Shown here: positions 1-64,000 of the stretch, piece after piece
How the letters are laid out: each line of letters opens with the position of its first letter
How positions within the stretch are numbered: the first letter of the stretch is position 1
Assembly: GCA_913057685.1 (NCBI GenBank)
Contig: CAJXOA010000006.1
Coordinates: 1 to 64,000 of the forward strand
Source: an uncultured Trueperaceae bacterium
GTDB lineage: Bacteria; Deinococcota; Deinococci; Deinococcales; Trueperaceae
Direction of reading: 5' to 3'
Length of the DNA: 64,000 bases
Made by a program: the position numbers and the translations under genes
The notes under the pieces: model-generated
The model's input: the letters and a program-made list of their open reading frames with translations, nothing else
What the model was told of the DNA's origin: nothing
The model's database searches: none

Positions 1-1
1 G

Positions 2-421
2 GTCGCCGTGGGCGGCGCCGTCGCGCCGCACGCCCCGAAGCTCGCGCCCGACCGGTCCGACCTGTTGGGGCGCGACGGGGTCGCGACCAGCGACCTGCGC
101 CCCGCCGGCGTCGCGCGGTTCGGCGACGAACGCGTCGACGTCGTCAGCGAAGGGGAGTTCGTGTCCGCCGGGGCGCACGTCCGCGTCCTCAACGTCGACG
201 GCAACCGCGTCGTCGTGCGCGCCCTCGACGCGAACGAAGCGTCGACCGCCGCCCCGCCGAGCGCCCCCACGCCGTCGCCCTCCCCATCCCCCTCCCCCGT
301 GCCCCCGCCGACGCCCGACCCGGCGGACGGCGACGCGCCCCACCCCGAGGACGACGCACCCCGTCCCGATGCCGACGCCCCGCGTCCCGACCCGGACGCC
401 CCCCGAACGAACCGTTCCTGA
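2..421 (+). CDS. NfeD-family membrane protein, C-terminal fragment
   Basis: The 5' end lies outside the window, so only the last 139 or so residues are seen. They hold the NfeD C-terminal OB-fold (about residues 20-75: GRDGVATSDLRPAG, then GEFVSAGAHVRVLNVDGNRVVV). A low-complexity tail of Pro, Ser and Asp with repeated DAPRPD-like units follows. NfeD proteins partner flotillin-like scaffold proteins in the membrane, and floA begins 18 nt downstream, which supports the call. The acidic/proline tail is longer than the family core and probably disordered. GTG at 8 is only an internal in-frame codon, not the true start. Confidence 0.85.
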   Translation, partial: VAVGGAVAPHAPKLAPDRSDLLGRDGVATSDLRPAGVARFGDERVDVVSEGEFVSAGAHVRVLNVDGNRVVVRALDANEASTAAPPSAPTPSPSPSPSPVPPPTPDPADGDAPHPEDDAPRPDADAPRPDPDAPRTNRS

Positions 422-439
422 TCCCCTGGAGGTCCATCC

Positions 440-1432
440 GTGCTCGACCTGTCGTTCCTGATCATCGCCGGCGCCATCCTTCTGTTCTTCCTGGTGCTGT
501 TCACCTTCATTCCGGTCGGCCTGTGGATCGCGGCGATCAGCGCCGGCGTCCGCGTCAGCCTCGTCAGCCTCGTCGCGATGCGCCTGCGGCGCGTCCCCCC
601 CGCCAAGATCATCAACCCCCTCATCAAGGCGGAGAAGGCCGGCCTCGACGTCGTCCAGAACCAACTCGAGGCGCACTACCTGGCCGGCGGGAACGTCGAC
701 CGGGTCGTGGACGCCCTCATCGCCGCCGACAAGGCCCGCATCGTCCTGCCGTTCGACCGGGCGGCCGCGATCGACCTCGCCGGCCGCGACGTGCTCGACG
801 CCGTGAAGGTGTCGGTCAACCCGCGCGTCATCCAAACCCCGAACGTCAGCGCGGTCGCCAAGGACGGCATCGAACTCATCAGCACCGCCCGCGTCACCGT
901 CCGCGCCAACCTCGAACGCCTCGTCGGTGGGGCGGGCGAGGAAACGATCATCGCCCGCGTCGGCGAGGGCATCGTCTCCTCCATCGGCTCCAGCGACGCG
1001 CACAAGCGCGTCCTCGAGAACCCCGACAGCATCAGCCAAACGGTGCTGCAGAAGGGCCTCGACTCCGGCACGGCGTTCGAGATCCTGTCGATCGACATCG
1101 CCGACGTGAACGTCGGCCGCAACATCGGTGCGCAGCTGCAGACCGACCAGGCGGAGGCCGACAAGCGCGTCGCGCAAGCGAAGGCGGAGGAACGCCGCGC
1201 GATGGCGGTCGCCGCCGAACAGGAGAACCGCGCCCGCGTCGAGGAGATGCGCGCCAAGGTCACCGAAGCGGAGGCCGAAGTGCCGCTCGCGATGGCGGAA
1301 GCGTTCCGCAAGGGCAACCTCGGCGTCATGGACTACTACACCCTGCAGAACGTCGAATCCGACACCACCATGCGGCGCGGCATCGCCGGCGCCAGCGGCG
1401 GTGGGGACGAGGACGGCGACGAGATCCGTTGA
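440..1432 (+). CDS. floA: flotillin-like protein FloA
   Basis: 330 residues, the usual FloA (UPF0365) length. A hydrophobic N-terminus (about residues 4-50) makes a membrane hairpin. It is followed by the conserved PHB-like region ([40 protein letters not shown]) and an Ala/Glu/Arg-rich coiled coil (about 220-290) that drives oligomerisation. FloA organises functional membrane microdomains and influences secretion and signalling proteins. A GGAGG SD lies just before the ATG. It sits directly after nfeD, the standard pairing, and the next gene's TTG overlaps its stop by 4 nt (TTGA). High confidence. Confidence 0.95.
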
Positions 1433-2148
1433 GCCTCGACGACCTCCTGCCGCTGATCTTCCTGGCGATCTTCGTCCTGAACGTGCTGCTTCGGGGCCGC
1501 CGGGGGGGTGCCGGCCGCCGGCCCTCCCGGCGCGCCCCGAACGCACCCCGCCCCACGCAGGAGACGCCGACGCAGGAGGCGCCTCCGCAGGGGGCGGAGA
1601 CCGCCCCGGCGCCGCCGGCCGACGACCCGCTGGCCCGCCGCCTCGAGGAGGCCCGCCGGCGGGTGCGGCAGGCGACCGGTGGGGGCGACGCCCCCACCAC
1701 CCCGACGTCCGCCGGGCCGACCTCCGCACCGTCCCCCGCGCCGAGTGCGGCCCCGAGCCCCCAGGCGAGGACTCCGGGCAGCACCCCGGCCAGCACGACC
1801 CCGACGCCCACCCCCGGGGCGCCCCCCTCGCTGGGGACGCCCGGTCGCGGGCCCGGCGTGCCGCCGGGCGGACCGACGCCCCCGACGTCCGGCCCCCGGA
1901 GGCCCACCCCGACGCCGACCTCCGGCGCGTCGCTCGGGCGGGAGGGCGTCCCCGCCTCGCGCACCGCCCGCCGGCGGCCGCCCCCCTCCGCCTGGGGGGT
2001 CCCGCCCGCGACCCGCTCCGCGCTCGCCGACGCCGCCCGCGTCCGCCCCACCCGCGAGGACGTCGCGCGCGGCATCGTCTGGAACGTCGTCCTCGGGGAG
2101 CCGGCCTCCCGCCGGCTGCGAAGGAGGCCAGCATCGCGGCGTCCGTAA
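1429..2148 (+). CDS. membrane-anchored proline-rich protein of the floA-phoH cluster
   Basis: 239 residues starting at TTG, overlapping the floA stop by 4 nt, which suggests translational coupling. Residues 4-22 form one transmembrane helix ([18 protein letters not shown]). A long Pro/Thr/Ala/Ser/Gly-rich linker without obvious fold follows, and a conserved-looking helix closes the protein (about 210-232, [20 protein letters not shown]). It sits where Bacillus has yqfB-yqfC-yqfD, but I see no clear similarity to them. The function is unknown. Context suggests a small accessory membrane protein of the flotillin or c-di-AMP region. The composition makes the linker boundaries uncertain. Confidence 0.6.
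2121..2127 (+). promoter_or_regulatory. strong ribosome-binding site upstream of phoH
   Basis: AAGGAGG, a full SD match, lies inside the 3' end of the preceding gene. At optimal spacing (5 nt) the next codon in the phoH frame is ATC at 2133. No ATG, GTG or TTG occurs in any frame within the normal window. This site therefore decides the phoH start. Confidence 0.75.
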
Positions 2149-3077
2149 CCCTCAAGCTCCGCAACCCGGCGGAGGCCATGCGGCTGTTCGGCCGCAACGA
2201 CGAGTTCCTCAAGGCGTTGCGCCGCCGCCTCGACGCGAAGGTCGTCGCCCGCGGCGACGAGGTCCGCCTCAGCGGGGAGGCGCCCGCCGTCGAGGCGGCC
2301 GAAGCGACCTTCAAGGCGCTGCTCGACACCATCCGCGCCGGCGGCGAGTTGAGCCTCACGGAACTCGAGCACGGCGCGCTGCCCGACGGCGACGCCCCCG
2401 CACCCCCCGACGTGGGGACCGCCCCCGTCCACCTGCCCGGCCGCCACAAACCCAAGACCGCCGGGCAACGCCGCTACGTCGCGGCGATGGCGAAGCACGC
2501 CATCACGTTCGCCGTCGGTCCCGCCGGGACCGGCAAGACGTACCTCGCGGTCGCCATGGCGGTGCAGGCGCTCCTCGACAAGCGCGTCAAACGCATCATG
2601 CTGACGCGCCCCGCGGTCGAGGCGGGCGAGAAACTGGGGTTCCTGCCGGGCGACCTGCAAGCGAAGATCGACCCGTACCTGCGGCCCCTCTACGACGCGC
2701 TGTACGACATGCTGCCCGCCGACCGGGCCGAGCAGTACCTGGCGTCCGGCGTCGTCGAGGTCGCCCCGCTCGCCTTCATGCGCGGCCGCACGCTGAACGA
2801 CGCCTTCATCATCCTCGACGAAGCGCAGAACACGACCGGCGAGCAGATGAAGATGTTCCTCACCCGCATGGGGTTCGGCAGCACCGTCGTCGTCACCGGC
2901 GACGTGACGCAGACCGACCTCCCCGGCGGGGTCGACAGCGGCCTCGCGGTCGCCCGCCGCATCCTCGCCGACATCGACGGCATCGACTTCGTGACGTTCG
3001 ACAAGGGCGACGTCGTCCGGCACCCGCTCGTCGCCGCCATCATCCGGGCGTACGAGGAGGAACCCGCGCGTGGCTAG
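2133..3077 (+). CDS. phoH: PhoH-family ATPase/RNA-binding protein
   Basis: PhoH-like P-loop protein. An N-terminal KH/R3H-like segment (about residues 1-90) precedes the ATPase core with Walker [12 protein letters not shown], Walker [11 protein letters not shown] and sensor VVTGD. PhoH proteins are implicated in RNA metabolism and are usually linked to ybeY and pgpH, as here. The first canonical in-frame start is ATG 2178 (299 residues), but its GGAGG lies only 2-3 nt away. A perfect AAGGAGG sits 5 nt before ATC 2133 instead, and the extra residues ([13 protein letters not shown]) match the beta-strand that normally starts the family. I therefore place the start at ATC 2133, giving 314 residues. 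The gene overlaps the previous one by 16 nt and pgpH by 8 nt. Confidence 0.9.
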
Positions 3078-5103
3078 CGCCCGCGCCAAGCTGGCGCGGC
3101 GGCGGCAACGCCCCCGCCCCGGCCGCATCGGGCCGTTCCTCGTCGCCTGGCTGGCGCTCGCCGCCGTCCTGTTCAGCGTCCACGGGCAACGCCAAGCGCT
3201 GGAGGTCTCCGTCGGCGACCCGAGCCCCCGGACGTACCGCGCGCCGACCGGCGTGCGGGTCGCCGACCCCGTCGCCACCGAACGGCGGCGCGACGCCGCC
3301 CGCGCGCAGGTGCCGGTCGTCACCGGCATCGACGACGACGCGCGCGACCTGATGCTCGCGACGCTCCCGACCGCCGCCCTGCCCGCCCCCACCCTCGACG
3401 TGCTCCTCGCCGCCTACCGCGACCCCGCCGGCGTCCGCCGCGACGCGATTCCCGCCCTCGTCGACGCCGCGGTCGCCGCCGCCCCCGAGGACGCCCGCCG
3501 CGACGCCCGCCTCCGCCTCCAGCAACGCCTGATCCCGACCGCCCGCCCGGACGTCGCGGCGACCGAAGCGGCGCGCGACGCCGCGGCCGCCGCCGTCGAG
3601 CCGGTCCTGCGGACCCTCGAACGCGACGAGGTGATCATCGAGGCGGGATCGATCGTCGACGAAGCGGACTTGCGGGCGCTCGTCGCGATCGGTGCGTACG
3701 ACCCCAGCAACCGCCGCGTCCTGCAGGCGTTGTGGGTGGGGCTCGGCGCGCTGGTGGTCGGCGGCCTCCTGGCGCTCCCCGCCGCGTACGGCGCGCGCGC
3801 CCTCTCCGAACGGGTCGGCCGCCGCCAGTACGCCTTCCTCGTCGGGGTCACGCTCGCGACGATCGCGCTGCAACGCGTCGCCCTCGAGGTCGCCCCCGAC
3901 CTGTTCTTCGTGCTGTTGGTCCCGACCCTGATCGCGGCGTTGATCGACGAGGTACCCGCCCTCCTGTGGGCCGGCTGGATGGCGGTCGTCGTCGCCCTCC
4001 TCGTGCCGGGCGCCCCGATCGCGGCCGCCGTCGCGGTCCTCGTCTCCGGCCTGGCCGCCGCCCGCATCGCCGGCAGGGTCCGCACCCGCCTCGGGCTGTT
4101 GACCGCCTCCGTGCTGGGCGGCGCAGCGGGCGGCGGTGCGCTCCTGGCCGTCCAGGCGATCACGTCCGGCGCGTTGGGGTGGGGGCCGGCCCTCACGACC
4201 CTCGCGGCGACCGTCGGGGGCGGCGTCCTCGCCGGCGTCCTGACGTTGGCGCTCCTCCCCCTCGCCGAAGGCGTGTTCGAGTTCCTGACCGAGTTCCGCC
4301 TGGTGGAGTTGGCCTCCCCGCAGAGTCCGCTGCTGCAGCGCCTCGTGCTGCAGGCGCCCGGCACCTACCAGCACAGCCAGATCATCGCGAACCTGGTCGA
4401 GCAGTCGGTCGCGCAGATCGGCGGGAACGCCCTCCTCGCGCGGGTCGGGGCGCTCTACCACGACGTCGGGAAGGCGAAACGACCGCAGTTCTTCGTCGAG
4501 AACCAGGTGGGGGGCGACAACCCGCACGACGCCCTCAGTCCCCACCTCAGCTACCTGATCATCACCAGTCACGTGCGCGACGGCGTCGAGATGCTGCGCG
4601 AGTCCGGCCTCCCCCCCGCCCTCGAACCGTTCGTGACCGAGCACCACGGCACGACGGTCCTGGCGTACTTCTACAAGCGGGCGCTCGAGGACAGCGAAGG
4701 CCTGGCGGAGGTGAACTTCCGCTACGCCGGCCCGAAACCGCGGACGAAGGAGACGGCGGTCCTGATGCTCGCCGACGCCGTCGAGTCCGCCTCGCGGACG
4801 TTGGCGGAACCGTCGCAAAGCGCGATTCGCGCGATGATCGAACGCCTGTTCGAGCAACGCCTGCAGGACGAACAGTTGGCGGACAGCCCGCTGACGTTCC
4901 GCGACCTCGACCAGATCTCCTCGACGTTCGAGCGGGTCCTCACCGCGTCGCTCCACCGGCGCGTGACGTACCCGACGGCGGACGAGATCAAGGGCCTGCA
5001 GGCCGGCGGGACGCCCGCCACCGCGGGCGACGTCGGCACCGCACGGACGGGAGGCGCACGTGGTGGACCTGATCGACGAGACGCACCGGTTCCCCGCACC
5101 TGA
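3070..5103 (+). CDS. pgpH: 7TM-HD cyclic-di-AMP phosphodiesterase PgpH
   Basis: 677 residues. The order is TM1 (about 20-40), an extracytoplasmic 7TM-HDED domain (about 40-215), a block of seven TM helices (about 225-405) and a cytoplasmic HD domain (about 430-610). HD metal residues are seen in GTYQHSQIIANL and YHDVGK (H464-D465), with a later EHHGTT motif. In Firmicutes this family hydrolyses c-di-AMP, and that activity is inferred here from the architecture. The GTG start overlaps the phoH stop by 8 nt. The 3' end overlaps ybeY by 44 nt, an unusually long but in-family overlap. High confidence in family, moderate in substrate. Confidence 0.92.
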   Translation: MASARAKLARRRQRPRPGRIGPFLVAWLALAAVLFSVHGQRQALEVSVGDPSPRTYRAPTGVRVADPVATERRRDAARAQVPVVTGIDDDARDLMLATLPTAALPAPTLDVLLAAYRDPAGVRRDAIPALVDAAVAAAPEDARRDARLRLQQRLIPTARPDVAATEAARDAAAAAVEPVLRTLERDEVIIEAGSIVDEADLRALVAIGAYDPSNRRVLQALWVGLGALVVGGLLALPAAYGARALSERVGRRQYAFLVGVTLATIALQRVALEVAPDLFFVLLVPTLIAALIDEVPALLWAGWMAVVVALLVPGAPIAAAVAVLVSGLAAARIAGRVRTRLGLLTASVLGGAAGGGALLAVQAITSGALGWGPALTTLAATVGGGVLAGVLTLALLPLAEGVFEFLTEFRLVELASPQSPLLQRLVLQAPGTYQHSQIIANLVEQSVAQIGGNALLARVGALYHDVGKAKRPQFFVENQVGGDNPHDALSPHLSYLIITSHVRDGVEMLRESGLPPALEPFVTEHHGTTVLAYFYKRALEDSEGLAEVNFRYAGPKPRTKETAVLMLADAVESASRTLAEPSQSAIRAMIERLFEQRLQDEQLADSPLTFRDLDQISSTFERVLTASLHRRVTYPTADEIKGLQAGGTPATAGDVGTARTGGARGGPDRRDAPVPRT

Positions 5104-5512
5104 GCGGGTGCGCGCCGCCCTCACCGGCCTCCTGGGGGAGCTCGGCGAGGGCGACCGCGACGTGACGGTGGTGCTGCTGGAGGACGACGCGGTCGCGGAG
5201 CGCAACCTCCGCGACCGCGGGACCGCCGGCCCCACCGACGTCCTGTCCTACCCGACGCACGAACCGACCGACGTCGGGATGCCGGACGTCGCGCACCTCG
5301 GGGACGTCCTCATCGCGCTCGGCGTCGCCGAACGCCAAGCGGACGCGCACGGGCACGACCTGGTGCAGGAGGTCCTCCACCTCGCGGCGCACGGCGTGAT
5401 GCACCTCCGCGGCTTCGACCACCCGACCGATGCGGCGTGGGCGCCGTTCCACGACGCCACGGCCCGCATCGCCGCGATCGACGCCCGCACCCGCGGCGAG
5501 GGGACGCCGTGA
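5060..5512 (+). CDS. ybeY: endoribonuclease YbeY (16S rRNA maturation)
   Basis: 150 residues, normal YbeY length. The zinc-binding motif is present as HGVMHLRGFDH near residues 114-124 (family HGxLHLxGYDH), together with RDRGTAGPTDVLSYP. YbeY is a metal-dependent endonuclease acting in 16S rRNA 3' processing and ribosome quality control. The GTG start lies within the last 44 nt of pgpH, preceded by a GGAGG-like sequence. The dgkA GTG overlaps its stop (GTGA). Clustering with phoH is a standard association. Confidence 0.95.
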   Translation: MVDLIDETHRFPAPERVRAALTGLLGELGEGDRDVTVVLLEDDAVAERNLRDRGTAGPTDVLSYPTHEPTDVGMPDVAHLGDVLIALGVAERQADAHGHDLVQEVLHLAAHGVMHLRGFDHPTDAAWAPFHDATARIAAIDARTRGEGTP

Positions 5513-5889
5513 AGCGCGGGCACCGCGACCCGATCGGGTTCGGCCCGGCGGCGCGCGGCCTGCTCGACGCGCTGCGGACGGGCCGGAACCTACGGATCCA
5601 GGTCGCGATCGGTGCGCTCGCCCTCCTCGCCGCGCTCGCCCTCGACGCGCCCCTCGTTCCGGTCGTGATCGCCGCGGTGATCGTGCTGAGCCTCGAGGTG
5701 ACGAACACCGCCATCGAGGCGGTCGTCGACCTCGTCTCCCCCGACCCCCACCCGCTCGCCCGCCGCGCGAAGGACGCCGCCGCCGGCGCCGTCCTCCTCG
5801 CCGCCGCCGGCGCGGTCGTGGTGGGCCTCCTGACCCTGTTGCCGCCCCTCGCCGCCCGCCTCGCCGGGCCCACCGGAGGTCCCTCGTGA
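5509..5889 (+). CDS. dgkA: diacylglycerol/undecaprenol kinase
   Basis: 126 residues with three transmembrane helices. It carries the prokaryotic DAGK signature LEVTNTAIEAVVDLVSPDPHPLARRAKDAAAGAVLL (residues about 62-98), which supplies the catalytic Glu and the metal and nucleotide contacts. In this genomic setting (between ybeY and cdd) the Bacillus homologue phosphorylates undecaprenol, and the same is likely here. The GTG start shares a GTGA overlap with the ybeY stop. Confidence is high for the family; the lipid substrate is inferred. Confidence 0.92.
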   Translation: MKRGHRDPIGFGPAARGLLDALRTGRNLRIQVAIGALALLAALALDAPLVPVVIAAVIVLSLEVTNTAIEAVVDLVSPDPHPLARRAKDAAAGAVLLAAAGAVVVGLLTLLPPLAARLAGPTGGPS

Positions 5890-6311
5890 CGTCGTCCCCC
5901 TTCCCCGCCGACGCGGGCGTCCCCACCGACCTGCTGGACGCCGCCGTCCGCGTCCGCGCGCACGCCTACGTCCCCTACTCCCACTTCGCGGTCGGGGCGG
6001 CGCTCCGCACCGCCGACGGCGCGATCCACGCCGGCGCGAACGTCGAGAACGCCAGTTTCGGGTTGTCGCGCTGCGCGGAGCAGTCCGCCGTGCAGGCGAT
6101 GGTGTCCGCCGGCGGGCGACGCATCGCCGAACTCGTCGTCGTCGCCGACGCCGACCCGCCCGCCAGCCCCTGCGGCGCCTGCCGGCAGGTCCTCCGCGAG
6201 TTCGGGGACGACGCACCGGTGCACCTCGTCAACGCCGCCGGTCGGGTCACGCACACCACCGTCGCCGCGCTGCTGCCCGGCGCCTTCGCGTTGGCGCCGG
6301 ACGGGGCGTGA
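5886..6311 (+). CDS. cdd: cytidine deaminase
   Basis: 141 residues, homotetrameric-type length. Zinc and catalytic motifs are clear: GANVENASFGLSRCAEQSA (Cys-Ala-Glu) and PCGACRQVLREFG (Cys-x2-Cys). It deaminates cytidine or deoxycytidine to uridine or deoxyuridine in pyrimidine salvage. It starts at GTG with a 4-nt overlap with dgkA and ends the cluster that began with nfeD. In Bacillus the next gene would be era, but here a TPR protein with its own promoter follows. Confidence 0.96.
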   Translation: MTSSPFPADAGVPTDLLDAAVRVRAHAYVPYSHFAVGAALRTADGAIHAGANVENASFGLSRCAEQSAVQAMVSAGGRRIAELVVVADADPPASPCGACRQVLREFGDDAPVHLVNAAGRVTHTTVAALLPGAFALAPDGA

Positions 6312-6326
6312 GCGGCACCGGCGCGC

Positions 6327-6332
6327 TACACT
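6327..6332 (+). promoter_or_regulatory. -10 box TACACT for the TPR gene (leaderless-type)
   Basis: TACACT lies 8 nt before ATG 6341 with no SD sequence between them. This matches the leaderless arrangement repeated across the window. It favours ATG 6341 over the upstream GTG 6308. Confidence 0.55.
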
Positions 6333-6340
6333 TCCTGGCG

Positions 6341-8566
6341 ATGTCGCGCACCTCCGTTCCTCCCGCGCCGGCGCGCCCGGCTGCGCTGCGGGTCCTGCGC
6401 CGCGCCGCGCGGCGCCGGGTCGCCCTCCTCGCCCTCGCCCTCGCCGCCCTCCCCCTCGTGCCCCTCGGTGGGCCGGCGGTCGCGCAGGCGCCCCCGACCG
6501 ACGTGGTGCGGATCGTGGTGCTGCCGTTCGACGGGCCCGGCGAACTGGAGCCGTGGCGGTTCGGCCTCCCCGCCTCGCTGCAACGCAGCCTCAACGTCGT
6601 CGACGGCGTGTTCGTCCCACCCGTCGGGGACGCCGTCCTGCTGGCGGACCAGGCGACCCGCGCCTCCGCGGACGCGATCACGGAGATCGTCGAGCGCTTC
6701 GACGCCGCCGCCGTCCTCTCCGGCGCCCTCGAGCGCGACGGGGGCCAGCTCGTCGTCACCCTCCGCGGGGTGCTGCCCGACGGCCGCACGGCGCTCCGCG
6801 ACGTCCGCGTCCCCCTCGCCCCCCGCGAGGCGCTGCCGGACGTCACGCTGGCCGCGGCGAACCTCCTGGGTCTCCCCCTCGCCGCCGGCGAACGCGCCGA
6901 CGCGCTCGCCGTCGCGCGATCCGCACCGACGATCGAAGGCCTCCGCGCGGTCGCGCTCGCCGCGACGCGCGTCGGGCAGCCCGATGCGGCGGCGTTGCGG
7001 GCCGCCACCGAACTGGCGCCCGAGCGCAGTTGGGCGTGGGCGGAACGCGCCCGCCTCGCGTCGCTCGTCGGGGCGCACGAGGACGCGCGGACCTTCGCGC
7101 GGACGGCGACCGACGCCCAGGACGCCGACGTCGAGGCGTGGACGATCCGCGGCGTCGTCGCGCAACGCGCCGGCGACGAGGCGGACGCCCGCACGAGCTT
7201 CCGTCGGGCGTTGGAGGGGAACCCGGCGCACGCCGTCGCCCGGGCGGGCCTCGCCGGCCTGTCGGAGGGCGCGGCGCGCAGCGACGGGTACGAAGCGGCG
7301 TTGGTCGCCTACCCGCGGCTTCTCGAGGCGCACCTGGCGTTGGCGGACGACGCGGAGGGCGCGCGCGGCATCCAGGTGCTCCGCGCGGCCGGCGACGCGC
7401 TTCCCGACGCCACCACCCTCCACGCGACCGTCGTCGATCGGGCGCTCGCCGCCGGCGACGCGGCGGGCGCCGCGGCGTACCTCGAGGAGGTCCTGCGCGA
7501 CCCGATGGCGCGCCGGCCCTCGACGTACGCGCTCGCCACCCGCCTCGCGCCCACCCGCCCCGAGGTCGCGACGCGGATCCTCGGCGAGGGGCGGGAGCGC
7601 TTCCCCGAGGACGTCGGGTTGGCGGTCGCGGCGTCGCGGGTGTTGCGCACGACCGGCGACCCGGTCGCCGCCGAGGCGGTCCTCGCGCCGTTCGCGGACG
7701 TCGCGACGGACGTCCCGCGCGTCGCCAACGCGTTGGCGTTGGCCCTCGTCGAACAGGGCCGCCTCGAGGAGGCGCGCGCGGTGTTCGGGGCGTCCGCCGC
7801 GGACGACCCGACGATCCGCTACAACTTCGCCGTCGCCCTCCTCGAGGCGGGCTTCGCGGCGGACGCCGCAGCGGAGCTCGCGCCCGACATGCGCGACGGC
7901 CTCCGCGACGCCGACCGGTGGGCGGTGTACGGCGCGGCGCTCGCCGCCTCCGGACGCGAGGCGGAGGGCCGCGAGGCGCTCGCGCGCGCCCGCACCCTGG
8001 TCGAGGACCACCCGTTGGCGACGCGGACGTTGCGGCGGCTGGACGAGCGCGAGCGGGTCGCGGGGGACGCCGCCGACCCCCTCCCCCCCGAGGCGCGCGC
8101 CGCCTTCGATCGCGGCCTCGCGCAGCTCGAGCAGGGCCGCAACGCCGAGGCGGTGGAGGCCCTCCGCAGCGCCTACGACGCGGCGGGCCCGTCCACCCCG
8201 CTGGTCGCGGCGTACCTCGGGAACGCCCTGGCGCGCACCGACCGCATCGAGGAGGCGATCCGCTACTACGAGCAGGCGTTGGCGGCGTACCCGGACAGCG
8301 GGGCGGTGCAGAACGACCTCGGCTTCGCCTACCTCCGGCTGGGGCGCTACGACCGCGCCCTCCCCACCCTGCGGGACGCCGTCGCGAACGCTCCCGAGGA
8401 CGCCCGCGCGCACCTGAACTTGGGCCTCGTGTACTACGGCCTGTCGCGCTTCGAGGACGCGCTCGCGGCGTGGGACCGCGCGGTGGCGCTCGACCCGGCG
8501 CTCGCGCCGGCGATCCAAGCGTCGCGGGAACGCGCCGAACGCGTCGTCGCCGACGACGCCCCCTGA
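6341..8566 (+). CDS. secreted tetratricopeptide-repeat protein
   Basis: 741 residues from ATG 6341. An upstream GTG at 6308, overlapping the cdd stop, would add 11 residues, but the TACACT box and the shape of the signal peptide favour 6341. A signal peptide (Arg-rich n-region, then VALLALALAALPLVPL, cleavage near AVAQA) is followed by an Ala-rich alpha-solenoid. Recognisable TPR units occur near the C-terminus (for example NALARTDRIEEAIRYYEQAL and HLNLGLVYYGLSRFEDAL). An N-terminal segment (VVRIVVLPFDG..LQRSLNVVDGVFV) resembles envelope proteins that begin with a TolB-N-like fold. It is probably a periplasmic or envelope scaffold. The exact role is unknown. Confidence 0.75.
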   Translation: MSRTSVPPAPARPAALRVLRRAARRRVALLALALAALPLVPLGGPAVAQAPPTDVVRIVVLPFDGPGELEPWRFGLPASLQRSLNVVDGVFVPPVGDAVLLADQATRASADAITEIVERFDAAAVLSGALERDGGQLVVTLRGVLPDGRTALRDVRVPLAPREALPDVTLAAANLLGLPLAAGERADALAVARSAPTIEGLRAVALAATRVGQPDAAALRAATELAPERSWAWAERARLASLVGAHEDARTFARTATDAQDADVEAWTIRGVVAQRAGDEADARTSFRRALEGNPAHAVARAGLAGLSEGAARSDGYEAALVAYPRLLEAHLALADDAEGARGIQVLRAAGDALPDATTLHATVVDRALAAGDAAGAAAYLEEVLRDPMARRPSTYALATRLAPTRPEVATRILGEGRERFPEDVGLAVAASRVLRTTGDPVAAEAVLAPFADVATDVPRVANALALALVEQGRLEEARAVFGASAADDPTIRYNFAVALLEAGFAADAAAELAPDMRDGLRDADRWAVYGAALAASGREAEGREALARARTLVEDHPLATRTLRRLDERERVAGDAADPLPPEARAAFDRGLAQLEQGRNAEAVEALRSAYDAAGPSTPLVAAYLGNALARTDRIEEAIRYYEQALAAYPDSGAVQNDLGFAYLRLGRYDRALPTLRDAVANAPEDARAHLNLGLVYYGLSRFEDALAAWDRAVALDPALAPAIQASRERAERVVADDAP

Positions 8567-8599
8567 CCCCCCGACGCCGGCGGCGCGCCGTGGGGCTGC

Positions 8600-8605
8600 T
8601 AGCAT
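8600..8605 (+). promoter_or_regulatory. extended -10 box for hisC (leaderless-type)
   Basis: TGC-TAGCAT (8597-8605) ends 7 nt before ATG 8613, with no SD. It places transcription start at the ATG and argues against the in-frame ATG at 8604, which overlaps the box. Confidence 0.6.
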
Positions 8606-8612
8606 GCACGGC

Positions 8613-9695
8613 ATGGCGCTTCGTCCCGACCTGCTCGCGGAACCTGGGTACGCCTTCGAGGCCGCCGAAGCGGACGTGAAACTCGATCAGAACGAAGCGC
8701 CCCGCGACCTCCCCCCCGAGGTCCGCGAGCGGGCGCTTCGGCGCGTGTCCGAGGTCGCGTGGAACCGCTACCCCGAGCTGCGGCCGCGGGCGTTGGCCCA
8801 CGCGATCGCGGAACGCGACGGGTGGGACCCCGACGGGGTGGTCGTCACCGCCGGATCGAACGTCGCGATCCAGGCGTGGGTGATCGCCGCGGGCCTCGGC
8901 CGGCGCGTCGCGACGGTCGTCCCGACCTTCTCGGTGTACCTCGCGCAGGCGCGGGTGTTGGGCGCCGAACCGGTCGCCGTCCCCCTCGCCCCGCCCGACT
9001 TTCGTTTGGACGTGCCCGCCCTGACCGCCGCCCTCGAGCGGGGGCCGGGCGTGCTGTTCCTCGCCGACCCGACCGCGCCCACCGGGCACCGCCTCGACGA
9101 CGATGCGGTGCACGCCGTCCTCGACGCCGCCGCGGCGCACGGGTGGATGACGGTGATCGACGAGGCGTACGCGCCGTTCGACGGACGCGACCGCCTGGAC
9201 GCCGTCCGGGGGCACCGCGACCGCGCGTCGCTGCGGACCTTCAGCAAGGCGGACGGGTTGGGGGCGTTGCGCCTCGGCTACACGCTGACGCACCCGGAGA
9301 CCGCCGCGGAGGTCGCGAAGGCGACGCTGCCCTTCTCCGTCTCCGCCTGGCAGGCCGCCGCCGCGGAGGCGCTCCTGCGCGACCCCGACGCGCGCGCGGC
9401 GCGCGACGCGACGATCCGCGAGGCGCGCGCGGAGCGCGAACGCCTCCTCGCGGCGCTCGCGGCCCACCCGGACGTCGACCCGCTGCCGTCCGTCACGAAC
9501 TTCGTCACCTTCCGCGTACCGGTCGCCGGCGCGACGTTCGAGGCGCTCATGGCGCGCGGCGTGCGGGTCCGGCGCCAGGACCACCTCCCCGGCCTCGACG
9601 GCGCCCTCCGCGTGAGCGTCGGGACGCCCCGTGAAAACGACGCCTTCCTCGCCGCGCTCGACGCGGCCATCCCTTCGGAGGCCCACCGTGGGTAG
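8613..9695 (+). CDS. hisC: histidinol-phosphate aminotransferase
   Basis: 360 residues, fold-type I PLP aminotransferase. Landmarks are KLDQNEAPRDLP at the N-terminus, VTAGSNVAIQAW, the Asp motif LADPTAPTG, IDEAYAPF, the PLP lysine in TFSKADG (about K212) and RLGYTL. It converts imidazole-acetol phosphate and glutamate to histidinol phosphate in histidine synthesis. I chose ATG 8613 because an extended -10 box ends 7 nt upstream. It opens a tightly packed run with hisB and hisH; the hisB GTG overlaps its stop by 8 nt. The other his genes are not in the window. Confidence 0.93.
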   Translation: MALRPDLLAEPGYAFEAAEADVKLDQNEAPRDLPPEVRERALRRVSEVAWNRYPELRPRALAHAIAERDGWDPDGVVVTAGSNVAIQAWVIAAGLGRRVATVVPTFSVYLAQARVLGAEPVAVPLAPPDFRLDVPALTAALERGPGVLFLADPTAPTGHRLDDDAVHAVLDAAAAHGWMTVIDEAYAPFDGRDRLDAVRGHRDRASLRTFSKADGLGALRLGYTLTHPETAAEVAKATLPFSVSAWQAAAAEALLRDPDARAARDATIREARAERERLLAALAAHPDVDPLPSVTNFVTFRVPVAGATFEALMARGVRVRRQDHLPGLDGALRVSVGTPRENDAFLAALDAAIPSEAHRG

Positions 9696-10269
9696 ATCCG
9701 CCGACCGTCACCGCACCACCCGCGAGACCGACGTGCGTCTCGCCGTCGATCTCGACGGGGGCGACGCCCGCCTCGACGTCGGGCACGGGTTCCTGGGGCA
9801 CCTGCTGGACGCGATCGCGCGGCACGGTCGCCTCGGCCTCGACGTCCGCGCGCACGGCGACGAGGCGACCGTCGACGTCCACCACCTCGCCGAGGACGTC
9901 GGCATCACGATGGGCGGCGTCGTGCGCGACGCGCTCGGGGACGCCGACGGCATCGAACGCTACGGCGACGCCTGGGTCCCGATGGACGAAACCCTCGCGC
10001 ACGTCGTGGTGGACCTGAGCGGCCGGCCGTACCTGGCGTTCGACCCGAGCGGGTTCGAGGGGGACGCGCACGGGTTCACCGTCCACCACCTGCGCGAGCT
10101 CCTGCGCGGGTTCGCGAACCACGCCGGCGCGACGGTGCACGTCCGCGTCCTGGCGGGCCGCGAGACGCACCACGTGTGCGAAGCGGTCGCGAAGGCGTTC
10201 GCGCGGGCGCTGCGCGACGCGGTGGCGCGCACCGGGAGCGGCGTCCCGAGCACCAAGGGGGTCCTTTGA
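9688..10269 (+). CDS. hisB: imidazoleglycerol-phosphate dehydratase
   Basis: 193 residues, the monofunctional form. Family motifs are RTTRETDVRLAVDLDG, the metal-binding pairs DVHHLAEDVG and THHVCEAVAKAF, and PMDETLAHVVVDLSGRP. It dehydrates IGP to imidazole-acetol phosphate with Mn-binding His and Glu residues. One deviation is that the usual FxDHMLxQxARHG reads FLGHLLDAIARHG, with Asp replaced by Gly next to the metal-binding His, which is retained. The GTG start overlaps hisC, and hisH begins 1 nt after the stop. High confidence; the substitution is probably tolerated. Confidence 0.93.
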   Translation: MGRSADRHRTTRETDVRLAVDLDGGDARLDVGHGFLGHLLDAIARHGRLGLDVRAHGDEATVDVHHLAEDVGITMGGVVRDALGDADGIERYGDAWVPMDETLAHVVVDLSGRPYLAFDPSGFEGDAHGFTVHHLRELLRGFANHAGATVHVRVLAGRETHHVCEAVAKAFARALRDAVARTGSGVPSTKGVL

Positions 10270-10270
10270 G

Positions 10271-10906
10271 GTGCGGACGGTCCTGATCGATTACGGGGCC
10301 GGCAACCTGCACAGCGTCGCGAAGGCGCTCGACGCCGCCGGGCTGGCGCCGGTCACGAGCGCCGATCCCGAGGTCGCCCGCGACGCGGACGCGCTGGTGC
10401 TGCCCGGCCAGGGGCACTTCGGGCAGGTCGTCGCCTCGTTCGAGGCGAGCGGGTTCGCGCCGGTCGTGCAGGCGCACCTCGCCGCCGACCGGCCGTTCCT
10501 GGGGATCTGCGTCGGGTTGCAACTGTTGATGGAGGGCTCCGAGGAGGCGCCCGGCGTGCCCGGCCTCGGGGCGCTCGCCGGGACGGTCCGTCGCTTTCCC
10601 GAGGGCGACGTCAGCGTCCCGCACATGGGTTGGAACACCGTGCATGCGGTCGGCGACGCCCCGCTCCTGCGCGACGTGCCCGACGGCGCGCACGCCTACT
10701 TCGCGCACAGTTACTACGTCGCCTTCGAGGAGGGGGACCTGGTGGGGGGCCGCACGACGTACGGCCCGACGACGTTCCTGAGCGCCGTGAGTCGCGGTGC
10801 GATGCACGCGACGCAGTTCCACCCCGAGAAGTCGCAGCGCGTGGGGCTCGCGATCCTGCGGGCGTTCGGGCGCGAGGCCCGCGCCCACCGGGAGGCGTCG
10901 GGGTGA
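10271..10906 (+). CDS. hisH: imidazole glycerol phosphate synthase, glutaminase subunit HisH
   Basis: 211 residues, class I glutamine amidotransferase. The catalytic triad is visible: Cys80 in FLGICVGLQLL, and His184 and Glu186 in QFHPEKS. It hydrolyses glutamine and channels ammonia to HisF to make IGP and AICAR. HisF is not in the window. It starts at GTG with an AAGGGG SD at the end of hisB. The next gene's GTG overlaps the stop by 4 nt. Confidence 0.96.
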   Translation: MRTVLIDYGAGNLHSVAKALDAAGLAPVTSADPEVARDADALVLPGQGHFGQVVASFEASGFAPVVQAHLAADRPFLGICVGLQLLMEGSEEAPGVPGLGALAGTVRRFPEGDVSVPHMGWNTVHAVGDAPLLRDVPDGAHAYFAHSYYVAFEEGDLVGGRTTYGPTTFLSAVSRGAMHATQFHPEKSQRVGLAILRAFGREARAHREASG

Positions 10907-11604
10907 ACCGCGCGCCGGTCGGCCTCCGCGCCCTCGCGGTGCTCGCGCTGCTGGCGTCGGGCGTCGCGACGGCGAACGCGCGACCGTTCGCGACCGACGC
11001 CTGGTCGGTGCAGACGGTCGCCCTCACCGACGTCGGTCGCGCCGACGCGACCGCCGCCGACCTGCGGGCGGCCGGCCTGCCCGCCTTCGTCGAAGCCACC
11101 GTCCGCGACGGCGTGACGTGGCACCGGGTGCGGATCGGCTGTTACGGCGCGGAGGCGGACGCCCGCCTGATCGCCGACCTCGCGCGGGCGGTGGGGGCGG
11201 ACGCCGCGACGGTCGTCCCCCGCGACGGGACGCCCGCGCACGTGCCGTGCGTCGCGCGGGAGATCGGCTTCGTGGCGCCCGACGCCTGGCGGCAGCGGGC
11301 GGACGGCGTCCCGTCGTTCGTCGTCGAGGTGGACGGCGTGCGCGGCGTCCTGCGCTACGGCGACGGCGGCTGGCAGCTCCTGCAGGCGCCGGCGGAGGGC
11401 GGCGTGCGCGACCGGACCGTCGCGCAGGCGGCGTTCGCGCAGGCCGGCCCGCCCGACGCGCCGCACGTGGTGTGGCTCGGGGGGGACCGCCCGACGCCCG
11501 CCTGTCGCGGGGCGCTCCTCGCGCAGACCGAGGACGCCGCGATCGTCCGGACGGGCGACACGGTCGCCGCCTGCCGCCTACGGCCGCCGGAGGCGCTCCC
11601 GTGA
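10903..11604 (+). CDS. secreted SPOR-like domain protein
   Basis: 233 residues. A signal peptide covers residues 1-25 (LRALAVLALLASGVATANA). Next comes a stretch resembling a SPOR repeat (WSVQTVALTDVGRADATAADLR, then WHRVRIGCYGAEADARLIADL), whose YxVQxxaf..a..l..L and vRvG.y..a..A patterns are typical of peptidoglycan-binding SPOR domains. The C-terminal half (residues about 110-233) is unrecognised, with four cysteines that could form disulfides. It probably acts in the periplasm. It overlaps hisH and rapZ by 4 nt each, so it is co-transcribed with cytoplasmic biosynthesis genes, which is an odd setting. Confidence 0.6.
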   Translation: MNRAPVGLRALAVLALLASGVATANARPFATDAWSVQTVALTDVGRADATAADLRAAGLPAFVEATVRDGVTWHRVRIGCYGAEADARLIADLARAVGADAATVVPRDGTPAHVPCVAREIGFVAPDAWRQRADGVPSFVVEVDGVRGVLRYGDGGWQLLQAPAEGGVRDRTVAQAAFAQAGPPDAPHVVWLGGDRPTPACRGALLAQTEDAAIVRTGDTVAACRLRPPEALP

Positions 11605-12509
11605 CGGTCGTCATCGTCACCGGCATGAGCGGCGCGGGCAAGACGACGGCGTTGCAGGCGCTCGAGGACGCCGGCTTCCTGGCGGTCGACAACCTCCCGC
11701 CGGGGTTGTGGCCGGCGTTGGCGCGGGACGTCGCCGCCGCCGGCCTCGACGCCCTCGCGATCGCGATCGACGTGCGCAGCGCCGCCTTCCTGGACGACGC
11801 GACCGCCGCCCTCGAGGCGTTGCGGCGCGACGGCTACGCGCCGCGCGTCGTGTACCTCGACGCGCGCGACGAGACGCTGGTGCGGCGCTACAGCTTCACG
11901 CGCCGCACCCACCCGCTGCAGGGCGGCGGGTTGAGCGAGGAGTTGGCGCAGGAGCGCGACGCCCTCGCCGGCCTCCGCTCGCGCGCCGACGTGGTGATCG
12001 ACACGACGCACGCGACGGCGAAGGACCTGCGGACGCGGATGCAGCGGCTGGTGGGGGACGACGCCTTCGCGTTGCGGGTGCGCTCGTTCGGCTACAAGCG
12101 GGGGGTCCCCACCGACGTCGATACGGTCCTGGACGTGCGGGGGTTGCGCAACCCGTTCTACGAGGCGGACCTGGCGGGCCGCCCGGGGACCGACCCGGCG
12201 GTGCAGGCGTACGTCTTCGCCGACGGGGGGTTGGACGCCTACGCGCGCTTCCGGGACCTGGTGCGGGCGTTGGCGGGGTCGGCGCGCGACGCGGGCCGCG
12301 GGAGCTACACGGTGGCGGTCGGCTGTACCGGGGGGCAACACCGCTCCGTGGCGGTCGCCGAACGCCTCGCGCACGACCTGGCCGACGTCTTCGCCGTCGA
12401 GGCCGGCCACCGCGACCTCGCCGAGGCGTTGGCGGAGCACGGGCACGCCAGCGACGCTGCGCAGGCGGCGGACGGCGCGGACGACGCCGGCGACGCGGAG
12501 CGCGCGTGA
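11601..12509 (+). CDS. rapZ: RapZ/YvcJ-family nucleotide-binding protein
   Basis: 302 residues. Walker A GMSGAGKTTA stands at the N-terminus, with VDNLPP, the RRYSFTRRTHPL motif and the C-terminal domain motif FGYKRGVPTDVDTVLDVRGLRNPFY ... GCTGGQHRSV. In E. coli RapZ is the adaptor that routes GlmZ sRNA to RNase E. In Gram-positives YvcJ binds GTP and small nucleotides. It sits beside yvcK, the conserved pairing across bacteria, but whiA is absent here. The GTG start overlaps the previous stop. The C-terminal 25 residues are an Ala/Asp-rich extension. Confidence 0.93.
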   Translation: MTVVIVTGMSGAGKTTALQALEDAGFLAVDNLPPGLWPALARDVAAAGLDALAIAIDVRSAAFLDDATAALEALRRDGYAPRVVYLDARDETLVRRYSFTRRTHPLQGGGLSEELAQERDALAGLRSRADVVIDTTHATAKDLRTRMQRLVGDDAFALRVRSFGYKRGVPTDVDTVLDVRGLRNPFYEADLAGRPGTDPAVQAYVFADGGLDAYARFRDLVRALAGSARDAGRGSYTVAVGCTGGQHRSVAVAERLAHDLADVFAVEAGHRDLAEALAEHGHASDAAQAADGADDAGDAERA

Positions 12510-13855
12510 CGACGCCCCCCACCGAACGACCGGACGGCCGCCCGCCGGCGGACGCCTGGACGCGGTTGCGGTTGTGGTCGGTGCCCGGCATGCGCGTCAA
12601 GCGCTTCGTGGCGGTCGCGATCGTGGGCGCCGTCGCGCTGGTCGCCGGCGTCGTGGCGGGAGCGTTGTGGCTGCTGGCGGACGCCCGCAGCGAGGTCGCC
12701 GCCCCCATCGAGCGGGTCCTGACGGGCGGCGCCTGGCGGCGCTACGGCGGGTGGGCGTCGGCCGGCGTCGCGCTCCTCGGGGCGGTCGTCACCGTCCGCG
12801 CGATCCTGGGGTTGAACCGCAGCCTGCTGTCGCACTGGCTGCCCCGCCCGAAGGACGCCGCGGAGCTCCTGCACACCCGGTTGCGGTTGTCGCGCGGCCC
12901 GCGCATCGTGGCGTTCGGTGGGGGGACGGGCCTGTCGACCCTCCTGCGCGGCCTGCGCCGCGGTAGCAGCAACCTGACGGCGGTCGTCACCGTCGCCGAC
13001 GACGGGGGGTCGTCGGGACGCCTGCGGGACGCCTTCGGGATGCCGGCGCCCGGCGACCTGTCCGACTGTCTGGCGGCGTTGTCGGACGACGAACTCGAGG
13101 TGGGGCGGTTGATGGCGTACCGCTTCGAGCGGGGCGACCCGCTCGCGGGCCACACGTTCGGGAACCTGTTGATCACCACCCTCACCGAGGTCGAGGGCGA
13201 CCTGGCGCGCGCCACGCGCGTCCTGAACGGCATGCTGAACCTGTCGGGGGCGGTGTGGCCGGCGACGACGACGCCGGTGACGTTGCGCGCCCGCAAGGCG
13301 GACGGGTGGGTGGAGGGCGAGAGCGCCCTGCGGGACGCGCCGGGCCCGGTCGAGGCGTTGGCGGTCGCGCCGGAGGCGCCCCGCACGCCCGAGGAGGTCC
13401 GTGCCGCGGTCCGGGAGGCGGACCTGATCGTGTTGGGGCCCGGCAGCCTGTTCACGTCCGTCGTCGCGCCCCTGCTGGTGCCGGGCGTCCGCGACGCGCT
13501 CCGCGCGACGCGCGCACCGGTCGTGTACGTCGCGAACATCATGACGGAGGCCGGCGAAACCGACGGGATGGACGCCTTCGCGCACACCGAAGCGTTGGCG
13601 CGGCACGTCGGGCGGTGGCCGGACGTCGTCCTGGCGAACGACGCACCGATCGACGAGGCGCGCCGCACCGCCTACCGCGGGGAGGCGGCCGTCCCGGTGG
13701 ACGTCGACCCTGCCCGCTTCGCGGGGGCGGGCGTGACGCTACAGCGCGCGGCGCTGGTCGGGGCGGGCCCCTACGCGCAGCACGATCCCGACGCGACGGC
13801 GGACCACCTGTTGGCCCTCGCGCGCCGCGCGGCGCGGCGGGAGGTCGCCGCGTGA
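12506..13855 (+). CDS. gluconeogenesis factor YvcK/CofD-like, membrane-anchored
   Basis: 449 residues. The C-terminal two thirds carry the YvcK/UPF0052 signature (FGGGTGLSTLLRGLR, VTVADDGGSSGRLR, GDLSDCLAALS, HTFGNLLI, LGPGSLFTSV, NIMTEAGETDG). The first 120 residues add two TM helices (about 32-52 and 80-100) that the classical Bacillus protein lacks. YvcK binds UDP-sugars and links carbon source to cell-wall synthesis. The membrane tether suggests it acts at the envelope assembly site. It is coupled to rapZ through a GTGA overlap. The family call is secure; the functional inference is moderate. Confidence 0.9.
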   Translation: MTTPPTERPDGRPPADAWTRLRLWSVPGMRVKRFVAVAIVGAVALVAGVVAGALWLLADARSEVAAPIERVLTGGAWRRYGGWASAGVALLGAVVTVRAILGLNRSLLSHWLPRPKDAAELLHTRLRLSRGPRIVAFGGGTGLSTLLRGLRRGSSNLTAVVTVADDGGSSGRLRDAFGMPAPGDLSDCLAALSDDELEVGRLMAYRFERGDPLAGHTFGNLLITTLTEVEGDLARATRVLNGMLNLSGAVWPATTTPVTLRARKADGWVEGESALRDAPGPVEALAVAPEAPRTPEEVRAAVREADLIVLGPGSLFTSVVAPLLVPGVRDALRATRAPVVYVANIMTEAGETDGMDAFAHTEALARHVGRWPDVVLANDAPIDEARRTAYRGEAAVPVDVDPARFAGAGVTLQRAALVGAGPYAQHDPDATADHLLALARRAARREVAA

Positions 13856-14970
13856 CGTGGGCGTGGTGGGCGCTGGCGGCGTTGCTGGTGCAGGACCCGG
13901 TCGGGGACGCGCACGGTGCGGGGGACCTCACGCCGCCGCAGGCGCCCGCGTACGCCTCCGTCGCGCCGTTCGACCTCGTCGAGGTCGAGGTGAGCGACAC
14001 GGTGCCGGTCGAGGTCCGCATCGAGCTGGCCGGGATCGCCGACCCCGCGTCGCTGCCGGTCGGCATCACCCTCCCGGTGATCGACGTCTACCTCGGGGAC
14101 GGCGGGCCGGGCGAGCGCGACGCCTCCCTCCTGGGGCCGGGGATGGCCTTCCCCCCCGGACGCGGGTGGACGTGGGCGGTGCGGGTGCACGGCGACGGGG
14201 CGGTGGCGGTGCGGGCGCGCGACGGCCTGCGGGTCGACGTGCCCGCCGAGCGGCAAGGCGACGCGGTCGTGGTGACGCTCCCGCGCGCGGCGCCCCCCGA
14301 ATTCCGCTCCGTCCAGGCCGTGACGGGCGTCTACGACCCGTTCGGGGAGGACGCCTGGCGGGCGTTCCGCAGCGAAGCGAGCCCCTGGACGTTCGCGACG
14401 CCGCGGCCCGCCCCCCCGGTGGTGGACGTCCTCGCGCCCGACGCGGAGGCGCAAACCGCGGCGCTGCGCACCGCGACGTTCCCGCGGTCCGGCGGTCTCC
14501 TCGAACGGCTCGTGTGGCCGTTGGTCGCGGTCGTGGGGGTGGCGCTCCTGGTCGCCGCGACGCTGCAGCGGTGGCGGACGGGGCGTGCCCGCCGGGCGGC
14601 GGCCTCCCCCCCAACCGGCGGCGAGGCCGCCCTCGACCTGATCGACGTCGCCGACCTTTCCGCCGCCCTCCGCCCCGACGGGCGGGCGCCGGGGGCGGCG
14701 AGCGCCGCCGCTGCGCCGGACGCCCCCCCTCCGAACGACCGCCCGACGCACGACCCCCCACCGGACGACGCGGGGCCGGACGACGCAGGGCCGGACGACA
14801 CCGAGCGGGCGCCCAGGGAGGCCGGGGACGCGAAAGGGAACGACGGAACCGCGGACGACGGCACCGACGACGATGGGACCGACGACGATGGGACCGAGGA
14901 CGACGACGAGGACGGTGACGTGGTTCGCAGCGTCGTTCGTCTCGATACGCCACCCTCGCGGCATGGTTGA
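13852..14970 (+). CDS. membrane-anchored glucodextranase-C-like carbohydrate-module protein
   Basis: 372 residues. After a short signal-like N-terminus (WAWWALAALLV) comes DPVGDAHGAGDLTPPQAP and FDLVEVEVSDTVPVEVRIEL ... LPVIDVYLGDGGPGE. This looks like the C-terminal binding module of glucodextranase (PF09985-like), found in surface proteins of several thermophiles and Deinococcota. A TM helix (about residues 220-240, LVWPLVAVVGVALLVAATLQ) anchors it. The remaining 130 residues are an acidic Asp/Pro-rich tail with GTDDD repeats. It probably lies on the cell surface and may bind sugars. No catalytic domain is visible. It overlaps the genes on both sides. Confidence 0.65.
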   Translation: MTWAWWALAALLVQDPVGDAHGAGDLTPPQAPAYASVAPFDLVEVEVSDTVPVEVRIELAGIADPASLPVGITLPVIDVYLGDGGPGERDASLLGPGMAFPPGRGWTWAVRVHGDGAVAVRARDGLRVDVPAERQGDAVVVTLPRAAPPEFRSVQAVTGVYDPFGEDAWRAFRSEASPWTFATPRPAPPVVDVLAPDAEAQTAALRTATFPRSGGLLERLVWPLVAVVGVALLVAATLQRWRTGRARRAAASPPTGGEAALDLIDVADLSAALRPDGRAPGAASAAAAPDAPPPNDRPTHDPPPDDAGPDDAGPDDTERAPREAGDAKGNDGTADDGTDDDGTDDDGTEDDDEDGDVVRSVVRLDTPPSRHG

Positions 14971-16507
14971 CGCTCGCCCCACCCTCGCCCCGCCGGCGCG
15001 GGCCCTGTCCGCGCTCGCCGTCGCGGCCCTCGTCGGGGCCGCCCCGCGCCTCCTGGCCGGCCTCCCCACCCCGCTGGACGTGGCGTTCGACGCGGCCGGC
15101 CGGACGCTGGGCGTACCGGCCGTCTTCAACCTCGTGCACGCCCTCCCCGCCGAGGCGGCGCAGGCGGCGAAACCGACGCTGTTCGCGGTCGTCGTCGCGG
15201 TGTGGGCGTTCCTGGCGTGGAGCGTCGCGCGGCGCGCGCCCGGGTGGGCGCGGCGCTGGGGGCGCCTGCGCACCTCGCTCGCGATCGCTGCGGCCGCCAC
15301 CGCCCTCGTCGGCGCGGTCGTCCTGCCGTGGGCGGGGGCGGGCGCCTTCGGGTTGGCGGCGGCGAACGTTGCGTGGCCTCCCCTCCCGCTCCACGCGGGG
15401 ACGGCGGCGTCGGCGTTCGCGCTGGCGTGGGTCGCGACGGGGGGCCGGCGGAGCGCGGCGGCGGCGGACGGCGCGGTGCGGGCCGGACGGCGTGGGGCGC
15501 TCGGGTGGCTCGTCGCCGCGGCGTGGGGCGGCCTGGCGGCGTCGGGTGGGCCGGGGGCGTGGGCGCAATCGGCGTTCCTGGCGGCGACGACGCCGTGGGC
15601 GCGCATTCGCGGGTTGTCGCCGCGCATCACGCCGCCGGCGGAGCACTACACGATCTCGAAGAACCTGACGCCCCCGCGGGGGCATGCGGGCCGCGTGCGG
15701 ATCGACGGGCGGGTGGCGACGCCCCTGTCGTTGAGCGTCGACGACCTGGCGGCGCTACCGTCGGTGACCCGCCCCTCGACGTTGGTGTGCGTCTCGAACC
15801 GGGTGGGGGGCGACCTGATCGGGACGAGCGAGTGGACCGGGGTACGTCTGTGGGACCTGCTGGAGGCGGCGGGGGTGCAGGCGGACGCGCGGGAGGTGGT
15901 GGCGTACGCCGCGGACAACTACGACGATTCCTTCCCGCTGGACGCCGCGCGGGCCGAGGGGACGATTCTGGCGTACCTGCACGGCGGCGCGCCCCTCACC
16001 GCGGAGCACGGCGCGCCGGTCCGCCTGTTGGTGCCCGGTATCTACGGGATGAAGAGCGTGAAGTGGGTGCAGCGCATCGAGCTGCGGACCGACGACCACC
16101 TGGGGTACTGGCAGACGCGGGGCTGGAGCGACGTCGCGACCGTCCGGACCCTCGCGCGCGTCGATACGGACGTCGCGACGGACGTGGGGGACGGAACGTG
16201 GGCGGTGGGCGGCGTCGCCTTCGCCGGCCTGCGGGGGGTGGCGCGCGTCGAGGTGTCGTTCGACGGCGGCGCGTCGTGGCGGGAGGCGTCGCTCGAGGCC
16301 GCCCCGAGCGCGTACGCGTGGCGTCGGTGGGCGTGGGTGGGGGCGCCCGAGGAGGTCGGGGCGACGCCCGGTGGGCGGTTCGACGTGACGGTCCGCGCGA
16401 CCGACGGCGATGGGGTCGTGCAGACCGCGGAGCGGGCGCGGCCCCTCCCGGCCGGCGCGACGGGGCACCACACCCGCACGGTGCGGGTGCCGGACGCCCC
16501 CACCTGA
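14963..16507 (+). CDS. sulfite-oxidase-family molybdopterin enzyme fused to an N-terminal membrane domain
   Basis: 514 residues. Residues 1-215 contain about five hydrophobic helices (for example AAKPTLFAVVVAVWAFLAWSVA). Residues 230-415 form the sulfite-oxidase molybdopterin domain, with YTISKNLTPP and the putative Mo-ligand Cys276 in STLVCVSNRVGGDLIG. The rest is a dimerisation domain with VEVSFDGGASW. No heme-binding domain is present. The substrate is unknown; a periplasmic oxidoreductase with a built-in quinone or membrane partner is a reasonable guess. The ATG lies inside the previous gene's stop region (8-nt overlap). moaC at 49730 shows that cofactor synthesis exists in this genome. 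Confidence 0.8.
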   Translation: MVDARPTLAPPARALSALAVAALVGAAPRLLAGLPTPLDVAFDAAGRTLGVPAVFNLVHALPAEAAQAAKPTLFAVVVAVWAFLAWSVARRAPGWARRWGRLRTSLAIAAAATALVGAVVLPWAGAGAFGLAAANVAWPPLPLHAGTAASAFALAWVATGGRRSAAAADGAVRAGRRGALGWLVAAAWGGLAASGGPGAWAQSAFLAATTPWARIRGLSPRITPPAEHYTISKNLTPPRGHAGRVRIDGRVATPLSLSVDDLAALPSVTRPSTLVCVSNRVGGDLIGTSEWTGVRLWDLLEAAGVQADAREVVAYAADNYDDSFPLDAARAEGTILAYLHGGAPLTAEHGAPVRLLVPGIYGMKSVKWVQRIELRTDDHLGYWQTRGWSDVATVRTLARVDTDVATDVGDGTWAVGGVAFAGLRGVARVEVSFDGGASWREASLEAAPSAYAWRRWAWVGAPEEVGATPGGRFDVTVRATDGDGVVQTAERARPLPAGATGHHTRTVRVPDAPT

Positions 16508-16520
16508 GCGCGGCGCGGCC

Positions 16521-16536
16521 GGTCCGGACCGCGGGG
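16521..16536. repeat. 16-bp repeat copy 1, downstream flank of murA
   Basis: GGTCCGGACCGCGGGG, containing the palindrome GGTCCGGACC, lies in the 31-nt gap between two convergent genes. An identical 16 bp occurs at 17882-17897 on the other side of murA. It may be part of a terminator-like hairpin or a small repeat family. Confidence 0.5.
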
Positions 16537-16538
16537 CG

Positions 16539-17852
16539 TCAGGGGGTGGGCAGGTACGGCCGGTCGGTCGGGTCGGCGGCGGGGGCGCCGGTCCGCTCGA
16601 GGTGCGCACCGAGGTCGGTGAGGCGCGCGTCGAGGCGTTCGTACCCGCGGTCGAGGAACTCGACGCCGCCGATGCGGCTGCTGCCCTCCGCCGCGAGGGC
16701 GGCGACGACGAGCGCCCCGCCGGCGCGGATGTCGGCGGCGTGGACGTCGGCGGCGTGCAGCGCGCCGCCGTCGACGTGCAGGGTGCGCCCGTCGAGGTCG
16801 AGGCGGGCGCCCATCTTGCGGAGTTCGGGGACGTGCGTGAAGCGGTCGGGGTACACCGCGTCGCGGACGCGGGCGGTCCCGGGCAGCGTCGCGAGGTAGG
16901 CGCCGAACGGCGCCTGCAGGTCGGTCGGGAAGCCCGGGTAGGGGGTCGCTTCGACGTCGACGGCGTGCAGCGGTCCGGCGGCGTCGACGAGGACGCCGTC
17001 GTCGGTGGGGTGGATCAGGACGCCGGTCGCTTCGAGGGTCGCGACGACCGCGCCGAGGTGGTCGAGGCGGACGTTGCGGAGTTCGGTGCGGCCGCGGGTG
17101 GCGGCGGTCGCGAGGAGGAAGGTGCCGGCCTCGATGCGGTCGGCGATGGGCGTGAAGGTGGTGCCGTGCAGGCGGTCGGCGCCCTCGACGGTCAGCACCG
17201 ACGTGCCGGCGCCGCGGATGCGGGCGCCCATGGCGTTGAGCAGGTCGACGAGGTCGGCGACCTCCGGCTCGAGCGCGGCGTTCTCGATCACGACGCGGCG
17301 GCTGCCGAGGGCGCTGGCGAGGAGGACGTTCTGGGTGCCGCCGACGGTGGGGGCGGGGAAGCGGACGTGCCCCTCGAGGGGGCCGCGCGCTTCGGCGACG
17401 AAGTCGCCGTCGACCTCGTCGATGTGCACGCCGAGCGCTTCGAACGCCGCGATGTGCCGGTCGACGGGGCGGGGCCCGAAGGCGCATCCGCCCGGGACGC
17501 CGATGCGGGCGTGCCCGGCGCGCCCGAGGAGGGCGCCCATGGCGACGAAGCTGGCGCGCATCTTGCGCACGAGGCGGAACGGTGCGTCGCTGCGGTGGAC
17601 CTCGGCGGCGTGCAGGTGCAGGTCGCTGCCGTCCCACCGCACGTCGACGCCGACGTGCTCGAGGATCTCCAGGCCGACGAGGACGTCGCTGAGTTTCGGG
17701 ACGTCGCGCAACTGAAGCGGCTCGTCGGTGAGGAGGGAGGCGAGGATGAGGTACAGCGCGGAGTTCTTCGCCGACTGGATGCGGGTGCGGCCGGTGAGGG
17801 GCGTCCCGCCGTGGAGGATCAGGGCGGCGTCGTCGTCGCTGCGGGGCGTCAT
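16539..17852 (-). CDS. murA: UDP-N-acetylglucosamine 1-carboxyvinyltransferase
   Basis: 437 residues, EPSP-synthase fold. The catalytic cysteine is present (Cys123 in GVPGGCAFGPRPVD), so fosfomycin would be expected to act on it. Other landmarks are SAKNSAL (usually GAKNAAL), APTVGGTQNVLLAS and YPGFPTDLQAPF. It transfers enolpyruvate from PEP to UDP-GlcNAc, the first committed step of peptidoglycan synthesis. An SD (GGGAGG) precedes the ATG, and a consensus promoter lies about 110 nt upstream, divergent from the RHH/kinase pair. The 3' end converges on the oxidoreductase gene. Confidence 0.96.
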   Translation of the reverse strand: MTPRSDDDAALILHGGTPLTGRTRIQSAKNSALYLILASLLTDEPLQLRDVPKLSDVLVGLEILEHVGVDVRWDGSDLHLHAAEVHRSDAPFRLVRKMRASFVAMGALLGRAGHARIGVPGGCAFGPRPVDRHIAAFEALGVHIDEVDGDFVAEARGPLEGHVRFPAPTVGGTQNVLLASALGSRRVVIENAALEPEVADLVDLLNAMGARIRGAGTSVLTVEGADRLHGTTFTPIADRIEAGTFLLATAATRGRTELRNVRLDHLGAVVATLEATGVLIHPTDDGVLVDAAGPLHAVDVEATPYPGFPTDLQAPFGAYLATLPGTARVRDAVYPDRFTHVPELRKMGARLDLDGRTLHVDGGALHAADVHAADIRAGGALVVAALAAEGSSRIGGVEFLDRGYERLDARLTDLGAHLERTGAPAADPTDRPYLPTP

Positions 17853-17881
17853 CGGCGGGGGCCTCCCGGGGGGCGTGGCGG

Positions 17882-17897
17882 GGTCCGGACCGCGGGG
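17882..17897. repeat. 16-bp repeat copy 2, upstream flank of murA
   Basis: Identical to 16521-16536 in the same orientation, in the murA 5' untranslated region. The two copies bracket murA almost exactly. Confidence 0.5.
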
Positions 17898-17942
17898 GGT
17901 CGGACGCGTCGGGCGTCTCGTGCGTGCGCACCCGGAGGTACG

Positions 17943-17957
17943 TACACATCGTGTGTA
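17943..17957. promoter_or_regulatory. operator-like inverted repeat TACACA-N3-TGTGTA
   Basis: Perfect 6-bp arms with a 3-bp centre, overlapping the predicted transcription start of murA (its -10 box ends at 17963). The size and symmetry fit a dimeric repressor site. The RHH-like protein encoded 90 nt away is a possible but untested ligand. Confidence 0.45.
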
Positions 17958-17962
17958 GGTCC

Positions 17963-17991
17963 ATGCTAGGCAGGACGACCCACATTGTCAA
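17963..17991 (-). promoter_or_regulatory. murA promoter, TTGACA-N17-TAGCAT
   Basis: On the minus strand, -35 TTGACA occupies 17991-17986 and -10 TAGCAT occupies 17968-17963, with an exact 17-nt spacer. This is a near-consensus housekeeping promoter. Its -35 overlaps the -35 of the opposite promoter almost completely. Confidence 0.8.
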
Positions 17992-18014
17992 GACGATGAG
18001 GCTCGCGCTACACT
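17985..18014 (+). promoter_or_regulatory. promoter for the RHH/kinase operon, TTGTCA-N18-TACACT
   Basis: -35 TTGTCA at 17985-17990 and -10 TACACT at 18009-18014, with an 18-nt spacer. It shares five bases of its -35 with the divergent murA promoter. It is followed by an AAGGAGG SD (18038-18044) before GTG 18049. Confidence 0.75.
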
Positions 18015-18048
18015 GCCGTCACTGCATCCCCAGGGGCAAGGAGGCGCC

Positions 18049-18267
18049 GTGCCGAAACGCGAGAAGAGCAAACGGTTGCAGGTCGTCATCAGCGAAGCGC
18101 AGGACTCCCTGCTCACGAAGACCGCCTACCGCCTCAGCAACCCCGAGCGGTTGGTCTCGAAGTCGGAGGTCGTCCGCCTCGGGATCCAAATGCTGAACCG
18201 GGCGGTCGAGGAGGGCGAACTCGACCCCGCGCTCCTGAACGACCTCGACGGCGACGACGACGCCTGA
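18049..18267 (+). CDS. small ribbon-helix-helix-like protein
   Basis: 72 residues, starting at GTG with a strong AAGGAGG SD 4 nt upstream. A basic N-terminus and beta-strand-like KRLQVVIS precede two helices (EAQDSLLTKTAYRL; SKSEVVRLGIQMLNRAVEEG), the pattern of MetJ/Arc DNA-binding proteins. It has an insertion between the helices and an acidic Asp-rich tail. It could be an autoregulator of its own or the murA promoter. It is followed after 4 nt by a protein kinase gene, so the two are probably co-transcribed. DNA binding is inferred from pattern only. Confidence 0.65.
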   Translation: MPKREKSKRLQVVISEAQDSLLTKTAYRLSNPERLVSKSEVVRLGIQMLNRAVEEGELDPALLNDLDGDDDA

Positions 18268-18271
18268 CGCG

Positions 18272-20137
18272 ATGTTCGACGTCGGCGACGTACTGGCGGA
18301 CCGCTACGAGATCGAGGGCCCGCTCGGGCAGGGCGGCATGGCGCACGTCTACGCCGCCTACGACCGGCACCTCGAGCGCGGCGTCGCCCTCAAGGTCCTC
18401 CGCCCGCACCTCACCGAAACCGACGCGGAACGCTTCCGCCGCGAGATCCGCGCGCTGGCGCGCCTCTCCCACCCCGGCATCGTCACGATCCTCGATCTCG
18501 GGACCGACGACGTCGTGTACTTCGCGATGGAACGCATCACCGGCGGGACGTTCACCGACCTGGGACCGTGGGAGGACGACGCCGCCTCCGGCGTGCGCCT
18601 CCTCGACGCCGCGATCGTGGTGGCGGAGACGCTCGGGTACGTCCACGAGCTCGGCATGGTGCACCGCGACCTGACCCCCCGCAACGTCCTCCTCACCGAC
18701 CGCGGCGCCCCCAAGGTGATGGACTTCGGCCTCGTCCAACTCACCGAAAGCGACGGGGAACTCACCCGCACCGGCACGACGCTCGGCACGCCGCACTACA
18801 TGGCGCCCGAACAGGCGACCGGCGCACCGACCGGTGCCGCCACCGACCTGTACGCGCTCGGCGCGGTCCTGCACCGCACCCTCACCGGCGAAGCGGCGTT
18901 CGACGCCGACAACGACCAGGCGGTCCTCTACCAGCACGTCTACGGCGACGTCGCCTCCGCCCGCGACGTCAACCCGCTCGTCCCTCCGGACCTCGCGCGG
19001 CTCGTCGCCGCCCTCCTCGCCAAGGACCCCGCCGACCGGCCCGCCTCGGGGTACGCCGTCGCGGACGCCCTCCGCGACGTCGCCGACACCGTCCGGGAGC
19101 GGGCCGCCGCCCACCCGCACGGCGGCGCGGCCGCCACCGGCGTCCACCCCGCCGGGCCCACCGCCCCCGACCCCCCGACGGTGCGGTGGCGGACCCACCT
19201 CCGCGCCGGCCCGCAGTGGCCGGCCGGCCTCACCGCCCGCGACGGACGGATCTTCGTCGCCACCCGCGCCGACGCCGTCGCGGTCCTCGACGCCGCGCGC
19301 GGCACGCCCCTCGCGACCCTCGACCTGCCCGACGAGGCGGCCTCCCCCGCCCTGGCGACCGCGCGGGCGGTGCACGCAACCAGCCGCGACGGGGCCCTGT
19401 CGACGTTCGCGTGGCCGGACGGCGCCCTCCGCGCGCGCGACGACGCGGCCGGCGCGGTCGGCGTCGTCGCCGTCGGCGAGGACCTGCTGGTGGCGCGCGA
19501 CGTCGGTGCCCTCGAACGCCGGACCGCCGAGGGCACCGTCCGCTGGAGCGCCGCGCTCGACGCGCCCGCCGCCCTCCCCCCCGTCGTGCATCAGGGGGTC
19601 GCCCTCGCCGCCGACGCCGACGGCGGCCTCCTCGCCGTCGGCCTCGGTGGCGGCGACGTGCACTTCCGCGCGCACCTCGCCGCCGCCCCCGCCGCGTTCG
19701 CGGCGTCGGCCGGCACGGTCGTCCTGCAGGAGCGCAGCGGGGAGCTGCACGGCTTCGCGCTCGCCGCGCACGACGTGCAGTGGAGTTTCGGGCTGGACGC
19801 CGACGTGTACGGCCCCCCGGCGATCTGGGCGGGCCGCGTCTACCAGGCGGGCTGGTCGGGGGCGCTGCACTGCCTCTCGCTCCGGACCGGCGACGCCCTG
19901 TGGGAGCGCCCCCTCCCCGGGGCGGCGACCGCCGCCCCCGTCGTCGCGCGCGGCCGCGTGTGGGTCGCGACCGAGGGCGGGGAGGTCGCCGGCTTCGACG
20001 CGCGCGACGGACGCCCCGTCGGGACGGTGTCGGTCGCCGCCGCCCCGATCCAGGCGTCGCCCCTCCCGCTCGGCAACCGCCTCGTCGTGGCGGCGACCGA
20101 CGGGACCGTCGTCGCGCTCGCCGCGCCAACCGCCTGA
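18272..20137 (+). CDS. serine/threonine protein kinase with PQQ-like beta-propeller
   Basis: 621 residues. The N-terminal Hanks-type kinase domain (about 1-275) has the Gly loop LGQGGMAHVY, VALKVL, a catalytic loop HRDLTPRNVLL (Thr in place of the usual Lys of HRDLKPxN), DFG in VMDFGLVQL, and APE. A Pro-rich linker leads to repeated blades (residues 300-621) such as GLTARDGRIFVATRADAVAVLDAARG, typical of PQQ-like propellers that bind small ligands or proteins. I see no TM helix, so it should be cytoplasmic, unlike PknB-type receptor kinases. It sits 4 nt after the RHH-like gene. Convergent with gltB. Confidence 0.88.
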   Translation: MFDVGDVLADRYEIEGPLGQGGMAHVYAAYDRHLERGVALKVLRPHLTETDAERFRREIRALARLSHPGIVTILDLGTDDVVYFAMERITGGTFTDLGPWEDDAASGVRLLDAAIVVAETLGYVHELGMVHRDLTPRNVLLTDRGAPKVMDFGLVQLTESDGELTRTGTTLGTPHYMAPEQATGAPTGAATDLYALGAVLHRTLTGEAAFDADNDQAVLYQHVYGDVASARDVNPLVPPDLARLVAALLAKDPADRPASGYAVADALRDVADTVRERAAAHPHGGAAATGVHPAGPTAPDPPTVRWRTHLRAGPQWPAGLTARDGRIFVATRADAVAVLDAARGTPLATLDLPDEAASPALATARAVHATSRDGALSTFAWPDGALRARDDAAGAVGVVAVGEDLLVARDVGALERRTAEGTVRWSAALDAPAALPPVVHQGVALAADADGGLLAVGLGGGDVHFRAHLAAAPAAFAASAGTVVLQERSGELHGFALAAHDVQWSFGLDADVYGPPAIWAGRVYQAGWSGALHCLSLRTGDALWERPLPGAATAAPVVARGRVWVATEGGEVAGFDARDGRPVGTVSVAAAPIQASPLPLGNRLVVAATDGTVVALAAPTA

Positions 20138-20147
20138 CGCGCCCGCC

Positions 20148-20236
20148 GGGGCGTCCCCGCATGCGGGCACGTCCCCGCGAACGGGCACGTCACCGCGTGC
20201 GGGCCCGACGCCGCGTGCGGACGCGTCAGCGCGCGC
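20148..20236. repeat. degenerate 18-bp tandem repeat between the kinase gene and gltB
   Basis: About five consecutive units of roughly 18 bp (the two middle ones read GGGCACGTCCCCGCGAAC and GGGCACGTCACCGCGTGC) fill the convergent gap, and the last runs over the gltB stop codon. The units could form hairpins and may serve as a bidirectional terminator. No U-tract is present. Confidence 0.6.
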
Positions 20237-23200
20237 GGGCGGAGGCGGGCAACCCGACCGTCGACAGCGAGCGCTCCGCGAACCAACTGCCGACGTCGCT
20301 CGTCTCGCGCCCCGGCAGGTCGCGGGGCGCGACCCGCCAGAAGGCGGTGCGGTACGCCGCCCACCGGTCGAGGATGCGGCGCGCCTTCGGGCTGCGGGTC
20401 GCGGCGGCGTGCCGCTCGAGGAGGCGCAGGAGGAGCTCCTCGTCCGGGCCCCCCACGAGCCGGTCGACGTCGACCGACGCGGGGTTGTAGCGGCCGTCGA
20501 AGGTCCCCTCCTCGTCGAGGACGAACGCCACCCCGCCGGACATGCCGGCCGCGAAGTTGCGGCCGGTGCGGCCCAGCACCACGACGGTGCCGCCCGTCAT
20601 GTACTCGCAGCCGTGCTCCCCGCAGCCCTCGACGACGACGTGCCCGCCGGAGTTGCGGACGGCGAGGCGTTCCCCCGCCGCGCCGGCCGCGAACAAGCGC
20701 CCGCCGGTCGCGCCGTACAGGACGGTGTTCCCCAGCAGCACCGGCGTCGTGGGTTCCTCCTCGCGGTGCAGCGCCCGCAGGACGATCTCGCCCCCCGACA
20801 TGCCCTTCCCGACGTAGTCCTGCGCCTCCCCGCGGAGCGCGAGGCGGACGCCGGGCACGAGGAACGCCCCGAAGCTCTGCCCGACGGGCCCGTGGAAGCG
20901 CAGGCGGACGGTGCCCTCGGGGAGGCCCTCCTCGCCGTACGTGCGGGCGATCTCCCCGGAGAGCCGCGCGCCGATGACGCGGTCGCGGTTCGTCGTGTCG
21001 TACCCGCGGTCGCTGCGCCCGAACTCCTCGAGGTCACGCCAGACGTCCTGCCACACGCGCTCGTCGAGCGGCTCCCCACCGGGCCGGTCGTTGCGCGGGT
21101 GGACGTTGCGCAACGTCGCGTCGGGCGTGACGTGCGCGGCGTCCAGCAACGCCGAGAGATCCACCCGACCGCCGCGCGGCAGCTCCACGTCGCGGGCGAC
21201 CAGCAGGTCGCTGCGCCCGACGAGCTCGTCGAGGCTGCGCGCCCCGAGGGCGGCGAGGTGCTCGCGGACCTCCTGCGCGACGAACCGCATGAAGCGCACG
21301 ACGTGCTCCGGGTCGCCCTTGTAGCGCGCGCGGAGGTCCTCGCGTTGCGTCGCGACCCCGACGGCGCACGTATTCAGGTGGCACTGGCGCAGCATCGCGC
21401 AGCCGGCGGAGACGAGCGCGGCGGTCCCGAAGCCGAACTCCTCCGCGCCGAACACCGCCCCCATCACGACGTCGCGCCCGGTCTTCAGGCCGCCGTCCAC
21501 CCGCAACGTCACGCGCCCCCGCAGGTCGTTCTCGACCAGGACGCGTTGGGTGTCGTGCAGCCCCAGCTCCCAGGGGACGCCGGCGTGCTTGATGCTGCTC
21601 AGGGGGCTGGCGCCCGTCCCGCCGTCCGCGCCGGAGATCTGGATGTTCGCGGCGTAGCCTTTGGCGACGCCCGCGGCGATCGTCCCGACGCCGTGCGTCG
21701 AGACGAGCTTCACGCCGATGCGGGCCTCCTTGTTGACGCGCCCGAGATCGTGGATGAGCTGCGCGAGGTCCTCGATCGAGTAGATGTCGTGGTGCGGTGG
21801 GGGACTGATCAACGTCACGCCGGGCACCGAGTGGCGGATGCGTCCGATCTCCTCGTCGACCTTGAAGCCGGGGATCTGGCCGCCCTCCCCCGGCTTGCTG
21901 CCCTGCGCCATCTTGATCTCGATCTCCCGCGCGGTCGTCAGGTAGCGCGCCGTGACGCCGAACCGTCCCGACGCGACCTGCTTGATGGCGCTCGCGCCGT
22001 GGTCGCCGGCGACCGGGTGCCAGGCGGCCTCGGACCGGTCGGGCCGGTCGCGGTCGTACGGTTCGTAGCGGACGGGGTCCTCGCCCCCCTCCCCGCTGTT
22101 CGACTTCGCCCCGAGCCGGTTCATGGCGATCGCCAGGGTCTCGTGCGTCTCGCGGCTCACCGCCCCGTGGCTCATCGCCTGCGTCGTGAAGCGGCGCGCG
22201 AGCGCGTCGACCGACTCGACCTCGTCGAGGGGAACCGGCGCACCGAGCGGCGTGACGTCGAGCAGGTCGCGGATCGTGGTCGGCGTCCGCTGGTGCACCA
22301 GGTCGGCGTAGCGACGGTAGGCGTCGGCGTCGTCCTCGCGCACCGCAACGTGCAGGGCCTTGAACACCGCCGGTTCGAAGGCGTGGTACTCCCCCTGCTT
22401 GCGGAAGCGGTAGACGCCGCGGTCCCGCAACGCCGGCGCTTCGCCGTACGCTTCGGCGTGGAAGGCGAGGACGTCCCGCGCGAGGGTGGGGAGGCCCACC
22501 CCCCCGAGGTGCCCGAAGGTGCCCTTGAAGTAGCGCTCGAGGACGTCGGCGTCCAGCCCGACGGTTTCGAAGATCTGCGCGGCGCGGTAGCTGCTGATCG
22601 TCGAGATCCCCATCTTCGACATGATCTTCAGCAGGCCCTGCTCGACCGCCGTGCGGTAGTTCCGCACCGCGGCGTCCGGCGTCGGGGGGGCGTCGTCGCG
22701 CTTGACGTGGTCCGCGACGTCGCGGGCCGTGGCGAACGCCAGGTAGGGGTGGATCAACGCCGCGCCGTAGCCGATCAGGGCGGCGTAGTGGTGGTCCTCG
22801 CGCGGTTCCGCGGACTCGAGGATCAACGCCGTCCGCGTCCGCAAGCCCTCGCGGATGAGGCGGTGGTGGACCGCCGCGGTGGCCAACAGGGCGGGGATGG
22901 CGGCGTGGTCGGCGTCGATGCCGCGGTCGCTGAGGATCAGCAGGCCGGCGCCGGCCCGCACCGCGTCGGCGGCGGCGTCGCAGAGCGCCTCGACCGCCGG
23001 CTCGAGCGCCTCGGGACCGCCGGCGACCGCGAAGGTCGTGGACAGCCGCGCGACCTGGAAGCGGTCCTGCGCCTCGATCCACGCCAGTTGCGTCGCGTCG
23101 ACGAGCGGCCCGTCGAAGCGCAGCACCGCGGCGAGCGCCTCGTCGTGGTCGAACAACGGTGCGCGCGGCCCGACGGTCGTCTCGAGGCTCATGACGGTGC

Positions 23201-24794
23201 GTTCGCGGTACGGGTCGATCGGGGGGTTCGTGACCTGCGCGAAGCGCTGCTTGAAGTAGCGCCACAACGGTTGGGGGTTCGCCGACGTCGCGGCGAGGGG
23301 AGTGTCGTCCCCCATCGAGCCCAGCGGGATGGCGGCGTCGAACGTCATCGGCGCGAAGATCCGCTCGAGGTCCTCCGTGCCGTACCCGACCGCCGTCTGC
23401 AGGCGGGTGCGGGCGTCGCCCTCGGGGGCGTCGGCGGTCAGGGCGTCGGGTTCGGGCGGCCGCGCGAGGTTCGCGCCCAACCAGGCGCGGTACGGCCGGG
23501 CCGCGGCGAGCTCCGCCTTGAGCTCCCCGTCGCGGAGGATGCGTCCGTCGGCGGTGTCGACCGCCAGCATCTCGCCGGGCCCGAGCTTGCCGCGCTCGAC
23601 GATGTCGTCGGAGGGCAGCGTCACCATCCCCGCTTCGCTGCCGACCACCACGAGGCCGGATTCGCTGACGTGGTAGCGCTGCGGCCGGAGGCCGTTGCGG
23701 TCGAGCGCCGCGATGGCGCGCGTGCCGTCGCTCACCGCGAGGGCGGCGGGGCCGTCCCACGGCTCCATGACGCTGGCGTGGTAGCGGTAGAACGCCCGCA
23801 CGGCGGGGTCCATCGCGTCGTCGCCCTCGAAGGCGGGCGGCACCAGCATCGCGAGGGCGTGCAGCGGGTCGCGGCCGGAGAGCGCCAACAATTCGAGGAC
23901 GTTGTCGAGGGCGGCGGAGTCGCTGGCGACCGCCTGCACGACGGGCAGGAGGTCGGCGACGTCGTCGCCCCACACCGCGCTGCGCAACACCGGTTCGCGG
24001 GCCGCCATGAGGTTGACGTTGCCCTGCAGGGTGTTGATCTCGCCGTTGTGCGCGAGCATCCGGAACGGTTGCGCCAACGACCAGCGGGGGATCGTGTTCG
24101 TCGAGTAGCGCTGGTGGAACACCGCCAGCGACGTCTCGTAGTCCGGGTCGGCCAGGTCGCGGTAGAAGGCGTCGAGCTGGTCGGCGACCATGAGGCCCTT
24201 GTAGACCACCGTGCGGCTGGAGAACGACGAGACGTAGGCGCGCCCGAGGTCGGCGGCCTCGAGGGCGCGCTCCATGCGTTTGCGCGTCAGGTACAGGAGC
24301 CGCTCGTAGGCGAGCGGGTCGAGCCCGCTCGGGCGGGCCACGATCGCCTGCTTGAAGACCGGGCGGCGGCGGCGCGCGAGGTCCCCGAGCGCATCGTCGT
24401 CCAGCGGCAGGTCGCGCCACATCAGGAGGCGCAGGTCGCTGCGCTGCAGCTCCTCCTCGATGACGGCGTAGAGGGGGTCGACCTCCGCGTCGTTGGCGAC
24501 GAAGAACATGCCGACCGCGAGGTCGGCGTCCTCGACGTCGGTCACGCCGTGGTCGGCGAGGTCGCGCTTGAGGAGGCGGTACGGGAGTTGCGTGAGGATG
24601 CCGGCGCCGTCGCCGGTCCGCCCGTCGGCGCTGACGGCGCCACGGTGCGCCAGGTTCCGGAGCGCTTCGAGGGCGTGCTCGAGGACGCGCCGTTCCCGAC
24701 GACCGTGAAGGTCGGCGACGAAGCCGACGCCGCAGGCGTCGCGTTCGTACGGCCAAGCGAGACGATCGATGTCGGAGCGGGGGGCGTCGTGCAC
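20226..24794 (-). CDS. gltB: glutamate synthase large subunit
   Basis: 1522 residues from GTG 24794, which has a GGAGGT SD; the TTG at 24806 overlaps that SD and is unlikely. The N-terminal amidotransferase nucleophile Cys follows a short propeptide (YERDACGVGF). The central and FMN-binding synthase domains follow, with a 3Fe-4S cysteine set CAMLRQCHLNTC and the GXGXG-type structural domain (GGSVMVVLG-like repeats: TGGTVVVLGRTGRNFAAGMSGG). It converts glutamine and 2-oxoglutarate to two glutamates. No gltD lies adjacent, so the electron donor (GltD elsewhere or ferredoxin) is open. It has its own consensus promoter. Confidence 0.96.
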   Translation of the reverse strand: MHDAPRSDIDRLAWPYERDACGVGFVADLHGRRERRVLEHALEALRNLAHRGAVSADGRTGDGAGILTQLPYRLLKRDLADHGVTDVEDADLAVGMFFVANDAEVDPLYAVIEEELQRSDLRLLMWRDLPLDDDALGDLARRRRPVFKQAIVARPSGLDPLAYERLLYLTRKRMERALEAADLGRAYVSSFSSRTVVYKGLMVADQLDAFYRDLADPDYETSLAVFHQRYSTNTIPRWSLAQPFRMLAHNGEINTLQGNVNLMAAREPVLRSAVWGDDVADLLPVVQAVASDSAALDNVLELLALSGRDPLHALAMLVPPAFEGDDAMDPAVRAFYRYHASVMEPWDGPAALAVSDGTRAIAALDRNGLRPQRYHVSESGLVVVGSEAGMVTLPSDDIVERGKLGPGEMLAVDTADGRILRDGELKAELAAARPYRAWLGANLARPPEPDALTADAPEGDARTRLQTAVGYGTEDLERIFAPMTFDAAIPLGSMGDDTPLAATSANPQPLWRYFKQRFAQVTNPPIDPYRERTVMSLETTVGPRAPLFDHDEALAAVLRFDGPLVDATQLAWIEAQDRFQVARLSTTFAVAGGPEALEPAVEALCDAAADAVRAGAGLLILSDRGIDADHAAIPALLATAAVHHRLIREGLRTRTALILESAEPREDHHYAALIGYGAALIHPYLAFATARDVADHVKRDDAPPTPDAAVRNYRTAVEQGLLKIMSKMGISTISSYRAAQIFETVGLDADVLERYFKGTFGHLGGVGLPTLARDVLAFHAEAYGEAPALRDRGVYRFRKQGEYHAFEPAVFKALHVAVREDDADAYRRYADLVHQRTPTTIRDLLDVTPLGAPVPLDEVESVDALARRFTTQAMSHGAVSRETHETLAIAMNRLGAKSNSGEGGEDPVRYEPYDRDRPDRSEAAWHPVAGDHGASAIKQVASGRFGVTARYLTTAREIEIKMAQGSKPGEGGQIPGFKVDEEIGRIRHSVPGVTLISPPPHHDIYSIEDLAQLIHDLGRVNKEARIGVKLVSTHGVGTIAAGVAKGYAANIQISGADGGTGASPLSSIKHAGVPWELGLHDTQRVLVENDLRGRVTLRVDGGLKTGRDVVMGAVFGAEEFGFGTAALVSAGCAMLRQCHLNTCAVGVATQREDLRARYKGDPEHVVRFMRFVAQEVREHLAALGARSLDELVGRSDLLVARDVELPRGGRVDLSALLDAAHVTPDATLRNVHPRNDRPGGEPLDERVWQDVWRDLEEFGRSDRGYDTTNRDRVIGARLSGEIARTYGEEGLPEGTVRLRFHGPVGQSFGAFLVPGVRLALRGEAQDYVGKGMSGGEIVLRALHREEEPTTPVLLGNTVLYGATGGRLFAAGAAGERLAVRNSGGHVVVEGCGEHGCEYMTGGTVVVLGRTGRNFAAGMSGGVAFVLDEEGTFDGRYNPASVDVDRLVGGPDEELLLRLLERHAAATRSPKARRILDRWAAYRTAFWRVAPRDLPGRETSDVGSWFAERSLSTVGLPASARAR

Positions 24795-24868
24795 GGGGAC
24801 CTCCAAGGTGCGCGACGCGGGGGCGTCGCGCCGCAGGGCGCGGGGCGACGGCCGGACGACCGTGCAGG

Positions 24869-24897
24869 ACGATATCCGAGGGCGCCGAGGGTGTCAA
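24869..24897 (-). promoter_or_regulatory. gltB promoter, TTGACA-N17-TATCGT
   Basis: -35 TTGACA at 24897-24892 and -10 TATCGT at 24874-24869, with an exact 17-nt spacer. It has the same two hexamers and spacing as the ilvB promoter. The predicted start lies about 65-70 nt upstream of the GTG, leaving a short leader with an SD. Between this promoter and the cimA stop (25013) I see only a weak 5-bp GC hairpin near 24920-24935. Confidence 0.8.
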
Positions 24898-25012
24898 ACG
24901 AAGGGAACGTCGTAGGCCGACCGGCCCCCCGGCCGACGAACGAATCGAACGTGGCGAGGGATGCGCGCTTGGTGTCCGAAAGCGAACGCCGGTCGGGACG
25001 ACGGGGTTCGCC

Positions 25013-26620
25013 CTAGCGGACGGCCTCCGGCACGCCCGCCGCCCCCCGCAACGGCGCGACGCCGTCCTTCACGAGCTTGTACTCGATCGCGTCGATCAAC
25101 GCCTGGTACGACGCGTCGATGATGTCGGTGCTCGCCCCCACCGTCCCCCAGGTGGCCTCCCCGTCGCCGTACTCCACCTGCACCCGAATGACGCTGGCGG
25201 TCCCGGTCTCCTCCCCCGACAACACCCGCACCTTGTAGTCGACCAACTCCAGGTCGGCGAGGGAGGGGTAGAACCGCTGGAGCGCCTTGCCGAGCGCCCG
25301 ATCGAGGGCGTTGACCGGCCCGTCGCCGTCGGCGGCGGTGTGCTCCTCGGCGTCGCCGACCGTCACCTTGATCGACGCCTCCGCGCGGGGGGCGCCGTCC
25401 GCGTCGCGCTTGTCGATGACGACCGTGAAGCCGCCCAGGTCGAAGTACGGCCGGTGCTCCCCGCGGACCTTCGCCGCCATCAGGCGGAACGACGCCTCCG
25501 CCCCCTCGAAGGCGTACCCGCGATGCTCGAGCTCCTTGAGTTTCGCGACGACCTCGCGCGCCCCCTCCCCCGCATCCGTGCCCTCGCCGGCGAACGGGCC
25601 CTCCCCCATCGCGAGGACGTTCGCGCGGCCCGACAGGTCGGAGACCAACACCCGCCGTTCGTTGCCGACCGCCTCGGGCGGGAGGTGCTCGTAGCTCTCC
25701 GGCCGCTTCGCGACGGCGGAGACGTGCACGCCCCCCTTGTGCGCGAAGGCGCCGTCACCGACGTACGGCGCGCGGGGGTTGGGCGACAGGTTCGCGCGTT
25801 CGTCGACGTAGCGCGCCAGCTCGCGGACGTGGGCGAGGTCCTGCGGTTGGTCGAACCCCATCTTGAAGGCGAGGTTCGCGGCGATCGACACGAGGTTGGC
25901 GTTCCCCGCGCGCTCGCCGTACCCCCCGATCGTGCCCTGCACGTGCCGGGCGCCCGCCTGCACCGCCGCCAGGCTGTTCGCGACCGCGAGCTCCGCGTCG
26001 TTGTGCGCGTGGATGCCGACCGGCACCCCCGACGCCGCCACCACCTCGCGGGTGCGCGCGGCGATCTCGTCCGGGAGGGTGCCGCCGTTCGTGTCGCACA
26101 GCACCACCCGCGCCGCGCCCCCCTCCAGCGCCGCGTCGAGGGTCGCCCGCGCGTAGGCGGCGTCGTCGCGCGCACCGTCGAAGTAGTGCTCGGCGTCGTA
26201 GACCACCTCGCGCCCCTGCGCGACGAGGAACGCGACGGAGTCGCGGATCATCGCCAGGTTCGTCTCCAGGTCGGTGCCGAGCGCCTCGCGGACGTGCAAC
26301 GTCCACGACTTCCCGAACACCGTCACGACCGGCGTCTCCGCCGCCACGAGCGCCGCGAGGTTCGCGTCGTCCTCCGCCGCGACCGCCTTGTGGCGGGTGC
26401 TGCCGAACGCCGCGAGGCGGGCGCGCGCCAGCGGCACGTCCCGCATCCGCGCGAAGAACTCGACGTCGCGCGGGTTGGAGCCCGGCCAGCCCCCCTCGAT
26501 CAGGTCGACGCCGAACGCGTCGAGGCGCCCCGCGACCGCGACCTTGTCGGCGCTCGTGAGGGCGAAGCCGATCCCCTGCGTTCCGTCCCGCAGGGTCGTG
26601 TCGTAGATCTCGACGCTCAC
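25013..26620 (-). CDS. cimA: (R)-citramalate synthase
   Basis: 535 residues, HMG-CoA-lyase-like TIM barrel. It is distinguished from LeuA by [36 protein letters not shown] and [13 protein letters not shown], which are hallmarks of CimA. A C-terminal LeuA-type regulatory domain (about 400-520) is present. It condenses pyruvate and acetyl-CoA to citramalate, feeding 2-oxobutyrate formation for isoleucine without threonine deaminase. It is the last gene of the ilv-leu operon; its GTG overlaps the leuA stop by 4 nt. Substrate choice is inferred from motif type. Confidence 0.9.
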
Positions 26621-28212
26621 GGGGTCGGCGCGCCGGTCGCCCCGTCGGGGGCCGGTGCGGCGTCCTCCGGACGCGTTCCGCCGACCGGCCGTCCCAGGCC
26701 GGCCGCCAGCTTGTTCATCGCCTCGAGGTACGCCTTCGCCGACGCCTCCACGACGTCGGTCGACAGCCCGCGGGCGTGGACCACGTGGTCGTCCTGCCGA
26801 GCGCGGACGGTGACCTCGCCGAGCGCGTCCTTGCCGTGCCCGACCGACCGGATCTCGTACGACTCCAGCCGCAACGTCCGCCCCGTCAACCGCTCGATCG
26901 CGTGGTAGATGGCGTCGACCGGGCCGTCGCCGACCGCCGCCTCCTCGTGCGCGACGCCGTCGACCTCGACCTCGACCGTCGCGACCGGCGTGACGCCGGT
27001 CCCGCTCTGGAACTGCACGCGCTTCAGCGCGTACGTCTCCGGCACGCGCGTCGTTTCGGCGTCGACGAGCGCGCGGATGTCCTCGCTCGTGACCGACGCC
27101 TTGCGGTCGGCGAGGTCCTTGAACTGCGCGAACAGGCGGTCGAGGTCGTCGTCCTCCAACTCGCCGTAGCCGAGGTCCTGCAGCGTCGCGCGGAAGGCGC
27201 GACGGCCGGAGTGCTTGCCCATGACGAGGACGCCGGCGTCGCGACCGACGGTCTCCGCGGACATGATCTCGTACGTCTCGACCGCCTTGATGACGCCGTC
27301 CTGGTGGATGCCGGACTCGTGCGCGAAGGCGTTGTCGCCGACGACCGCCTTGTTGGGCGGCACCACCATGCCGGTCATCATCGACACCATCCGCGACGTC
27401 CGGTACAGCTCGCGGGTCGCGACGCCGGTCGCGTGCCCCCAGACGTCCTTACGGGTCTCGAGCGCCATGACGATCTCCTCGAGGCTGGCGTTCCCCGCCC
27501 GCTCACCGATCCCGTTCAGGGTGCACTCGACCTGCGTCGCGCCGGCGCGGACGCCCGCCAACGAGTTCGCGACCGCCATGCCGAGGTCGTCGTGACAGTG
27601 CGTCGACAGGTCGACGTTCCGCAACGCCGGGACCGCCTCCAGGAGGCGTTCGATCAACGCGCCGTACTCCCACGGCGTCATGTAGCCGACCGTGTCGGGC
27701 ACGTTGATGGTGGTCGCGCCCGCCTCGACGGTCGCCGCGAAGATCGCTTCGAGGAACGCCGGGTCGCTGCGGCCGGCGTCCTCCGCGCTGAACTCGACGT
27801 CGTCGACGAACGTCTTCGCGAAGGTGACGGCGTCCACCGCCCGCTGCAGGACCGCGTCGGGCGTGCTCTGCAGCTTCTTCTCGATGTGGATGGGGCTCGT
27901 CGCGATGAACGTGTGGATGCGGGGGGCGGCGGCGGTCTCGAGCGCGGCGGCGGCCCGCTCGATGTCGCCCTGGTGGGCGCGGGCGAGGCCGGCGACGACG
28001 ACGTCGGCGTTCTCCTCCGCCGTCACCCGGGCGATCTCCGAGACGCTCTCGAAGTCGCCGGGGGACGCGACGGGGAAGCCGGCCTCGATCACGTCCACCC
28101 CGAGCCGCGCGAGCTGCCGTGCGATCTCGCGTTTCTCGCGCAGGTTGAGCGTGACGCCGGGGCTCTGTTCGCCGTCGCGCAGGGTCGTGTCGAAGATCTT
28201 GATGCGGGCCAT
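26617..28212 (-). CDS. leuA: 2-isopropylmalate synthase
   Basis: 531 residues. The catalytic barrel shows [30 protein letters not shown], the metal-binding [13 protein letters not shown] and [15 protein letters not shown]-terminal allosteric domain (about 385-510) normally binds leucine for feedback inhibition. It condenses 2-oxoisovalerate with acetyl-CoA at the leucine branch point. An SD (GGGAGGT) precedes the ATG, and the gene follows ilvC after 34 nt. Having leuA and cimA paralogues side by side gives one operon both the leucine and the threonine-independent isoleucine entry steps. Confidence 0.95.
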
Positions 28213-28246
28213 GGGACGTACCTCCCGGGGGCGGGGTGCGGGGTGC

Positions 28247-29239
28247 CTACGACGCGATGAAGGACATCATCTTGCGTAGTCGCTTGCCCACGGTCGCCAC
28301 CAGGCTGCGGTCGCTGGCCGCGCGTTCGGTCTTCAGGCGCGGCTGCCCGACCCGGTTCTCGAGCAGGAACTCCTGCGCGAAGGTGCCGTTGCGGATCTCC
28401 TCGAGCACGTCGCGCATCTCCGCGCGGGTCTCCTCGGTGATGATGCGCTTGCCGGTCCGGTAGTCGCCGTACTCGGCGGTGTTGCTGATCGAGTGCCGCA
28501 TCGTCTCGAAGCCGCCCTCGTAGATCAGGTCGACGATCAACTTCATTTCGTGCACGCACTCGAAGTAGGCGATCTCCGGCTGGTAGCCCGCCTCGACGAG
28601 GGTGTCGAAGCCGGCCTGCATGAGTTCGCTGACGCCGCCGCACAGCACCGCCTGCTCGCCGAACAGGTCGGTTTCGGTCTCCTCGCGGAACGTCGTCTCG
28701 AGCGCCCCGCCGCGCGTCCCGCCGATCGCCTTGGCGTACGCCAGGGCGCGCGGCATCGCTTCGCCCGTCGCGTCGACGTCGACGGCGACGAGGCACGGGA
28801 CGCCGCCCCCCTCGACGAACACGCGGCGCACCAGGTGCCCCGGGCCCTTCGGCGCGATCATGACGACGTCGACGCCCTCGGGGGGCGTGACCTGGTGGAA
28901 GACGCGGTTGAAGCCGTGCGCGAAGGCGAGGGCGTTCCCCGGCTCCAGGTTCGGGGCGACGTCGGTCGCGTAGACCTCCCCCTGGATCTCGTCGGGCAGC
29001 AGCACCATCACCAGGTCCCCGGCCTTCGCGGCGTCCGCGATGCTGGTGACCTTCAGGCCGGCGGCTTCCGCGTCGGCGCGGGAGGAGGAGCCCTCCCGCA
29101 GGCCGACGACGACGTCGAGACCGGAGGCGTGGGCGTTCAGGGCGTGGGCGTGGCCCTGCGAGCCGAACCCGAGGATGGCGATGGTCTTGCCCTGCAGGAC
29201 CTGCAGGTTCGCGTCGTCGTCGTAGTAGATGGTGGCCAT
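28247..29239 (-). CDS. ilvC: ketol-acid reductoisomerase
   Basis: 330 residues, class I (short) KARI. The Rossmann motif [14 protein letters not shown] and the cofactor loop [14 protein letters not shown] (Ser-rich, NADPH type) open the protein. Later come [12 protein letters not shown], the all-helical C-terminal knot and Mg-binding acids in [20 protein letters not shown] and [14 protein letters not shown]. It reduces and isomerises acetolactate or acetohydroxybutyrate. An SD (AAGGAG) precedes the ATG. A C-rich 94-nt gap separates it from ilvN, with no promoter I can see. Confidence 0.97.
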
Positions 29240-29333
29240 GGTGCTCCTTCGAGGGGGATGGGGATGGGGTGCGGTCGGGATGCGGTCGGAATCCGATCGG
29301 GATCCGGTGGGGTGCGGAGGCGGGGCGAGGGCG

Positions 29334-29885
29334 TCAGGTCACGTCGGCCCGCTCCGGCGGGGCGACCGCGTCGCCGCGCCCCCCGTTCCGACCCGCGCTG
29401 CGCGGCAGCGCGATCCGGCCGGTCCGAATGAGTTCGACGATCCCGAAATCCTGCATCTGGTCGATGAAGGCGTCCATCTTGCCCTCGTCGCCGGTGAGTT
29501 CGAACACGAGCGCGCGCCGCGAGACGTCGACGATCCGGGCGCGGAAGTCCTGCGCGATCTGCCGCAACTCGACGCGTTCGTCGGGCCCGCGCACCGCGAC
29601 CTTGATGAGCATCAGTTCGCGGTCGACGAAGTTCGTTTCGGTGTGGTCGACGACCTTGAGGACGTCGACGAGCTTCTGCAGCTGCTTCTGGACCTGCTCG
29701 ATCGTCGCCGGGTCGCCGTCGACGACGAACGTCGTGCGGCTGAGGCCGGGGGTCTCCGACTCCGCGACGGACAACGACGCGATGTTGAAGCCGCGCCGCG
29801 CGAACAGGCCGGCGATGCGCACGAGGACGCCCGGTTCGTCGCGGACGGTGACGGAGATGACGCGGCGGCTGGAGGGGGCGCTCAC
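29334..29885 (-). CDS. ilvN: acetolactate synthase small (regulatory) subunit
   Basis: 183 residues. The N-terminal ACT domain (about 8-80; [31 protein letters not shown]) binds valine for feedback inhibition. The C-terminal IlvN domain (about 85-165) activates the catalytic subunit ([26 protein letters not shown]). The GTG start overlaps the ilvB stop by 4 nt, consistent with stoichiometric coupling. The last 20 residues are a low-complexity extension. Confidence 0.95.
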
Positions 29886-31573
29886 GAGGTCGCCTCGGCG
29901 TCGGGCTCCTGGTCGCCGATCATCATTTCGTCCACCCCGGCGCCGGCGGGGATCATCGGGAAGACCTTCTCGGATTCGTACACCACGAAGTTCAGCAGCG
30001 CCGGCCCGCCGCGCGCCACGACCTCGGGCACGAGCGCCTGCGCGGTCTCGCGATCGAAGACGTTGTGGCCCTCGATGCCGTACGCCTCGGCGACCTTCGC
30101 GAAGTCGGGGTTGCTGTCGGCGAGGAAGATCTCGCTGTAGCGCTGGGCGTGGAACAGCTCCTGCCACTGCCGCACCATCCCCAGCACCCCGTTGTTGGTG
30201 ATGGCGATGAAGATCGGCAGGTCGTGCTTGCGGATCGTCGCGAGCTCCTGGATGTTCATCTGGATGCTGCCGTCCCCGGCGATCAGGACGACCGGCGTCC
30301 CGGGGTTCGCGAACGCCGCCCCGATCGCGGCGGGCAGGCCGAAGCCCATCGTGCCCAACCCACCGGACGTGATCCAGGTGCGCGGCGCGTTCGTCGGGTA
30401 GAGGCGCGCGGCGAACATCTGGTGCTGCCCGACGTCGGTCGCGACGATCGCGTCGGACCCGACGACGTCGCGCATCAGCTCGATGACCTCCTGGCTGACG
30501 AGCGGCTTTTCGGTCTTGTAGCGCTCCGGGTAGCGCGCCTTCCACTCGCGCAGTTGCGCCCACCACGGCTCGACGTCGAGGGGGCCGAGCTCGTCGGCGA
30601 GGCGCGGCAGGACGTCGCGCAGGTCGCCGACCACCGGCACGTGCGCGTGCACGAGCTTCGAGATCTCCGCCGGGTCGACGTCGATGTGCACGACCGTCGC
30701 GTTCGGCGCGAAGCGACTGATCTTGCCGGTGACGCGGTCGTCGAAGCGCAGGCCCGCCCCGATGATGAGGTCGCAGTGCGTGATGGCGCGGTTCGACGTG
30801 ACGGTGCCGTGCATGCCCGGCATGCCGAGCGACTGGTCGCGCCCGGCGGGGTAGGCGCCGATCCCCATCAGGGTCGTGATGACCGGCACGCCGAGGCGTT
30901 CGGCGAACGCCATGACCTCGGGCGCGGCGACCTGCCCCCCGCCGCCGACCATCAACACCGGGCGTTCCGCGGCGCGGATCGCCTCCGCCGCCTTGCGGAT
31001 CTGGCCGGCGTGCCCCGACCACGTCGGTTGGAAGCCGGGCAGGTCCACCTCGATCTCCGCGTCGACGTCCCCCTCGAACGCCGCCTGTTGGACGTCCTTG
31101 GGGATGTCGACCAGGACCGGGCCGGGCCGGCCGGTGGTGGCGATGTGGAACGCTTCGGCGATGACGCGCGGCAGGTCCTCGACGCGCTTGACGAGGAAGT
31201 TGTGCTTCGTGACGGGGCCGGTGATGCCGTAGACGTCCGCCTCCTGGAAGGCGTCGGTCCCGATGAGGCTGGTGGGGACGTTCCCGGTGATCGCGACGAC
31301 GGCGCTGCTGTCCATCATCGCGGTCGCGAGGCCGGTCACCAGGTTCGTCGCCCCCGGACCGCTCGTGGCGATCACGACGCCGGGCTTCCCCGACGCCCGG
31401 TAGTAGGCGTCGGCGGCGTGCGCGCCGGCCTGCTCGTGGCGCACCAGGACGTGACGGACGTTGCCGTCGTAGATGGCGTCGTAGACGGGCATGATCGCGC
31501 CGCCGGGATGGCCGAACGCCACCTCGACCCCATGGCGTTCCAGCGCGCGGATGACGACTTCGGCACCGTTCAT
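29882..31573 (-). CDS. ilvB: acetolactate synthase catalytic subunit
   Basis: 563 residues, ThDP enzyme. The N-terminal domain holds the activating Glu in VRHEQAGAHAADAYYRASG and ATSGPGATNLVTG. A central FAD/nucleotide domain follows, then the ThDP motif GDGSIQMNIQELATI and ITNNGVLGMVRQWQELF. It makes acetolactate or acetohydroxybutyrate, the first common step to valine, leucine and isoleucine. A GGAGGAA SD stands 4 nt before ATG 31573. Upstream lie a terminator hairpin, a short leader peptide gene and a consensus promoter, so expression is probably controlled by attenuation. Confidence 0.97.
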   Translation of the reverse strand: MNGAEVVIRALERHGVEVAFGHPGGAIMPVYDAIYDGNVRHVLVRHEQAGAHAADAYYRASGKPGVVIATSGPGATNLVTGLATAMMDSSAVVAITGNVPTSLIGTDAFQEADVYGITGPVTKHNFLVKRVEDLPRVIAEAFHIATTGRPGPVLVDIPKDVQQAAFEGDVDAEIEVDLPGFQPTWSGHAGQIRKAAEAIRAAERPVLMVGGGGQVAAPEVMAFAERLGVPVITTLMGIGAYPAGRDQSLGMPGMHGTVTSNRAITHCDLIIGAGLRFDDRVTGKISRFAPNATVVHIDVDPAEISKLVHAHVPVVGDLRDVLPRLADELGPLDVEPWWAQLREWKARYPERYKTEKPLVSQEVIELMRDVVGSDAIVATDVGQHQMFAARLYPTNAPRTWITSGGLGTMGFGLPAAIGAAFANPGTPVVLIAGDGSIQMNIQELATIRKHDLPIFIAITNNGVLGMVRQWQELFHAQRYSEIFLADSNPDFAKVAEAYGIEGHNVFDRETAQALVPEVVARGGPALLNFVVYESEKVFPMIPAGAGVDEMMIGDQEPDAEATS

Positions 31574-31615
31574 GGTTCCTCCTCGGCCCGAACGCGAGCG
31601 ACGTTCCGGGCGGGG

Positions 31616-31654
31616 CACGAAAACGTCCCACCGAGGTGCGGTCGGTGGGACGTC
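31616..31654 (-). terminator. intrinsic terminator/attenuator in the ilvB leader
   Basis: A perfect 12-bp stem (31623-31634 pairing with 31642-31653; arm CGTCCCACCGA) with a 7-nt loop is followed on the minus strand by TTTTCG. It lies between the leader peptide stop (31681) and the ilvB SD, about 40-50 nt before the ilvB ATG. It is the only hairpin with a U-tract I found in the window. Confidence 0.8.
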
Positions 31655-31680
31655 GCTTCGTGCGTGGCGTGATGCAACGA

Positions 31681-31761
31681 CTACGCAGCGGGCCCCGAAC
31701 CCCGTAGGCCTACGACCACGACGGTCGAGACGATCCGGAGGGGGGCTGCGACGTTGCTCAC
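31681..31761 (-). CDS. ilv operon leader peptide (attenuation)
   Basis: 26 codons, from GTG 31761 to TAG 31681. Nine of 26 residues are branched-chain (Val4, Leu8, Ile10, Val11, Val14-17, Leu19), including four consecutive Val codons (GTC GTG GTC GTA). It ends 27 nt before the terminator stem. The GTG lies 8 nt after the -10 box, so the transcript appears to begin at or next to the start codon. This is the arrangement of classical ilv leaders (ilvB ivbL, ilvGMEDA), where slow translation of Val/Leu/Ile codons prevents terminator formation. It is too short to be judged by homology. The call rests on composition and position. Confidence 0.72.
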   Translation of the reverse strand: MSNVAAPLRIVSTVVVVGLRGSGPAA

Positions 31762-31769
31762 TGGGGCGC

Positions 31770-31798
31770 ACGATACAGGCTGCTAGCGTCGGTGTCAA
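31770..31798 (-). promoter_or_regulatory. ilvB operon promoter, TTGACA-N17-TATCGT
   Basis: -35 TTGACA at 31798-31793 and -10 TATCGT at 31775-31770, with a 17-nt spacer. It is identical in hexamers and spacing to the gltB promoter. The predicted start is at about 31762, immediately before or at the leader peptide GTG. Confidence 0.82.
31781..31789 (+). promoter_or_regulatory. possible extended -10 for spoVS, TGC-TAGCGT
   Basis: TGCTAGCGT lies inside the spacer of the oppositely oriented ilvB promoter, about 60 nt before the spoVS GTG. No -35 is evident. If used, the two promoters cannot be occupied together. Confidence 0.35.
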
Positions 31799-31848
31799 CG
31801 CGCGCGCGCCGTCGCCGACGGCCGCCGCGGCCCCTTGGGAGGTGGCCC

Positions 31849-32190
31849 GTGGAAGTGCTTCGCGTCTCCGCAACGTCCAGACCCCACGCCGTGGCGGGCG
31901 CGATCGCCGGCGTCCTGCGCCGCGATCGCGCCGTCGCCGTCCAAGCGATCGGCGCCGCCGCCGTCAACCAGGCGGTCAAGGCCCTCGCCGTCGCCCGCGG
32001 GTACCTCGTCGAGGACCGCCTCGAGCTGTCCGCGACCCCGGCCTTCGTGACGCTGGAGCTGCACGGCGATGAGCGCACCGCGGTGCACCTGCAGGTCGCC
32101 GCCCGCCCGCAGGCGGACGGCGTGGGGGCGGCGCCCCCGCCCGCGCCGCAGCCGACCGTGGCGGCGCACCCCGACGCCGGCCTCGACTGA
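31849..32190 (+). CDS. SpoVS-like (stage V sporulation protein S) nucleic-acid-binding protein
   Basis: 113 residues. The SpoVS fold is clear in VEVLRVSATSRPHAVAGAIAGVL, VQAIGAAAVNQAVKALAVARG and PAFVTLELHGDERTAVHLQV, the last being the Alba-like end of the family. A 25-residue Pro/Ala tail follows. GTG 31849 is chosen because GGGAGG precedes it and homologues begin at this valine. SpoVS proteins occur in non-sporulating Deinococcota and Thermus, where they are thought to bind nucleic acid. The gene is divergent from the ilv operon. Confidence 0.88.
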   Translation: MEVLRVSATSRPHAVAGAIAGVLRRDRAVAVQAIGAAAVNQAVKALAVARGYLVEDRLELSATPAFVTLELHGDERTAVHLQVAARPQADGVGAAPPPAPQPTVAAHPDAGLD

Positions 32191-32231
32191 CGACGGTCGC
32201 CTGGACGGCGGCGGCGCGTGAGGCGAACGCG

Positions 32232-32237
32232 TACACT
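32232..32237 (+). promoter_or_regulatory. -10 box TACACT upstream of the zinc metallopeptidase gene
   Basis: TACACT lies about 84 nt before ATG 32321. No convincing -35 is present. The gene has its own GGGAGGT SD, so an ordinary leader is expected. Confidence 0.45.
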
Positions 32238-32320
32238 GGGTTCTCGAACGGCGGTGGACCGCCCGGCCTCGCGACCCGCGCGGCCGAGGACGGCGTCCGC
32301 CGACCCTCGGGAGGTCCACG

Positions 32321-32980
32321 ATGTTCGCGATCTTCATCCTCATGATGGTCCTGACCCTCGGGGCGCAGTGGTACCTGCGCTCCACCTTCGGCACCTGGTC
32401 GAAGAAGGCCAACACCGCCGGCCTCACCGGCCGCGATACCGCCCGGACGATCCTCCGCAAGCACGGCCTGGACGACACCGTCGCCATCGAGCAGGTCAAG
32501 GGCGAACTCAGCGACCACTACGACCCCACCAAGCGGGTCGTGCGCCTCTCCGACCCGATCCACTCCCAAGCGTCGGTCGCCGGCATGGCGGTCGCCGCCC
32601 ACGAGGTCGGGCACGCCCTGCAGCACGCCAACGCCTACGCCCCCCTGCAGTGGCGCAGCGCCCTGATGCCGGTCGCCAACATCGGTGGGCAGTTCGGGCC
32701 GTACCTGGCGATCTTCGGCCTGATGTTGGGCGCGTCGGGCCTCCTGAACGTCGGCATCGTGCTGTTCGGGGCCGCCGTCGCCTTCCAGCTGGTGACGCTA
32801 CCGATCGAGTTCGACGCCTCGCGCCGCGCGCTCGCGGAAATGCGCGACCTCGGCATCGTCACGCAGAACGATGCGGGCGGCGCCCGCGCGGTGCTGAACG
32901 CCGCAGCGCTCACGTACGTCGCCGCCGCCGCCGGCAGCGTGATGTACCTGCTGTACTTCATCCTCATGGCTCGCCGCTGA
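32321..32980 (+). CDS. YugP-family membrane zinc metallopeptidase
   Basis: 219 residues. An N-terminal TM helix (2-17) is followed by the peptidase core with HEVGH (H94, E95, H98) preceded by SVAGMAVAA. Then come two or three TM helices (about 120-160 and 198-216). This is the neutral zinc metallopeptidase family typified by Bacillus YugP. Substrates are unknown. The active site faces the cytoplasm or membrane interface in topology predictions of the family. A GGGAGG SD precedes the ATG. rsmB starts 8 nt downstream of its stop, so they may be co-transcribed. Confidence 0.85.
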   Translation: MFAIFILMMVLTLGAQWYLRSTFGTWSKKANTAGLTGRDTARTILRKHGLDDTVAIEQVKGELSDHYDPTKRVVRLSDPIHSQASVAGMAVAAHEVGHALQHANAYAPLQWRSALMPVANIGGQFGPYLAIFGLMLGASGLLNVGIVLFGAAVAFQLVTLPIEFDASRRALAEMRDLGIVTQNDAGGARAVLNAAALTYVAAAAGSVMYLLYFILMARR

Positions 32981-32988
32981 CGCGCGGC

Positions 32989-34296
32989 GTGGGCGACGCC
33001 CACCCCGCCGGCCCGCCCGGGACCCCGCGCGACGTCGCCCACGCCGTCGCCGTCACCGCGGCGCGGTCGGGACGCCTCGCGCGCGCCCTCGGGCGCGCCC
33101 TCGACCGCAGCGGCCTCGTCGGCCGCGACCGTTCCGCCGTCACCGACCTCGTGTACGGCGAGGCGCGCTGGCGTCGCTGGCTCGACGCGGCCCTCGCCCC
33201 CCACCTGTCCGACCCGGACGCCCTCCCGCCCGACGTCCGCGTCCTCCTGCGCCTCGGGGCGTACGACCGCCTGAAGCGCGGCACCCCCGCGCACGCCGCG
33301 ACGTCGTCCTGGGTGGACGTCGCGCACCGCCGCACCCCCCGCTTCGCGAAGCTCGCGAACGCCGTGCTGCGGCGCGTCGCGCCCCCCGAAGCGCCCTCCC
33401 CCGCCCTCCGCGCGTCGCTGCCCGACGCCCCGTACGACCGCTACCACGCCGCCCTCGGGCACGACACCGACGCGGCGCTCCTGGCGATGCGGACGCCCGG
33501 CCCCACCTGGCTCGCCGGCCTCGCGCCCGACGCCGAGACGCTCCTCCGCGCCGACGGTGCCGACGTCGCCGCCGGCCCCGTGCCCGGCACCTGGCGGGTC
33601 CGCACCCCGCAGCGGATCGGCGACCTCGCCGCCTTCGAACGCGGGCGCGTCCAACCGATGAACCCCGCCTCGACGCTCGTGACGCACGCCCTCGAGGCGC
33701 CCCCCGGCGCGCGCGTCCTGGACCTCGCCAGCGGGCGCGGCATCAAGGCCGCCGTCCTCGCCGCCGCCGGCGCCGACGTCCAGGCGGTCGAGCGCGACCC
33801 CGGCAAGCTCGCGCAGGCGGCGCGCAACCAGGCGCGGCTCGGGGTCGAGGTCGCCGCCCGCGCCGCCGACCTCCTCGACCCCGCCACCGCCGCCGACCTC
33901 GCCCGCACGCCCGCGCCGTACGTGCTGCTCGACGCACCGTGCAGCGGCTCCGGGACGCTCCGCGGGCACCCGGAGATCGCCGACCGCCTCGACGTCGCCG
34001 ACCTCCCCCGCCTGGCGGACGTCCAGCGCCGCCTCCTGCACGTCGCCGCGGACGCCACCACGGTCGGCGGGACGCTGGTGTACGCCACCTGCTCGCTGTT
34101 CGCCGAGGAGGGCCCCGACGTCGTGCGCGCCGTCGCCGCGGAACGCGGCGACCTCGAGGTCGACCCGCCCGCCCTCGCCACCTGGGCGCCGGACGTCCCC
34201 CTCCACCCCACCGACGTCGGCACCTTCACGCTGCCCCTGGACGGCCTCGACGGCTTCTACGTCGCCCGCCTCCGCCGGACCGGAGGCGGCGCGTGA
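32989..34296 (+). CDS. rsmB: 16S rRNA (cytosine-C5) methyltransferase, RsmB-like
   Basis: 435 residues. An N-terminal NusB-like helical domain (about 10-130) precedes the Fmu/NOL1 Rossmann methyltransferase: SAM motif VLDLASGRGIKAAVLA, then DAPCSGSGTLRGHPE with the assisting cysteine and YATCSLFAEEG with the catalytic cysteine. It methylates C967-equivalent 16S rRNA in the family. The GTG start lies 8 nt after the previous stop. The beta-CASP gene overlaps its stop by 4 nt, grouping two RNA enzymes. Confidence 0.9.
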   Translation: MGDAHPAGPPGTPRDVAHAVAVTAARSGRLARALGRALDRSGLVGRDRSAVTDLVYGEARWRRWLDAALAPHLSDPDALPPDVRVLLRLGAYDRLKRGTPAHAATSSWVDVAHRRTPRFAKLANAVLRRVAPPEAPSPALRASLPDAPYDRYHAALGHDTDAALLAMRTPGPTWLAGLAPDAETLLRADGADVAAGPVPGTWRVRTPQRIGDLAAFERGRVQPMNPASTLVTHALEAPPGARVLDLASGRGIKAAVLAAAGADVQAVERDPGKLAQAARNQARLGVEVAARAADLLDPATAADLARTPAPYVLLDAPCSGSGTLRGHPEIADRLDVADLPRLADVQRRLLHVAADATTVGGTLVYATCSLFAEEGPDVVRAVAAERGDLEVDPPALATWAPDVPLHPTDVGTFTLPLDGLDGFYVARLRRTGGGA

Positions 34297-35684
34297 GCGG
34301 CGCGGGCGACGGCCCGGTCCTCCGGTCCGCCGGGGCGGCGGGCACCGTCACCGGGTCGTGCCACCACCTGACGTACGCCGGCGCGCGACTGCTCGTCGAT
34401 TGCGGCGCCTTCCAGGGCCCCGCCGACCTCGAGGCCCGCAACCGCGAGGCGTGGCCGTTCGACGTCGCCGCCCTCGACGCCGTCGTCCTCACGCACGCCC
34501 ACCTCGATCACGTCGGCCGCCTCCCCCACCTCGTGCGCGCGGGGTTCGCCGGGCCGGTTCTCGCCGCCCCCGGCACGAAGGCGGTCGCCGACGTCATCCT
34601 TCGCGACGCCGCGAAGATCGCGCGGGAGGACGCCGAACGCGCCCGGCGCAAGGCGCGCCGCGCCGGCCGGGAGGGAAGCGTCCCACCCCCGCCGTTCGAC
34701 GAGGCGGACGTCGACGCGACCCTCGCGGCGTTCCGGACGGTCGCGTACGACGACCCGGTCGAGATCGCCGGCCTCCGGGTCACCCTCCACCCCGCCGGCC
34801 ACGTCGTCGGTAGCGCCTGGGTGGCCGTGGACGGGCCGGAAGGACGCATCGTGCTGTCGGGCGACCTCGGCAACCGCGAGAGCCTCCTGCACCCCGCCCC
34901 CGCCGCGCCGACGGCGGCGCGGGCGGTGGTGTGCGAAGCGACGTACGGCGACCGGACGCACCGCTCGCGCGAAGCGACCCGCGCGGAGTTCGCCGACGTC
35001 CTGGCGAAGGCCGCATCGACCGGTGGACGCGTCCTGATCCCCAGCTTCGCGCTGGAGCGCACGCAAGCGGTCCTGTTCGAGATCCACCGCCTGCAGCGGG
35101 AGGGGACGGTGCCGGCCGTCCCGGTCGTCCTCGATTCGCCGATGGCGTCGCGCATGACCGCCATCTACCGCGATCACGCCGCCGACTTCCGGCCCGAGGT
35201 GCGCGCCCTCGCCGGGGACGGCGACCCGTTCACGCCCCTGCACTTCGAAGCGACCGCCGACCCGGACGCGAGCCGCGCCCTGAACGACCGCGAGGGCCCG
35301 ATGATCGTCGTGGCGGGGTCGGGCATGATGACCGGCGGGCGGATCCTGCACCACCTCAAGCACCACCTGTGGAAGCGCGAGACGCACGTCGTCGTCGTCG
35401 GCTACCAGGCGCGCGGCACGCTCGGGCGGGCGCTGGTGGGCGGCGCGACGCACGTCCGGATCTTCGGGGAGGCGATCGCCGTCCGCGGGCGGATCCACAC
35501 GATCGGGGGGCTGTCCGCTCACGCCGACCGCGACGACCTGCTCGCCTGGCTGGCCCCCGTCCCGGACGCGAAGGTGCGCCTGGTGCACGGCGAACCGGAC
35601 GCCCTCGAGGCGTTCGCGACGACCCTCCGCGACCGCGGGTACGACGCCGCCCCCGTCGAGGAGGGCCGCGCGACCCCCCTGTAA
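34293..35684 (+). CDS. beta-CASP metallo-beta-lactamase-fold RNA nuclease
   Basis: 463 residues. The MBL core is VLTHAHLDHVGRLPHL (HxHxDH), a long basic helical insert (about 100-135), HPAGHVVGSAW and LSGDLGNR. The beta-CASP domain follows (about 210-340: IPSFALERTQAVLFEI, VVAGSGMMTGGRILHH). An RMMBL motif closes the protein with SAHADRDDLLAWL. This is the CPSF73/YSH1-type exoribonuclease or endonuclease family, seen in Thermus as TTHA0252-like RNase. It overlaps rsmB by 4 nt. RNA substrate is inferred from family. Confidence 0.9.
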   Translation: MSGAGDGPVLRSAGAAGTVTGSCHHLTYAGARLLVDCGAFQGPADLEARNREAWPFDVAALDAVVLTHAHLDHVGRLPHLVRAGFAGPVLAAPGTKAVADVILRDAAKIAREDAERARRKARRAGREGSVPPPPFDEADVDATLAAFRTVAYDDPVEIAGLRVTLHPAGHVVGSAWVAVDGPEGRIVLSGDLGNRESLLHPAPAAPTAARAVVCEATYGDRTHRSREATRAEFADVLAKAASTGGRVLIPSFALERTQAVLFEIHRLQREGTVPAVPVVLDSPMASRMTAIYRDHAADFRPEVRALAGDGDPFTPLHFEATADPDASRALNDREGPMIVVAGSGMMTGGRILHHLKHHLWKRETHVVVVGYQARGTLGRALVGGATHVRIFGEAIAVRGRIHTIGGLSAHADRDDLLAWLAPVPDAKVRLVHGEPDALEAFATTLRDRGYDAAPVEEGRATPL

Positions 35685-35703
35685 GGCGCGCCTCGCGCGG
35701 GCG

Positions 35704-36882
35704 TCACGCCGGGGGGTCCTCGTCGCCTCCCGCATCGCGGTCGTCGGCCCCACCGGACCCCTCGGGGGGACGTGCGTCGGCCGCACGCCCCACCTCGCGC
35801 TCGCCCTCGAACCCGACCGCCCCCCCGACCTCGAAGAGCGGGGGCTGGTGGACCGTCCCGTCCTCCAACGCCGTCACCCCGACCCCCAACAGGCGGACGG
35901 GCCGGTCGAGCGGCACCCGCGTCGCCAGGACCTCCGCCGCGACGGCGTGCAGCGTCGCGGCGTCGTCGGTCGCCGCCGGCAGCCGCACCTGCCGGGTGTG
36001 GATCTGGTGCTGGTCGTCCTTGACCTTCACCACCACGCCGCGCCCCCGGACGCCCGCCCGGCGCGCCCGGTGGGCGGTGTCGTCGCACACGCCGGGAAGC
36101 GCCTCGGCGAGCTCCGCCAGCCCGACCCGGTCCCGCGCGAACGTCGTTTCCGACGACACCGACTTGCGTACCCGGTTCGGGTCGACCGGCCGGTCGTCCT
36201 CCCCGCGCGCCATGCGCCAGAGGTCCCGCCCGACCTTCCCGAAGTGCGCCTCGAGCAGCGCCGGGTCCTGCGCCGCGACGTCGCCCGCCGTCGCCACCCC
36301 GAGCGCCGCGAGGCGCTCCGCGGTGCGGGGGCCCACCCCGTGGATGCGGCGGACGGGGAGGTCGGCGAGGTACGCCGCCGCCGCCTCCGGCGGGACGGTC
36401 TTGACGCCGTCCGGTTTCGCGTCGTCGCTGGCGAGCTTGGCGACGAACTTGCAGTACGACACCCCCGCCGACACCGTCAGGCCGGTCCGTTCGCGCACCT
36501 CGCGCCGGATGCGTTCCGCGATGCGGGTGCCCGACGGCGGGCCCCGCAACGGTTCGCTCACGTCGAGGTACGCCTCGTCCAACGCCAGCGGCTCGACCGC
36601 CGCGGTGTAGCTGCGGTAGATCGCGAAGATCTCGCGACTCACCTCGCGGTAGACGTCCATGCGCGGCGCGACGAACTGCAGCTCGGGACAGCGCCGCGCG
36701 GCCTCCGCCGACGGCATGGCGCTCTTCACCCCGAAGGCGCGCGCCTCGTAGCTGGCGGTCATCACGACCCCCCGTCCCGACGCGCTGCCGACCGCCACCG
36801 GGACGCCCCGCAGGCGCGGGTCGTCGCGTTGCTCGACCGACGCGTAGAAGGCGTCGGCATCGAGATGCACGATCCGCCGCAC
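35704..36882 (-). CDS. dinB: DNA polymerase IV (Y-family translesion polymerase)
   Basis: 392 residues from GTG 36882. Catalytic motifs are HLDADAFYASVEQRDD and PLALDEAYLDVS, with VSAGVSYCKFVAKLASD and IHGVGPRTAERLAALG (HhH). The little-finger domain reads VVVKVKDDQHQIHTRQ. It replicates past damaged bases. A leaderless-type -10 box ends 6 nt before the start. The Gly/Asp/Pro-rich C-terminal 35 residues lack a clear beta-clamp motif. It diverges from lon, placing two stress functions back to back, and converges with the beta-CASP gene after 19 nt. Confidence 0.94.
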   Translation of the reverse strand: MRRIVHLDADAFYASVEQRDDPRLRGVPVAVGSASGRGVVMTASYEARAFGVKSAMPSAEAARRCPELQFVAPRMDVYREVSREIFAIYRSYTAAVEPLALDEAYLDVSEPLRGPPSGTRIAERIRREVRERTGLTVSAGVSYCKFVAKLASDDAKPDGVKTVPPEAAAAYLADLPVRRIHGVGPRTAERLAALGVATAGDVAAQDPALLEAHFGKVGRDLWRMARGEDDRPVDPNRVRKSVSSETTFARDRVGLAELAEALPGVCDDTAHRARRAGVRGRGVVVKVKDDQHQIHTRQVRLPAATDDAATLHAVAAEVLATRVPLDRPVRLLGVGVTALEDGTVHQPPLFEVGGAVGFEGEREVGRAADARPPEGSGGADDRDAGGDEDPPA

Positions 36883-36888
36883 GCCCGC

Positions 36889-36894
36889 AGGCTA
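36889..36894 (-). promoter_or_regulatory. -10 box TAGCCT for dinB (leaderless-type)
   Basis: TAGCCT on the minus strand ends 6 nt before GTG 36882. There is no SD in the interval. Confidence 0.6.
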
Positions 36895-36959
36895 CCCGGC
36901 CGGCGGCTCCGTCGGCCGGCTTACCGCGATGGCGCCGCCGGCGGGGTCTACTCCGGGTC

Positions 36960-39383
<2,424 letters not shown>

Positions 39384-39387
39384 CGCT

Positions 39388-39411
39388 GCGCCGCCTCCTC
39401 GGAGGCGGCGC
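39388..39411. terminator. perfect 11-bp hairpin between convergent lon and holin-like genes
   Basis: GCGCCGCCTCC (39388-39398) pairs with GGAGGCGGCGC (39401-39411) around a 2-nt loop (in practice CTCG). It lies 5 nt after the lon stop and 6 nt before the opposing stop. There is no U-tract on either side. It is probably a bidirectional transcript-end structure. Confidence 0.55.
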
Positions 39412-39416
39412 CCGGT

Positions 39417-39773
39417 TCAGAGGCGGCGCCAGGTGGGGCCGGCGACGCGCGCGAGGAGCGACGCGACGATCGTCAGCACCAGGGCGGCGAGGATCGCCCC
39501 CCCGACCCCCGCCAGCTCGAGCGGGGTGATCGCGGCGACCACCGCCAACGACAGGGCGTTGACGACCAACAAGAACGCCCCGAACGTCACGAACGTCAGC
39601 GGCAGCGTCACGAGGATCAGGACCGGCCGCAGGACGGCGTTGACGAGCCCCAGCACGAGGGCGGTCACCAGCAGCGTCCCCAACGAGTCGCCGGCGAGGC
39701 TCGCCCCGACGTTCAACTCCACCGTCAACCACAACGCGACGGCGTTCAGCGCCCAGCGCCACAGGAGGGCCAT
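39417..39773 (-). CDS. phage-holin-4-like small membrane protein
   Basis: 118 residues with four hydrophobic segments. The conserved core [34 protein letters not shown] is typical of the PF04020 (phage holin family 4) proteins, which are common chromosomal genes of unknown role and not evidence of a prophage. A leaderless-type -10 (TAGGCT) ends 6 nt before the ATG, in the 20-nt gap after the GNAT gene. The closing motif is VAGPTWRRL. Confidence 0.8.
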
Positions 39774-39779
39774 GCCGTC

Positions 39780-39785
39780 AGCCTA
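39780..39785 (-). promoter_or_regulatory. -10 box TAGGCT for the holin-like gene (leaderless-type)
   Basis: TAGGCT on the minus strand ends 6 nt before ATG 39773. It lies in a 20-nt intergenic gap. Confidence 0.55.
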
Positions 39786-39793
39786 CCGCGTCG

Positions 39794-40687
39794 TCAGGCG
39801 CCGCCCGGGGGTCGCTCGAGGCGGCGGGTGCGGCCGGTCGGTTCGAACCCGACCGCCTGCAGGATCCGGCGCCACGCCGGTTCCGACGCGTCGGCGTCGG
39901 TGACGACCCTTCCCATGGGGCTGCGGCCCGCCAACTCCTGCAGGACCGTCACGATCAGGCGGCGCGCCATCTCGCTGTCGCCGCGGTGGTCGCGCGCCAC
40001 GCCGGCCGCCTCCAGCCGGTAGGGCGCATCGAGGGCGTCGCGACCGACGTGCGCGAAGGCGTAGCCGACCGGCGGTTGGTCGGGCGTGGGGCGCGCCAGG
40101 AACCACAGGTCGGGCCGGAAGGCGCCGCCGTGGCGTTTCCGCCACGACCAGTGCGCGTCGCTCACGACCCGCGCTTCGGCGTGCGCGTAGACGCGGCGGA
40201 AGGTCGCGTCGCCCGCATGCGTCCACGCCTCGAGGGTGAGGGGCGCCCCGAGCGGGGGAACGTCCGCGAGGTCGAAGCGCAGGACGTCGCGTTCGGCGAG
40301 GGCGAAGTCGTGCGCCCCCAACCAGCGCTGCAGGTCGGTCGCCGGCCCCACCGGGTAGGGCGCCAGGTCGACCGCGAACGCGTCGTGCGGCGCGGACCGC
40401 AGGACCTCCCCGACGAGCGCGTCGCCGGCCTGCGGGTCGTCGCGCCAGACGGGTCCGAGCCGGCGGGTGGCGTCCACCGCGTCGCCGGCGGACGGGCGCA
40501 GCGCGACGCCGGCGGTCGGGGGGCCGGCGGGCGGCTGCCACACGTAGGCGTGGCGGGCGGCGGCGCGCGCGTCGCGGAGGCGGCCGCCGTACCGGCGCGC
40601 GAGCCCCATGGGGTCGCCGTGCCCGAGGTACGCGAAGGCGCGCGCCAGGAACCACACCCACTCGTCGGGGGCCAACGTCCGCACCAC
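39794..40687 (-). CDS. GNAT-family N-acetyltransferase-like protein
   Basis: 297 residues. The N-terminal half (DEWVWFLARAFAYLGHGDPMGLARRYGGRLRD) is unrecognised and helical. The C-terminal half has the GNAT pattern: PVGYAFAHVGRDALDAPYRLEAAGVARDHRGDSEMARRLIVTVLQEL (beta-strand, V-A-x-x-x-R-G-x-G/D-like acetyl-CoA loop, helix), then GRVVTDADASEPAWRRILQAVGFEPTG. GTG 40687 is chosen because TATCGT ends 7 nt upstream. The substrate is unknown. Divergent from rsmD, with about 28 nt between starts. Confidence 0.72.
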   Translation of the reverse strand: MVRTLAPDEWVWFLARAFAYLGHGDPMGLARRYGGRLRDARAAARHAYVWQPPAGPPTAGVALRPSAGDAVDATRRLGPVWRDDPQAGDALVGEVLRSAPHDAFAVDLAPYPVGPATDLQRWLGAHDFALAERDVLRFDLADVPPLGAPLTLEAWTHAGDATFRRVYAHAEARVVSDAHWSWRKRHGGAFRPDLWFLARPTPDQPPVGYAFAHVGRDALDAPYRLEAAGVARDHRGDSEMARRLIVTVLQELAGRSPMGRVVTDADASEPAWRRILQAVGFEPTGRTRRLERPPGGA

Positions 40688-40694
40688 GGCGCGG

Positions 40695-40700
40695 ACGATA
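40695..40700 (-). promoter_or_regulatory. -10 box TATCGT for the GNAT gene (leaderless-type)
   Basis: TATCGT on the minus strand ends 7 nt before GTG 40687. No SD is present. Confidence 0.55.
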
Positions 40701-40715
40701 CCGCGCGGTCGTGCG

Positions 40716-41279
40716 ATGGTGGACGCCGTGAAGGAGCTACGGATCCTCGGTGGGAGCGCGAAGGGCACGGTGCTCGAGACGCCGCGGCGCGGCACCCGCC
40801 CCAGCCCGTCGCGGCTGCGCGAGGCGGTGTTCGACGCGCTGCAGTTCGCGCCCCGCACGCCGTTCCTCGACCTGTACGCCGGGACCGGCGCGATCGGCCT
40901 GGAGGCCGCCAGCCGCGGCTTCCCCGTCACCCTCGTCGAGCGCGCCCGCCCCGCCGCGGCGGTGCTGCGGCGCAACGCCCGGCGGGCCGGCCTGGACGTC
41001 GAGGTGCTCGAGGCCGACGCGCTTCGCGTCGCCCGCGACCGGCCGGACGCGTACGGCGTCGCGTTCGTCGCGCCGCCCTACCCAGGCGACCTCACGCGGA
41101 TCTTCACCGCCGTGCTGGACGCCCACCCGGTGGCGTCCGGCGGCCGCTGGTTGCTGCAGCACCCCAGCCGCTACGACGCGACCGCCGCCCTCGCGGACGC
41201 GCTCGCGCGGGTGGGCGCGGCACCCCCGCGCGTCCGCCGCTACGGCAGCAACGCCGTGACGGAGGTGCGGCGGCCCTGA
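40716..41279 (+). CDS. rsmD: 16S rRNA (guanine-N2) methyltransferase, RsmD-like
   Basis: 187 residues. The RsmD opening LRILGGSAKGTVLETP, SRLREAVFDAL, SAM motif FLDLYAGTGAIGLEAASRG and VTLVERARPAAAVLRRN are all present. The catalytic N/DPPY motif reads FVAPPYPGD, with Ala in place of Asp/Asn, which is notable for an amino-methyltransferase. It is expected to methylate G966 of 16S rRNA or a related guanine. The start is ATG 40716; GTG 40719 is also possible. No SD is seen. Confidence 0.88.
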   Translation: MVDAVKELRILGGSAKGTVLETPRRGTRPSPSRLREAVFDALQFAPRTPFLDLYAGTGAIGLEAASRGFPVTLVERARPAAAVLRRNARRAGLDVEVLEADALRVARDRPDAYGVAFVAPPYPGDLTRIFTAVLDAHPVASGGRWLLQHPSRYDATAALADALARVGAAPPRVRRYGSNAVTEVRRP

Positions 41280-41314
41280 GCCGCCCGGCCGACGGCCGGT
41301 CGGCTGCGCGGTGC

Positions 41315-41320
41315 TACACT
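41315..41320 (+). promoter_or_regulatory. extended -10 box TGC-TACACT upstream of secA
   Basis: TGCTACACT (41312-41320) lies 68 nt before the secA ATG. A GTG at 41328 stands exactly 7 nt after it but opens a different frame from secA. No -35 is obvious. Confidence 0.55.
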
Positions 41321-41388
41321 ACGGGGCGTGACGCGGGGCGTTCGGCCCCGTCCCGGACGCGCGTACGCACGGAGGGAGCCACCCCGGC

Positions 41389-44195
<2,807 letters not shown>

Positions 44196-44196
<1 letters not shown>

Positions 44197-45098
44197 TGCC
44201 GGACGCCCCCCGGACGCCGTTCGTCGAGGCGCTGCACGCCCGCATGGAGGCGCTCGGGACGGCGGTCTGCATGGGGATCGACCCGCGACCGCACGCGCAC
44301 CCGACGACCCACCCCGACCGCTTCGGCGGCGACGGCGCGCAGGTCGCGAAGGCCGTCACCGCCTACCACCGCGCCCAACTCGAGGCCGCCGCCGACCACC
44401 TGGCGTGCGTGAAGTTCCAAGCGGCGTTCTTCGAGCGGCTCGGGATCCCCGGCTGGATCGCCCTCGCGCAACTCCTGGTCGACGCGAAGGCGCTGGGCCT
44501 CCCCGCGATCCTCGACGCGAAACGCGGCGACGTCGGCAGCACCGCCGAGGCGTACGCCGACGCCTACCTCCGCGACGGCCCGTTCGCGGCGGACGCCCTC
44601 ACGCTGAACCCGTACCTCGGGATGGACGCCCTCGAGCCGTTCGTGGCCACCGCGGAGGCGGAGGGCCGCGGGGTGTTCGTGCTGGTGCGCACCAGCAACC
44701 CCGGCGGCGCCGACCTCCAAGATCTCGCCGTCGCCGGCGACGGGAGCGTCGCCGACCGCGTCGCCGACCTCCTCACCGCCCGAGCGCGGGAGGGCCCCCT
44801 CGACGCGCGGGGGTACGGCCCCGTCGGCGCGGTCGTCGGGGGGACGCACCCGGACGCGCTGGCGAGGGCGCGGGCGCGCCTCCCCCACGCGATCCTCCTG
44901 GTGCCCGGCTACGGCGCGCAGGGCGCGACCGCGGAGGACGTCGCCGCCGCGTTCGACGCGCGCGGCGGCGGCGCGATCGTGGCCGCCAGCCGCAGCCTGA
45001 CGCACGCCGGGGGGGACGACCCGCGGGAGAGCGCCCGCGCGGCGGCGGCGGCGATGCAGCACGCGCTCCGCGACGCCGTCCGAGCGCGCGGCGCCTGA
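44196..45098 (+). CDS. pyrF: orotidine 5'-phosphate decarboxylase
   Basis: 300 residues, the type 2 (longer) OMP decarboxylase. Active-site motif ILDAKRGDVGSTAEAYAD supplies the Lys/Asp array. CMGIDPRP, LTLNPYLGMDAL and VPGYGAQGA (phosphate loop) are also present. It converts OMP to UMP, the last step of de novo UMP synthesis. The GTG uses the final G of the secA TAG stop, and the few N-terminal residues before TPFVEAL are variable. Other pyr genes are not nearby. Convergent with a secreted protein gene 13 nt away. Confidence 0.95.
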
Positions 45099-45111
45099 CC
45101 CCCCTCGATGC

Positions 45112-45924
45112 TCAGAAGCCGGCGATGCGAAGGACGGTCGCGAGGAGCGCGTCCGCCGGAACGCTGGAGCGCACCTGCCCCGCGACGGACAGCCAGACGG
45201 GGGCGGGAAGCGGCGGTCCGGCGAACCAGGCGTGAAAGCGCTCGGCGTCGCGCGTCGCGGGATGCGCGAACCGGACGGCGGCGGGCAGGTCGGTCGCGTC
45301 GATCCAGGCGGGCGACAGGTCGCGCCCGTCCGCCGTTTCCGGCGCGAGGTACACCGAGCGGCCCTCGGCGGTCGCCGCGACGCCGGCGAGGGTGCGCGCC
45401 GGCACGGCGACCCAGCCGTCCGGCGTCACGCGGCACGACCCGAGCGCCGCGAGGCCCGCAGGGGCGTACGGGTCGACGGTCCCCTTCCCCACCCGGCGGA
45501 CTTCGAGGCGTTCGAGCCACGGGCTGGCCCAGTACGTCCCGTGCGCGACGACGTCGCCCGCGGCGTCCTCCAGGAGCACCGCGTACGCCGTGACGGCCTC
45601 CGCCGCCGCGGCGGTCCAGGCCGCCCACGGATCGACGTCCGTCGTCGCCGGGGGGATCGCGACGCCGTACGCCGCACTCGCGACGGGAAGCAGGTCGACG
45701 TCCTCGTCGCCCGCGCGGACGGTCTCGAGGAGGGTGCGGTCGGGCCCCTTGGCGAGGACGGTCGCGGCGTCGGGGAGCGCCCCCTCGATCGCGAGGAGGG
45801 CCCGCTCCGCGGGGCGGTCCGCGTCGGGCGGGCAGGGGGCGGGCTGCGCCGCCCCCCCGCCGAGGGCCAACGACCCGAGGAGCGCCGCGACCGCCGCGCC
45901 GGCGCGGAACCGCCCGCGGTTCAC
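45112..45924 (-). CDS. secreted protein of unknown function
   Basis: 270 residues. A signal peptide (RAGAAVAALLGSLALGGGAAQ) is followed by a Cys-containing start (APCPPDADRPAERALLAIEGAL). The rest has alternating beta and loop segments (VAHGTYWASPWLERLEVRRVGKG; GWVAVPARTLAG) and ends with RSSVPADALLATVLRIAGF. I do not recognise a family. The GTG overlaps the stop of the upstream lipoprotein gene by 4 nt, so the two are co-expressed and probably act together at the envelope. Confidence 0.6.
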   Translation of the reverse strand: MNRGRFRAGAAVAALLGSLALGGGAAQPAPCPPDADRPAERALLAIEGALPDAATVLAKGPDRTLLETVRAGDEDVDLLPVASAAYGVAIPPATTDVDPWAAWTAAAAEAVTAYAVLLEDAAGDVVAHGTYWASPWLERLEVRRVGKGTVDPYAPAGLAALGSCRVTPDGWVAVPARTLAGVAATAEGRSVYLAPETADGRDLSPAWIDATDLPAAVRFAHPATRDAERFHAWFAGPPLPAPVWLSVAGQVRSSVPADALLATVLRIAGF

Positions 45925-46787
45925 TCGGGACGGAGCCTCTCGGACGCTTGCGAGGGGTGCAGGATCTCGTAGGCGCTGCCGTCCGCCGTCGCGGCGGTGC
46001 CGGGCTCGAGTGGTTCGACGGCGAGGGTGTCGCCCGCGAACAGGTCCAGCCAGCGTGGTGACGTCCCTGCCGGGAGGTCGTAGACGCGCGTCACGCCGCC
46101 CCCCTCGTAGGTGAGGCGCAGGTCGAGGTCGGTGGCGGCCGCGACGTCGTACCGGCCTTTCTCCGACACGACGAACCGATCGACGTCCCCGAGCGTCTCG
46201 ATCGCGTGCGCCGCCGTCGCGTCGTTGCGGACCGACGCGGCACCGTCGGCGTCGTCGTTCGCCGGCTCCGCGGGGTCGTAGAACGCCATGCCGGCGGCGT
46301 ACAGGGCGACGGAGCCGAACCCGGAGGTGGTGCGTTCGACCTCGACGGTGTACGTGTCCGCAACGGACGGTGCGGGCAGCGCGACGCACGGGCCGGCCTC
46401 GCACCGCCAGAGGGCGGGATCGGTGGGTTCGACGGTGATCATGGGGCGGGCGAAGAGCACGACGTCGCCCTCCACGAAGCGGTTCGACGCGACCGACGAG
46501 GCGATCACGCGCCCCACGGCGTCGCGGACCCGCAGGACGTCGGCGTCGGTCATGACCACGATCTGTTCGCCGTCGAACGACGACGCGCGCACCCGCCAGG
46601 ACGCCGTCTCGCCGTCCTCGAGGGTGACGCGGGCCAAGGAGGGCGCGTCGCTCAGGTCGGTCAGGTCGGCGGTGGGTCGCAGGGCACTGGGGCCCGGCGT
46701 GATGGTGATGTCGCACCCGACCAGTACGGCCGTAGCGAGCACGACGGCGAGGGCGGTGCGGACGGCGGGAAACGTACGGACGGCCAT
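45921..46787 (-). CDS. lipoprotein of unknown function
   Basis: 288 residues from ATG 46787, with SD GGAGGAGG. The lipobox VLVGC at about residues 20-24 (AVRTALAVVLATAVLVGC) marks a lipidated, membrane-tethered protein. The body is beta-rich, with two halves that look alike: ASWRVRASSFDGEQIVVMTDADVLRVRD in the first and IETLGDVDRFVVSEKGRYDVAAATDLDLRLTYEGG in the second. The latter resembles prepeptidase-C-terminal or PPC-like beta sandwiches found in secreted proteins (DVDRFVV pattern). The function is unknown. Its -10 box may be TAGGCT at 46833-46828. Confidence 0.65.
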   Translation of the reverse strand: MAVRTFPAVRTALAVVLATAVLVGCDITITPGPSALRPTADLTDLSDAPSLARVTLEDGETASWRVRASSFDGEQIVVMTDADVLRVRDAVGRVIASSVASNRFVEGDVVLFARPMITVEPTDPALWRCEAGPCVALPAPSVADTYTVEVERTTSGFGSVALYAAGMAFYDPAEPANDDADGAASVRNDATAAHAIETLGDVDRFVVSEKGRYDVAAATDLDLRLTYEGGGVTRVYDLPAGTSPRWLDLFAGDTLAVEPLEPGTAATADGSAYEILHPSQASERLRPE

Positions 46788-46827
46788 GACCTCCTCCAGG
46801 TTCCTCCCGGCGGTGCGGGACCCGTCC

Positions 46828-46833
46828 AGCCTA
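46828..46833 (-). promoter_or_regulatory. possible -10 box TAGGCT for the lipoprotein gene
   Basis: TAGGCT on the minus strand lies about 40 nt before ATG 46787, with an SD between them. No -35 is recognisable. Confidence 0.35.
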
Positions 46834-46858
46834 GTCCCTCGCGCTCCACTTCGGCGTG

Positions 46859-46897
46859 GCCCGCGCACCCTCGTCGGGCTTCACGCGGTGCGCGGGC
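46859..46897 (-). terminator. hairpin after fakA
   Basis: GCCCGCGCACC (46859-46869) pairs perfectly with GGTGCGCGGGC (46887-46897): an 11-bp stem with a 17-nt loop, 7 nt after the fakA stop. No U-run follows. It probably marks the end of the gls24-fakA transcript. Confidence 0.45.
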
Positions 46898-46904
46898 CGC
46901 GCAC

Positions 46905-48503
46905 CTACTCGAGGACCAGCAGGTACGGGTACAGGTCCGGAGCGCCGGGGTGCACCTCCACCTCGAGGTCCTCGACGGCCGCCTCCAGGCGTTCCGCGGT
47001 CGCCTGCGCCACGTCCCCGTCGACCGAGGCGGCGTGGAACAACGTGCCGATCTCCGCGTCGCTCGCCCCCTCCACCATCCCCGCGAGAGCGTCCTCCGCG
47101 GTGTCGGCAGCCACGACCAGCGTGCCGTCGCGCAGCCCGATGAACTGGCCCTCGACGACGTCGACCCCGTCGATCGTCGCGTCGCGACTGGCGACCGTCA
47201 CCTCCAGGGTGCTCGAGGCGTCGGCGGCCTCCATCATCGCCTCGGCGACGGCGTCGACGTCGCCGTCGTCCTGGAACGCCACGGCGGCCGCGAGCCCCTG
47301 CCCCAACGTCTTCGTCGGCAGCACCCGCACCGACCGGTCGGGCACGAGTTCGTCGACGCGTTCGGCGGCCATCACGATGTTCTTGTTGTTCGGCATCACC
47401 AGCACCGTCTCCGCGCCGACCGACCGGACGGCGTCGGCGATGTCCTGCACCGACGGGTTGTTCGTCTGGCCGCCCCCGACGACGCGCGCCCCGAGCGAAC
47501 GGAAGGCGTTCGTGACGCCGTAGCCGTCGCTGACCGCGACCATCGCCAACGCCGGCGCCTCCGCCTCGCTCATCTCGACCCCGGCCAGGATCTCGCTGTG
47601 CTGCTCGCTCATGTCGTCGACCTTCGAGCGCACCATGTGCCCGTACCGCCCGACCTCCGCGAGGAGGCGTTCGGGTTCCTCGGTGTGGATGTGGCCCTTG
47701 ACGAACCCCTCCGCCCCGACCACCAACAACGAATCGCCGTACGGCGCGACGAGCTCCTGGATGACCTTCGTGGGGACATTGACGTCGGACAACAGGAACT
47801 CGGTGCAGTACCCGAACGCCTCCTCCTCGAACTGCTCCTGGGCGCGCCGCTCCACCTTCGGGGGCGGCGGCAGGTCGCGCTGTTCGAAGTGCGCGATCAA
47901 GCCCTCGACGATCCGCAACAACCCCAGCCCGCCGGCGTCGACGACGCCCGCCTGCTTCAGGAGCGGCAGTTGGTCCGGCGTCCGCTCGAGCGCCGCCTCC
48001 CCCGCCGCGTGCGCCGCCTCGAGCAGCGCGATCGGGCCGTCGGCCCCCTCGGCGTCCGCCGCGCGCTCCCCGAGCGCCTTGCAGACCGACAGGATCGTCC
48101 CCTCGACCGGCTTCATGACGGCGGCGTACGCCGCGTCGGTCGCCTGCTCGAGCGCCGCGACGAGGGTCGCTTCGTCCAACGTGTCGGCGCCCTTGATGCC
48201 CTCGGCGAAGCCCTTGAGGATCTGCGAGAGGATCACGCCGGAGTTCCCGCGCGCCCCCAGCAGGGACCCGTACGCCAGCGCGTGCGCGAGGCGGTCCATG
48301 TCCTGGGGGTCCTCGTCCGCCACCTGCCGGCGGACGCTCTGCATCGTCAGGTGCATGTTCGTCCCGGTGTCGCCGTCCGGCACCGGGTAGACGTTGAGGG
48401 CGTTCACCTCGTCGACGTGCACCCCCAACCAGTCGGTCGCGAAGGCGAAGGCGGACGCCAACGACGCCGCCGTCACCGGCTCCCTGCGGGCCGCATCAAT
48501 CAC
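46905..48503 (-). CDS. fakA: DAK2-domain fatty acid kinase FakA-like
   Basis: 532 residues. The N-terminal DhaL/DAK2 kinase domain (about 1-205) has NVYPVPDGDTGTNM and LLGARGNSGVILSQ. A middle region contains EEAFGYCTEFLL and VVGAEGFVKGHIHTEEPER. The C-terminal domain has VMPNNKNIVMAA. FakA phosphorylates fatty acids bound to a FakB (DegV) partner for phospholipid synthesis. No fakB gene is in the window. It overlaps the Gls24 gene by 8 nt, the same pairing as Bacillus yloU-yloV. Confidence 0.93.
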   Translation of the reverse strand: MIDAARREPVTAASLASAFAFATDWLGVHVDEVNALNVYPVPDGDTGTNMHLTMQSVRRQVADEDPQDMDRLAHALAYGSLLGARGNSGVILSQILKGFAEGIKGADTLDEATLVAALEQATDAAYAAVMKPVEGTILSVCKALGERAADAEGADGPIALLEAAHAAGEAALERTPDQLPLLKQAGVVDAGGLGLLRIVEGLIAHFEQRDLPPPPKVERRAQEQFEEEAFGYCTEFLLSDVNVPTKVIQELVAPYGDSLLVVGAEGFVKGHIHTEEPERLLAEVGRYGHMVRSKVDDMSEQHSEILAGVEMSEAEAPALAMVAVSDGYGVTNAFRSLGARVVGGGQTNNPSVQDIADAVRSVGAETVLVMPNNKNIVMAAERVDELVPDRSVRVLPTKTLGQGLAAAVAFQDDGDVDAVAEAMMEAADASSTLEVTVASRDATIDGVDVVEGQFIGLRDGTLVVAADTAEDALAGMVEGASDAEIGTLFHAASVDGDVAQATAERLEAAVEDLEVEVHPGAPDLYPYLLVLE

Positions 48504-48906
48504 GGGACACCCCCGCCACCCGCACGGTGACCGACGCGACGCGCACGCCGCCGTAGTGCTCCGCGGCGTAGCGGACGCGTTCCTCGACCGACTCCGCGAC
48601 GACCGGGATGTTGACGCCGTACGCGACGACGACGTGCAGGACGACGTCGGGATCGTCGGCGTCGCCGTCGCGCTCGATCTCGACGCCCTCGTCCGCCTGC
48701 CGCACCCCGAGGATGCGGCGGATGCCGTCCCCGAACCCGGCGGGCGCCATGCCGACCACGCCGGGTACCTCGTGCGCGGCGAGCCCGATCAGGGTCGCGA
48801 GGGCGTCGTCGGAGACGTGCGTCGCGTCGACCGGCGCGGCGGTCGGCGGCGTGGCGTTCACGGTCGGACCATTGTCCGACGGGTCGGGCGGAGTCGTTGC
48901 CGTCAC
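48496..48906 (-). CDS. Asp23/Gls24-family envelope-stress protein
   Basis: 136 residues from GTG 48906, with SD GGAGGT. The Gls24 core runs from VSDDALATLIGLAAHEVPGVVGMAP through DVVLHVVVAYGVNIPVVAESVEERVRYAAEHYGG to VASVTVRVAGV. The first 28 residues are a Thr/Pro/Asp-rich extension. The family includes Bacillus YloU and staphylococcal Asp23, linked to envelope homeostasis. It is cotranscribed with fakA. A promoter (TTGGGA-N18-TAGAAT) lies about 80 nt upstream inside the end of the preceding gene. Confidence 0.88.
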   Translation of the reverse strand: MTATTPPDPSDNGPTVNATPPTAAPVDATHVSDDALATLIGLAAHEVPGVVGMAPAGFGDGIRRILGVRQADEGVEIERDGDADDPDVVLHVVVAYGVNIPVVAESVEERVRYAAEHYGGVRVASVTVRVAGVSRD

Positions 48907-48988
48907 GTGGACCTCCTCCGGGGGGCGCGCGGGTGGTGCGGAGGCCGCGTCGGCCCCCCACCGTGATCCCCTCGCGTCGCGTTGCCGC

Positions 48989-49018
48989 ATTCTACCCCGG
49001 CACGCCGGTCAGTCCCAA
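48989..49018 (-). promoter_or_regulatory. gls24-fakA promoter, TTGGGA-N18-TAGAAT
   Basis: -35 TTGGGA at 49018-49013 and -10 TAGAAT at 48994-48989 on the minus strand. The -35 overlaps the 3' end of the DUF503 gene. An 80-nt leader with an SD follows. Confidence 0.55.
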
Positions 49019-49320
49019 CGCTCGACGTCGATGCGGACCGCCCCGACGCGCGCCCCGAACGACGCGGCGTACGCCGTCGCGGTCTCGAGGACGCTGCGGC
49101 ACGGTTCGGGGTCGGCGTTGATCACGACCAACCCGATCGTCTCGACGTCCAACCGGTCGACGTCGGCCAACCGCGCGACCGACACCGGGTAGCGCTGCCG
49201 CAACCGCTCGACGATCGGCGTCACGACGCTGCGCTTGTCCTTCTTGCTGCGCGCCTCGGGCGTGTAGACGTCGAACGACGCCACCCCCACCCACGCGACC
49301 GGGGGCGCCGCGTCGCTCAC
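49009..49320 (-). CDS. DUF503-family protein
   Basis: 103 residues. The family pattern is WVGVASFDVYTPEARSKKDKRSVVTPIVERLRQRYPVSVARLADVDRLD followed by IGLVVINADPEPCRSVLETATAYA, giving a ferredoxin-like alpha/beta fold with a SLKDKR-type loop. DUF503 proteins (YlxP) often sit with infB and rbfA in Firmicutes and are suspected to act near ribosome assembly. Here the neighbour is an acyltransferase instead. GTG 49320 overlaps the upstream gene's stop by 4 nt. Confidence 0.85.
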   Translation of the reverse strand: MSDAAPPVAWVGVASFDVYTPEARSKKDKRSVVTPIVERLRQRYPVSVARLADVDRLDVETIGLVVINADPEPCRSVLETATAYAASFGARVGAVRIDVERWD

Positions 49321-49757
49321 CCGCCGGCGTCCCCCCCACCGCGCGAGCCGAGGGTCCGAACGAACGTCGTCACCGGCCGCGCCCGCCACTGCGCCTGCCG
49401 CAACCACGCGGCGGTCGCCGCGTCGTCCTCGGCGACCTCCGCGACGAGGTCGTACACCGCCGCGTCGTACGCGCTCTTCGTCACCGCCTCCAGCAGCGCC
49501 GCCCGCACCGCGTCGACGTCGTCGCCCCCGAACGCCAGGCGCGCCAAGCGCACCGTCGGCCGTTCACCGTCCCACACGGCGGCGGCGAAGGCGAACCCGC
49601 GCACGCCCGCGTCGGTTTCGGCGACGAAGGCGTGCCCGGTGCGGGCGTAGAAGGCGACCGCGCCGCGCCCCGGCGCCTCCCCCACCCCGGGCGTCGCGGC
49701 GGCGAAGGCGCGAAGCGCATCCAGGTCGCTTACGTCGAGGGGTCGGACGCGGACCAT
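49317..49757 (-). CDS. DUF1999-like acyltransferase
   Basis: 146 residues from ATG 49757. [63 protein letters not shown] and [47 protein letters not shown] show a degenerate GNAT fold. The layout resembles the small putative acyltransferase family described from Thermus (DUF1999). The acetyl-CoA loop is weak and the substrate unknown. It overlaps the moaC 3' end by 28 nt and DUF503 by 4 nt. Confidence 0.65.
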
Positions 49758-50203
49758 GCGCCGCTCTTCCCCCCCTCCTTCGACAGGAGCCGGACACCGT
49801 CGATCGTGATGCCCTTCGAGACGCTCTTCAGCATGTCGTACAGCGTGAGGGCGGCGACGCTCGCCGCCGTCATCGCCTCCATCTCGACGCCGGTCCGCGC
49901 GTGCGTCGCCGCGGTCGCGGTGAAGCGCACGACCGCGCCGTCGCGCGTCGCGACGACCTCGCAGCGATCCAACGGCAGCGGGTGGCACAGGGGGATCAGG
50001 TCGGCGGTGCGTTTCGAGCCGTGGATGCCGGCGAGTTCGGCGACGGCGACCGGGTCGCCCTTCGCGTTGGGTTCGTCGAGGGCCGCGGCGGCGTCCGCCG
50101 GGAGGCGAACCGTCGCTTCGGCGACCGCGACGCGGGCGCTCGGGTCCTTGCCGCCGACGTCCACCATCCACGGGTGGCCGTCGCGAAAGTGGGGGCCTGC
50201 CAT
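49730..50203 (-). CDS. moaC: cyclic pyranopterin monophosphate synthase MoaC
   Basis: 157 residues, typical length. Landmarks are [62 protein letters not shown] and the C-terminal [17 protein letters not shown]. It makes cPMP for molybdenum cofactor synthesis, fitting the sulfite-oxidase-family enzyme at 14963. The start is ATG 50203, with a leaderless-type TAGGCT ending 6 nt upstream; its TAG is the truA stop codon. No other moa genes are in the window. Confidence 0.96.
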
Positions 50204-50209
50204 GCCGCG

Positions 50210-50215
50210 AGCCTA
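50210..50215 (-). promoter_or_regulatory. -10 box TAGGCT for moaC (leaderless-type), shared with the truA stop
   Basis: TAGGCT on the minus strand at 50215-50210 ends 6 nt before ATG 50203. Its first three bases are the truA TAG stop codon. Confidence 0.55.
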
Positions 50216-51040
50216 CCCCGCCCGCCCGCGCAGGCGCGCCAACCGCGCGTCGCTCCGCGCGGCGTCCCACGGCGCGTACCCCGCCTCCACGAAGTACAGC
50301 GCGTGGGGGGCGACCGCCCGTCCGGCCCGCCGTCGGTCCTTCGCCGCCAACACCTCGGCGATCGCGTCGGGCGCCAACCGGCCGGCCCCGACGCGCAGCA
50401 GCGTCCCGGCGATCGCGCGCACCATGCCGCGCAGGAACCCGTCCGCCGCGACGTGCAGCTCCAGGTCGCCGTCCCCCTCGCGCAGCTCGCACATCAGCAG
50501 CGTCCGCGTCCGCGAGCGGGTCTCCTGCGTCGCGAGGCTCGAGAAGTCGCGGGTCCCGACGAACGCGCCCGCCGCGCGCTGCATGGCGTCCACGTCCAGC
50601 GGCGTGTGCACCATCAACACGCGGGCGCGATCCAGGGCGAGACCGCGGGGCGCGCCGCGCACCGCCCGCATCCGGTACAGGTAGCGGCGGTAGGTCGCCC
50701 CGAACTGCGCCTCGAACGTCGGGGCGACGTCCTCGACCGCCAGGACCGCGACGTCGCGGGGCAGGTGCGCGTTGAGCGCCAACCGCAACCGCTCCGCCGG
50801 CAGGGCGCTGCGCGTATCGACGTGCGCGGTCATCGCCAGGGCGTGCACGCCCGCGTCGGTCCGGCCGGCGGCGTGCACCCGCCCGTGCGTCCCCGGAAGC
50901 CGCGCGAACGCCGCCTCCACCGCCCCCTGCACCGTCCGTTCCCCCGTCGGTTGCGCCTGCCACCCGCGGAAGTCGCCGCCGTCGAACTCCAACGTCAACG
51001 CCACCCGGCGGGTCGGCGCGTCCGCCTCCAGGACGCTCAC
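50213..51040 (-). CDS. truA: tRNA pseudouridine synthase A
   Basis: 275 residues. The catalytic aspartate lies in HAAGRTDAGVHALAM. LTLEFDGGDFRGWQAQPTGERTVQGAVEAAF opens the fold, and FVGTRDFSSLATQ and DGFLRGMVRAIAGTLLRVG close it. It makes pseudouridine at positions 38-40 of the tRNA anticodon arm. The GTG overlaps the PAP2 stop by 4 nt. The C-terminal tail (YAPWDAARSDARLARLRG) is a short extension. Confidence 0.95.
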   Translation of the reverse strand: MSVLEADAPTRRVALTLEFDGGDFRGWQAQPTGERTVQGAVEAAFARLPGTHGRVHAAGRTDAGVHALAMTAHVDTRSALPAERLRLALNAHLPRDVAVLAVEDVAPTFEAQFGATYRRYLYRMRAVRGAPRGLALDRARVLMVHTPLDVDAMQRAAGAFVGTRDFSSLATQETRSRTRTLLMCELREGDGDLELHVAADGFLRGMVRAIAGTLLRVGAGRLAPDAIAEVLAAKDRRRAGRAVAPHALYFVEAGYAPWDAARSDARLARLRGRAG

Positions 51041-51897
51041 CGGAGGCCCGGCCCCCAGGCGAGGTCGACGCCCCAGGGGGCGACCACCCAACCGGCGTAT
51101 GCCGCCCCGAACGCCGCGAACGCCGCCACGCCCTCCTCCGGCAGCCCCAGTGCGACGACGTTCGGCTCGACCGCCGCGACGCCCGCCAGGACCGCGCCGG
51201 CGGCCGCCAGGCCGACCAGGGCGGTCGTCGCGCGCCGCGCGACCCCGCCGCGCGGGACGTGCCGGTAGGCGAGCGGCGCGGTCGCGAAGCCGGCGAAGGC
51301 GCCGCCCAACCGCGCCGCATCGGGGGTCGCCGCGACGGCGTACGCCGCGACCGGGACGCCCACCCCGAGCGCGACGACCGCCACCCCGGGGAGGCGCACG
51401 CCGAGCACCACGATCGCGACCGCCGCCGCGGCGACCGCCGCGCCGATCGCGACGCCGGCGACGACGTCCGCGACGGTGTGCACCCCCAGGTAGGGCCGCG
51501 TCCACGCCACCACGACGGTCACGACCGCCGCCGCAAGGGTGAATCCACGACGCCGTGCGTGCCACGCCGCGAGCGTCCAGAAGGTCGCCGTCACCTGCGC
51601 GTGGCCGCTGGGGAACGACGCGCCGGGGGCGGTCTCGACCGCCCCCGGGAGGCGCAGGAGCGACGGGTCGACCTCGAACGGGCGGGGGGCGTCCACGATC
51701 CCCTTGAGCGCCTGGTTCGTCCAGTGGCTCGCGACGACCGCCAACGCCAGGTGCCGCCCGGCGGCGGCGTCGATCGCGAGGTACGTGACGCTCAACGCCA
51801 CGACGAACGCGGCCTCCGACCCGGCGTGCGTCAGCAGGTACGCCCCACGGTCGAGCCACGGCGTCGCGACGCTTTGCAGGAGTTCGATCCCCGTCAC
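51037..51897 (-). CDS. PAP2-family membrane phosphatase
   Basis: 286 residues. The three PAP2 motifs are visible: KGIVDAPRP (KxxxxxxRP), PSGH in ASFPSGHAQVTATFW, and TRPYLGVHTVADVV (SRxxxxxHxxxD with Thr for Ser). About eight TM helices continue after the core, giving a C-terminal membrane extension of about 110 residues. It is likely a lipid phosphatase, for example undecaprenyl pyrophosphate or PAP type; the substrate is not decided by sequence. GTG 51897 has a GAGGAGG SD and an extended -10 (TGG-TATCCT) 21 nt upstream. Confidence 0.85.
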   Translation of the reverse strand: MTGIELLQSVATPWLDRGAYLLTHAGSEAAFVVALSVTYLAIDAAAGRHLALAVVASHWTNQALKGIVDAPRPFEVDPSLLRLPGAVETAPGASFPSGHAQVTATFWTLAAWHARRRGFTLAAAVVTVVVAWTRPYLGVHTVADVVAGVAIGAAVAAAAVAIVVLGVRLPGVAVVALGVGVPVAAYAVAATPDAARLGGAFAGFATAPLAYRHVPRGGVARRATTALVGLAAAGAVLAGVAAVEPNVVALGLPEEGVAAFAAFGAAYAGWVVAPWGVDLAWGPGLR

Positions 51898-51918
51898 GTC
51901 CCCCTCCTCGGACCGCCG

Positions 51919-51924
51919 AGGATA
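51919..51924 (-). promoter_or_regulatory. extended -10 box TGG-TATCCT for the PAP2-truA run
   Basis: TATCCT on the minus strand at 51924-51919, preceded by TGG, ends 21 nt before GTG 51897. An SD lies between them, so a short leader is expected. Confidence 0.5.
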
Positions 51925-51979
51925 CCAACGCGCGCCGCACGCGACGACGCGGCGCGCGGCGACGTGCGACCCTCTCCCC

Positions 51980-53335
51980 ATGGCGCTGCCTCCCTCCGGC
52001 GACACGATCGCGGCGATCGCCACCGCCCCCGGCGAGGGGGCGATCGGCGTCGTCCGCGTCGCGGGCCCCGACGCGTTCGCCGTCGCCGACGCGGTCTTCC
52101 GGCCGCGCCGCGGCCCGCCCCCAAGCGAGCGGGAGGCCGGACGGATCGCCACCGGCCGCGTCGTGCGTGACGGGGAGGTGCTCGACGACGCGGTGTTGCT
52201 GCCGTTCCGCGCGCCGCACAGCTACACCGGGCAGGACGCCGTGGAGCTGCAGACGCACGGCGGACCGGCGGTCCTGCGCGCGGTGCTCGACGCCTGCCTC
52301 GCGGCCGGCGCCCGCCCCGCCGGCCCCGGCGAGTTCACCCTGCGCGCGTACCTCGCCGGCAAACTCGATCTCGTGCAGGCGGAAAGCGTCCTCGCGGTCG
52401 TCGAGGCGCGCAGCGACCGGGCGCGACGCAGCGCCACCGACGGCCTCACCGAACGCCTCTCGCGGGAACTGGGGGACCTGCAGGAGGCCCTGACGGCGGC
52501 GTACGGCGACGTCACCGCCGTCCTCGACTACCCCGAGGAGGGCGTCGAGCTGCGCGACCCGAAACCGCGCGTCCGCACCGTCCGCGAGCGCATCGCGGCG
52601 TTGCTCGCCACCGCCGACGCCGCCGCCCTCACCCGGCGGGGGGCGCGCCTCGCGATCCTGGGGCGCCCGAACGCCGGCAAGTCCAGCCTCCTGAACGCCT
52701 TGTTGGGGTACGACCGCTCGATCGTCTCCGACGTGCCCGGCACCACCCGCGACTACCTGGAGGCGCCCCTGGACCTTCGCGGCGTGCCGGTCACCGCGAT
52801 CGACACCGCCGGCGTGCGGGAGAGCCCGGACGCGGTCGAGGCGGTCGGCGTCGAGCGGGCGCTGGAGCTCGCCGGGCACGCCGACCTGGTGCTGTGCCTG
52901 TGGGACGTCGGTCGGCCGCTCGCGGCGGAGGATCACGCCCTCTGGGCGCGCCTCCCGGCGGCGCGGACGGTGCCGGTCGCCTCCAAGAGCGACCGGACGG
53001 CGGCGTGGGACCCCTCCGCGCCGGGCGGCGACCTGCCCGCCGCCCTCCCGGTCAGTGCCGCGTCGGGGGACGGCCTCGATGCGCTCGTCGACACCGTCGC
53101 CGAGCGCCTCCTCGGGGCGGCGGCCGGCGAGGAGTTGTGGGTCACCAGCGACCGGCACGTCGCCGTCCTCCGGCGGGTGGACGACGCCCTCGCCCGCGCG
53201 CTCGAGGCGCCGGACGACCTGATGGCGATGGATTTGCAGGACGCCCTGGGGGAGCTCGCGACGATCACGGGCCGCGGCGACGTCGCCGAAGCGACCCTCG
53301 AGCACGTCTTCGCGAACTTCTGCGTCGGGAAGTAG
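51980..53335 (+). CDS. mnmE: tRNA modification GTPase MnmE
   Basis: 451 residues. The N-terminal folate-binding domain (about 1-120), helical domain and inserted G domain are in order: G1 GRPNAGKSSLLN, G2 DVPGTTRDY, G3 DTAG, and G4 ASKSD in place of NKxD. The C-terminal catalytic Cys motif is FCVGK. With MnmG it modifies wobble U34 of tRNAs. ATG 51980 follows a degenerate box TGC-GACCCT by 6 nt. Divergent from the PAP2 gene. Convergent with the DUF3809-like gene, with 5 nt between stops. Confidence 0.96.
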   Translation: MALPPSGDTIAAIATAPGEGAIGVVRVAGPDAFAVADAVFRPRRGPPPSEREAGRIATGRVVRDGEVLDDAVLLPFRAPHSYTGQDAVELQTHGGPAVLRAVLDACLAAGARPAGPGEFTLRAYLAGKLDLVQAESVLAVVEARSDRARRSATDGLTERLSRELGDLQEALTAAYGDVTAVLDYPEEGVELRDPKPRVRTVRERIAALLATADAAALTRRGARLAILGRPNAGKSSLLNALLGYDRSIVSDVPGTTRDYLEAPLDLRGVPVTAIDTAGVRESPDAVEAVGVERALELAGHADLVLCLWDVGRPLAAEDHALWARLPAARTVPVASKSDRTAAWDPSAPGGDLPAALPVSAASGDGLDALVDTVAERLLGAAAGEELWVTSDRHVAVLRRVDDALARALEAPDDLMAMDLQDALGELATITGRGDVAEATLEHVFANFCVGK

Positions 53336-53340
53336 GTCCC

Positions 53341-53847
53341 TCAGGCGACGTCGGTCTCGCGGGCGGCGTCCTGCGCCGCGGCGCGGACCGCTTCGGGGAA
53401 CGCCGCTTGGATCTTCGCGAGGACGTTGTCGGCGGTGACGTCGATCATGCGCAACAGCGCCCGTCCCCCCCAACGGCCGCTGTGCGGCAGCTTCAGGTGG
53501 ATCTCGATGTCGAACACGTAGCGCAGGAGGCTGCCGTCCCCGTCGGGACGGACGTGCCCCTCCCCCCCGACCCGCGCCCACCCGGGCGTGTCGTCGAGGT
53601 CGAGGCCGACGAGGACCGCGCCGGCCTCGGTCGGGTCGATGCGGCTGCGGAAGCGGAGGCGTTGCGCCCCGAACAGGGCGGCGTTCACCGGCAGGAGCGC
53701 CGTCACGACGCCGTCCTCGTCCACGTCGAGGCGTTCGAGGAAGTCGGCGTGCCGGAGGCTCCGCTCGACGTCGCGGACGAACGCGACGGCGCGGTCGGGC
53801 GGCAGGGTCGAGGGCACCTCGAAGGCGACGTGTCGTTCGAGCTTCAC
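53341..53847 (-). CDS. DUF3809/SRPBCC-like protein
   Basis: 168 residues. KLERHVAFEVPSTLPPDRAVAFVRDVERSLRHADFLERLDVDEDG, then beta-strands VVTALLPVNAALFGAQRLRFRSRIDP and LLRYVFDIEIHLKLPHSGRWGGRALLRMIDVTADNVL form a helix-grip (START/SRPBCC) pattern. It resembles the DUF3809 family known almost only from Deinococcota. The ligand is unknown. GTG 53847 overlaps the upstream gene's stop by 4 nt. Confidence 0.7.
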   Translation of the reverse strand: MKLERHVAFEVPSTLPPDRAVAFVRDVERSLRHADFLERLDVDEDGVVTALLPVNAALFGAQRLRFRSRIDPTEAGAVLVGLDLDDTPGWARVGGEGHVRPDGDGSLLRYVFDIEIHLKLPHSGRWGGRALLRMIDVTADNVLAKIQAAFPEAVRAAAQDAARETDVA

Positions 53848-54164
53848 GCGCCCCGCGCCTTGGGGGACACCCACTCGACGCGGACGTCGCCGGTCTCGAG
53901 CGCCTCCGCCAACTCCGCGTCGCTGGCGTTGCGGAGTTTCGGGAGGTCGGCGAACGCCTGCGCGGCGCTGGGGAGGCCGACCCGGACCGTGAGCGGCGCG
54001 TCGTCCGACGTGCGCCCCACCCGCCACACGAGGTTCGCGGCGAGCGCCTCGAGGCGGTCCGGCGTCACGCCGGCGGGGGTGGCGTCCGGGTCGGCGGGTC
54101 CGCCGGCCCCGCCGTCGGGGGGCGGCGCGCCGTCCTCGGGGGGTGGGAGGGGGTCGTCGTGCAT
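53844..54164 (-). CDS. DUF3248-like small protein
   Basis: 106 residues. After a Pro/Asp/Gly-rich start (residues 1-35) the core reads RLEALAANLVWRVGRTSDDAPLTVRVGLPSAAQAFADLPKLRNASDAELAEALETGDVRVEWV. This resembles the DUF3248 family seen in Thermus and Deinococcus, of unknown function. It is coupled to the DUF3809-like gene through a GTGA overlap. A TACCCT box ends 6 nt before ATG 54164 (leaderless-type). Confidence 0.68.
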   Translation of the reverse strand: MHDDPLPPPEDGAPPPDGGAGGPADPDATPAGVTPDRLEALAANLVWRVGRTSDDAPLTVRVGLPSAAQAFADLPKLRNASDAELAEALETGDVRVEWVSPKARGA

Positions 54165-54170
54165 GCGTCC

Positions 54171-54176
54171 AGGGTA
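54171..54176 (-). promoter_or_regulatory. -10 box TACCCT for the DUF3248-like gene (leaderless-type)
   Basis: TACCCT on the minus strand ends 6 nt before ATG 54164. It is 38 nt from an oppositely oriented -10 box. Confidence 0.55.
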
Positions 54177-54213
54177 CCGCAGCGCCCGCCGTCCGGCGTG
54201 CCCTCGCGCGTGC

Positions 54214-54219
54214 TAGGTT
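54214..54219 (+). promoter_or_regulatory. extended -10 box TGC-TAGGTT for the DUF368 gene (leaderless-type)
   Basis: TGCTAGGTT (54211-54219) ends 7 nt before GTG 54227. No SD is present. Confidence 0.6.
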
Positions 54220-54226
54220 CCCTCCC

Positions 54227-55174
54227 GTGAACGCCTCGGACGCCTCCGCCCCGCACGCGCCTCGCGGCGCCCCCCACCCCCGACGCGCCGCCCTCGCGAC
54301 CGCCGCGCGCGGCGTCGGGATCGGCGCCGCCGACCTCGTGCCCGGCGTTTCGGGCGGCACGATGGCGTTGATCCTCGGCATCTACCCCCGCCTGATCGGC
54401 GCGATCGCGGCGTTCACCGGGCAGCCGTTCCGCGCGGCGCTGCGCCACGGGCGCCTCCTCGCCGCCTGGCGGGCGGTGGACGGCGCCTTCCTCGCCGCCC
54501 TCGGGGCCGGCATGGCGGTCGCGATCGTGGGGCTCGCCGGGGCGTTGTCGTTCGCCCTCGACCGCTACCCGGTCGCGGTGTACGGCGCCTTCTTCGGGCT
54601 GATCCTCGCCTCCGCCCCGCTCGTGTTCCGGCGCGTGCGGCGCCCCGGCGTGCGGGTGTGGGCCGCCGCCGCCCTCGGGACCGCGTTCGCGTGGACGCTG
54701 GCGGGCCTGGTGCCGCTCGAGGCGCCCGGTGGGGCGTGGGTGGTGGCGGCCTCGGGGGCGGCGGCGGTGGCGGCGTTGCTGCTGCCCGGCGTGTCCGGCG
54801 CGTTCGTGCTGTTGTTGCTGGGGCAGTACGAACGGGTGTTGCAGGCCGTCGCGACGTTGGACGCCGGGGTGCTGCTCCCCCTCGCCGCCGGCATGGTCGC
54901 CGGCGGCCTGCTCGCGGCGCGGACGTTGGCCGCCGTCCTGGCGCGCTACCCCGACCCCACCCTCGGGCTCCTCGCGGGGTTCCTGGTGGGGGCCCTGCGG
55001 AAGGTCTGGCCGTGGCAGGACGGCGCCGCGGTCGCGACGTTCGCGGCGCCCGCCGGCCCCGCCGAAGCGGCGCTCGGTGTGACGTTCGTGGCGCTGGGGG
55101 TGGGCGTCGTCGTCATGCTGGAGACGTTGGCCCGCCCGCGGCCGCGCGAGCGTGCGTCCATGCCGCCCCGCTGA
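54227..55174 (+). CDS. DUF368 membrane protein, probable undecaprenyl-phosphate translocase
   Basis: 315 residues with about eight TM helices. The family motif ADLVPGVSGGTMALILGIYPRLI stands near residues 36-58, and a second copy, LLLPGVSGAFVLLLLGQYERVL, near 185-206, shows the internal duplication typical of DUF368. Members of this family (PopT) have been shown in other bacteria to recycle undecaprenyl phosphate across the membrane; that role is inferred here. GTG 54227 is fixed by the extended -10 box 7 nt upstream. Confidence 0.88.
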   Translation: MNASDASAPHAPRGAPHPRRAALATAARGVGIGAADLVPGVSGGTMALILGIYPRLIGAIAAFTGQPFRAALRHGRLLAAWRAVDGAFLAALGAGMAVAIVGLAGALSFALDRYPVAVYGAFFGLILASAPLVFRRVRRPGVRVWAAAALGTAFAWTLAGLVPLEAPGGAWVVAASGAAAVAALLLPGVSGAFVLLLLGQYERVLQAVATLDAGVLLPLAAGMVAGGLLAARTLAAVLARYPDPTLGLLAGFLVGALRKVWPWQDGAAVATFAAPAGPAEAALGVTFVALGVGVVVMLETLARPRPRERASMPPR

Positions 55175-55317
55175 GCGTTCACGTTGTTCATGCTCGCCTC
55201 GTCCGAATCTCAGATGCGGATGCGACGCTGACGCCACGGTGCCCCCTCGGCACCCGCACGGCGCGCCCCCGCGCGCGCCGAAGCTCGACCCGATCACGGT
55301 CCCCCCAAGGAGGTCTC

Positions 55318-56589
55318 ATGCGACGCACGTCCCCCGTTCCTTCGTTCCCTCGCTTCCGCCGCCCGGCCGCCCGGCCGGTCGCGGTCACGGCCCTCCTGAC
55401 GGTCCTCCTGACGGCGTTCGTCGGATTCGCGGCCGCGCAATCGACGTCGTACGCGCCGCTCCTCGAGAGCGAGCGCAACACCATCGAGGTCGTCGAGCGC
55501 TACGCGCCGTCGGTCGTCGCGGTGAACGTCCGCGTCGAGGGCCGCATCACGAACCCGCTCGAGGACATCCCCGAGGACCAGATCCCACCGTTCTTCCGGG
55601 AGTTCCTCCCGCAGTTCGAGCAACGCCAGCGCCCCCAACAGGGATCGGGCAGCGGCTTCGTCGTCGACGCGTCCGGCGCGATCGTGACGAACTACCACGT
55701 CGTCGACGCCGCCCTGGAGGAGGCGTCGGTCGTCGAGCGCGACGGCGCGGAGGTCAGCGTCACGTTCCCCGACGGCGCGGAGGTCCCCGTCGAGGTCGTC
55801 GGCGCGAACGCCCTGTACGACCTCGCGCTCCTCGTGCCCGAGGACGGTGCGGACGTCCCCACCGACCTGCGCCCGATCCCGCTCGCCGACGCGACGCCGC
55901 GCGTCGGGCAGAAGGTCATCGCGATCGGTAACCCGTTCGGTTTCGAGTCGACCGTCACGACCGGCATCGTGTCCGCCCTCGGACGCACCCTGCAGGGGGT
56001 CGGCGAGATCGCCGTGCCGCTGGTGCAGACCGACGCGGCGATCAACCCGGGCAACTCCGGCGGTCCGCTCCTGAACGCGCGGGGCGAACTGGTGGGGGTC
56101 AACACCGCGATCATCCCGAACGTCGGCGCGACCGGGCAACGCGGTTCGCTCGGCATCGGCTTCGCGGTGCCCGCCTCCACCCTCGCCAGCGCCCTCGACG
56201 GCCTGCGCGACGGTGGCTTCGTCAGCGTCCGCACCCGCGCCCGGCTGGGCGTCACCGTCCGCGACGTCGCGTCGTACCCCGAGGCGATCCGTGAACGCCT
56301 CGACCTGCCCGATCAGGGGGTCGCCATCCTCGAGGTCGCGCCGGACGGGGCGGCGGACGAGGCCGGCCTGCGCGGCAGCAGCTTCGGCATCCAGGTGAAC
56401 GGCACCACGATCCCGGTTCCCGAGGACGTCGTGACGGCGATCGACGGCACGCCGGTCGAGGCGGCCGAGGACCTGCAGCGCGCCGTGTTCGCGCTTCGCG
56501 AGGGCGACACCGTCACGCTCACCGTCGAGAGCGGGGGCGAGGTGCGCGAGGTGGACGTCACCCTGTCGGTCGTGCCCGAAGGCGACTGA
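55318..56589 (+). CDS. HtrA/DegP-type S1C serine protease
   Basis: 423 residues. A signal peptide (VAVTALLTVLLTAFVGFAAAQ) is followed by the trypsin-like domain with the full triad His127 (NYHVVD), Asp168 (YDLALLV) and Ser247 (NPGNSGGPL). One PDZ domain (about 310-420, RLGVTVRDV, GVAILEVAPDGAADEAGLRG, DVVTAIDG) follows. It acts in periplasmic protein quality control. ATG 55318 has the strongest SD nearby (AAGGAGGT). The 143-nt upstream gap contains a GTTCACG-TT-GTTCATG direct repeat but no promoter I can name. Confidence 0.95.
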   Translation: MRRTSPVPSFPRFRRPAARPVAVTALLTVLLTAFVGFAAAQSTSYAPLLESERNTIEVVERYAPSVVAVNVRVEGRITNPLEDIPEDQIPPFFREFLPQFEQRQRPQQGSGSGFVVDASGAIVTNYHVVDAALEEASVVERDGAEVSVTFPDGAEVPVEVVGANALYDLALLVPEDGADVPTDLRPIPLADATPRVGQKVIAIGNPFGFESTVTTGIVSALGRTLQGVGEIAVPLVQTDAAINPGNSGGPLLNARGELVGVNTAIIPNVGATGQRGSLGIGFAVPASTLASALDGLRDGGFVSVRTRARLGVTVRDVASYPEAIRERLDLPDQGVAILEVAPDGAADEAGLRGSSFGIQVNGTTIPVPEDVVTAIDGTPVEAAEDLQRAVFALREGDTVTLTVESGGEVREVDVTLSVVPEGD

Positions 56590-56672
56590 GCGCCCCACCG
56601 CACCGATCCCCGCACCGACCCAGGCACCGACCCCGACCGCTCCCCGCTCCGATTCCCGCACCGATTCCTTCA

Positions 56673-56697
56673 CCGCCGCCCCTTCCCGGGGCGGCGG
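56673..56697 (+). terminator. hairpin between htrA and patatin genes
   Basis: CCGCCGCCCC (56673-56682) pairs with GGGGCGGCGG (56688-56697) around a TTCCC loop, a perfect 10-bp stem. It abuts the extended -10 of the patatin gene. No U-run is present. The preceding 56595-56672 consists of short imperfect CCGCACCGAYYCC repeats. Confidence 0.5.
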
Positions 56698-56700
56698 TGC

Positions 56701-56706
56701 TACCTT
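56701..56706 (+). promoter_or_regulatory. extended -10 box TGC-TACCTT for the patatin gene (leaderless-type)
   Basis: TGCTACCTT (56698-56706) ends 6 nt before ATG 56713. Confidence 0.6.
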
Positions 56707-56712
56707 GCAGGT

Positions 56713-57579
56713 ATGACGCGACGACCCCAGGTGGCGTTGGTGTTGTCGGGCGGGGGCGCGCGCGGGTTCGCGCACATCGGGGTGATGCAGGCGCTACGGG
56801 CGCGCGACGTGCGCGTCGACGCGATCGCCGGCACCTCCATGGGCGCCATCCTCGGTGCGATGGCCGCCGCCGGGCACGACGCCGACGCGATCTACGAGAT
56901 CGCCGACGGGCTCGGTTGGCGCGACGTCCTCGACCTGAGTCTCGGGGCGGGCCTGTTGAAGGGCGACAAGCTCAAGCGCTTCCTGCAGGAACGCATCCCC
57001 GCGACGTTCGACGCCCTCGACGTGCCGTTGGCGATCACCACGACCGACATGGAGACCGGCGAGGAGGTCATCCTCCGCGAGGGCGACCTGGTGGAGGCGG
57101 TCCGCGCCTCCAGCAGCTTCCCCGGCGCGTTCGAACCGGTCGTCGTCGACGGGCGCACCCTCGCCGACGGGGGGATCGTCAACAACCTCCCGGTCGCCGC
57201 CGCCGCGCTGTTCGACGCGGACTACGTCGTTGCCAGCGACGCGACGCCGCCCCGCCGGTCGGCGTTCGACCCGCCGACCGAGGACGACGGCAGTTGGTGG
57301 GAACGCATGGCCGCCACCGTCCGCCTGGAGCGCCGCAGCCCCATGGCGCAGATGCTGTTGCGCTCGACCGACGTCATGCAGGCGATGTTGACCGACCTGC
57401 AGTACACCTTCCACCCCGCCGACGTGCGCATCACGATGGACATGCCCGCCTACCGGATGGAGTCGTTCCGCGCCTTCCGCGACATCGTGACGTTGGGGCG
57501 GGAGACCGCCGAACGTACGCTCGACGCGTTGGAGCGCGACCGGCCGGAGAAGGCGCCGCCCCGCACCCGCAGGCGGTAG
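56713..57579 (+). CDS. patatin-like phospholipase
   Basis: 288 residues. The oxyanion loop LVLSGGGARGFAHIGVMQAL, nucleophile motif AGTSMGAILGAM (GxSxG) and the Asp of DGGIVNNLPV (DGG) form the Ser-Asp dyad. No TM helix or signal is present, so it is a cytoplasmic or peripheral lipid acyl hydrolase like YlbK/RssA. The C-terminal region (ADVRITMDMPAYRMESFRAFRDIVTLG) is typical of that subgroup. Its TAG stop forms the first half of the lepB -10 box. Confidence 0.92.
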   Translation: MTRRPQVALVLSGGGARGFAHIGVMQALRARDVRVDAIAGTSMGAILGAMAAAGHDADAIYEIADGLGWRDVLDLSLGAGLLKGDKLKRFLQERIPATFDALDVPLAITTTDMETGEEVILREGDLVEAVRASSSFPGAFEPVVVDGRTLADGGIVNNLPVAAAALFDADYVVASDATPPRRSAFDPPTEDDGSWWERMAATVRLERRSPMAQMLLRSTDVMQAMLTDLQYTFHPADVRITMDMPAYRMESFRAFRDIVTLGRETAERTLDALERDRPEKAPPRTRRR

Positions 57580-57582
57580 ACT
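57577..57582 (+). promoter_or_regulatory. -10 box TAGACT for lepB (leaderless-type), shared with the patatin stop
   Basis: TAGACT ends 7 nt before ATG 57590. Bases 57577-57579 are also the patatin TAG stop codon. Confidence 0.55.
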
Positions 57583-57589
57583 CCCCGGC

Positions 57590-58522
57590 ATGCCCGCTCC
57601 CGACTCGAGCGCCTCGCGCCGCGACCGCGCGACCCCACCCCCCTGGCGCACCCGCCTCCTGCGCGAAGTGCGCGGGTACGCCGAAGCCCTGGCGATCGCG
57701 TACCTCGTCGTCACCTTCGTCTTCAACACGGTCGGGGTGGTCGGCGTCTCGATGAGCCCGAACCTCGACGGCGGCCGGTCGGGCGGCAGCGTCCTGTCGG
57801 CGTTGTTGACCGGCGACCGGGTGTTCATCCCGAAGTACGACACGTGGTTGCGTCGCGCCGGCCTCCTGGGGCCGTACGCGCGCGGCGAGATCGTCGTCGT
57901 GCGCGAACCGGCGAACGCCCCGACCGCGCAGGAACGCGACCGCCGCCCGTTCTTCATCAAGCGCGTCATCGCCCGCTCGGGCGACGTCTTCCGCCTCGAC
58001 GACGGCGTGACGATCGTGAACGGCGCGCCGGTGGATCAGGGGTACATCGAGGCCAGCGGCGAGATCACCGCCGACCCGATCGATTTCCCCGTCGTCACCG
58101 TCCGCGACGGGGAGGTCACCCACCTGCACGTCGGGTTCGCCCGCACGATGCGGGGGACCGCCGTCCCGCAACTCCCGCTCGACGGGCGCATCCCCGCCGG
58201 CGTGCCGGTCGACGACCCCCGCGTCCAGCTGTACTACGGCGACGTCGTCGACGCGCTCGCGCCCGTCCCCGAGGACGCACCGGAGGGCCGCGCGTTCCTG
58301 CACGAGCTGGTGGTGCCCGACGCGTCGTACTGGGTGATGGGCGACAACCGCCAGACGTCGGCGGGGGGCAGCGAGGACTCGCGCTACTTCGGACCGATCG
58401 ACGCGATCACGGTCGCCGGTCGGGCGACCGCCGTCATTTGGCCGCCGCGCCGCGACGGCGCGTGGAACTGGCGGGCCCTGACCCCGCCACCGGCGTTCGA
58501 CGCGATCCCCGAACGCCCCTGA
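57590..58522 (+). CDS. lepB: signal peptidase I
   Basis: 310 residues. A TM helix (about 33-52) leads to the catalytic Ser56 (GVSMSPNL) and Lys124 (PFFIKRVIARSGD). Box E follows as YWVMGDNRQTSAGGSEDSRYFGPI. It cleaves signal peptides of exported proteins outside the membrane. The Ser-Lys gap (68 residues) is longer than usual because of a loop around YDTWLRRAGLLGPYARGE, and a further insertion (about 165-215) precedes box E. ATG 57590 lies 7 nt after the TAGACT box. Confidence 0.95.
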   Translation: MPAPDSSASRRDRATPPPWRTRLLREVRGYAEALAIAYLVVTFVFNTVGVVGVSMSPNLDGGRSGGSVLSALLTGDRVFIPKYDTWLRRAGLLGPYARGEIVVVREPANAPTAQERDRRPFFIKRVIARSGDVFRLDDGVTIVNGAPVDQGYIEASGEITADPIDFPVVTVRDGEVTHLHVGFARTMRGTAVPQLPLDGRIPAGVPVDDPRVQLYYGDVVDALAPVPEDAPEGRAFLHELVVPDASYWVMGDNRQTSAGGSEDSRYFGPIDAITVAGRATAVIWPPRRDGAWNWRALTPPPAFDAIPERP

Positions 58523-58555
58523 GGACCTCCCCGCCGTCGCGCGACGCGCGCCGCG

Positions 58556-59155
58556 TCAGGCGTGGCGGCCGTCGAGCTCGAGCGTTTCGGCGTTCGCCTG
58601 CATCGCCTCCAGCACGAACGCGGCGTGGTCCCACAGGTCGACGCCGAGATCCTCGGCGCCGTGCCGGACCTCGTCGCGCGCGACGCCCTTCGCGAACGCC
58701 TTGTCCTTGAACTTCTTCTTCAGGCTCTTCAGCGTCTGGTTACGGACGTCCTTGTCGGGCCGCACGAGCGCGGCGGCGGTCACCAGGCCGGTGATCTCGT
58801 CGCAGGCGTACAGCACCTTCGCGAGGCGGGACTCGCGCGGCACGCCGGTGTAGTCGGCGTGCCCGAGGATCGCCTCGGTCAGCGGCTCGGGCCAATCGTG
58901 CTCGCGCAGGTACGCCACCCCCACGTACGGGTGGCCGTCCGGCCCCGGGTCGGGGTGGCGTTCGTAATCGAAGTCGTGCAGCAGGGCCGTGGCGGCCCAC
59001 AGGTCCTCGTCCGCCCCCTCCGCGCGGGCGTACGCCCGGACGGCGGCCTCGACGGCGCGCATGTGCCGCCGCAGCGACTCCGACGGGGTCCACGCCTCCA
59101 TGAGGGCGAGGGCGGCGTCGCGGAGGGGACCGGGGCTGCTGGCTGCGTCGCTCAT
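58556..59155 (-). CDS. HD-domain phosphohydrolase
   Basis: 199 residues. The HD signature is SLRRHMRAVEAAVRAYA, then ATALLHDFDYERHP and later CDEITGLVTAAALVRPDKD. It matches a common HDIG subgroup (YqeK/HD-superfamily-like) whose substrates are unknown. The C-terminal part contains a basic stretch (KSLKKKFKDKAFAKG). An extended -10 (TGC-TAGCCT) ends 7 nt before ATG 59155. Convergent with lepB. Confidence 0.82.
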   Translation of the reverse strand: MSDAASSPGPLRDAALALMEAWTPSESLRRHMRAVEAAVRAYARAEGADEDLWAATALLHDFDYERHPDPGPDGHPYVGVAYLREHDWPEPLTEAILGHADYTGVPRESRLAKVLYACDEITGLVTAAALVRPDKDVRNQTLKSLKKKFKDKAFAKGVARDEVRHGAEDLGVDLWDHAAFVLEAMQANAETLELDGRHA

Positions 59156-59162
59156 GCGCGCG

Positions 59163-59168
59163 AGGCTA
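59163..59168 (-). promoter_or_regulatory. extended -10 box TGC-TAGCCT for the HD gene (leaderless-type)
   Basis: TGCTAGCCT on the minus strand ends 7 nt before ATG 59155, in the 21-nt gap after the phosphorylase stop. Confidence 0.6.
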
Positions 59169-59176
59169 GCACGGCG

Positions 59177-61717
59177 TCACCCCGACGCCCAGCGGACGCC
59201 GACGTCCCACGGGGAGACGAGGTCCTCGTGCACCGGGTACACCCGCACGCCGAAGGCGAGGCGGCCACTAAGGTCCGGTGCGAAGCACGCACCGTACACG
59301 ACGCTGCCGTCGGTGTTGCGGCTGCGCGGCTCCATCGCGACGACGTGCAGCGCCTCGGACAGGTCGTCGGCGTCGGGCCCGTAGACGACCTCGACGCGCA
59401 TGTCGACGTCCTCCAGGCTGCGGGCGTGCAGGACCGCCTCGACCTCCACCTCGTCGCCGATCCGCCGGACCGCATCGTGCGGCGCGTCGGCGGCGAGGAA
59501 CACGTCGCTCCAGCCCGCCTCGACCCGCTCCCGCCAGGCCGCCAGCTCCCGGGCACGCCGGTGGTCGTCCGCCGCCATGCGCGCGTCGCGCTCGCTGGCG
59601 GGGCGGTAGGCGGCCTCGACGTAGTCGCGCACCATCCGCCCGGCGTTGAACGCCGGCGTGACGCTGGCCATCGCGTCCGCGGCGCGCGCCATCCAGGCGC
59701 GCGGCACGCCGGCGTCGTCGCGGTCGTAGTAGGCGGGCACCACCTCGCGTTCGAGCAGGTCGTACAGCGCGTCGGCGTCCGCCGCATCCACCCGGTCGTC
59801 CTCACCGTACGCCGCGCCGTTCGCGATCGCCCACCCGTTGCGGCCGTCGTACCCCTCGGGCCACCAGCCGTCGAGGATCGAGAGGTTCAGCACGCCGTTC
59901 ATCGCCGCCTTCTGGCCCGACGTGCCCGACGCCTCCAGCGGCCGCCGGGGGGTGTTGAGCCAGACGTCCACGCCGCGCGTCAACGCCCGCCCGAGCGCCA
60001 TGTCGTAGTCCTCGGCGAACAGGATGCGGCCCGCGAAGCGCGGGTCGCGCGACAGGGCGTCGATCCGCTCGATCAGCGCCTGGCCGGGCCCGTCGGCCGG
60101 GTGCGCCTTCCCGGAGAACACCAACTGCACGGGGCGGTCGGGGTCGGCGAGGATCGATTCGAGGCGGTCGAGGTCGTGGAAGATCAGGGTCGCGCGTTTG
60201 TACGTCGCGAAGCGCCGCGCGAACCCGATCGTGAGGACGTCGGGATCGAACAACGCGTCGCTGTCGTGCTGCGCGGTCGGGGTGGCCGCCTGCCGCACGA
60301 GCTGCGCGCGGAGCCTGCGCCGCAACAGCCGCACCGACCGCGCCTTCATCTCCCGCCGGACCGCCCACAGGGCCGCCGGATCGACGTCGCGGAGCGGCGC
60401 GAACACGGTCTCGTCGTCGAGCCGGTCGCGCCAGTCGCTGGCCAGCGTCGCGTCGTGCAGCCGCTGGATCTCCGGAGCGATCCAGGTGCGCGCGTGCACG
60501 CCGTTCGTGACGTGGCCGATCGGGACGTCGCCGGTCGGCACGTCGGGCCACAGGTCCGACCAGATGCGTCGGCTCGTGTGCCCGTGGAGTTCCGCGACGC
60601 CGTTGCGGAACGAACTGAAGCGGAGCGCGAGGGCGGTCATGCTGAAGACCGGCCCCCACCCGTGGTCGGCGCGCCCGAGCTCGTGGAAGTCGTGCTGCCG
60701 GAGGCCCAACGCCCCCCACCACCCGCCGAACGCCTGGTTGACGAGGTCGAACGCGAACGCGTCGTTGCCCGCCGCGACCGGCGTGTGGACCGTGAAGGCG
60801 GTGCTGGCGACGACCCGCTCGCGGGCGGTGGCGAACGACGCGCCGGCCTCGACGAGCTCCCGCGCCCGCTCGAGCGGCATGAAGGCGCTGTGGCCCTCGT
60901 TCATGTGCCACGAGGTCGGCGCGATCCCGAGGGCGCGCAACATCCGCACCCCGCCGATCCCCAGGATCATCTCGTGCGCGATGCGGGTCTGCTGGTCGCC
61001 GCCGTACAGCCGTCGGAGCAGCTCGCGGTCGTCGGGGTCGTTCCCGTCGTGATCGACGTCCAGCAGGTACACCGGGACGCGCCCGACGTCCAGGCGCCAG
61101 GCGCGGATCGCCCACGGCCGCCCGAACGCCTCGACGTGCACCTCCGCGACGGCGCCGTCGGGCGTCGTCGCGGGGGCGAAGCCGAGGTCCTCGGGGTCGA
61201 GGCGGCGGTAGACGGCCTCCTGCGTGCCGTCGGCGGCGATGCGTTGATGGAAGTACCCCTCGGGGTACCAGAGGCCGACCCCGACGAGCGGCACCCCGAG
61301 GTCGCTGGCGGCCTTCGTGTGGTCGCCCGCGAGGACGCCCAGCCCCCCGGAGTACAGCGCCACCGCTTCGCTCCAGCCGTACTCCGCACAGAAGTACGCG
61401 TACGTCTCCCCCGCCGCGCGGGCGTCGTCGTAGGCGCTGGGGCGAGTCAGGTAGCGGCGGAACGCCGCGTCGGCGTCCGCGACGCGCGCGACGAACGTCG
61501 CGTCCTCCGCCGCCTCGTCCAGGCGGGCTTGCGGCACGTCGCGCAGCACCCGGACCGGCGTGTGGCCGGACGCCTCCCACACCTCCGGGGCGAGGTCGCG
61601 GAACAACGCGCGGACCTCCGGCGTCCACGTCCAGTAGAGGTTGTGCGCCAGGTCGCGCAGCGGCGCGAGCGGTTCGGGTAGGTGCGGCAACACGGTCAAG
61701 CGACCGAGGATGTGCAT
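59177..61717 (-). CDS. glgP: alpha-glucan (maltodextrin/glycogen) phosphorylase
   Basis: 846 residues, the GT35 short-type phosphorylase with the N-terminal DUF3417 region (RLTVLPHLPEPLAPLRDLAHNLYWTW). The PLP-lysine motif EASGTSGQKAAMNGVLNLSILDGWW is intact, as are LAGDHTKAASDLGVPLVGVG, HMNEGHSAF and FAEDYDMALG. It releases glucose-1-phosphate from alpha-1,4-glucans. I start at ATG 61717, with AAGGA 7 nt upstream; upstream in-frame codons would add a non-homologous stretch. An extended -10 (TGG-TACACT) lies about 50 nt upstream. Confidence 0.95.
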   Translation of the reverse strand: MHILGRLTVLPHLPEPLAPLRDLAHNLYWTWTPEVRALFRDLAPEVWEASGHTPVRVLRDVPQARLDEAAEDATFVARVADADAAFRRYLTRPSAYDDARAAGETYAYFCAEYGWSEAVALYSGGLGVLAGDHTKAASDLGVPLVGVGLWYPEGYFHQRIAADGTQEAVYRRLDPEDLGFAPATTPDGAVAEVHVEAFGRPWAIRAWRLDVGRVPVYLLDVDHDGNDPDDRELLRRLYGGDQQTRIAHEMILGIGGVRMLRALGIAPTSWHMNEGHSAFMPLERARELVEAGASFATARERVVASTAFTVHTPVAAGNDAFAFDLVNQAFGGWWGALGLRQHDFHELGRADHGWGPVFSMTALALRFSSFRNGVAELHGHTSRRIWSDLWPDVPTGDVPIGHVTNGVHARTWIAPEIQRLHDATLASDWRDRLDDETVFAPLRDVDPAALWAVRREMKARSVRLLRRRLRAQLVRQAATPTAQHDSDALFDPDVLTIGFARRFATYKRATLIFHDLDRLESILADPDRPVQLVFSGKAHPADGPGQALIERIDALSRDPRFAGRILFAEDYDMALGRALTRGVDVWLNTPRRPLEASGTSGQKAAMNGVLNLSILDGWWPEGYDGRNGWAIANGAAYGEDDRVDAADADALYDLLEREVVPAYYDRDDAGVPRAWMARAADAMASVTPAFNAGRMVRDYVEAAYRPASERDARMAADDHRRARELAAWRERVEAGWSDVFLAADAPHDAVRRIGDEVEVEAVLHARSLEDVDMRVEVVYGPDADDLSEALHVVAMEPRSRNTDGSVVYGACFAPDLSGRLAFGVRVYPVHEDLVSPWDVGVRWASG

Positions 61718-61764
61718 GAACACGTCCTTCCCGGTGCGCGGCCGAGACCGCGCGGCCGGGGCGG

Positions 61765-61770
61765 AGTGTA
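61765..61770 (-). promoter_or_regulatory. extended -10 box TGG-TACACT for glgP
   Basis: TACACT on the minus strand at 61770-61765, preceded by TGG, lies 47 nt before ATG 61717. No -35 is seen, and an SD follows. Confidence 0.5.
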
Positions 61771-61815
61771 CCACCGGCCCCGTCCCTCCCCCCGGTCCCG
61801 TGCGAGGCTGGCGGC

Positions 61816-62988
61816 ATGCTGCCCCGCCGTCGTTCGCGCACCCCGCGCGCCGTGCGCCGCGTCGCGCCCGCCCTCGCGACGCTCGGCGTCGCGGCGTCCC
61901 TTGCGTTCGCCCAGGCGCCCACGCCGGCCGCCGGCCCCACCGCGACGGTGGAGGTCGCGGCGTCCGCCGGGACGGCGGACGCCCCCTCCCCCGGCGCCGC
62001 CGTCCGGGTCGGCGTGGACGGGGTGCGCGCCGGCGACGCCCACCTCACCCTCGCCGCCGTCGCCGGCGCGCGGATCGACGGCGCGCGGGTCGGCGGGGAC
62101 GTCGCCGCCCGCACCACCCGCACGCTCGGCCCGCTCGGGACCGGCGTCCTCGAGGGCGGCGTCGCGGTGCGGTCCGGGGTGGGACCGGACGCACCGCCGT
62201 TCGCGTGGGCGGCGGCGGCGACGGCGCGCGGGAACCTCGGGCCGGTCGCGGGACGCTTCACCGTCGCGCACCGGGGCGGGCCGGCGCACGCCCTGGAGGG
62301 GGCGTGGGCGGCCGGCCCGACCGGCACGGCGCGCGGCGCGACGCTGGGGACGGTGCCGGGCACGGCGCCCGGCTCGATGGGGCCGGCCGAAGCGCCGCTC
62401 GCGCGCGGCGTGCGGGCCGGCGACGACCTCACCACCGTCGCGCTGCACGCCGACGCTCGCCTCCCCGACGGCGTCGTCCTGGCGGTCGGGGGCGCGCGCG
62501 AGGTCGGGACCGCGGGGCGCGCGTGGGCGGGCGACGTCGGCGTCCGCCTCCGCCGCGCCGTCCGGCGCGACGTCGACCTGCGCGTCGCCTGGCAGGGACG
62601 GTGGGAACCCCCGACGGCGGGCGCCGACCCGCTCCGGGCGACGGGGATCGGGGTCGGCGTGACGCAACGCCCCCGCCGGGCGCCGGAACGCACGCTCCGC
62701 GCCTGGCTGGACGTCGCGCAGGACGGTGGTCCGCGCCTCACCCCCGGCGTCGATGCGGCGTGGGCGGGCGACGTCGCTGCGGGACGGGCCTCGGTCCGCT
62801 TGCAGGCGCGCCCGGGCGGGCCGCTCCCGACGCCGTGGCGGGCGACGGTCGCCTGGCGCACCGAGCGGGGGGCGGCGACGTGGACGGTGTGGGCGGACCT
62901 CGCCGCCGCCGCGGACGCCGCCACGGTCCGCCTGGCGGTCGCTCGGGCGGCGCCGTGGTCGACGTTCGGGCGTGCGATGCCGCGGTGA
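61816..62988 (+). CDS. secreted beta-rich protein of unknown function
   Basis: 390 residues. A signal peptide (VAPALATLGVAASLAFAQA) is followed by a Gly/Ala/Arg-rich body of short alternating strands (AHLTLAAVAGARIDGARVGGDVAART; VRLRRAVRRDVDLRVAWQGRWEP; ATWTVWADLAAAADAATVRLAVA). The pattern, ending in a strand-rich C-terminus, would fit an outer-membrane beta-barrel or a surface beta protein, but I recognise no family. ATG 61816 follows TGC-GAGGCT by 6 nt. Divergent from glgP. Confidence 0.55.
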   Translation: MLPRRRSRTPRAVRRVAPALATLGVAASLAFAQAPTPAAGPTATVEVAASAGTADAPSPGAAVRVGVDGVRAGDAHLTLAAVAGARIDGARVGGDVAARTTRTLGPLGTGVLEGGVAVRSGVGPDAPPFAWAAAATARGNLGPVAGRFTVAHRGGPAHALEGAWAAGPTGTARGATLGTVPGTAPGSMGPAEAPLARGVRAGDDLTTVALHADARLPDGVVLAVGGAREVGTAGRAWAGDVGVRLRRAVRRDVDLRVAWQGRWEPPTAGADPLRATGIGVGVTQRPRRAPERTLRAWLDVAQDGGPRLTPGVDAAWAGDVAAGRASVRLQARPGGPLPTPWRATVAWRTERGAATWTVWADLAAAADAATVRLAVARAAPWSTFGRAMPR

Positions 62989-62994
62989 TATCGT
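62989..62994 (+). promoter_or_regulatory. extended -10 box TGA-TATCGT for the metallophosphoesterase gene (leaderless-type)
   Basis: TATCGT ends 5 nt before GTG 63000. The TGA stop of the upstream gene (62986-62988) supplies the extended TGn element. Confidence 0.5.
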
Positions 62995-62999
62995 CGCGT

Positions 63000-63764
63000 G
63001 TGCGGTACCTGGTGTTCGGTGACGTGCACGGCAACCTCGCGGCGCTCGACGCGGTCCTCGCGGACGCGGACGCGCGCGGGTACGACGCCGTCGCGTTCCT
63101 CGGGGACGCCGTCGGGTACGCCCCCGACGCCGGCGCCGTCGTGCGGCGCTTGATCGACCTCGATCCCGCCGTCGCGGTCGCCGGCAACCACGACGTCGAC
63201 CTGCTCGCCCTCCACGACGACGTCCCCCTCGAGGCGGCCCTGGACGCCGACGCCCGGGAGGTGCTCCGGCGGCAGGCCGCCACCCTGGACGACGAGGCGA
63301 TCGCCTGGTTGCGGGCCCGCCCGCGGCACTGGGTCGGGTCGGCGTTCGAGGCGCACCACGGGGCGCCCGGCGACCCGTGGCGGTACCTCACCGACCTCGC
63401 GACCGCCGACGCGTCGCTCGACGCCCTCTGCACGCCCCTCGCCGTCGTCGGGCACACGCACGTGCCCTGCGCCCTGCTGTTCGTCGACCGTCCCGACGGC
63501 GGGCGCACCGGACGCGTCGTGCCGCTGGAGGGCGATCCCGCCCCGTACGACGTGCCCGCCCACGCCCGCGGCTTCTTCAACCCCGGCTCGGTCGGGCAGC
63601 CCCGCGACGGCGACCCGCGGGCCGCCTACGGCCTGCTGGAGGTCGGGCCGCCCCACCGCCTGCAGGTGGTCCGCGTCCCGTACGACGTCGCGGTTCCGCG
63701 CGCCGCGATTCGGGCAGCGGGCTACCCCGACCGCTTCGGTGCGCGCCTGGAGGTCGGCCGGTGA
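63000..63764 (+). CDS. calcineurin-like metallophosphoesterase
   Basis: 254 residues. Metal motifs are FGDVHGNLAALDAVL (DxH), FLGDAVGYAPD (GDxVGYG type), VAGNHDV (GNHD), FEAHHG and VVGHTHVPCA (GHTHxP). The layout matches the YfcE/YfkE-like bacterial phosphodiesterase subgroup. The substrate is unknown. GTG 63000 is in frame and homologous (VRYLVFGDVHGN). The next gene's GTG overlaps its stop by 4 nt. Confidence 0.9.
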   Translation: MRYLVFGDVHGNLAALDAVLADADARGYDAVAFLGDAVGYAPDAGAVVRRLIDLDPAVAVAGNHDVDLLALHDDVPLEAALDADAREVLRRQAATLDDEAIAWLRARPRHWVGSAFEAHHGAPGDPWRYLTDLATADASLDALCTPLAVVGHTHVPCALLFVDRPDGGRTGRVVPLEGDPAPYDVPAHARGFFNPGSVGQPRDGDPRAAYGLLEVGPPHRLQVVRVPYDVAVPRAAIRAAGYPDRFGARLEVGR

Positions 63765-64000
63765 GCGACGCGGGTCCCCCCGACGACCGCCCGGAGGGGC
63801 CGGACGTCGCGACGGAGATCGAGGGGCACGCCGACGTCCTCGCCTACCTGCGGGAGGCGGACGGGCACGCCTTCGCGTTCGTCGGTCCCTCGCGCATCGG
63901 TCGGCGCACGGTCGCGCTCTGGTGGGCGCGCTGGGCGACGTGCGAAACGGTCCGCGCACAGGGCGGGGACACCCCCTGCGGGCGCTGCGAGAGCTGCCGC
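63761..64000 (+). CDS. DNA polymerase III delta-prime (clamp loader) subunit, N-terminal fragment
   Basis: Only 80 codons are inside the window. After a 20-residue acidic start comes IEGHADVLAYLREADGHAFAFVGPSRIGRRTVALWWARWATC and then the zinc-finger beginning TPCGRCESCR. This matches HolB/DnaX-type clamp-loader N-termini, with the degenerate P-loop (GPSRIGRRT) favouring delta-prime over the ATP-binding tau/gamma. It overlaps the phosphoesterase by 4 nt. Truncated by the window edge. Confidence 0.75.
   Translation, partial: MSDAGPPDDRPEGPDVATEIEGHADVLAYLREADGHAFAFVGPSRIGRRTVALWWARWATCETVRAQGGDTPCGRCESCR

Follow-up and report, generated by a model that had tools for sequence, protein, structure and literature searches.

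A repeated operator at murA, ddl and murF probably marks an undescribed repressor of cell-wall building-block synthesis in relatives of Thermus and Truepera

Essential precursors of the cell wall are made by MurA, Ddl and MurF, the first of which is the fosfomycin target. Circuits of the PASTA kinases PrkA and PknB act on MurA. Evenly spaced short boxes are typical of RHH operators, and the operator of the RHH repressor MetJ has a spacing of 8 bp. Transcriptional control of wall precursor genes has also been described, among others for VxrB of Vibrio. The accessible part of a 2026 review (PMC13204101) lists as transcriptional regulators DdlR (ddl, C. difficile), CodY (murA, murC and murD, L. 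lactis) and VxrB (murA-E, ddlA and others); the strings "ribbon" and "Deinococc" are absent from that part. YvcK in Listeria is a PASTA-kinase substrate tied to wall homeostasis, according to the accessible part of PMC5091766. Searches of the open-licence literature returned no described RHH-type regulator of murA, murF or ddl in Deinococcus-Thermus, although one may be described elsewhere, and the same searches turned up no account of how the supply of these precursors is controlled in the Thermus-Truepera line. The repeated site presented here probably points to an undescribed master repressor that controls the making of cell-wall building blocks in relatives of Thermus and Truepera.

The locus lies in a 64-kb stretch of DNA, the whole of which is termed the window; its features are collected in Table 1. 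A first-pass annotation of this DNA had placed a murA promoter and the promoter of an RHH/kinase operon back to back, with -35 boxes that overlap by five bases, and the promoter scan recovers both where they had been put. The minus-strand murA promoter has a 17-bp spacer and 10/12 matches, the plus-strand promoter an 18-bp spacer and 9/12 matches, and the two -35 hexamers overlap at 17986-17990. These are the only promoter-like hits in 16000-21000, where 50 shuffles gave a mean of 0.0. With +1 placed 7 nt beyond the -10 hexamer, the predicted murA +1 falls at about 17956, at the edge of the palindrome TACACA-N3-TGTGTA that the annotation had also reported (TACACATCGTGTGTA, 17943-17957). The murA start codon (17852) is ~104 nt beyond this point, and "murA start" refers here to the predicted transcription start. 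The palindrome is indeed present and unique: allowing up to one mismatch, TACACANNNTGTGTA occurs once in the 2,289,026-base genome, at murA, and TACACA/TGTGTA occurs in the window at 17943 and 17952 only. Position 17934 scores highest of 63,977 window positions with a 24-column murA matrix, whose 35 rows include the window's own site.

Table 1. Genes, promoter hexamers and operator boxes of the murA-RHH region, in window coordinates
Feature	Position	Strand	Basis or remark
murA, UDP-GlcNAc 1-carboxyvinyltransferase, 437 aa	16539..17852	minus	TIGR01072 461 bits (cut-off 392.7); EPSP_synthase E 1.5e-74
Operator box 1 position, degenerate here (GGAGGT)	17934..17939		Inferred from 9-bp register
Operator box 2 TACACA, core of putative regulator site	17943..17948		Offset -43 conserved in relatives
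Operator box 3 TGTGTA, 9 bp from box 2, on predicted murA +1	17952..17957		Box at -34 conserved
Operator box 4 position, degenerate here (CCATGC), overlaps murA -10	17961..17966		Inferred from 9-bp register
murA -10 hexamer TAGCAT	17963..17968	minus	Promoter scan; ends at 17963
RHH-kinase operon -35 hexamer TTGTCA	17985..17990	plus	Promoter scan and conserved column profile in relatives
murA -35 hexamer TTGACA	17986..17991	minus	Promoter scan; 5 bases common with divergent -35
RHH-kinase operon -10 hexamer TACACT	18009..18014	plus	Promoter scan; ends at 18014
72-aa RHH-like protein, TTHA0139 ortholog (PDB 5ytp, 5ytq), proposed regulator	18049..18267	plus	hmmsearch, fold comparison
PknB-like Ser/Thr kinase, C-terminal PQQ/BamB-type repeats, 621 aa	18272..20137	plus	Pkinase E 3.9e-42, PQQ_2 E 4e-27

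Judged by sequence and fold comparison, the 72-aa protein is an ortholog of TTHA0139 of Thermus thermophilus HB8. The two match over nearly their whole length (hmmsearch E 1.8e-33), and a model of the 72-aa protein matches TTHA0139 with a Foldseek E of 1.1e-05 and a VIA Z of 8.8 over 65 residues; near full-length similarity, single copy and the same neighbourhood, which characterize the TTHA0139 family, are all found. The PDB entries 5ytp and 5ytq are of the TTHA0139 L34A variant, and no paper on TTHA0139, 5YTP or neighbouring locus tags was found in the open-licence literature. Pfam and NCBIfam do not recognize the 72-aa protein at their cut-offs. When 20 family members are compared with individual profiles, Pfam RHH_1 matches two (best E 0.48), ParD_antitoxin one (E 0.075) and the aCcr1 family 11 (best E 0.0083). 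RHH proteins are recognized by a conserved strand segment and by S-x-S-E-V-V-R opening the second helix, and the family displays this pattern: K8 R9 L10 Q11 V12 V13 and S37 K38 S39 E40 V41 V42 R43 are invariant in 20/20 sequences, and all except one of these residues are invariant in 61/61, the remaining one being conserved in at least 90%. Single-sequence folding gave a poor two-helix model (pLDDT 72, pTM 0.38), which is superseded by a monomer model from an alignment of 61 orthologs (A4; pLDDT 85) with residues 1-14 extended without an assigned strand and helices at 15-28 and 37-54. The nearest folds after TTHA0139 are the RHH proteins NikR (Z 4.6), ParD2 (Z 4.4) and ParD1 (Z 4.2), which are weak matches over 44-46 residues. 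On balance, the model leans towards the RHH arrangement of an N-terminal strand, paired in the dimer, and two helices.

A profile search finds the RHH gene in single copy in 106 of 111 genomes of the phylum (the order-, class- and phylum-level searches cover the same 111), and the five genomes without a match have completeness values of 65-91%. Scanning the species genomes of GTDB yielded 67 RHH loci in Trueperaceae, Thermus, Meiothermus, Calidithermus, Thermaceae and other Deinococcota; the genus Deinococcus is absent among them, which does not prove its absence because the scan needs exact peptide patterns. An assignment as a type II antitoxin of the ParD or CopG kind was rejected, with no toxin gene alongside in 13 loci read by eye; the gene after RHH is the kinase or, where the kinase is missing, one of varied unrelated genes. 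RHH and murA are divergently adjacent in 65/67 loci of the GTDB set and in 54/58 loci of a second set, and the two sets have many genomes in common. The exceptions are one locus without murA and one contig end in the former, and one insert between the genes, two unlinked pairs and one contig end in the latter. murA itself has one match per genome in the 10/10 genomes searched.

The promoter layout is shared by relatives. A murA-side -35 (xGTCAA) is present in 79/85 unique upstream regions, 77 of which have at least two of the three key murA -10 bases 16-18 bp off, and the best -10 fit is at 17 bp from the -35 in 76/79 anchored regions. On the RHH side, a -10 of the form TGCTAnAnT is conserved at its offset (68-85% per conserved base, 75 regions), and the overlapping -35 boxes with an RHH -10 18 bp away belong to the conserved layout. 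The 75-region profile has four boxes at offsets -52, -43, -34 and -25 from the shared -35, with the consensus TGnGYA-N3-TACACA-N3-TRCTCA-N3-TGAG and a 9-bp period. The box at -52 is TGnGYA, that at -43 TACACA, that at -34 mostly TRCTCA or else TGTGTA, and that at -25 TGAG, which overlaps the murA -10; the array extends from the murA -10 to ~+24. The window palindrome corresponds to boxes 2 and 3 of this array, and boxes 1 and 4 are degenerate in the window genome. TACACA stands at -43 in 59/75 anchored regions and in 31/44 after removal of near-duplicates. Counts such as 59/75 carry no probability because related species are counted singly, and the conservation argument rests on the 31/44 non-redundant count and on the contrast within the region, where box 2 has 1.13-1.55 bits per base versus 0.03-0.37 at 12 of the 17 positions between the murA -10 and -35. 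Conservation of the palindrome upstream of murA in relatives and linkage of the small gene to murA elsewhere had been set as tests by the first-pass annotation, and both came out in its favour.

The profile counts above take in all anchored regions. The operator alignments were trimmed: A2 retains 35 of 44 non-redundant sites, with nine mis-anchored sites or sites of atypical box placement dropped by eye, and A3 retains 66 of 78, with 12 more divergent sites dropped. A model of 35 murA operators (R1, trained on murA sites only) fails to report the window's own site despite its training row because boxes 1 and 4 are degenerate there, and of 21 atypical loci only 11 gave an R1 site with E no greater than 1. 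The site accompanies murA also where RHH is not its neighbour. In G006 and G007 (G and L numbers denote genomes and loci), murA and the RHH gene are on different contigs, and murA is still preceded by boxes spaced at 9 bp. R1 gives no report at these unlinked murA genes; the murA-only matrix scores 23.3 (G006) and 16.3 (G007) against a 99% control level of 8.9, and both sites outscore all 10 other tiles of their locus. TGTGTAANNTGYGTAAGC, a pattern drawn up after viewing both sites, occurs once in each of these genomes, at murA. Their MurA proteins are more divergent (49% and 46%) and may be replacements. In G038, the operator stays on the murA side of an insert (R1 E 2.8e-06). This insert (L031, L142) is IS-like, with inverted ends and a short flanking duplication seen by eye, and lies between the -35 and the -10 of murA; its end contains a TTTACA that, again by eye, is at about -35 distance from the murA -10.

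The operator is not confined to murA. Run on 22 genomes with E up to 10, R1 gave 44 unique places by our own count; murA accounts for 14 of these and the region upstream of RHH in G007 for one. By our reading, the remaining 29 comprise ddl (six), murF (seven), glmS (one), a PBP1A-family gene (one), MNIO-type genes (two) and 12 places elsewhere or with no clear gene; sites without a clear peptidoglycan gene were not counted as support. Gene identities were checked by profile for murF (L161, L169, L171, L174), ddl (L166, L168, L163, L172, L181, L176), Mur ligase (L184, L185, L177), glmS (L160), the PBP1A family (L192), MNIO (L179, L193) and murG (L179), which follows the gene at one of the two R1 MNIO-type sites. 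The murF of L161 is above the TIGR01143 cut-off, those of L169, L171 and L174 are just under it (276.8-284.6 versus 288.6), and the PBP1A-family gene is under its own (407.8 versus 508.75); for these genes below cut-off, the family named is the best-scoring one. In 41 genomes, a further model, R2, gave 53 unique sites with E values of at most 0.5, of which 36 are at murA (16), ddl (15) and murF (5), a count that is circular because R2 was trained on such sites, so that the murA-only tests are the fair ones. Its other 17 sites are, by our reading, at a PBP1A-family gene (one, with another 0.6 kb from it), glmS (one), MNIO-type genes (three), DUF4153 genes (two), a VIT-domain gene (one) and eight unrelated genes or places with no clear gene, including genes for UvdE and for an ankyrin-repeat protein and a region next to an ORF that resembles a mobile element.

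Several less familiar genes also carry the site. An MNIO/PF05114-type gene starts at the operator or shortly downstream of it in three genomes (L179 1147-1974, minus; L193 1966-3024, plus; L307 2040-2831, plus), with murG next in one, and is a candidate new wall gene. In two genomes, the operator is just upstream of a DUF4153 membrane protein gene (L183 2045-3538 and L303 2029-3537, both plus). Operator-like sites lie near the start of VIT-domain proteins in three genomes of two families (L182 2044-4023, plus; L304 1-795, minus; L186 1907-4027, plus), two of which have a VWA domain within the stretch read. In G042, two genes for ankyrin-repeat proteins, both with N-termini that resemble signal sequences, have such sites at their start (L178, L180).

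A targeted search was made with the 24-column matrix from murA sites only across -250 to +50 of 57 ddl and 50 murF genes, with 997 tiles from the same loci as control. The 99th percentile of the control is reached at 36/57 ddl and 40/50 murF regions (Mann-Whitney p 1e-17 and 2e-22, respectively), while 21 ddl and 10 murF regions have no site. For comparison, 60 column-shuffled matrices gave means of 3.6 (ddl) and 3.8 (murF) with maxima of 14 and 17, and changing the box spacing from 9 bp left three ddl and five murF regions at 8 bp, and 10 and nine at 10 bp. Some genes within the tested set were already R1-positive (ddl of G003, G004, G009 and G019; murF of G007, G009 and G038); other R1-positive genes lie outside it (ddl of G020 and G021; murF of G042, G048, G051 and G056). 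Regulon membership is lineage-dependent because, in the genus that holds Thermus, none of five ddl genes has a site (L262, L263, L265, L266, L270) and all five murF genes do (L292, L293, L296, L297, L298). G004, whose RHH protein is closest to that of the window, has a strong ddl site (L196). In the window genome itself, the ddl upstream region is cut by a contig end, murF is without a site (L197, L239) and TGTGTANNNTACACA is absent with up to two mismatches, so that this genome demonstrates the operator at murA only. A promoter of score at least 8 in the expected direction, of a clear TTGAC type, accompanies 19 of 33 ddl sites, and the first box begins 1-6 bp (11 sites), 7-12 bp (three) or 13-18 bp (five) after the -10 start; at murF, a nearby promoter of that score accompanies 5 of 40 sites only.

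One operator thus recurs at murA, ddl and murF in several taxonomic families, as expected of a regulon for peptidoglycan precursors, and the proposed unit is larger than first thought because of this recurrence. The sequences themselves show the box array with its register and conservation, the return of the operator at ddl and murF, and the pairing of RHH with murA throughout the phylum; from them we infer that the 72-aa protein is the operator binder and a repressor. Our main reading, to which we assign a probability of about three in four, is that the RHH protein represses peptidoglycan-precursor synthesis as dimers on 9-bp-spaced boxes at murA, ddl and murF. Dimers would sit side by side on 6-bp boxes (T-R-N-N-Y-A) every 9 bp and, as the murA boxes cover its -10 and +1, bound protein would block RNA polymerase on murA. 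The overlapping -35 boxes suggest that polymerase uses one divergent promoter at a time, and the shared -35 would then be available to the RHH(-kinase) operon while murA is repressed. At ddl the operator coincides with the promoter or follows it closely, and at murF it lies a short way ahead of the gene, so that a single protein could govern the output of MurA, for the first committed step, as well as that of Ddl and MurF, for the D-Ala-D-Ala step; in single genomes, the regulon may also take in glmS, the PBP1A-family gene and the murG operon. The inducing signal is perhaps the adjacent kinase or a wall precursor. Counting against this reading, the RHH gene is too universal for protein loss to be correlated with site loss. 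Also against it are the strong murF site of G055, the ddl and murF regions that lack a site, the scarcity of promoters near murF sites, the poor match to Pfam RHH_1 and the window genome, in which the operator is seen at murA only.

A tentative possibility is that the downstream kinase is the sensor and phosphorylates RHH, thereby releasing the peptidoglycan genes, which would be a transcriptional counterpart of the PrkA-ReoM-MurA pathway. The kinase gene begins five bases past the RHH stop codon, retains HRD- and DFG-type motifs and is found downstream of RHH in 43/55 and 41/63 testable loci. A rapZ gene (11601-12509) and a CofD/YvcK-family gene (to 13855), both on the plus strand, lie 2.7 kb from murA, which fits this idea in view of the role of YvcK in Listeria; genes of both kinds are also close to murA in several Trueperaceae. 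Against a sensor role, Meiothermus, Calidithermus and several other lineages keep both the operator and the RHH-murA pair, yet the retrieved stretch yielded no kinase downstream of RHH there, and the window kinase scores 265 bits against a cut-off of 450 for the NCBIfam PASTA-kinase family NF033483. The RHH-murA pair is the more constant unit because the kinase is downstream in part of the loci only. The repressor-or-kinase circuit on murA proposed in the first-pass annotation therefore divides: its repressor half is well supported by the comparisons, and its kinase half stays tentative. We consider unlikely the combined scenario in which the TTHA0139-type protein is the master repressor of the Thermus-Truepera branch and a co-transcribed PQQ-repeat kinase (Trueperaceae, Thermus) senses wall state and phosphorylates it; MurA, Ddl and MurF would then be linked to a PknB-like kinase at the level of transcription.

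It is distinctly improbable that a different transcription factor binds the operator of a real regulon and that RHH is just the conserved neighbour of murA. Such a factor would suit G055, which has a strong murF site (L255) and no RHH gene found in its 90%-complete draft, where the lack of the gene may be an assembly gap or a real loss. It sits poorly with RHH sharing the operator-bearing intergenic region as the divergent neighbour of murA in nearly all loci of both sets, with the resemblance of RHH to DNA-binding folds (weak scores) and with an equally spaced short-box array typical of RHH operators such as that of MetJ. In G007, where murA is elsewhere, RHH still has a weak operator-like site in front of it (L062 4842-4859, R1 E 0.58), which also speaks for RHH itself. 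This site offers only a hint of self-regulation because the best matrix match upstream of RHH in G007 (score 15.0) differs from TTTACACATAGTACTCA, which was read by eye.

The sign of regulation could also be reversed or mixed if RHH activates, or both activates and represses, for example by stimulating its own promoter from about -70. Seen from the RHH promoter, the boxes are indeed on the upstream side, at about -71 in the window, and most murF sites have no clear promoter nearby from which a sign could be read. We regard this as very unlikely given that the murA boxes run from the -10 and the ddl boxes start at or just after the -10; repressors usually act at positions from -10 or just after, and the box positions at murA (-10/+1) and ddl suit a repressor that excludes RNA polymerase. 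Ordinary divergent promoters with a palindrome by chance are scarcely credible, common as overlapping divergent promoters are in compact genomes, since the palindrome is unique in its genome, in register across relatives and repeated at ddl and murF with strict 9-bp spacing.

If repression by RHH is correct, it gives a likely function to a protein with a solved structure and no paper found, with its operator named base by base, and it is testable in the tractable organism Thermus thermophilus. TTHA0139 is the closest known counterpart of the 72-aa protein, and in Thermus relatives murA is likewise arranged divergently, with the same array of boxes. Regulators such as DdlR, CodY and VxrB likewise place murA or ddl under transcriptional control, as far as the accessible part of PMC13204101 describes them; DdlR differs as a GntR-family protein, and neither CodY nor VxrB is presented there as an RHH protein. 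ParD/CopG antitoxins are weakly alike in fold, whereas the 72-aa family has no toxin gene seen alongside and is a single-copy neighbour of murA. PASTA kinase circuits have in common with this locus a PknB-related kinase domain, the same physiological theme and a YvcK-family gene nearby. The window kinase differs in its PQQ/BamB-type C-terminal repeats, with no PASTA repeats among its family hits (the repeats match PQQ_2), and the conserved link here is a DNA-binding-type protein. A parallel in design is offered by multi-box RHH repressors such as MetJ, in which a small RHH dimer occupies short boxes of fixed spacing over the promoters of one pathway. The present operator differs from that of MetJ in its 9-bp rather than 8-bp spacing, in its box sequence and in its location at peptidoglycan instead of methionine genes, and the 72-aa protein, unlike MetJ, has no separate ligand domain visible.

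Follow-up and report, generated by a model that had tools for sequence, protein, structure and literature searches.

Within the window, by which we mean the whole 64,000-nucleotide stretch analysed here, the minus strand carries a presumed ilvB-ilvN-ilvC-leuA operon for branched-chain amino acid synthesis. Its first gene, ilvB, encodes the acetolactate synthase large subunit (29891–31573 as read, with the stop codon just past this range; ATG at 31573; Pfam TPP_enzyme N, M and C), and is preceded by the region GAGGAGGAACC (31574–31584), which holds the Shine-Dalgarno sequence GAGGAGG. It is followed by ilvN, the acetolactate synthase small subunit (29334–29885; Pfam ALS_ss_C and ACT_AHAS_ss), ilvC, encoding ketol-acid reductoisomerase (28247–29239; Pfam KARI_N and KARI_C), and leuA, encoding 2-isopropylmalate synthase (26617–28212; Pfam HMGL-like and LeuA_dimer), the last gene examined. 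A SpoVS-family gene on the plus strand (31849–32190) is divergently oriented, with some 50 bp separating it from the ilvB promoter.

This promoter consists of a -35 box, TTGACA (31793–31798), which matches at 6/6 positions and lies at the same place in nearly all of the 95 relatives described below, and a -10 box, TATCGT (31770–31775), which reads TATACT in the sister species and in most of the family. With a 17-nt spacer between the boxes, it is the sole promoter-like site in 31000–32500 (10/12 matches, versus 0.1 expected). Eight nucleotides past the -10 box, a GTG (31759–31761) opens the leader ORF VSNVAAPLRIVSTVVVVGLRGSGPAA (31681–31761), which runs for 26 codons and ends in TAG. From this spacing, the transcript is predicted to begin with the A at 31762 or with the GTG itself, which would leave a 5′ UTR of 0–2 nt. 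Downstream of the start, nine codons specify Leu, Ile or Val, and the control-codon stretch ATC GTC TCG ACC GTC GTG GTC GTA GGC CTA (31705–31734) contains the rare GTA and CTA. At least nine Leu/Ile/Val codons per 25 were seen in 0.3% of base shuffles of this ORF and in 3.2% of the stop-free stretches in the window, so the ORF taken alone is only moderately unusual; the observation is secure because the layout is conserved across the 95 relatives.

Between the leader ORF and ilvB, segment 3 (GACGTCCCACCGA, 31642–31654) and segment 4 (TCGGTGGGACGTTTT, 31620–31634) form the 5′ and 3′ arms of a putative terminator, the latter with a short T run. The original prediction had described an attenuator-type leader at this site, and all its parts were found at these minus-strand coordinates in the window sequence. 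It had included a perfect 12-bp hairpin followed by TTTT: the stem is present as described, but the first T is its last paired base, and what follows is TTT and then C. A terminator scan of the window did not call this hairpin an intrinsic terminator.

Relatives were sought among the genome's own relatives, its order and its phylum (111 genomes, with ilvB in nearly all), and 95 ilvB upstream regions were read from five families (f1–f5) of the phylum, which is probably Deinococcota. We take f1 to be the Truepera family, which includes the window, and f4 to be Thermus/Meiothermus. The layout was present in 95 of 95 regions: a TTGACA-type -35 box, 16–18 nt, a -10 box, the start codon, a short Leu/Val/Ile-rich ORF and, before ilvB, a hairpin. 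In all relatives the start codon lies 6–10 nt past the -10 box, which, given usual start-site choice, would correspond to a 5′ UTR of at most about 4 nt (0–4); since the two are so close in every relative read, the leaders have no room for a Shine-Dalgarno sequence. A strict parser (-35 box with at least 5/6 matches, TAnnnT, start 6–10 nt later, at least 25% Leu/Ile/Val) accepted 86/95 of the phylum regions, 1/78 ilvB-type regions outside the phylum (from a scan with IlvB; mostly Proteobacteria, with no phylum relatives), 0/475 shuffles and 1/95 reverse complements. Across the 95 leaders, the peptide varies from 16 to 36 residues, with Leu/Val/Ile making up 32–46% by family. The T run after the hairpin is clear in most relatives, short in the window and nearly absent in two members of the genus (G002 and G003). 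Comparison with related genomes, which had been proposed as a check, thus found the ORF and its branched-chain codons kept in all 95 regions, and the presence of the switch before the operon in all five families examined indicates that it is real and old.

The leader control codons are biased toward the rarest synonyms. CTA makes up 41% of leader Leu codons in f1, 41% in f3 and 62% in f4, compared with 4%, 0% and 2% in ilvB, and GTA accounts for 22, 26 and 43% of leader Val codons in the same families, compared with 8, 1 and 1%. In the window, ilvB, ilvC and leuA together use CTA for 1 of 102 Leu codons and GTA for 0 of 145 Val codons, and the 26-codon leader has both. Every one of the 95 leaders contains CTA, GTA or ATT, and the final codon of this set in each leader stands at a family median of 7–10 codons before the stop. 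The proposal that Leu, Val and Ile serve as the control codons of an attenuator is borne out by the comparison with the 95 relatives and by this rare-codon bias. A likeness is seen in Salmonella typhimurium, where the leu leader is a conventional one, led by a Shine-Dalgarno sequence. In that leu attenuator, which belongs to another operon, the same rare CUA is the sensitive Leu control codon (PMC1183508).

No antiterminator had been found by eye in the original prediction. In nearly every relative, the ORF ends in a G-rich segment complementary to the terminator 5′ arm, and an antiterminator of this form holds in the family, with a weak copy in the window genome; its 5′ strand there is segment 2 (CGGGGTTCGGGGCCCGCTGCG, 31684–31704), and segment 3 doubles as its 3′ strand. 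Over all genomes, the total duplex energy of segment 2:3 is -1875 versus a permuted mean of -1630, matched in 0/2000 partner permutations, a result that partly reflects phylogeny and family differences; within f1, the match is not above permutation (232/2000). Ungapped helix scores were also compared with dinucleotide shuffles at a cut-off of p ≤ 0.05, and the pairing exceeded them in 4/4 leaders of f5, 2/3 of f2, 7/13 of f3, 7/44 of f4 and 4/31 of f1. The window's own segment 2:3 pairing is not above shuffles (p = 0.55), scoring -16.5 versus -25.0 in the sister species (G004), where a perfect 7-bp block sets CGGGACG against CGTCCCG. Matched changes are seen in f5, where segments 3, 2 and 4 read GACCCTCGG, CCGAGGGTC and CCGAGGGTC in one genome (G040), and GACCCCCGC, GGGGGTC and GCGGGGGTT in another (G032). 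Judged by these complementarities, the family is predicted to have an antiterminator that excludes the terminator and would be blocked by a ribosome at the stop codon, while the window's own copy of the attenuator may be weakened.

Each leader was cut off ahead of the terminator 3′ arm and folded with the positions under a ribosome masked, the footprint being moved over all codons. This is an equilibrium model, with kinetics and the bulk of the ribosome inside the loop outside its reach. The peak antiterminator probability with the ribosome at a Leu/Val/Ile codon was 0.65, 0.82, 0.83, 0.77 and 0.89 (means for f1 to f5). Placing the ribosome at the stop codon instead gave 0.09, 0.30, 0.46, 0.03 and 0.09, and two further footprint sizes gave the same trend. 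In f3, stall and stop differed clearly in just 7/13 leaders. A ribosome placed at the last rare codon only gave little antitermination, because its footprint overlaps segment 2. The window fold predicted antitermination for stalls at codons 3–11 (0.6–0.7) and none at the VVVV run or at CTA; with the ribosome at VVVV, the 5′ end is left unoccupied and available for pairing.

A pairing not noted in the original prediction joins the 5′ tip of the transcript, and with it the start codon, to the spacer directly after the leader stop. In the window, the tip AGTGAGCAACG (31752–31762) faces the spacer CGTTGCATCAC (31669–31679), or GUGAGCAACG with CGUUGCAUCAC as RNA; the spacer has a counterpart in Thermaceae, and the Thermus pairing is GAUGCGC with GCGCAUC. 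In the Thermaceae alignment, 91.6% of cells are in standard pairs versus 21–57% when the partner is slid, and the two GUG-start leaders have CAC where the AUG-start leaders have CAU, a two-sided change that is probably one event. The covariation score in Thermaceae was matched by 26/500 shuffles, pair counting being limited by the C-runs of Thermus and Meiothermus, which stand one column out of register. By free-energy permutation, the pairing is significant across all families; it is not significant within f1 as a group, so it is not put forward as a feature of all families, and it is absent in f5, which also showed no lock without a ribosome in masked folding. In Thermaceae, the post-stop spacer additionally forms the outer portion of the antiterminator, so the 5′-tip and antiterminator states are mutually exclusive there.

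On the strength of the sequence data, we consider it highly probable that a ribosome-mediated transcription attenuator controls ilvB-ilvN-ilvC-leuA, the window element being in all likelihood a leaderless attenuator of ilvL type. The parts, their conservation and the alternative pairings are directly visible, and initiation, stalling and termination would act on them as follows. RNA polymerase would start no more than 1–2 nt from the first leader codon, and the 5′ end of the RNA would be where a ribosome initiates. Under a shortage of charged tRNA for Leu, Val or Ile, this ribosome would wait at the control codons, many of which are the rare CUA, GUA and AUU; segment 2 would then be free to pair with segment 3, and transcription would continue. 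With charged tRNAs available, it would reach the stop and cover segment 2, the 3:4 hairpin would form and transcription would end. If no ribosome starts, the 5′ tip may, in many species including that of the window, pair with the post-stop spacer and thereby conceal segment 2 as well as the start codon; termination would then again be the default.

An alternative is that the system works in the relatives and that the copy in the window genome is decaying, leaving either a near-constant brake or a nearly inactive element. The weak antiterminator, which falls short of that of the sister species, the -10 box TATCGT instead of TATACT and the mere TTT past the stem all point this way; however, the frame, the Leu/Val/Ile codons, GTA and CTA, the 5′-tip pairing and the 12-bp stem are all retained, and the window fold still permits antitermination for stalls at codons 3–11, which makes decay appear unlikely to us. 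The short T run also bears on whether the hairpin might work via translation or Rho instead of as an intrinsic terminator. T runs are weak in G002, G003, the window's genome (G000) and its sister (G004), Thermus hairpins finish a few bases short of AGGAGG, and several leaderless attenuators of Streptomyces lividans are likewise without U tracts (PMC8079986). In most relatives the T run is nevertheless clear, and the hairpin does not include the Shine-Dalgarno sequence, leaving such a mode of action rather improbable.

We regard it as very improbable that the short ORF is the gene of a functional small protein lying beside an ordinary terminator. Leader peptides can indeed work in trans, as exemplified by peTrpL of Sinorhizobium meliloti (PMC7298713), but between genera only the Leu/Val/Ile content and the codon choice are conserved here, over lengths of 16–36 residues, which is not the pattern of a selected protein. 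An RNA sensor that works independently of the ribosome, such as a riboswitch or T-box, as might be considered for a long structured leader preceding a biosynthetic operon, is scarcely credible, as the structure is made from the ORF itself. Rfam gave no family at the gathering threshold across the whole window, and nothing relevant at E <1 in the window ilvB leader or in the leaders of five relatives; a T-box or known riboswitch was set aside, having no Rfam covariance-model match. Our preferred reading is the ribosome-mediated attenuator.

For this attenuator, the mechanism class is already known, and the lineage alone appears to be new. The original prediction of ilv attenuation with a leaderless peptide stands in its architecture, its codons and a start too near the -10 box for a Shine-Dalgarno sequence, all seen in the 95 relatives, but the idea that a leaderless attenuator peptide is an undescribed mechanism is not supported, given published cases (PMC8079986, PMC11857589, PMC7298713). 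Leaderless transcription is reported in S. lividans for ilvL, leuL and trpL, and the ilvL of ilvBHC (MRTRILVLGKRVG) has, as predicted for the window leader, a short leaderless Leu/Val/Ile ORF before an ilvB operon, with hairpins and a U-rich stretch, there with RNA-seq support; it differs in belonging to another phylum, in its 13-residue peptide and in showing no evident sequence similarity (PMC8079986). The ilvBNC leader of Corynebacterium glutamicum (MTIIRLVVVTARRLP), according to the available part of the report, is near-leaderless, as predicted for that of the window, its transcript starting one nucleotide from the ilvL start codon, and combines a terminator, an antiterminator and an anti-antiterminator in a three-hairpin model tested by mutation, with the Val codons and the start codon shown to be important (PMC11857589). 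That leader region is 292 nt long versus about 190 nt in the window, and the same part of the report does not describe start-codon pairing itself (PMC11857589). For Mycobacterium tuberculosis ilvB1NC, in another phylum, the accessible portion of the source describes the same type of Leu/Val/Ile uORF, with a GUA regulatory codon, a ribosome-masked antiterminator model and an intrinsic terminator, and does not state a leaderless start (PMC13236596). The trpL attenuator RNA of S. meliloti, an alphaproteobacterium, begins at the ATG of the leader peptide, much as predicted for the window, and differs in sensing tryptophan through a 14-residue leader (PMC7298713). We found no report of an attenuator or leader peptide in the open literature on Deinococcus/Thermus, which does not prove priority; what is added here is the phylum, the near-universal presence in it and the start-codon pairing.

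Some control loci upstream of ilvB have leaders of their own. In Actinoplanes (L045 and L074), the leader MCFASRVLI lies about 6 nt past an AAGGTT -10-like box, a layout that fits the known leaderless actinobacterial ilvL type. A Chloroflexi locus upstream of ilvB (L065) has a Leu/Ile/Val-rich ORF (LLGLLLIVLVIIVLLLSG), a GCCGCC/GGCGGC hairpin and a T run, and is perhaps another ilv attenuator.

Further leaderless ORFs were sought by a pattern search in four genomes. At Meiothermus/Thermus-like loci (L207, in G059 from C1:2147084 onwards, L208, L209 and L211), a Phe/Tyr-rich leaderless ORF and a hairpin precede DAHP synthase (Pfam DAHP_synth_1), with leaders such as MQTSRGFASQNTHFYGYFYWPVVPVRPV and MRTLGRYFGFYYPAGGALRSA, making this a candidate second leaderless attenuator. 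Upstream of the same DAHP synthase in f1 and f3 (L212, L214, L215, L216, L217, L218, L220 and L221), there is a short conserved peptide, for example MEDGYGY or VDDGYGY, which directly follows a GG-rich stretch; some of these fit a leaderless ORF. The window genome (L188, C9:40375) and its sister (L195, C78) also share a promoter with a near-leaderless 26-codon ORF (MRPRRRLVWAQFVQHVGLRRRRNDGA), followed by a CCCCCGGT/ACCGGGGG inverted repeat.

It is possible, though we lean somewhat against it, that leaderless attenuators across the phylum use the start codon itself as one strand of the regulatory RNA, the 5′ tip pairing with the post-stop spacer, and that the same leaderless design serves other operons, for example through the aromatic leader that precedes DAHP synthase in Meiothermus/Thermus. 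If this is true, the ribosome must start at the bare 5′ end before about 70–90 more bases are made, and without a timely ribosome the start codon would be sealed and termination would be the default. The comparison also suggests an annotation rule for such leaders, namely a start 6–10 nt past the -10 box and rare control codons 7–10 codons before the stop. More broadly, the reach of leaderless, ribosome-sensed attenuation is widened from Actinobacteria and alphaproteobacteria to, probably, Deinococcota, a phylum that includes such convenient laboratory species as Thermus thermophilus and Meiothermus ruber, and it becomes a testable question how a ribosome obliged to start at a bare 5′ end could keep up with RNA polymerase over fewer than 100 bases.
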